Shown here: one piece after another, positions 1-20,130 of the stretch
Position numbering within the stretch: position 1 is the stretch's first letter
Layout: each line of letters starts with the position of its first letter
From: a virus
IMG/VR virus record: IMGVR_UViG_3300035698_003923
Location: 1-20,130 of that record
Direction: 5' to 3' (one strand)
Length of the DNA: 20,130 bases
Notes under the pieces: generated by a model
What the model saw: only the letters and a program-made list of their open reading frames with translations
What the model was told of the DNA's origin: nothing
The model's database searches: none
Position numbers and translations under genes: made by a program

Positions 1-1308
1 CCGAAGAAACACGCCGACCGCGCCGGCGCCCGCCAGCAGATCCAGGTTGCGGGTCAGCAGGCCAACCGCGCCGGCGACGGCTTCGAACGCCGCCTGGGCG
101 TCACCGGAGTCGACGGCCTCCTGCACGAAGGCCCGCAACTGCGTCGTGGCGTCCACGATCACCGGCGCCAAGGCGGAACCCAGGGCCGCGGCGATCTCGT
201 CGATCGCGTTGCCGGTCAGCGACAACTGCGCCGACAACGTCTTCGCCGAGCGTAGGTACTCCTCGTTGAGGGCCGTGGCGTTGCCCGCTTCCTTGGCGAT
301 GATCGCCAGGGAGTCGCCCAGCTTCTCGCTGTTTAGCGCCAGGGTCGGCAGAACCTTCAGGATCTCCTCGCCCTCGAGGCCGAACTTCTCCAGCACACCC
401 GCGACGCTGGCGCCCGAGGCCGCGGCCTGGCCGACGCCGTCGACGAACGCCTTGAACACGGCGACCGCGTCGTCCTTGAACGTCTTCTTCAGCTGCGCGC
501 CCGTCAGCCCGGTGATCTTCTCCAACTCGCGCAGCCGCTCGCCGCCGCCGTCGACCGCCGCTTCGATCGCGCGGAACGCCTTGCCAACCGAAGAGCCGCC
601 CAGCTCGGCCTGCACGCCCAGCGATCGCAACGCGGCCGCCATGGCAGCGGCCTCGGCCGCCGACACACCGAAGATGGCGGTCGCTTGGGCCACCTGCGTC
701 GCGACCTTGGCGATCTCAGACTCGCTGGCGGCCGACGCATTGCCCAGCGCCACGATCACCGACGCGAACTTGTCGATCGAGCCGATGCTCTCATTGGTGA
801 CGTTGAGGATCCGGGTCAGCGCGGTCGCGGCTTCATCGCCGGCCAGGTCGGATGCGCTCCCCAGCTTCGCAATCGTCTCGGTGAACAGGGTGAGATCCTT
901 CACCCCTTTCACGCCGAGCTGGCCGCCGGCTTGGGCGATGCCCAACAGCTCCGTGCGAGCGAACGGCATGCGCCTGGCCATCTCGGTAATGGCGGCGCCC
1001 ATCTCCGACACCTGGCCGGCAGTCAGGTCGGCGGTCTTGGCGACACCCACCAGCGCGCGCTCGTAGGCCGCGAACTCCTGGACTGCCTCGCGAACACCAA
1101 TGGCCAGGCCCAGCCCGGCGATCACCGTCTGCAGAGAGCGCAGCGAGGTCAGCGCAGTCGTGCTGCGCCGGCCAAGATCGTCGAGTGCACCGGCCGCCCG
1201 CGTACCGCCGTCGCGCAGACCGAGCAGCTCGGTCTTGGCGTTACGGACCTCACCGACGAAGCCCTTGCCGTCCGCGCGCAGCGTGAGGCCGACAACGATA
1301 TCCGTCAT
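1..1308 (-). CDS. Tail tape measure protein, TP901 family (N-terminal part)
   Basis: The reading frame opens with ATG at 1308 and stays open to the left edge, giving 436 codons with no stop, so the C-terminal part lies outside the window. The protein begins MTDIVVGLTLRADGKGFVGE. It continues with the features of TP901-type tape measures: a helical start, then a conserved block with VAKTADLTAGQVSEMG, FGVSAAEAAAMAAALR and GGSSVGKAFRAIEAA. In siphoviruses this protein sets tail length, is a scaffold for the tail tube and is ejected with the DNA. The start codon overlaps the stop of the frameshifted chaperone as ATGA, the usual order being tube, chaperones, tape measure. Long Ala-rich helices fit the family. 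Confidence in the family is high; total length is unknown. Confidence 0.93.
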   Translation of the reverse strand, partial: MTDIVVGLTLRADGKGFVGEVRNAKTELLGLRDGGTRAAGALDDLGRRSTTALTSLRSLQTVIAGLGLAIGVREAVQEFAAYERALVGVAKTADLTAGQVSEMGAAITEMARRMPFARTELLGIAQAGGQLGVKGVKDLTLFTETIAKLGSASDLAGDEAATALTRILNVTNESIGSIDKFASVIVALGNASAASESEIAKVATQVAQATAIFGVSAAEAAAMAAALRSLGVQAELGGSSVGKAFRAIEAAVDGGGERLRELEKITGLTGAQLKKTFKDDAVAVFKAFVDGVGQAAASGASVAGVLEKFGLEGEEILKVLPTLALNSEKLGDSLAIIAKEAGNATALNEEYLRSAKTLSAQLSLTGNAIDEIAAALGSALAPVIVDATTQLRAFVQEAVDSGDAQAAFEAVAGAVGLLTRNLDLLAGAGAVGVFLR

Positions 1309-2290
1309 CGCTTACCTCGCTTGGCGGCCAGCGCCTGTTGCCTGGCGCTTTGGGCCTGCTGCCGGCGCAGACGGGCCGTGTCAGCGGCACGCCGTCGAGC
1401 AAAGACGCGCAGCACCTCCATCTCGATCACCTGGAGGCGCGACAGAATGTTTGCGCGCTTGCGTTTGCGGATCCCGGTCGTTTTCATGACCTCAATCACG
1501 GCCTTCAGATTGAGACCCTTCTCCTCACCGCGCTCGCCGGCGTAGATCCACTGAGTCTGGCAGCGCAGGAACAGCATGACGGCCTTAGTGTTCGGCGGGA
1601 GGATCGGGTACGGCAGGCGCCGCTCCCGCGTGCTCGCCGCCTGCTCTCGGGCCTTAGCCGCTCGCCGGCGTTGCAGGGCTTCCAGGCCGGCGGCGTCCTG
1701 GCCCGCGTCGCGCAACTGATCGGCTACTCCGTAGCCTTCAAGGCCTTCAGACCCTTCGTTACCTTGGCTCCCGCCGCGCGCCGTTGCGCTCGATTGAGCG
1801 CGGGCTGGGCTGGCCCAGCGGCGGGCGGCGTCTCGGAGTTTTTTTCCTCTATCCCCATCACCATCCGGCCCAGCGCCTCCGCAGCAGCGGCGCGGATCCG
1901 AGTGTCGGCGAACAGCCGAGCCTTGGCCTTGTCGCTGTAGGCGAGCGCCCCGGCACCTTGGCTGGCGAGGCCGGACCACCCGAATACGATGGCGGCGAGC
2001 GGGTCACCTTCGCGCTCGTCGTCGCCGGATTCGCCGAGTTGACCGCCGGCGGCAATGAAAGCCGCGACGTCGTCGAGAAGTTGCCTGTACCCGTCGATGT
2101 CCACGTAGCCGAAATCCATCCGGATCTCGTGGGTCCGGAACTTGCCGCCGAAGGTCGGGACCTTCACCCGCACCGGCCAGTTGCGGATGATCGGGGTGGC
2201 GTCGAAGACGAACAGCCCGCCTTCCTCGAAACCATCCTCCGCGGGCAGCGGCACGTCGGCCGCGTCGATGTCCTGGTGTTGCTTGGCCAT
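1305..2290 (-). CDS. Tail assembly chaperone, long product made by -1 frameshift (G-T type)
   Basis: This long form joins two overlapping frames. Translation from ATG 2290 reaches an A AAA AAC heptamer (1844-1838). A slip of -1 there would continue in the frame that ends at 1305, giving about 328 residues (151 before the slip, 177 after). The post-slip part carries a segment typical of DUF1799, the Mu-like counterpart of the T domain: it begins PPNTKAVMLFLRCQTQW and runs to LQVIEMEVL, and is followed by a very basic Arg/Ala/Gln tail. The downstream frame is open only to 1979 and has no convincing start of its own. In lambda and many tailed phages the long form binds the tape measure and the tube subunit during tail assembly. 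The slip itself is inferred from sequence. Confidence 0.8.
1724..2290 (-). CDS. Tail assembly chaperone, short product (G type)
   Basis: This is the unshifted product, 188 residues from ATG 2290, or 192 from the GTG at 2302 that overlaps the tail tube stop as GTGA. I prefer the ATG because a weak AAGTGAG ribosome-site-like sequence lies in front of it and none precedes the GTG. The N-terminal half contains a beta-rich stretch (PVRVKVPTFGGKFRTHEIRM). The C-terminus, NRAQRRAAGAKVTKG, resembles the basic ends of phage tail chaperones. Position between tail tube and tape measure is the standard place for this gene. The short product is expected to be made in excess of the fusion. It shares all residues up to the slip site with the long product. 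Confidence 0.82.
   Translation of the reverse strand: MAKQHQDIDAADVPLPAEDGFEEGGLFVFDATPIIRNWPVRVKVPTFGGKFRTHEIRMDFGYVDIDGYRQLLDDVAAFIAAGGQLGESGDDEREGDPLAAIVFGWSGLASQGAGALAYSDKAKARLFADTRIRAAAAEALGRMVMGIEEKNSETPPAAGPAQPALNRAQRRAAGAKVTKGLKALKATE
1770..1844 (-). promoter_or_regulatory. Programmed -1 frameshift signal: slippery heptamer plus GC-rich stems
   Basis: Read on the minus strand, seven A residues (1845-1839) are followed by C, giving A AAA AAC in the zero frame (GAA AAA AAC), a canonical -1 slippery heptamer. After the slip the codons are AAA AAA CTC and enter the frame that encodes the DUF1799-like domain. Downstream lie possible stimulatory structures. An 8-bp stem CCCGCCGC/GCGGCGGG (1825-1818 with 1777-1770) begins 12 nt past the heptamer. 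A 6-bp stem GCTGGG/CCCAGC with a 4-nt loop (1819-1804) overlaps it and could be an alternative fold. A 6-bp stem GCGCTC/GAGCGC with a 4-nt loop (1801-1786) sits inside the large one. Confidence 0.75.
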
Positions 2291-2298
2291 GGCCCCGC

Positions 2299-3561
2299 TC
2301 ACTTGATCGCCAGGGTGAACTCGTCGTTGCCGGCGTCGGAAGGCACGGCGACCACGCTCATGGAGAACATCGCGGCACCTTCCTCGTCCTGGTACGGTGC
2401 CGCCGTGAGCTGCAGCCTCGGCATCGACAGCTGGACGATCTCGCCGCGGGTCAGGCCGTGGATCAGCTCGAACGGCAGGTAATCGCCGTCACTAAGGCTG
2501 GTGAAGAAATCGACCGTCGCGAGGTCGAGCGCCTCAAACACCAGCGTGCCGGAACCTGAGCGACCGTTCTGGCGAGCCTTCTTCTGGCCAACCAGGCTGC
2601 GGATGACGGTGTTCTGGCCAACGTCGAAGTTGAACGATCGGTAGGCAACCTCGTAGCCGCCGAAGCTGACGAACGGCGAGTTGTCGTCGGACACCAGCAG
2701 CGGATCCTGGAAGGCGCTGAAATCGACCGTGGGCAGTGCCTCGCTGGAGCGAGTGCCGGGCAGGCCCATCATGTCGAACGTCATGTCGAAGTAGTCGTCG
2801 GCCGGCGCGTTGAGCGTGACGTTGCCGCGGATCCCGCCGAAGCGGTGCCGGTTCGGGCCGTATTGGAAGAATGCCTCGATGCTCTCGAACCCGGTGGACA
2901 CCGGCGTGTACAACGTGCCCGGCGCGCGCAGCTGAATGGTGAACCCATCGCCGATATCAAACGGCGTGCCGACCGTCGGCGTGATCGTGGCACCGCCCGG
3001 CAGGGCAAACGGCGCGGCATCGGTCATCACAACGCCGGTCTGATTGTACGCCGCCAGGTGGAACACCGCCGGTGCGGCGACCGTGAACTCCGCCGTCGCG
3101 GAGGCGCCGCCGGTGGTGCAGGTCAGCGTCACCAGGCGATCAACAATCCCCTCGTACGGATCCGCCGCCGCATAGGTGAACGCACCGGTCGGACCGCCGA
3201 CTCCGGTCGGTGGGCTGGCGGCGATTGTCGCCGCCGGTGCAATGGTGGTCTGAGCACAGCCCGCAGCCCGCAGCAGCTTGCCGAACGCCGGAGCGGTACC
3301 GGCGTCGAGCGCCGTTACGCCGGCGCCTGCCGCCTCGGTGGTGAACTGCATGGTACCGTGCTGTTTGGCGAGCTTGCCTGGGTTGGCGCCGTAGTAGGGA
3401 CGCACCAAGTTCCGCTCCTTCCGGTCCCCGGTCAGCGGGACGGCGGTCATGTTCTTCATCAGCACCGCGTCGGCCGCGGCCAGAGCGTCGGGCGAGGTGT
3501 TGTAGATGCTTTCCAGTTGGGCCAGCAGCACAGCCGTGTTCATCGAGATCTCTTCGGCCAT
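2299..3561 (-). CDS. Phage tail tube protein (siphovirus type)
   Basis: This 420-residue protein has the start typical of long tail tube proteins in B3-like transposable and other siphophages: LLAQLESIYNTSP, then NLVRPYYGA, then a segment ending in GTAPAFGKLLRAAG. A central region of about residues 120-230 is rich in Gly/Thr/Ala and looks like an inserted beta-sandwich. The conserved tube fold seems to resume after it with GFESIEAFFQYGPNRHRFGG. The protein should polymerise into the hollow tail tube. Start ATG 3561 has GAGGAG eight bases upstream; an alternative ATG at 3543 is also possible. It lies between the tail terminator-like gene and the chaperone pair, and no contractile sheath gene accompanies it. 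The call as tube rather than sheath rests on the N-terminal pattern and the missing sheath/tube pair. Confidence 0.82.
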   Translation of the reverse strand: MAEEISMNTAVLLAQLESIYNTSPDALAAADAVLMKNMTAVPLTGDRKERNLVRPYYGANPGKLAKQHGTMQFTTEAAGAGVTALDAGTAPAFGKLLRAAGCAQTTIAPAATIAASPPTGVGGPTGAFTYAAADPYEGIVDRLVTLTCTTGGASATAEFTVAAPAVFHLAAYNQTGVVMTDAAPFALPGGATITPTVGTPFDIGDGFTIQLRAPGTLYTPVSTGFESIEAFFQYGPNRHRFGGIRGNVTLNAPADDYFDMTFDMMGLPGTRSSEALPTVDFSAFQDPLLVSDDNSPFVSFGGYEVAYRSFNFDVGQNTVIRSLVGQKKARQNGRSGSGTLVFEALDLATVDFFTSLSDGDYLPFELIHGLTRGEIVQLSMPRLQLTAAPYQDEEGAAMFSMSVVAVPSDAGNDEFTLAIK

Positions 3562-3566
3562 TGCCG

Positions 3567-3848
3567 TTACTCCTCAGCCGTAGCGGTCAGGATGTCGGAG
3601 CCGGTCGACGCGCCGCTCGGCGCGACGACGGCGGTATCGGGGTCCGGATCGGGGGCCTTGCCGCGGCGCGGCCGGGACCGGCCCGACGGCTTGTCGGCTT
3701 CGGCCTGGGCCTGGGCCGTCTCGGCGGCCGCCTGATCGGCAGCGGGCCGCTCGGCGCGGCGCTCGGCGCGGGTCGGCGTCTTCGGCGCGTCACCGACGCG
3801 GACGCGCTTGCCGGTTACGGGATCGAGGATGTACGAACCTCCGGACAT
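3567..3848 (-). CDS. Hypothetical small phage protein, Ala/Pro/Arg-rich
   Basis: This 93-residue protein starts MSGGSYILDPVTGKRVRVGD. The ATG at 3848 is chosen because TAGGAG lies just upstream and because it follows the tail-terminator-like stop at 3859 by ten bases. The frame is open further upstream, but that part only shadows the neighbouring gene. After residue 25 the sequence becomes low-complexity, alternating charged and Ala/Pro residues (PAADQAAAETAQAQAEADKP), and is likely disordered. Mu has a short DUF2635 protein (gp38) at a similar place. The DPVTGK start is faintly reminiscent of it, but I do not claim membership. It overlies the ribosome site of the tail tube gene, which suggests co-translation. 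Function unknown. Confidence 0.7.
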   Translation of the reverse strand: MSGGSYILDPVTGKRVRVGDAPKTPTRAERRAERPAADQAAAETAQAQAEADKPSGRSRPRRGKAPDPDPDTAVVAPSGASTGSDILTATAEE

Positions 3849-3858
3849 CGGGCTTCTC

Positions 3859-4290
3859 CTACGGTTGCAGCTTGGTGGCGACGGTGAAATCGAACTGGCG
3901 CCAGACCACCTGGTCACGCAGGCCGAGGGTGCGAGACGAAGCGAACTGCATGCCCGCGATCGCGCCGGTGGGCGTCCAACCAGCCAGAGCGCTGAGCAGC
4001 GCGGCCTCCAGGATCTCCATCTCGCGCGCGGCGCTGTCGCCTCGGTCATCGCGCAGGTTGCCGACAGCGACCACCACGGCCAGGCCGCGGGTCACACGCT
4101 GACGGTGTTTGCCGACCAGCTCGGACGGACCAGCCCGATCGGTTGTCGGCAGTACATAAGCGGCCGGCATCTGGTGGCGCGGCGGGTTATTTTTCAGCGC
4201 CGCGAACTCGGCAGCGCCGGCCACCAGGTTCAGGCCGATATCCGCTTTGGCCTCGGTCAGGCGATCGATGGTTTGCGAGATCAGCGTCAT
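3859..4290 (-). CDS. Tail terminator-like protein (Mu gp37 / DUF1834-like position)
   Basis: This is a 143-residue protein starting MTLISQTIDRLTEAKADIGL at ATG 4290, which overlaps the gpG-like stop as ATGA. The middle has the alternating strands seen in tail terminator proteins (MPAAYVLPTTDRAG, then a segment ending VTRGLAVVVAV). The C-terminal part has a WRQFDFTVATKLQ end like the final strand of the DUF1834/terminator fold. Such proteins cap the tail tube and help join tail to head. Gene order (DUF1320, gpG, this gene, then tail tube) fits that role. Recognition rests on order and overall pattern more than on any strict motif, so a generic minor tail protein remains possible. Confidence 0.65.
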   Translation of the reverse strand: MTLISQTIDRLTEAKADIGLNLVAGAAEFAALKNNPPRHQMPAAYVLPTTDRAGPSELVGKHRQRVTRGLAVVVAVGNLRDDRGDSAAREMEILEAALLSALAGWTPTGAIAGMQFASSRTLGLRDQVVWRQFDFTVATKLQP

Positions 4291-4811
4291 GCGGCACCGG
4301 CGATCGGCGCGAACAGCCAAGCCTCGAACATATCGAGGACCGACTCCCGATCCTCGGGGCCGATGCCCAGGAACGGCCGCGGCGGCATGGTCACGCTTTG
4401 GACGTTGACGAAACTCTCGCCACCACCCTCGGCCGCAAACCCCGGCACGTTGAATGACAGGCCCTCTGATGTCTTTGCCTTGATCACGCCGCCGAACTGG
4501 TGGATCGCCGCGTAGATGACGTTGGTACCGACCTCGACTTCGCGCGCGCCGGCCTCATAGGTGATTGAGTCGCGCAGGCGCGCGGTGTCGACCAGGGTCT
4601 GCCCACCCTGCTGGACGGCGCGGCGGCTCTTCGGCCAGGTCACGCCGTCGGGGCCGCGACCCTGCTCGAACCGGTCGAGCACGTTGTCGCGCAGGGCCGA
4701 ACCGATCGGGTCGAGCAGCTCGGACAAATCACCGTCGGCAGCGGTCCATTGCGACAACACGATCTGCGCCTGGACGTCGTCGAGCGAGTAGGAGAACGAG
4801 ACGCCGGCCAT
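4287..4811 (-). CDS. Virion morphogenesis protein, Mu gpG family
   Basis: This 174-residue protein matches the Mu gpG/tail-completion family: an N-terminal helix, then LRDNVLDRFEQGRGPDGVTW, an Arg-rich block, LVDTARLRDSITYE, VGTNVIYAAIHQFGG and a C-terminal MPPRPFLGIGPEDR. The pattern of RF..G..PDG..W, L..TG/ARL..SI, Y...HQFGG and R.FLG is diagnostic. The protein acts in late head or tail assembly. ATG 4811 shares one base with the stop of the DUF1320 gene (TGATG), which fixes the start. In Mu itself gene G lies between F and I. Here it sits downstream of DUF1320, as in several siphovirus-type Mu relatives. Confidence 0.92.
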   Translation of the reverse strand: MAGVSFSYSLDDVQAQIVLSQWTAADGDLSELLDPIGSALRDNVLDRFEQGRGPDGVTWPKSRRAVQQGGQTLVDTARLRDSITYEAGAREVEVGTNVIYAAIHQFGGVIKAKTSEGLSFNVPGFAAEGGGESFVNVQSVTMPPRPFLGIGPEDRESVLDMFEAWLFAPIAGAA

Positions 4812-5230
4812 CAGAGATCCCTCAGACCGGAACGGGTGAACTGGCGATCGTCGCCAACGAACTCGACGGTGGCGTCGACCGGTGCGGCGGCACTCACGCC
4901 GTCGTCGCCCAGGGTGGCCTTGCCGAGGCTCACGTCGCGCAGCCAGGCCGTCGCGTCGGTGTATGCCCGGCGGACCTGTTCGGTCGGCGCGTCGGCGTGC
5001 AGGTAGTAGCGTGCGACGTCGCCGGCGACCCGCACCAGGCGCGCCGGCACCGTGGCCAGCGGCAGCGCCGCCCGCGCCGCGATGTAGCTGTCGATCAGCT
5101 CGTCGGCGTCGGCCAACGCCTTGCCGATCACCGCGGCGTCGATCGAGCCAACGTTCGCGCGATCGGAGAGCTGGATCAGTTCCTGCTCTCCGAACCGGTC
5201 GACCAGGTCCTGTTGGGCGGCGTAGGTCAT
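4811..5230 (-). CDS. DUF1320 family head-tail protein (Mu gp36-like)
   Basis: This 139-residue protein begins MTYAAQQDLVDRFGEQELIQ, the standard DUF1320 opening. It continues with ADADELIDSYIAARAALPLA and VRVAGDVARYYLH, the helical core of this head-tail connector-like family. Mu gp36 is its homologue. It is thought to belong to the connector between portal and tail; this is family-level inference. The start overlaps the end of the HI1506-like gene as ATGA, and the end overlaps the gpG-like start. Length is normal for the family (about 140 residues). Confidence 0.92.
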   Translation of the reverse strand: MTYAAQQDLVDRFGEQELIQLSDRANVGSIDAAVIGKALADADELIDSYIAARAALPLATVPARLVRVAGDVARYYLHADAPTEQVRRAYTDATAWLRDVSLGKATLGDDGVSAAAPVDATVEFVGDDRQFTRSGLRDL

Positions 5231-5544
5231 GCCGCCTCGCCGCCTTTCTTGGGTTTCGCCTTGCCAGCGGCGGCGGCCTTGTCGGCGGCAGCCTTCTCAG
5301 CGGCAGCCTTCTCAGCGGCAACCTTCTCGGCGGCAGCCTTGTCAGCGGCGGCCTTGTCGGCAGCGGCCTTCGCGGCCGGATCGTCGACGATGCGAACGTC
5401 GAGCATCGGGTCGGCTTTGAGGGCCGCGAGTTGCGTGTCGGCGAAGCGGTCGATCGGATGGTCGACGGGCTTCGCCGGGTGGGCGACACCGGCGCGACGG
5501 AAACCGTCGCGCCGGGCCGTGATGCGGATGAGTTGCCGCACCAT
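5227..5544 (-). CDS. HI1506-like (FluMu-type) protein with Ala/Lys repeat tail
   Basis: This 105-residue protein starts MVRQLIRITARRDGFRRAGV and continues AHPAKPVDHPIDRF. That is the short GFRR-G-xxHP domain of Mu-like prophage FluMu proteins found between the major capsid and DUF1320 genes. A segment with LAALKADPMLDVRIVDD completes the conserved part. From about residue 57 it changes to a run of AAADK/AAAEK pentads that should form one long charged helix, ending in KAKPKKGGEAA. ATG 5544 lies two bases after the capsid stop. The role is unknown; its position suggests an accessory head or connector protein. The repeat tail is unusual and is coded by a DNA tandem repeat. Confidence 0.8.
   Translation of the reverse strand: MVRQLIRITARRDGFRRAGVAHPAKPVDHPIDRFADTQLAALKADPMLDVRIVDDPAAKAAADKAAADKAAAEKVAAEKAAAEKAAADKAAAAGKAKPKKGGEAA
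5270..5374 (-). repeat. 15-bp tandem repeat, seven units, coding
   Basis: Seven consecutive 15-base units close to GCGGCAGCCTTCTCA (plus-strand reading) fill this interval. Two are identical (5285-5299 and 5300-5314) and the others differ at one to four positions. On the minus strand each unit encodes a five-residue step of the K-A-A-A-D/E type. The period keeps the reading frame, so copy number can change without breaking the gene. Confidence 0.85.
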
Positions 5545-5546
5545 GA

Positions 5547-6443
5547 TCAGGCAGCGAGCAGGGTTTCGACGTGCAGGGTCGCGGTACCGGCGGCCACGTT
5601 GGTCGCCCCGGCCGCATCGCGCTCGGCCTTCAGGACTTCCAGGCCCCTCTTCTCCAGCACGCCCGGCACGACCAGGACCATCGGCTTCAGGCGCAGCTGG
5701 CGGCCGTGATCGCCCTTCATGTCCTGCATGGCGGCGCGGGCGGCCATGTAGTTGTCGGCCGTCAGATCCTGCTTGGACGCGTAAGCCAGCTGCCACAGCC
5801 CGAAGCCGGCGGCGGCGCGCATGTCCACGCCCCACAGGTATTCGTCACGCATGAACACGTTCGGATCGTCCATGTTGGTGAGCGACGTCAGCTTGGCGGC
5901 GCGGCGCAGCTGGAAGATCATCGGCTTGATGGCGCGCGAGGTGTCGAGCAGGAACCAGGGCGTGCCTGCTCCGCCGGCGAAGTTCGACACGCTGATCTCG
6001 GCACCGTCGGCGCCGATCACCGGGTGGTCGGTGTCGAAGAAATACTGGCCGTCGAAGCAGGCCGTCGTGAAGCCGGCCTTGAACAGCTCCCACACCAGAT
6101 AGTCGGGATGCTCGCCGGCGGTCTGCGCCAGGTCGGCGACCAGCGGGTTGTAGACCCCGATCTGATCGTCCTCGATGTCGTCGCGGCTGACACCGACGGT
6201 GTTCTCGAACTTCCGGTTGGTGACCTTGTAGCCGTCCTTGGCGACGTTCTCGATCACCCGGTCGCCGATCCACTCGCGCATGCCCCGCAGTTTTGCGAGC
6301 CAGCGGTAGTCGTTCTCGCGGGTGGTCGAGGGCACCTGCATGGCGATCGTCTGCCAGGTCGGTTTGATGCCGCCGAGAACACCGTTGAAGACCGTGTTGA
6401 AGCTGGTGTTAAGGCCAGCCAGGGACGCGCGGTTGACTTCCAT
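5547..6443 (-). CDS. Major capsid protein, Mu gpT family
   Basis: This 298-residue protein is a clear Mu gpT-type major head subunit; Mu gpT is about 305 residues. Recognisable blocks are LAGLNTSFNTVFNGVL at the N-terminus, a segment ending RWLAKLRGMREWIGDRV, FENTVGVSRDDIEDDQIGVY, and FFDTDHPVIG in the middle. The C-terminal part includes LKPMVLVVPG. It forms the icosahedral shell with the HK97 fold. Start ATG 6443 follows the cement protein stop by 15 bases. The order of protease, cement and capsid is the usual head module, and the protein is expected to be one of the most abundant products. Confidence 0.96.
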   Translation of the reverse strand: MEVNRASLAGLNTSFNTVFNGVLGGIKPTWQTIAMQVPSTTRENDYRWLAKLRGMREWIGDRVIENVAKDGYKVTNRKFENTVGVSRDDIEDDQIGVYNPLVADLAQTAGEHPDYLVWELFKAGFTTACFDGQYFFDTDHPVIGADGAEISVSNFAGGAGTPWFLLDTSRAIKPMIFQLRRAAKLTSLTNMDDPNVFMRDEYLWGVDMRAAAGFGLWQLAYASKQDLTADNYMAARAAMQDMKGDHGRQLRLKPMVLVVPGVLEKRGLEVLKAERDAAGATNVAAGTATLHVETLLAA

Positions 6444-6458
6444 GATCGTGCTCCGGGA

Positions 6459-7295
6459 TCAGGTTTCGATCAGGAGGGTGACCGCCGCGGTTCGCACCGC
6501 GTCGTTGGTCCCGCCTGGCGTGAGGGTGATCACGTCACCGACCGCGACCGCGTTGGCGGCCGACGGCGTGGCGCTGTCGACGTCACCGGCGGCCGAACCG
6601 GCTTGGGTGATCGTCACCACACCATCGGTGACCGGCGCGCCGTTGATCGCCGCCGTCAGGGTGGCGTTGCCGGTGGTCAGGGCGCCGTCGATCACGCTCC
6701 AGATCTTCGACAGCGTGCCGGCGACCGGGCTGACGATCCGGACCGGCGCCACCGCGTCGAGGGCGACCGCGTCCGGAACGGCGAGCGGGATCAGATTGGC
6801 GGCGATGTTGGCGCGCGCCGTCGCCGGGCTGGCAACGTCGTCCAGGTTGTTGGCGCCGAGCAGCGCGTCGGCGTCGCTGTCGAACGGGCCGCGGCCGACT
6901 TCGACCCACACACCCTGCGCGTCGACGTCGACCACCCGTCCAGCCCGGCTGCGAGCACCGGTATCGGACGTCTTGGCGACGGTCTGATCATCGACGATGT
7001 AGCAGACGCTGCCGATCTGCGCGGCCGCGATGGCATCACCACCACCGCTGTTGGCGTAGCGGAACACGCCGCGCTTGACCCGGACGGTCAGGTCGCCGTT
7101 GGCACCGGCGCTGTTGTCGACCTGCTCCTCGGCGCGGCCGACTGCGATCAGGCCGGCGGCCGTGGTGCCGCCCTCGGCATAGCCGGCGTTCAGCACCGCC
7201 AGGGCGCCGGCATAGACCATGGTCGCCGCGGCGACCGGGAGAGAGAGGTCGACGCCCGACCGCTCAGCCGTGTTGCGATCTCCGGTCAGTGCCAT
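6459..7295 (-). CDS. Capsid cement/decoration protein with fibre-like C-terminal extension
   Basis: The first 135 or so residues fit capsid cement proteins of Mu-like and DUF2190-type families: MALTGDRNTAERSG, then Ala/Gly-rich strands such as VRVKRGVFRYANS and IGSVCYIVDDQTVAKTS, and AGRVVDVDAQGVWVEVG. Cement proteins of this class are usually much shorter than 278 residues. After them comes LLGANNLDDVASPATARANI (residues 146-165), a motif common in phage tail fibre and collar proteins. A beta-rich domain of about 100 residues follows, ending VAVGDVITLTPGGTNDAV. The gene lies between protease and capsid, so decoration of the head is the likely role, and the extension may project outward. A ribosome site (AGGAGGG) sits in the protease 3' end. 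Confidence 0.8.
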   Translation of the reverse strand: MALTGDRNTAERSGVDLSLPVAAATMVYAGALAVLNAGYAEGGTTAAGLIAVGRAEEQVDNSAGANGDLTVRVKRGVFRYANSGGGDAIAAAQIGSVCYIVDDQTVAKTSDTGARSRAGRVVDVDAQGVWVEVGRGPFDSDADALLGANNLDDVASPATARANIAANLIPLAVPDAVALDAVAPVRIVSPVAGTLSKIWSVIDGALTTGNATLTAAINGAPVTDGVVTITQAGSAAGDVDSATPSAANAVAVGDVITLTPGGTNDAVRTAAVTLLIET

Positions 7296-7298
7296 CGA

Positions 7299-8357
7299 TC
7301 AGCCCTCCTGTTCCGCGGCGCGGGTCTTCTTGAAGTCGTCGACGCTGATGCCGAGGCCAGCGCAGATCGCGGTGTCTTCCAGGGTCAGCGAGCCATCGCC
7401 CGGCACCTTGGCCGGCGCGCCGCCGGTCAGGATCGCAGCGGTGACGACGGGAGCGGCGGCCAGCCAGCCCTCGAACCCCTTCAGGTCCTTGGCCGCGTAG
7501 GCGGTCGCCCAATTCTTTTGGGCCGGGATCAGCTTGCCGGCAGCCATCGCGGTCTCGACCACCGACGTGGCCTTCTCGCTGGCGCGCTCGGTCTGGATCG
7601 TTGCCAGCGCTGTCTGCAGGGCGTTCACCGTGGCGATCGGCGCGAACTGCGCCGGGTCCGGTACCGAGGCGGGCTTGGCCGCCTTGTCGATCGCGGCGGC
7701 CAGCGCCGTCTCGGTCGTCTCGGTCACGCTGAGCTTGGCCGCGAGCGCGGTGACGATCGCCGTCGACGCGACGAGCTTCTGTGCGTGGGCGAGTGCGGTG
7801 GCCTGGTCAGTGTCGGGCTTGAGGCCCAGCGCTTCCAGAAACGCCTTCAGAACTGGGTCCAACTGGACCTCCTGTTGCTGCTGGTGGGAAAGGGCGGTGA
7901 GGGTCAGGGCGGGGTTGTTGGTCAGCGCCGCGCGCTTCAGGCGCAGGATCCGCCGGTCGTCGATCGTGTGGTCGAACACCGGCGACAGGTAGCGGTACTC
8001 CCGAGCGGCGATCGCCTGGGAGGCGGCCGCGGTCCACTCGACGCGCCCCCAAATGCCGTCGGCGCGAACCTCCAACTGCTTCAGCCAGCCGGCGGCCCTC
8101 GCCGTTCCACCCACGCCCGGGACCGCGGCCAGGTCGATCTGATGGTCGTAGTCGATCGGCAGGTCCAAGCCGCCGGCAGCGGCCAACGAAGCGCTGACGA
8201 CGTCGGCTGAGGCGTCGTTGCGCCAGGCCGGCCGGCCATCGCGCGACGGCACCACGCCGATCGGCAGCAGATGCACCCAATCGGGCGCGCCGGCGCCGGC
8301 GGCGGACAAGTCAACGACGGACCCGAGGGCCGTCTGTACGGGGTGGCGTGTCGTCAT
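7299..8357 (-). CDS. Head maturation protease/scaffold, Mu gpI family
   Basis: From ATG 8357 the protein has 352 residues. The N-terminal domain shows the Mu I protease pattern: DWVHLLPIG, a DGR motif, LDLPIDYDHQ with the conserved DYDHQ block, AAGWLKQLEVRADGIWGRVEW, YRYLSPVF and the LTNNPAL motif. The C-terminal half is Ala-rich and helical and ends with ISVDDFKKTRAAEQEG, consistent with the scaffold part made from the same gene in Mu. It should process capsid and scaffold during head assembly. No Shine-Dalgarno sequence precedes either ATG 8357 or ATG 8366. The conserved MTTRHPVQ-type start and the nearby operator-like dyad favour a very short leader. It is the first gene after the long gap. 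Confidence 0.93.
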   Translation of the reverse strand: MTTRHPVQTALGSVVDLSAAGAGAPDWVHLLPIGVVPSRDGRPAWRNDASADVVSASLAAAGGLDLPIDYDHQIDLAAVPGVGGTARAAGWLKQLEVRADGIWGRVEWTAAASQAIAAREYRYLSPVFDHTIDDRRILRLKRAALTNNPALTLTALSHQQQQEVQLDPVLKAFLEALGLKPDTDQATALAHAQKLVASTAIVTALAAKLSVTETTETALAAAIDKAAKPASVPDPAQFAPIATVNALQTALATIQTERASEKATSVVETAMAAGKLIPAQKNWATAYAAKDLKGFEGWLAAAPVVTAAILTGGAPAKVPGDGSLTLEDTAICAGLGISVDDFKKTRAAEQEG

Positions 8358-8394
8358 GCCGAACATCGTGGAGACGGCGGCGGCGTGAAAACAT

Positions 8395-8410
8395 GGTGGC
8401 AAACGTCACC
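8395..8410 (-). promoter_or_regulatory. Candidate activator operator upstream of the protease gene
   Basis: The 16-bp sequence GGTGGCAAACGTCACC (plus-strand reading) is an imperfect dyad of half-sites GGTGRC and GTCACC separated by four bases. It is centred about 45 bp before ATG 8357 and has the same length as, and 12 of 16 identities with, the dyad upstream of the endolysin gene. Mu late promoters carry C-activator dyads at a comparable distance, so a role as late operator for the head operon is inferred. No good -10 box is evident. Confidence 0.5.
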
Positions 8411-8474
8411 ACGGGAAGCGTTTAAATGGGGAGTGTGGGAGCCCCTCAGAGCGGGGCCGGGCCGGGTCGATCAG

Positions 8475-8537
8475 GCCCGTGCGGGCGGATCGGACCCCGA
8501 AACCACCCTCAGCATGGTGGTTTCGGGTTGCACGGGC
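8475..8537. other. Nested inverted repeat (hairpin) in the central gap
   Basis: The core is a perfect 12-bp stem, CCCGAAACCACC (8496-8507) and GGTGGTTTCGGG (8516-8527), with an 8-nt loop. It is flanked by a second perfect pair, GCCCGTGC (8475-8482) and GCACGGGC (8530-8537). No T-tract follows on either strand, so an ordinary intrinsic terminator is unlikely. A protein-binding site, cruciform or RNA structure in a leader or readthrough transcript is possible. Confidence 0.7.
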
Positions 8538-8747
8538 AAGAGGCCGTCCGCGCCGTCGCTCCGCAATAGGCCGCCATCCGCCTGCGGGTCGTTTCAGAAA
8601 CGTTTAAGAGATTTCAGGGCATCTTCGGAGGCCGGCGGTCGATCTTGGCCGTTCTGGGGCTTCCTACGGGCTCGCCAGCACGCCTGAAACGCCCTTCAGC
8701 CGGATCGCTGCCCGGATTTAAACGCTCTTAAAATCCGGCCTTTAAGA

Positions 8748-8776
8748 TTGACCCGGCACCGGGCGGGCACTATCTC
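8748..8776 (+). promoter_or_regulatory. Possible rightward sigma70-like promoter
   Basis: TTGACC (8748-8753) and TATCTC (8771-8776) are separated by exactly 17 bases on the plus strand. The -35 match is good and the -10 match moderate. Transcription would run rightward, antisense to the minor head gene, and no plus-strand gene follows. It could be chance in a short AT-richer patch. Confidence 0.25.
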
Positions 8777-8897
8777 AATGAAGCGACGCGCGTGACACGG
8801 TGAAATTCTCCCGGCCGTAGCACCGCCGCCGAGGCCCTCGGGCCGATAGCAGCGGGAGCGTCATGCGGGGTTACTGGGAGGCCCCGCCGCGCGTCGT

Positions 8898-10121
8898 CTA
8901 CTCCTCCCAGCTACCGAACAGAACCCGTCCGCGCTGCAGCAGGCGCCGCACGTCTGAGCCGTGAGTGCGACGGTATGACGTCACAAACGTTGCTTGACCG
9001 GTTGCGGTCGCTTTCACCGCCGCCCACATCGGCCCGCCGTCGCGCCGCACGACAACGACCGACACGTCACCATCCTGGACGATCAACGTCGGACGCGCGC
9101 CAAGCTCTGGCAGCAGCCGATAGTCGGCCGGCGTCAGGTCCGGATGCTCCCGCAGGTTCTTCGCCAGGGACTCTGGCGACAGGACCGCCACCGGGTTGCG
9201 GGCGCCGATCGCGTCGGCGATCGCCGACGGCAGGCGCAACACCGGCATGGCGTCGGTTGGCTTCTGTAGCTGGCGCGCGAAGTCCGGCGACGACACCACC
9301 TGGCGCAGGGCGGCGTGGGCAACGTCGGGGCGCGCGGCCGCCAGCTTGTCGAGCAGCGAGCGGGTCGCCCCGGCGGCAAGGCCCTGGTCGAGTGTGGCGT
9401 CACGCTTGGCCGCGTCGGCGGCGCGGCCGACGTGATAGCTCCAGCCCGGATCGATTCCCTCCGGGATCTGGATCTCCTCGCCGGTGCGCTTGTTGATCCA
9501 CGGCCGCTCGGTCACCGCCGGCGCCTCGGTCACCCCACCCAACTTGTCGGCCTCACGTGCCGACAGCTGGCGCACCGTGCACCGGCAGTTCCAACCGTTC
9601 GGCGGATAGTGGCTCGACCACCAGTCGTGATCGACCGGCAGCACCGTCCCATGCCACGCCAGGTGCTCGGGCCGCGTGCGGCGGTCCTGCACCGAGACAT
9701 ACCGCAGGAACGGCCGCAGACCCTTGGTGCGTTGGATCTGGTCCCACCGGCCGGCGGCGTAAGACGTGCGCAGGTTCACGTCGAAGATCGTCTTCAGCCG
9801 GCGCGGGCTGCCGAGCTGCACCAGGCGTTCCTTGCCGGTGAGGGGATCCACGACGCGCTGCCGGCCCCACCATCCCTTGGCCTGTAGCGTCGGCTCCAGC
9901 TCCCGGCGGAACTGCTCCAGCGTCGCGCCCTCGCTCAGCGCCCGATCGACAGCGCCCCGGATGTCCTCCAGCACGTCGAGCTGCATGGCCTTCGCGACGG
10001 TGAAGCTCCTGGCATGTTCGCCCTGCCACACGTCCTGCCAGGCGAACGACGGCTTGAAGCCTTTGGCGCGGAAGTAGTCAATCGCCTCCCGTGGCGGCAG
10101 CGGCTTCAGCTCAATCGGCAT
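8898..10121 (-). CDS. Minor head protein, Mu gpF family, with C-terminal nuclease-like domain
   Basis: The protein has 407 residues. Residues 1-190 are the Mu gpF/SPP1 gp7-type head morphogenesis domain: LPPREAIDYFRAKGFKPSFA at the start, then NLRTSYAAGRWDQ, RPFLRYVSVQDRRTRPEHLA, HGTVLPVDHDWW and PPNGWNCRCTV. The H, C-R-C and NGW-NC residues are typical. After a linker, residues about 291-402 form a second domain with EHPDLTPADYRLLPEL, PTLIVQDGDVSVVVVRR and TFVTSYRRTHGSDVRRLLQR. That layout resembles the PBECR group of phage-borne Barnase/EndoU/ColicinE5-RelE-like nuclease domains. ATG 10121 lies three bases after the portal stop. The gpF assignment is firm; the C-terminal assignment is tentative. 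Confidence 0.93.
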   Translation of the reverse strand: MPIELKPLPPREAIDYFRAKGFKPSFAWQDVWQGEHARSFTVAKAMQLDVLEDIRGAVDRALSEGATLEQFRRELEPTLQAKGWWGRQRVVDPLTGKERLVQLGSPRRLKTIFDVNLRTSYAAGRWDQIQRTKGLRPFLRYVSVQDRRTRPEHLAWHGTVLPVDHDWWSSHYPPNGWNCRCTVRQLSAREADKLGGVTEAPAVTERPWINKRTGEEIQIPEGIDPGWSYHVGRAADAAKRDATLDQGLAAGATRSLLDKLAAARPDVAHAALRQVVSSPDFARQLQKPTDAMPVLRLPSAIADAIGARNPVAVLSPESLAKNLREHPDLTPADYRLLPELGARPTLIVQDGDVSVVVVRRDGGPMWAAVKATATGQATFVTSYRRTHGSDVRRLLQRGRVLFGSWEE

Positions 10122-10124
10122 GGG

Positions 10125-11729
10125 TCAGCCGTCCAGGTCGGCGATCGGCGCGTCGAACTCGCCGGCCAGCCGGGCGGCGAAGCCGGCTCGCGCCAGAGCC
10201 TCGGTCACCTCGACCGGATCCATCTGGCCGACCAACTCGGGCAAGCGGTCGCGGAACTCCTCCAGGTTGGTCACCTGGTCGAGCAGCGTGCGGATCGGGT
10301 CGACGACCGGGTCCATCATCTGCTCCCAGTCGCCGAGCACCCCTGCCGCCAGGTCGTCGATCGCATCGTCCTGGCCGGGCTGTGCCGCGGCCAGCTGCTG
10401 TTTGACCTTGCCGGTCGTGTCGGGGGCGTCGATCGCTTCGGCCTCCGGCTCCGCGGCGCCCGGCACCGGCGCCTTCGCTGCGGGCTTCAGCAGTTCCTCC
10501 GTGTCGTCCGGATCCGGCAGGCCCAGCTTGTCGCGCACCACCGCGGAGCCGACCTTGCCGCCCATGCCGACGTACTTCTCGATCAACGGCATCAGCGCGG
10601 TCATGTCGGTCTGATCCGGCAGGCCGATGAACGCCCGCGGATACTTGCCGTCCTTCGGTGGCCCGAAGTTAAGGTCGATGATTGGCTTGACCAGGTCGCG
10701 GTTGATCGGGACCGCTAGGCGCTTGGCGTCGGATTGCTGGATGTCGGTGCGCACCTGGTCGTGCACCTTGCCGACTGCATAGCCGCCGGCGATCGCGTCG
10801 GTGGTGCCGACCTGGCCGAGGACCGCCTTGGACACCTGCTGGTCGAGGAAGTTCGCGAGGCCGCTGAACAGGCCGCCGTCGCCCTTCGATGCCGCCTCGA
10901 CGAACTCCACGGCCATGCTGTCCGGGATGATGCCGGCGGCGTCGTGGCCAAGCTGGGATACGGCGCGCAGTAGGATCCGGCGATCGTCGGCCGTAGTACC
11001 GGTTGGATACTTGCCGAGCCGAAGCGGCTGGCCATAGGTCTCCAGAAATGACACCCAATCCTTGAGGACGAAGTTCTTGAACAGCCAGGCCCACGCCACC
11101 GGCCGGGCCAGGCCGCCGCGGATCGGGATGCCGGACTTCGCCTGAATGATCGTGGTGATGAACTTGTAGGCGGCGAGCGGCTGCGGCTGACCGTCATCGC
11201 CGCGCAGCCGGATTGTGCGCATGTCCACCTGGTCGAACATGAACCAGCGTGGATCGCGCCACTCCAGACGCTTCGGCCACCATTGCTTGGCAGTCGTCTC
11301 CCACAGGATCTCCACGACGCTGAAGCCCTTGCCGACGGCGTCGAGCATGTCGAACAGCTCGTCTTCCAGTTCGTCGCGGCGCAGCCACTCCCGGATGAAG
11401 TCGGCGTGCTCGATGTAAGGGGCGTTGTCCTCGGCCGCCTCGACGGTGATCTCCAGCTGGGCGACCGCGCGCTTGCGAGCGCCGAGCACGCCGACGTAGT
11501 GCAGATCCTTCTCCTCGATGTCCTCGGCCAGCTCCAGGTACGACACCGGGTCGCCTTCCTCGGAGCCGCGCAGGATGCTGCCCAGGCGCGCCGGTGTGAG
11601 GCCGCGCGACGGGTGCTCGCCGATCGGGCGGCGCACGCCGGCCATTGTCGGGCCGGCCAGCTCATCCAGCAGATCGGCGCGGCGCAGCGGCGTCACACCG
11701 TCCGCGCCAACCAGGATCGGGGTTGCCAT
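10125..11729 (-). CDS. Portal protein, DUF935 family (Mu gp29-like)
   Basis: This 534-residue protein is a typical DUF935 portal. It shows RPIGEHPSRGLTPARLGSIL near the start, then YLELAEDIEEKDLHYVGVLG, AVAQLEITVEAAED, the WETTAKQWWPKRLEWRDPRW block and FKNFVLKDWVSFLETYGQP. It then has GLFSGLANFLDQQVSKAVLG. The last 100 residues are acidic and Ala/Pro-rich, then helical. It forms the dodecameric ring through which DNA enters and leaves the head. Start ATG 11729 has AGGAG eight bases upstream. It follows large terminase and precedes the gpF-like gene, the standard Mu packaging order. Confidence 0.96.
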   Translation of the reverse strand: MATPILVGADGVTPLRRADLLDELAGPTMAGVRRPIGEHPSRGLTPARLGSILRGSEEGDPVSYLELAEDIEEKDLHYVGVLGARKRAVAQLEITVEAAEDNAPYIEHADFIREWLRRDELEDELFDMLDAVGKGFSVVEILWETTAKQWWPKRLEWRDPRWFMFDQVDMRTIRLRGDDGQPQPLAAYKFITTIIQAKSGIPIRGGLARPVAWAWLFKNFVLKDWVSFLETYGQPLRLGKYPTGTTADDRRILLRAVSQLGHDAAGIIPDSMAVEFVEAASKGDGGLFSGLANFLDQQVSKAVLGQVGTTDAIAGGYAVGKVHDQVRTDIQQSDAKRLAVPINRDLVKPIIDLNFGPPKDGKYPRAFIGLPDQTDMTALMPLIEKYVGMGGKVGSAVVRDKLGLPDPDDTEELLKPAAKAPVPGAAEPEAEAIDAPDTTGKVKQQLAAAQPGQDDAIDDLAAGVLGDWEQMMDPVVDPIRTLLDQVTNLEEFRDRLPELVGQMDPVEVTEALARAGFAARLAGEFDAPIADLDG

Positions 11730-11740
11730 CGACGTTGCTC

Positions 11741-13378
11741 CTACCAGGCCCCGCGCCCGAAGCGGGCGCCGGGCATTTCGTCATCGGTTCCAAAGGCCGA
11801 GGCTTCATCGACCCGGCGGCGCAGCGGAATCGCGGCCTCGTAGCCGAACTCCACGATGCCGGTCAGGGTCGCCACGTAGAAATGCAGTAGCGCCTGGCCG
11901 GCGTCGCCGTGCCGGCGGCCGCCATCGCTGCCTTCGTTGCGAATGTCGCTCGGGATCTTGCCGACGCCGCCGACTACCCGGAACTGACGCAGGTCGTCGC
12001 GGACATCGATGTCGGCCGGGATCGCGATGGTCCTGTCCTGAAAGGCAGCTGTGAACTTCGGCGTGTGCTCCCGGTACCAGGCGTCGTTGGCCATCAACTC
12101 GGTGACCCGATTCGAACCGAACTTCTGGCGCGCCTCCTGGGCCAGCACCATGCCGTTGCCGTTAGCGTCGAGCACCATGCGCTGCAGACGGCTCAGCCGC
12201 TCGCCGATGTAGTAGAGCGCTTGTTTCTGCTGGTCATAGGGGCACTGCCGCAGCTCGACCAACAGCGGCGTGCGCCGCACCAGGTTCTGCGCGGTGTAGC
12301 CGATCACGATGCAGGTCCGGTCCTGGCGCATCGCGAAGTCCTCGCCAATCGCCGTCGGCAGATCCTTCAGCGCGACCAGGTGCGGGCCGACGTTCTCATC
12401 CAGCCAGGCGCGCATTTCGGCCTGGCGCTGGCCTTCGGGCAAATCGACGAATCCTTCGACCGGCGGCTCCCAGCGGGCGACGCGATAGTCCTCGACGCTG
12501 CACGCCTCGATCCATGCCAGCGGCAGCATGACGCCGTCGCCTTCGCGCGGGACCGCGTCCAGCTCCTCGCGCATGGCATCCACCCGGGTGCCGTAGGATC
12601 GCCGCACCTTGCGATACCACTCGGCCTTGGCTTCCGGTGAGGGCGTCCAGTTCCGCAGCAGACACACCCGCTCATAGAGACCGTTGGCGACCGCGTCGTC
12701 GAAGGTGATCCGGTGGATTTTGTAGTCGTATCGCCCCTCCCGGGTCTCTTTGATCAGCTCGTTGAAGGCGTTCAACGTGCCGTTATGGGTGCTGATAATC
12801 CGGATCTTGCCGCCCCAAATCAGCAGCGCATTGCAAGCGTCAATCACAGCTCGCACCTGCGGGTGGAACGCCGCCTCGTCGATGATCACCCGACCCTGCA
12901 GGCCACGAATGTTGGCCGGCCGGCTGGACAGCGCGCAGATCTGGAAGCCCGACGCGAACCGGATCCGATAGGCCTGGATCTGCCGGGAGGTTCCATCGTC
13001 CTGGACGTCGTCGAACAGGAAGTCCTCGACGCTCAGCAGCTCCTTCGCGACGGCACGCGCAAACTTGGCGCAGGTCCCGATGAACTCCAGGCCCTTTTCC
13101 TTGGTGTCGCCGATGTAGAAGGTGTTGTCGCCGCCGGCCGCCGGACTCGCCGCACCGATCAGGGTGCTAGCCAGGGCCTCGGCGAACGTGATGCCGGTTC
13201 GCCGTCCCTTCTCCGCCAGCTTCAAATCGGACTCGTCCGCGACCCAGTCCACCTGGTGGGCCATCAGAATGCCATCCGCCAGAGGATCGAGATCGTCTGG
13301 CGGCAGCACTCCCAGCGGCAAGTCGTCGATCGGCGATCGCGGCGGCGACAGCGCCGTTGTGGCGAGCAGCTCACTCAT
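11741..13378 (-). CDS. Terminase large subunit (Mu gp28-like)
   Basis: The 545-residue protein is the packaging motor ATPase and nuclease. Around residues 57-66 it has a degenerate Walker A of the Mu type (EKGRRTGITF). The Walker B VIIDEAAF is at about 164-171 and a coupling motif ISTHNG at about 195-200. The nuclease half begins near residue 340 with GEDFAMRQDRT, where D347 is a candidate metal ligand. DANGNGM near residue 404 offers another. Mu-type terminases package headful DNA from the integrated prophage, cutting into host sequence. ATG 13378 overlaps the DUF3486 stop as ATGA. Length is close to that of Mu gp28. Confidence 0.95.
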   Translation of the reverse strand: MSELLATTALSPPRSPIDDLPLGVLPPDDLDPLADGILMAHQVDWVADESDLKLAEKGRRTGITFAEALASTLIGAASPAAGGDNTFYIGDTKEKGLEFIGTCAKFARAVAKELLSVEDFLFDDVQDDGTSRQIQAYRIRFASGFQICALSSRPANIRGLQGRVIIDEAAFHPQVRAVIDACNALLIWGGKIRIISTHNGTLNAFNELIKETREGRYDYKIHRITFDDAVANGLYERVCLLRNWTPSPEAKAEWYRKVRRSYGTRVDAMREELDAVPREGDGVMLPLAWIEACSVEDYRVARWEPPVEGFVDLPEGQRQAEMRAWLDENVGPHLVALKDLPTAIGEDFAMRQDRTCIVIGYTAQNLVRRTPLLVELRQCPYDQQKQALYYIGERLSRLQRMVLDANGNGMVLAQEARQKFGSNRVTELMANDAWYREHTPKFTAAFQDRTIAIPADIDVRDDLRQFRVVGGVGKIPSDIRNEGSDGGRRHGDAGQALLHFYVATLTGIVEFGYEAAIPLRRRVDEASAFGTDDEMPGARFGRGAW

Positions 13379-13950
13379 GTGGGTTTGAGCCGCACGCCCA
13401 GGATGTCCCGGCGCAGCTGCGCCAGGCGCTCCGGCGTCAGGCCCTTGCCCTCTCCGGCGGCAATGGCGTCGCGCGCGGCCTGGTCGATCAGCTTGGCGGC
13501 ATCACGTTTCAGCTTGGCCAGGATCTTCTCTTCGGCATCGAGCGTCGCTTTACGAGCGGTTGAAAGGTCCTTCAGGCCCTTCATCAACAGCATGAACTCT
13601 TCGATCTCGATCCCGCCGTCTTCGCCGGCCTGCTTGTTCATGATCTTGAAAGCGATGGTCTGTGCGATCTGCATCAGGAACCGAACGCTATCGTTATCCT
13701 GCGCGCCGAACTCCTTACCCAACTGTTTGGTGACCGCGCGCATCTTCTCCATGTCGCCGCGCATGTTGGCGGTGGAGACGCTCCAGCGAACCACGGAACT
13801 GCGCGATGGCGTATCGTCCAGGCGCAGCGACGCGAGATACTCCACGACGTCGTCGATCGTGCGGCCTTCGTCGACCAGCAACCGATTGATCTGCTCCAGA
13901 ATAGCCGGATCCAGCCGGGCCATCTTGCTCTTGGGACCAGGCTTAGCCAT
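13375..13950 (-). CDS. DUF3486 protein, small terminase subunit-like (Mu gp27)
   Basis: This 191-residue protein has the DUF3486 layout: a basic start (MAKPGPKSKMARLDP), then a helix-turn-helix region with ILEQINRLLVDEGRTIDDVV and PSRSSVVRWS. A long helical part with KIMNKQAGEDGGIEIEEFML follows, and a C-terminal segment ends LAQLRRDILGV. In Mu the product, gp27, lies next to the large terminase and is thought to be the DNA-recognition subunit. ATG 13950 has GAGG seven bases upstream. The gene overlaps the large terminase by four bases, consistent with translational coupling. Confidence 0.92.
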   Translation of the reverse strand: MAKPGPKSKMARLDPAILEQINRLLVDEGRTIDDVVEYLASLRLDDTPSRSSVVRWSVSTANMRGDMEKMRAVTKQLGKEFGAQDNDSVRFLMQIAQTIAFKIMNKQAGEDGGIEIEEFMLLMKGLKDLSTARKATLDAEEKILAKLKRDAAKLIDQAARDAIAAGEGKGLTPERLAQLRRDILGVRLKPT

Positions 13951-13959
13951 AGGTCAGCC

Positions 13960-14265
13960 TCACTGGCCCGGCAGGCGAACGCCTGCAGCCCGAAGTCGGC
14001 CCTCGGCTACCGCCAGCCCCTTGTCCGACAGCGTGGCGGTGTACGTGATCCGACTGGGCGTGACGTTCTCGTGCAAGCGGACCAGGCCGGCGTCGCGCAG
14101 CCAGCGCAGCTCGATCTGCAGGTCCTCGCGGGACAGGAAGTGGTTGTGGTACTTCGCGATCATCGACTGAAGCAGGCCCTCGTAGGCGCTGCCGTCCGGC
14201 GCTTCCTTCAGCGACACCAGGACCGTGATCCGCCACTCCTCCTTGACCATCTCGGCGATGCTCAT
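13960..14265 (-). CDS. Winged-helix phage protein, Mu gp26-like
   Basis: This 101-residue protein starts MSIAEMVKEEWRITVLVSLK and shows a winged-helix pattern: SAYEGLLQSMIAKYHNHFLS, then REDLQIELRWLRDAGLVRLH, then a beta wing with ITYTATLSDKGLAVAEG. This is the ArsR/VpaChn25_0724-like family that lies just upstream of DUF3486 in many Mu-like phages (Mu gp26 position). It probably binds DNA, perhaps in packaging or late control; the function is not established. ATG 14265 overlaps the DUF2730 stop as ATGA. Confidence 0.85.
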   Translation of the reverse strand: MSIAEMVKEEWRITVLVSLKEAPDGSAYEGLLQSMIAKYHNHFLSREDLQIELRWLRDAGLVRLHENVTPSRITYTATLSDKGLAVAEGRLRAAGVRLPGQ

Positions 14266-14651
14266 GGACTGGCTCCCTTGATTTCGTTCTCGACGAGCAT
14301 GTCCACCTTGCGGCCGATCGCGCTGACCGCCCGATCCATGCCGTTCATCTGACCGACCACCGCCTTGACGTCACCGCGGATCGCTTCGAGCGACACCAGC
14401 AGATTGTTGAAGTCCCGGTGCGACGGGGTTGTCTCGGCCTTCTGCTGCATCAACGAGATGAGCGTCTCGATCCCGTTCAGCCGCTGATCGTGCCGCTCGA
14501 CGGCGAGCTTTCGGGCGTCAGCTTCCTCAGCCAGGTCACCGCGGGTCGGGAAGATGGACCGCAGGTACAACAAGCCGATCGCCAGCAGGAAATTGCCGGC
14601 GACAGATAGCGCGCCCAGCCAGGCGGGAAGCTCTCCGAACCACTCAATCAT
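14262..14651 (-). CDS. DUF2730 membrane-anchored coiled-coil protein (Mu gp25-like)
   Basis: This 129-residue protein starts MIEWFGELPAWLGALSVAGN. A single transmembrane segment spans roughly residues 9-28 (WLGALSVAGNFLLAIGLLYL). A long amphipathic helix follows, with ERHDQRLNGIETLISLMQQK, and ends near KVDMLVENEIKG. The layout of short N-terminus, one membrane helix and coiled coil is that of DUF2730, found beside gp26-like genes in Mu-like phages. Its role is unknown; membrane location in the lysis/packaging region has led to suggestions of a lysis accessory. ATG 14651 overlaps the preceding zinc-finger stop as ATGA, which settles the start. Confidence 0.85.
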   Translation of the reverse strand: MIEWFGELPAWLGALSVAGNFLLAIGLLYLRSIFPTRGDLAEEADARKLAVERHDQRLNGIETLISLMQQKAETTPSHRDFNNLLVSLEAIRGDVKAVVGQMNGMDRAVSAIGRKVDMLVENEIKGASP

Positions 14652-14857
14652 CGCGACGCGCGGTCCCTGTCCTCTTGGCATCGGACGCAGGTGTTCGTTT
14701 CGTAAGCCACGCGCCGAGCCAGCGGGATCTCTTCTCCGCACTCCACGCAGATCTTCGAGGGTGTGACCGGTCGCCGGCAAAGGGCCGACCGCAGCGCATC
14801 AGCGCGGTCGGTTTCTTCGCGAGCCTGGGCGGCGTCGATTATGTCAGGCACCGCCAT
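14648..14857 (-). CDS. TraR/DksA-type C4 zinc-finger protein
   Basis: This small protein of 69 residues has the TraR/DksA zinc finger: CVECGEEIPLARR, then CVRCQED, giving CxxC-x17-CxxC. It is preceded by a short helix with DAAQAREETDRADALRSAL. In F plasmid TraR and phage relatives such proteins bind in the RNA polymerase secondary channel and shift promoter use without ppGpp. The ATG at 14857 overlaps the previous gene by 14 bases. A GTG at 14851 has a better placed GAGG and may be the true start. Mu-like phages often carry a member at this place. Action on RNA polymerase is a family inference. Confidence 0.85.
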   Translation of the reverse strand: MAVPDIIDAAQAREETDRADALRSALCRRPVTPSKICVECGEEIPLARRVAYETNTCVRCQEDRDRASR

Positions 14858-15059
14858 CCTCGCGATCGGTGGCCGCCTGGATACGGTGATGCAGGGCGTC
14901 GGTGACCTCCTGCAGCTCCGCCCACTCGGCCGGGCTCGGGTCTCTCTTCTCGGCGATTGCTCGCTTGACGGTGTCGGCCGCGGCGATCGCCCGCGGGATG
15001 CCCTCGGCGGCCAGCTCCGCGATCTGAAACCCCAGCGCGACCCTCTCAAACGGCGTCAT
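14844..15059 (-). CDS. Hypothetical small helical protein
   Basis: This 71-residue protein starts MTPFERVALGFQIAELAAEG and is predicted by eye to be almost all helical and charged in its second half (RAIAEKRDPSPAEWAELQEV). I do not recognise the family. It is supported as a gene by the ATGA overlap with the holin-like gene stop at its start, by the normal codon pattern, and by the tight packing of the cassette. It lies between the lysis genes and the TraR/DksA-like gene. No membrane segment or zinc site is visible. Confidence 0.7.
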   Translation of the reverse strand: MTPFERVALGFQIAELAAEGIPRAIAAADTVKRAIAEKRDPSPAEWAELQEVTDALHHRIQAATDREDGGA

Positions 15060-15715
15060 GATCCGGATCCCGCGGCGCTGGTGCCCGTCATCTTGCCAGG
15101 CCCCTCGCGCTGCCGGGCGCTGACATACGAAATCAACTCGACCAACGCCGCCCTAGCGGTGGCCATCGACACAGCCGTTGCGACAGCATCGCCGGATCGC
15201 ACCGCCTCGCTGGCACTGGAGATTGCCGAATAGGTCATCCGATCGAGCCGGGCGACCGCGACGCGCGTGTCCTTGGTGGCGTAGTCGCTTTCGACGTAGG
15301 CAACCGCGGCAACCATGGCCGTGTTGTAGTCGGCCTGCAGAGCGAACATGCGCTGCGCTGGCGACACCGCCTCGGCCTTCGTCAGCTCGTAGGTACTGCA
15401 GGCGATCGGGCCACCGAGCGCCAAGCCGCCGAGCAGCAGGAAGGCCAGCGCCAGTTTCTGGGCGGTCCCGATCACCTGGGCCGGGAAGGTGGACTTCAGA
15501 TCGCCGTCGATCCGGCGCAGGATGTCCATGATGTGCGGCGGCACGAAGTAGTGGACGGCGCCCATCACCAGGCCCACCGCGGCGGTCTGCAGTTCGGCCG
15601 GAATCTCCACGCCGGCATAGGCCAGGGCGCGGGTCAGCAGCCAGGTGGCGATGCCCGACAGGCCGGCTGCCAGGAATTTGCGATCCGGGAGCCAGTGCAA
15701 CTTGATAGCGTTCAC
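15056..15715 (-). CDS. Holin-like membrane protein with periplasmic helical domain
   Basis: This 219-residue protein starts with GTG 15715, with GGAG nine bases upstream. Residues about 13-58 hold two membrane segments (FLAAGLSGIATWLLTRALAY and LQTAAVGLVMGAVHYFVPP) separated by a short EIPAE turn, the look of a small holin. A third hydrophobic segment at about 85-105 ends in GGPIAC, which resembles a weak lipobox. After it comes a helical part with PAQRMFALQADYNTAMVAAV, resembling small Cys-anchored lipoproteins of alphaproteobacterial phages. The gene follows the endolysin directly. A holin fused to a spanin-like or lipoprotein domain is my reading. A separate internal start, such as GTG near residue 81, is possible. 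Confidence 0.65.
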   Translation of the reverse strand: MNAIKLHWLPDRKFLAAGLSGIATWLLTRALAYAGVEIPAELQTAAVGLVMGAVHYFVPPHIMDILRRIDGDLKSTFPAQVIGTAQKLALAFLLLGGLALGGPIACSTYELTKAEAVSPAQRMFALQADYNTAMVAAVAYVESDYATKDTRVAVARLDRMTYSAISSASEAVRSGDAVATAVSMATARAALVELISYVSARQREGPGKMTGTSAAGSGS

Positions 15716-15726
15716 GATCGGTCTCC

Positions 15727-16140
15727 TCAGTAGGACCAGAAGGCCGGGCGCTGGGCGTGGTAGCCCTCCGCCACGGCCATATCGTCGAGGTGGATGAAGC
15801 GCGGGCCGGCGCTGCCGTTCGGCTGCGACACACCGATTCCGGTGAACCCGAACGATCGGGCGCGCTCGACGATCGTCAGCGCTCGAAGGCCGTAGATCTG
15901 GATATCGACGGCGCGGGCGAAAGTGTGCGAGCCAGGCTGCTTCTTCTTACGCTCGGCCGGGTGCGACGGGTGCCGATAACCGCTGGAGATCGGGAACTTG
16001 AAGCCGAGCGCCGTGCGCAGGGACTGCAGCTTGTCCATGAACGCCGGCACGATGATCAGCTCGCCGGTATGTTTGCAGGTCAGCTCCGCCGGCGTGAAAT
16101 TCGGCCAGCCCCAATGCTCCGGAACAGATGGCTTTGACAT
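15727..16140 (-). CDS. M15-family peptidase endolysin
   Basis: This 137-residue protein has the D-Ala-D-Ala carboxypeptidase-like M15 fold: FTPAELTCKHTGE at the start, SGYRHPSHP (53-61), GSHTFARAVDIQI (H72 and D79 as zinc ligands) and PRFIHLDD with H117 as third ligand. Such phage enzymes cut peptide cross-links of the cell wall for lysis, in place of the muramidase used by Mu. I chose ATG 16140, the MSKPSVPEHWGWPNF start, because conserved residues begin there. The frame extends to a TTG at 16206 but that part covers the upstream hairpin. No signal peptide is present, so it needs the neighbouring holin-like protein to reach the wall. It is the first gene of the late block. Confidence 0.93.
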   Translation of the reverse strand: MSKPSVPEHWGWPNFTPAELTCKHTGELIIVPAFMDKLQSLRTALGFKFPISSGYRHPSHPAERKKKQPGSHTFARAVDIQIYGLRALTIVERARSFGFTGIGVSQPNGSAGPRFIHLDDMAVAEGYHAQRPAFWSY

Positions 16141-16150
16141 CGCGTTCGCC

Positions 16151-16197
16151 CTCTCAATGCGAGGGAGCGGGTTATTCCCCCGCCCATGCATTGAGAG
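16151..16197. other. Long inverted repeat directly upstream of the endolysin gene
   Basis: Perfect 10-bp arms CTCTCAATGC (16151-16160) and GCATTGAGAG (16188-16197) enclose a second GC-rich pairing (GGGCGGG with CCCG-CT-CCC around an AATAA-containing loop). The structure ends ten bases before the endolysin ATG. It could be the RNA leader hairpin, a terminator for middle transcripts without a T-tract, or a regulator-binding dyad. Confidence 0.7.
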
Positions 16198-16223
16198 TTG
16201 CCGCAATGGCGACAGACATCACT

Positions 16224-16239
16224 GGTGACGTTCGTCACC
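16224..16239 (-). promoter_or_regulatory. Candidate activator operator upstream of the endolysin gene
   Basis: GGTGACGTTCGTCACC is a perfect 16-bp dyad (two 7-bp arms, two central bases). It is located 12 bp past the stop of the Mor/C-like activator gene and about 90 bp before the endolysin ATG. The related dyad at 8395-8410 precedes the protease gene. In Mu the C activator binds dyads at Plys and PI at the matching places, so this is proposed as the late operator for lysis and packaging genes. Confidence 0.55.
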
Positions 16240-16250
16240 CCTTGGGGAAA

Positions 16251-16649
16251 TCAGCGTTCTTTGAGGGGAGCGAGCAACGGCAGATCGGCATCGCCGTCAC
16301 GAGCCTGCGCACGATGACGTTTCACGGTTCGCGCCGCAATACCGAACCGCCTGGCCATGTCTGAGGCGCTGCCCTCGCGCTGGACGATCGCCGCCCGCAG
16401 ACTGGCGGCACGCGTGGCTCGATGGCCGAACGGACCAAGCGGCACGTCGACGTGACCGGGACCGTGATTCTCACAAAGCCAAACCGCCAGCGGTTCGCCG
16501 AAGCGTTCCACGAACCGGTCGGTCGGGTGCTTCGGTACCACAAGGATCGCGCCACCGGCATCCCTCGCCAAACGCAGCGCCTCTCCGGTGCTCAACGCCT
16601 CGGCGACATCGGCCAGGAGTTTCGGGAGCGGGGGCGCGGCGTCGGTCAT
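16251..16649 (-). CDS. Mor/C-type transcription activator
   Basis: This is a 132-residue protein from ATG 16649, which shares one base with the stop of the DnaA-like gene and has GGAGGGG about ten bases upstream. It has the Mor/C family plan: a helical N-terminal dimerisation part, a FGEPLAVWLCENHGPGHVDV block matching the FGG-x-x-hyIP strand of the family, then a helix-turn-helix, SASDMARRFGIAARTVKRHR. In Mu, Mor activates the middle promoter and C the late promoters. The position immediately before the endolysin and late genes favours a C-like role, though one protein may do both jobs. Similarity is moderate and lacks a strict signature. The dyad just behind the gene is a plausible target. 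Confidence 0.72.
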   Translation of the reverse strand: MTDAAPPLPKLLADVAEALSTGEALRLARDAGGAILVVPKHPTDRFVERFGEPLAVWLCENHGPGHVDVPLGPFGHRATRAASLRAAIVQREGSASDMARRFGIAARTVKRHRAQARDGDADLPLLAPLKER

Positions 16650-17032
16650 CAGATCAGCCCCTCCACTGTTTGAAAGGTTGCCAACACTGGCACCGGAGCC
16701 GGCCACGCTATTGGCGATCGGGGCTTTCCTTGGTGGTCAACCGGATCAATCAAATCGGACGCCGCCAGGATGCGTGTGAGGTAGTCGGATTCCTTGCGCT
16801 GCCGGTCGCACGCCGCATGAATTCCACGGCGGACACCGCTCCGGTCGCGGTTGTAAAATCGACCTATCAGCGCACAGTCGTGATTGCCGTTTGATTGGCC
16901 GAGTAAAAACGCTGCCTGCCGTGCGGCGGAAATACGGTGCTCGCGAGACGGCCCGCGCAACTCTTCGACGGTTACCGGCCAAATCTGCGCAACAGCCTTG
17001 GCGATCTCACTGTTGAGGATACGCCGGCTCAT
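16649..17032 (-). CDS. Small protein resembling the DnaA DNA-binding domain
   Basis: This 127-residue protein starts at ATG 17032, overlapping the GemA stop as ATGA. Residues about 20-75 resemble domain IV of DnaA: VEELRGPSREHRISAARQAA (compare the ..SRKR..-x-x-x-ARQ-A helix), then IGRFYNRDRSGVRRGIHAAC (compare the G..F.-RDHSTV-..A signature). Here His of RDHSTV is Arg and Thr is Gly. There is no AAA+ ATPase domain, so the protein cannot act as a normal initiator. It may bind DNA in the early or middle phase, for control or replication. The C-terminal part is Pro-rich and unrecognised. Confidence 0.72.
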   Translation of the reverse strand: MSRRILNSEIAKAVAQIWPVTVEELRGPSREHRISAARQAAFLLGQSNGNHDCALIGRFYNRDRSGVRRGIHAACDRQRKESDYLTRILAASDLIDPVDHQGKPRSPIAWPAPVPVLATFQTVEGLI

Positions 17033-17742
17033 GATCCGACCCTCGCCTGGGCCTGGCGGATCGCCTTGCCGAACCACTCCATCACCCGATGCCAGTCCTC
17101 CGGCGCGTACTCGTGCGGCGCGGTCTTAGCGGTTGCCGCGATCGCCACGCCCCACCACCGGGCTTTCGGATTCTGAGTCGCGCTCAGCTCTGCCAGCCGA
17201 CGCCACTGTGCGGACACCACCGCGAACGGTTCATGCGAGGCGGCCGGCAGGTATGGTTCCCACTGGCCAAGCCCGTCCCGCGACCAGTCGACCCCGGCGC
17301 GCTCGGCCATCTTCTTCAGGCCCTCGATCGCCTTGCTCGCGCTGTCGACGTCCAGCCATTGCAGCGCCGCGACCCGCGTGGTGCGCTTGACGTAGGCGGC
17401 CAGCGCGTCCTCGGTCGGGTTGCGGACCTCGCCCAGGTGATAGAGCGACAGCCACAAGGCGCGCAGCTTGCGGGCCTGCTCGCCATCGGCCATCGGCCGG
17501 CGTCCAGACCGCACCGGCCGCGACTTCGCCGGCTTGAAGCCCTCCGCCTTGAAGTGCTCCAGCAGCTCGTCGAGTTGGCGATCGGACAGTTGCGCGCTGC
17601 TGGACTTGCCGGGGAACAGCCGGCCGATCACCGCGCGATAGGCGGCGTCGTCGAGCCGCAGCTCTTTCTTGGCGATGTGGATCTTCGCCAGCCGGGCGTT
17701 GCGGATCGGCGCCGAGGCGGCGCGCTTCGAGGCGGCAGTCAT
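17029..17742 (-). CDS. gemA: GemA-type regulatory protein (Mu gp16, DUF1018)
   Basis: The 237-residue protein shows the DUF1018 pattern: IRNARLAKIHIAKKELRLDD followed by AAYRAVIGRLF and SSAQLSDRQLDELLEHFKAEGF in the N-terminal half. The conserved second block is RKLRALWLSLYHLGEVRNPT. Then comes ALAAYVKRTTRVAALQWLD with the family's L-RWLD-like ending. In Mu, GemA (gene E16) alters host gene expression and DNA supercoiling; the molecular target is not settled. The start overlaps the zinc-finger gene stop as ATGA and its stop overlaps the DnaA-like gene. The C-terminal 90 residues, from about WSRDGLGQWEPYL, extend beyond the core and are unassigned. Confidence 0.88.
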   Translation of the reverse strand: MTAASKRAASAPIRNARLAKIHIAKKELRLDDAAYRAVIGRLFPGKSSSAQLSDRQLDELLEHFKAEGFKPAKSRPVRSGRRPMADGEQARKLRALWLSLYHLGEVRNPTEDALAAYVKRTTRVAALQWLDVDSASKAIEGLKKMAERAGVDWSRDGLGQWEPYLPAASHEPFAVVSAQWRRLAELSATQNPKARWWGVAIAATAKTAPHEYAPEDWHRVMEWFGKAIRQAQARVGS

Positions 17743-17981
17743 GTGGCACCTCGCTGGTCATAGTCGCCGGGCCGCGCCAACACGTTGTTGACCGCCTGGG
17801 CGAGTGCCTCGCGGTAGTTGACCACTGCGGCCATGGTCCGGTCGGCACGGACCGCTCGCCAGGTGCCGTACACCAGGCGCTGGCTTTCCCGAGGCACCAT
17901 GCTCCAGCAGTTCCGACACATGGCGTGCCCGGCGCGTGCGGTCGCGCCGCAGCCGGGCACGGGGCAGACCCGGCCCGTCAT
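17739..17981 (-). CDS. Small zinc-finger-like protein
   Basis: This 80-residue protein starts MTGRVCPVPGCGATARAGHA and continues MCRNCWSMVPRESQRLVY, so four cysteines lie as C-x4-C and CxxC, a likely zinc ribbon. The part after it (TWRAVRADRTMAAVVNYREA) is helical. Similar C...C-R-x-C-W-x-x-V-P proteins occur in alphaproteobacterial phages and genomes; function is unknown. ATG 17981 has GAGG nine to ten bases upstream and overlaps the stop of the small membrane protein as ATGA. A longer GTG start at 18050 is possible but would overlap that gene. It sits next to gemA in the early block. Confidence 0.75.
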   Translation of the reverse strand: MTGRVCPVPGCGATARAGHAMCRNCWSMVPRESQRLVYGTWRAVRADRTMAAVVNYREALAQAVNNVLARPGDYDQRGAT

Positions 17982-18142
17982 CGCCAGGCCCTCGAGCAGG
18001 CCCAGCAACCACCAAGCACGATGGCCGCAAACCAGCTCCACAAGATCCACGGATAGGTGGCCGGCTCTACCGAAAGGCCGACCAGAGCGCTTGCGGCCAC
18101 GGTGACCACCGTGGCGCCGGCGAGCATGATGATAATGCGCAT
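17978..18142 (-). CDS. Small two-segment membrane protein
   Basis: This 54-residue protein starts MRIIIMLAGATVVTVAASAL. A second hydrophobic segment, YPWILWSWFAAIVLGGCWAC, ends in a basic CSRAWR tail, giving a likely hairpin of two membrane helices. The gene is strongly supported by GGGAGG seven bases before ATG 18142 and by the ATGA overlap with the zinc-finger gene. No family is recognised. Small membrane proteins in early regions of transposable phages may act in exclusion or control; here this is only a guess. Confidence 0.7.
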   Translation of the reverse strand: MRIIIMLAGATVVTVAASALVGLSVEPATYPWILWSWFAAIVLGGCWACSRAWR

Positions 18143-18144
18143 GA

Positions 18145-18438
18145 TCACGCCTCCCATACCGGATGGCCGGGACCGAAGGGCGTCATGGGAAACTCTTCCC
18201 TAGCGACCGACGTGGCGATCTTCAGTCGCTCTAGCATCCGGAGTGCATCGGCTTCATGCATCGCGGCGACGGCAAGCTCGCCGGCTTCAACGCATTGCTT
18301 CGCTGCCGCTGTGCAATCGACGAACGAGACGGCGAAGGTTGCGATCTCCGGCAAACCAGCAATCTCGTAGTCGGCGAGCGGCAGTTCTTTGTGGTTTAAG
18401 ATCCAGCGGTGCAGGCTGGGAAGTTGCCGAAGGTCCAT
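18145..18438 (-). CDS. Hypothetical early protein
   Basis: This 97-residue protein begins MDLRQLPSLHRWILNHKELP and has a helical middle (AAKQCVEAGELAVAAMHEAD) and an aromatic/Pro-rich end (PMTPFGPGHPVWEA). ATG 18438 follows the previous stop by one base and has a G-rich stretch upstream. The frame continues further upstream, but that part overlaps the neighbouring gene and has shadow-like Arg-rich content. I do not recognise the family. Its stop lies in the ribosome site of the small membrane protein, so they are probably made from one message. Confidence 0.65.
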   Translation of the reverse strand: MDLRQLPSLHRWILNHKELPLADYEIAGLPEIATFAVSFVDCTAAAKQCVEAGELAVAAMHEADALRMLERLKIATSVAREEFPMTPFGPGHPVWEA

Positions 18439-18439
18439 T

Positions 18440-18679
18440 TCACACCCCCTGCGCGGCCAGGACCGGCCCGATCGGCGGCCAGCCGGCGAACTCGCCGACC
18501 GGCAGCGGCGTCGGCAGGCCACGCACCGGCGTGACGGTGCGGACCTCGCCGCCGGTGGCCCGGTACACCCACAGATCTCGCCGCCCATACCAGAGCGCCA
18601 GGTGCACCACGGTGGTCTCCGTCGGTGTCGACGGGTCGTAGATCTCGATCGACACCTGCTCGTGCGATCGGCGGATCAT
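18440..18679 (-). CDS. Hypothetical small early protein, beta-rich
   Basis: This 79-residue protein starts MIRRSHEQVSIEIYDPSTPT at ATG 18679, which shares one base with the DUF3164 stop (TGATG). A GTG three bases earlier is an alternative. The sequence alternates hydrophobic and polar residues (VVHLALWYGRRDLWVYRATG), suggesting a small beta-sheet protein, with a Pro/Gly-rich end. No family is recognised. GGAAGG upstream and overlap with the neighbour support it as a real gene. Confidence 0.65.
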   Translation of the reverse strand: MIRRSHEQVSIEIYDPSTPTETTVVHLALWYGRRDLWVYRATGGEVRTVTPVRGLPTPLPVGEFAGWPPIGPVLAAQGV

Positions 18680-19392
18680 CACGCACCGCCTTCCGGCGCG
18701 GCGATCGCCGGTACCGGAATGTGGCTGGCCGTCATGCCCTCGGGCACTTCAGCGGACGCCATGTCGACCGGGATCGTCTCCCAGCCGCCGCGGGCGTCCT
18801 TGCGCTGCAAGCGGATGTACGCCTTGCTTCCCTCGACGCGGATGCTGTCACGCAGGGCCTGCATCGCCCGCTGCCAGCCTTCGTCGGTGATCTCCATCCG
18901 CAGCAGCGAGAACACCCGCTCGCGGCTGACCTGGCCTTCCTTGTCGGTCTGGAACGCCTCGGTGATCACGGCGCGCAGCTCGGGCCGAGCGTCGCTCGAC
19001 CAGTCCCGCAGGCAATCGTCGATGATCGACTTCGCGATCTGCAGGCCCGAACCGAAGGTCAGCTGGTCCTGCACCTGGACCTTGATCCGCAGCGTGCCGT
19101 CGTAAGTGGTCAGGGTGACGTTGCCCTTGCCTTCCATGCCGCGCTTGCGGGCGCCGTACTTTTCGGCCAGCAGATCTAGCAGGGTGGCGACGTCCTCAAA
19201 GGTGTGGCCCTTGAAGCGGCCGATCTGCGCCGACAGCGCCTCGGCGTGGCCGATCACGCTGCGGACCATCTGGTCCTCCAGCAGCTCGTGATCCTTGACC
19301 AGGGACTTCGGGATCAGCCGGCCCTTGGCGTCCATGACGTACCCTTCCGGGATCTCGGCGGGAGCGGGCGATGCAATAGCGTTCAAGCTCAC
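18679..19392 (-). CDS. DUF3164 family early phage protein
   Basis: The 237-residue protein fits DUF3164: IPEGYVMDAKGRLIPKSLVK at the start, a helical stretch with FEDVATLLDLLAEKYGARKR, then GNVTLTTYDGTLRIKVQVQD and the DQLTFGSGLQIAK block. The family is common in the early region of Mu-like phages, between the transposition genes and gemA; its function is unknown. The start is GTG 19392, with a very strong GGAGG five bases upstream. The nearby ATG at 19394 is followed at once by TGA in its own frame. The final 30 residues (after about IPVDMASAEVPEG) are Pro/Ala-rich. Confidence 0.88.
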   Translation of the reverse strand: MSLNAIASPAPAEIPEGYVMDAKGRLIPKSLVKDHELLEDQMVRSVIGHAEALSAQIGRFKGHTFEDVATLLDLLAEKYGARKRGMEGKGNVTLTTYDGTLRIKVQVQDQLTFGSGLQIAKSIIDDCLRDWSSDARPELRAVITEAFQTDKEGQVSRERVFSLLRMEITDEGWQRAMQALRDSIRVEGSKAYIRLQRKDARGGWETIPVDMASAEVPEGMTASHIPVPAIAAPEGGA

Positions 19393-19490
19393 ATGAGCCT
19401 CCGTTTAAAGCGGATTGAAGGAAGGCGGACACCCCACCAGCGCAGCTGCTGGGCGATCAGCCAGATCAGGCCGTGGCGGGGGTTACGCAT
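19389..19490 (-). CDS. Possible 33-residue basic peptide
   Basis: A short frame from ATG 19490 to TGA 19389 encodes MRNPRHGLIWLIAQQLRWWG followed by a very basic end (RFKRRLM). It fills the 90-bp interval between two accepted genes, begins 8 bases inside the previous gene and ends in a GTGA overlap with DUF3164. That is the same packing as elsewhere in the cluster. No ribosome site is seen before its ATG. Otherwise the interval is only the leader of DUF3164. The call is plausible but not secure. Confidence 0.4.
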   Translation of the reverse strand: MRNPRHGLIWLIAQQLRWWGVRLPSIRFKRRLM

Positions 19491-19755
19491 GGTCGAACAC
19501 CACGTCGGCCTGGAACGGCCCGTTGGCGTCATCGCAGGCGGTCATGCGCAGCCGCCCGCTGTCGGGATTGAGGTCCATCACGGCGGTGACCAATTCGCCG
19601 CCCGGCGAGCGCATCCGGTAGACACGCAACTCTCCGGACGGCCGCCAGGTCTCCACGGCGGCGCGGAACTCGACGGTTCGGCCGTTGACCGGGAGCCGCC
19701 ACCGGACGGTGGAGTCGATCGGCGGGAAACCGGTTTGAAGGTTGACGCCGCTCAT
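19483..19755 (-). CDS. Hypothetical early protein, beta-rich
   Basis: This 90-residue protein starts MSGVNLQTGFPPIDSTVRWR and then alternates in a beta pattern (FRAAVETWRPSGELRVYRM, then LVTAVMDLNPDSGRLRMTA). I do not recognise a family. ATG 19755 overlaps the previous stop as ATGA. Its E-L-R-V-Y-R-M segment faintly recalls L-W-V-Y-R-A in the small protein at 18440-18679. This could reflect a common fold but is too short to claim. It stands in the early gene cluster of the phage. Confidence 0.68.
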   Translation of the reverse strand: MSGVNLQTGFPPIDSTVRWRLPVNGRTVEFRAAVETWRPSGELRVYRMRSPGGELVTAVMDLNPDSGRLRMTACDDANGPFQADVVFDHA

Positions 19756-20130
19756 GCCGCCGACCCTCCCTTCGGGCCGCCGTGCGGCAGGTATTTCGGT
19801 CGGGCCGGGATCCGCTTGCGGAAGGCCAGGAGGTCGACCACCGGGGCGGTGGCGTCGTCGGAGCCGACCACGCGCAGATGCGTCGGCACCCGGCGGCGCT
19901 CGACGGCATCGGCCATCCGGGCGGCGTCACGCAGCTCCAGGATCAGTCGGGCCGCGATCACCTCATAGGGGATGGCGTCGCCGGAGATGATAGCCTCGCG
20001 CCGGGCGTCGAAGACGTTGCGGATCTTGTCGCCGATCATTGTCCGGCCCCCAGGTTCCGCAGCGTCCTCGACGGCATCGGCCATCCGGGCGGCGTCACGC
20101 AGCTCCACGCATCCGGCCTCGAACACCTCA
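19752..20130 (-). CDS. Hypothetical early protein, open at the right edge
   Basis: The frame ends at 19752 and stays open to the right edge, so the gene may be truncated by the window. A possible internal start is ATG 20039 (MIGDKIRNVFDARREAIISG, 95 residues), though its upstream sequence is only G-rich. Upstream of it the same frame has a coding-like base pattern (low GC at second positions). It includes a second copy of ELRDAARMADAVE, which also occurs downstream. Each copy is coded by a perfect 41-bp repeat. A competing frame ends at TGA 20036, overlapping ATG 20039 as ATGA, so a separate upstream gene ending there cannot be excluded. The C-terminus is basic (FRKRIPARPKYLPHGG). Function unknown. 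Confidence 0.6.
   Translation of the reverse strand, partial: EVFEAGCVELRDAARMADAVEDAAEPGGRTMIGDKIRNVFDARREAIISGDAIPYEVIAARLILELRDAARMADAVERRRVPTHLRVVGSDDATAPVVDLLAFRKRIPARPKYLPHGGPKGGSAA
19899..19939. repeat. 41-bp direct repeat, copy 1
   Basis: This stretch is identical over 41 bases to 20067-20107, in the same orientation and 168 bp away. 168 is a multiple of three, so both copies encode ELRDAARMADAVE in one frame. The flanking bases differ on both sides. Confidence 0.9.
20067..20107. repeat. 41-bp direct repeat, copy 2
   Basis: This is the second perfect copy of the repeat at 19899-19939, close to the right edge. Identity stops abruptly at both ends, which suggests a fairly recent duplication or gene conversion. 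Confidence 0.9.

Follow-up and report, generated by a model that had tools for sequence, protein, structure and literature searches.

The two 16-bp dyads that precede the late gene blocks of this phage would very probably act as operators of its own Mor/C-type late activator, with a recognition sequence that is specific to the clade of that activator. We infer the link between activator and dyads from their co-occurrence, their co-divergence, and a geometry resembling that of Mor. The window, i.e., the whole stretch of DNA that was analysed, comprises 20,130 nucleotides. The phage has all of its genes on the minus strand, and the dyads are therefore read on that strand. The features concerned are the following:

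16251 to 16649, minus strand: late activator gene, encoding 132 amino acids with a helix-turn-helix near the C-terminus; phrog_836, E=8.6e-16
16224 to 16239, minus strand: putative operator A, GGTGACGAACGTCACC on the transcribed strand, before the endolysin gene and 11 bp past the activator stop codon
16194 to 16199, minus strand: AACTCT, the -10-like hexamer predicted for the late lysis promoter, at +33 to +38 from the dyad centre
15727 to 16140, minus strand: endolysin (peptidase M15) gene; Pfam Peptidase_M15_3, E=2.7e-9, phrog_894; ATG at 16140-16138
8395 to 8410, minus strand: putative operator B, GGTGACGTTTGCCACC on the transcribed strand, before the head protease gene
8365 to 8370, minus strand: CACGAT, the -10-like hexamer predicted for the late head promoter, at +33 to +38 from the dyad centre
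7299 to 8357, minus strand: head maturation protease (Mu I-like) gene; Pfam Mu-like_Pro, E=6.3e-75; ATG at 8357-8355

Direct reading of the window gives GGTGGCAAACGTCACC at 8395-8410 and GGTGACGTTCGTCACC at 16224-16239 on the plus strand. The two dyads are identical in 12 of 16 positions as read, which confirms what a preliminary description of this DNA had claimed, and in 14 of 16 when one of them is reverse-complemented. That description had also placed the upstream dyad 12 bp behind a Mor/C-like activator gene; the neighbourhood holds, while the spacing, counted from the stop codon, is 11 bp. Site B is situated at the end of a 0.5-kb non-coding stretch, before the head protease gene, and no third such site occurs anywhere in the 20,130-base record. 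The pattern GGTGRC-N4-GYCACC is seen twice, the expectation from dinucleotide shuffles being 0.025 per 20 kb. A pair of 16-bp dyads located in both intergenic stretches and alike in at least 14 of 16 positions arose in 0 of 3000 shuffles, and one alike in at least 12 of 16 positions in 2 of 3000. This dyad-pair test replaced the plain alignment statistic for the two stretches, since a local alignment of them, taken from the window alone, was not significant; the case is thus based on the dyads together with the relatives. A search of the window against Rfam returned no match.

The activator belongs to PHROG 836, which is labelled "late transcriptional activator" and is a sister family of Mu Mor/C. 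Mor and C of Mu are found in PHROG 532 and also match PHROG 836 (E=1e-10 and 2e-11, respectively). With the Pfam model Mor (PF08765) the window activator scores 13.8 bits, which is under the cut-off of 24.9, and that of the close relative L005 scores 27.3 bits; the cut-off is exceeded by the activators of L005, L006, L007, L018, and L010. In a fold search of 350,542 chains with the AlphaFold model of the window activator (pLDDT 78), Mor (1RR7) ranked first, albeit not significantly (E=0.26), with C (9L0X) third and Mor (9L0Y) eighth, neither of them significant. The gene order, GemA (17029-17742), activator (16251-16649), endolysin (15727-16140), is that expected of a Mor/C member in a Mu-like phage. 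We regard the protein as belonging to the Mor/C superfamily, within the sister family of Mu C. A search of genome contigs with activator queries found nothing, and four distant activators, once aligned, proved too divergent for genome scanning. Most of the activators, as well as Mu C, finish in a short acidic/hydrophobic tail (e.g., DLFD, LPLF, PDLF), which is possibly a contact to RNA polymerase.

Several neighbouring features were observed in addition. Between GemA and the activator, a gene at 16649-17077 (minus strand) encodes a Bac_DnaA_C helix-turn-helix domain (E=3.1e-9); it occupies the region where Mu has Mor, and its product might be a middle-phase regulator or a replication-initiation helper. 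The lysis/packaging block includes a DksA/TraR-type zinc-finger protein (14648-15049, minus strand), and the endolysin ATG at 16140-16138 is preceded by an SD-like GAGG. The approximately 490 bp of non-coding DNA before site B (8411-8897) contain TTTAAACG-type repeats, within which region a long hairpin, CCCGAAACCACC...GGTGGTTTCGGG, is located at 8496-8530. Similar T/A-rich repeats are found in the same place in L005, L009, PeaS-P1, RhkS_P1, and Mu, where a gyrase cut site is annotated (NC_000929 17879); the stretch 8411-8897 is a candidate for a strong gyrase site.

In close relatives of the phage (clade 1, comprising L003, L004, L005, L008, and L009, with activators 70-100% identical to that of the window, among them relatives at 70-78%), both sites are kept, and the check named in the preliminary description, enrichment of the motif before lys and protease genes in relatives, thereby came out positive; operator A of L004 carries one mismatch. 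The arms GGTGAC/GTCACC are nearly invariant in this clade, and the loops vary (GAAC, GTTT, ATCT, ATGT, AGGT, ACCT). The imperfect half GCCACC of the window is replaced by GTCACC in L005 and L009, where operator B is the perfect dyad GGTGACGTTTGTCACC. Exactly 24 bp past the dyad, the hexamer CACGCT follows at both sites of L005 and of L008 and at site A of L009, the same place being occupied by CACGAT (window B), AACTCT (window A), and GAAGAT (L009 B). In L005 (from 15209 onward) and L008 (from 17632 onward), no match to the Mu-like protease was obtained after site B in the stretch covered; other genes follow, yet the operator and CACGCT are unchanged. This would be a module exchange downstream of the predicted late promoter.

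Composite motifs were searched in 2.9 million viral contigs, and matches were obtained only in contigs of phages with such an activator. GGTGAC-N4-GTCACC-N24-CACGMT occurs at five places in three contigs (L005, L008, L009), and GGTGAC-N4-GYCACCATGTTTT in five contigs, precisely those already known. The pattern of clade 3 (see below) has nine matches, each of them in a phage of this type; two of the contigs are new, and in these the motif stands directly before a protease gene.

In eight further clades of phages with PHROG 836 activators, both places are likewise occupied by a shared element peculiar to the clade:

Clade 2 (Rhizobium phage RR1-B, L013-L017): dyad TGACCGGAAC-N3-GTTCCGGTCA
Clade 3 (L011, L012, L018, L031, L032): dyad CCCCGAA-N4-TTCGGGG
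Clade 4 (RcapMu, RcWaterboi): dyad CCCCCGGAC-N4-GTCCGGGGG
Clade 5 (POA1180): dyad CCTGACA-N-TGTCAGG
Clade 6 (L010): dyad GGAAGT[AG]CTTCC
Clade 7 (RhkS_P1, PeaS-P1, L028, L029): CCCCCGAAAC..CWTCCCC or TGAA-N4-TTCA
Clade 8 (L020, L021): dyad GGGGAC-N4-GTCCCC
Clade 9 (D3112): element GTTGAACCCCTTC at both places

RR1-B and the contigs of L013, L015, L016, and L017 each contain four copies of the clade 2 dyad; those of RR1-B, at 11530, 18994, 26071, and 31108, are located after the activator gene and before protease, tape measure, and baseplate genes. The dyad of clade 7 (the clade of RhkS_P1 and PeaS-P1) is imperfect. The alignment of the A with the B stretch beats 500 of 500 shuffles in RR1-B, L018, L031, RcapMu, RcWaterboi, POA1180, PeaS-P1, RhkS_P1, and L029; shuffles as good were obtained in 3 of 500 cases for L010, 18 of 500 for L009, and 0 of 200 for D3112. 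Read by eye, a core GA[AC]-N3-5-[GT]TC about the dyad centre is common to all clades, with clade-specific flanks, the exception being two RhkS_P1-type sites that have ATC on the right. In L021, other sequence (4960-5665) separates the activator gene from the operator, which is kept before the lysis gene. The phage vB_PeaS-P1 has been stated to be without a Mor activator (PMC5488378); contrary to this, a PHROG 836 relative is present at 26760-27152 of KT381865. That the recognition sequence would differ from that of Mu C, as had been suggested for the window, is borne out, GGTGAC-N4-GTCACC being absent from the Mu regions that precede lys and I. The difference is broader than had been supposed, a distinct dyad occupying these two places in each activator clade.

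While the dyad changes from clade to clade, its distance to a -10-like hexamer would be fixed. Thirty-six sites from eight clades were lined up on the dyad centre and scored with the E. coli -10 matrix, averaged by clade. The score peaks at exactly +33, and 0 of 1000 shuffles attained a peak of this height, the clades being not fully independent of each other and the shuffles preserving base composition only. Across clades the hexamer starts 32-33 bp from the dyad centre (+32 in D3112); examples are CATGAT and CATAAT in L010, CACATT and CACTTT in POA1180, TGC-TATCTG in L029, and CAATGT, CATGGT, and CACTCT in RR1-B. Weak hexamers are found at window site A (AACTCT), at the A sites of clade 3, and in clade 8. 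Neither window site contains a sigma-70 -35/-10 pair. With the hexamer taken as -12 to -7, the dyad centre would come to lie at about -44.5, and the earlier expectation of a transcript start about 40 bp downstream of each site agrees with a hexamer at +33 to +38. Reading TGGCAC in RhkS_P1 as a sigma-54 element was rejected, because its spacing to TGC, judged by eye, does not fit.

The position of the protease start codon, as predicted from the sequences, supports this placement of the promoter independently of the -10 hexamer. In 12 of the 15 phages with a Mu-like protease, the ATG coincides with the predicted transcription start (about +45) and lacks a Shine-Dalgarno (SD) sequence; it is located at +46 in the window, L009, and RhkS_P1 and at +45 in L011, L018, L031, POA1180, L010, PeaS-P1, L028, L029, and L021. 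For RhkS_P1 the annotated protease start is the very ATG at the predicted start, and for LPB1, a relative of D3112, it is the corresponding ATG. RR1-B and RcapMu/RcWaterboi have a leader with an SD-like sequence before the protease gene, and in L005 and L008 the other genes that follow site B also have leaders with SD-like sequences. Since the start predicted for site B falls on the protease ATG, the protease mRNA is probably leaderless, which is suggested for the window phage and for most PHROG 836 phages. In D3112 an ATG is found at +44 at both places. The one after site A (D3112, L049, 1702-1750) lies about 290 bp ahead of the next annotated gene, so that the start of this operon may be unannotated.

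These data also bear on what else the dyads could be. It is unlikely that they are intrinsic terminators or RNA hairpins which close the activator transcript, insulate the head operon, and bind no protein. Such a structure would not need a -10-like hexamer at a fixed distance, nor arms that are fixed in sequence instead of compensating for each other; site A (16224-16239) lacks a T-run and was not flagged by a terminator scan, T-runs are absent in clades 3, 5, 6, 7, and 8, and the folding energy, around 0 in clade 7, reaches about -5 in L010. A terminator behind the activator gene is plausible in itself, and the simple scan weakly flagged the stem-loop with T-rich tail of site B (8395-8410) as terminator-like. 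In RR1-B and RcapMu the stems of the dyads are strong (-16 to -22 kcal/mol) and T-runs follow, and for these a double role as operator and terminator is possible. There is little probability, either, that the dyads bind another regulator which would silence or time the late promoters; the lysogeny repressor, a regulator of the host, and the DnaA-domain protein encoded upstream are examples. A dyad beside a promoter suits any dimeric regulator, and a DnaA_C-domain gene adjoins the activator gene; however, the motif follows the activator clade and, with its centre at about -44, takes the position of an activator such as Mor, where a repressor would usually overlap the -10 region, and for these reasons a repressor or host regulator is the less likely binder. 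Sites of a lysogeny repressor would be expected in the early region as well, and the 36-kb contigs (L004, L009) showed none there, leaving aside one additional site with one mismatch in each of the contigs of L004 and L008. A chance likeness of two GC-rich palindromes, for which the non-significant plain alignment might speak, is virtually refuted by the 0 of 3000 shuffles and, above all, by conservation of both sites in all relatives examined.

With the dyads understood as operators of the late activator, the following scenario is proposed. The activator would be produced from an earlier transcript, and its dimer would read the two GGTGAC arms of the 16-bp dyad, whose centre would lie about 44 bp upstream of where transcription starts. 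It would contact the polymerase next to the -35 position and bring host RNA polymerase, carrying its main sigma factor, to promoters with a weak -10 and without a -35 element. From site A the lysis/packaging operon would be turned on, and from site B the head/tail operon. The recognition sequence would be specific to the activator clade, and the spacing would be fixed.

It is somewhat more likely than not that PHROG 836 activators form a family-wide late-promoter system of Mu-like phages with an invariant frame, a leaderless protease message, the core GA[AC]-N3-5-[GT]TC, and flanks re-coded in each activator clade, so that related phages would not necessarily activate one another within the same cell. 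With operators at two to four places, the nine activator clades constitute a natural data set for how a helix-turn-helix family reads DNA. The operators predict late transcript starts for phages of the D3112, RcapMu, and RR1-B types, and leaderless protease mRNA in most such phages, if true, is directly testable in laboratory phages, e.g., D3112. Work on Mu C and Mor in E. coli goes back decades, and the kind of system is already known from Mu C. No description of operators of Mor/C relatives was found in the open-licence papers searched, and within that literature the PHROG 836 operators, the way they are re-coded clade by clade while the frame stays fixed, and the prediction of a leaderless protease message are new.

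A 37-bp transposition-free segment of phage Ab30 (PMC5977238) was considered as a late operator or protease promoter and rejected, since it is located immediately behind the Mu G homologue and precedes the anti-CRISPR genes. D3112 and more than 100 relatives possess, like the window, a PHROG 836 activator (E=6.6e-47) and their element at both places, with the core GAA/TTC where the window has GAC/GTC; the phage records examined do not annotate the D3112 element as an operator. At this distance, the relatives seem to share the same promoter layout with a rewritten docking sequence. In Mu, Mor binds a 16-bp dyad, centred at -43.5, at -51 to -36 of the promoter Pm, which lacks a -35 element, and C binds a related dyad in four late promoters (PMC4287176). 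The dyads of the window have the same length, with a centre predicted at about -44.5. Mor acts on a middle promoter through another operator sequence, whereas the PHROG 836 protein of the window is encoded immediately ahead of the endolysin, at the position that C has in Mu. The late promoters of Mu (Plys, PI, PP, Pmom) resemble those predicted here in that the activator gene is followed by the lysis genes, and in that a dyad which overlaps the -35 region or directly adjoins it on the upstream side accompanies poor -10 and -35 elements. The C-dependent promoters after C and before protease gene I correspond to the two places of the window sites. Differences are that C belongs to PHROG 532 and the window activator to PHROG 836, and that gene I of Mu has a leader, while the protease start codon of the window phage would coincide with the predicted transcription start.
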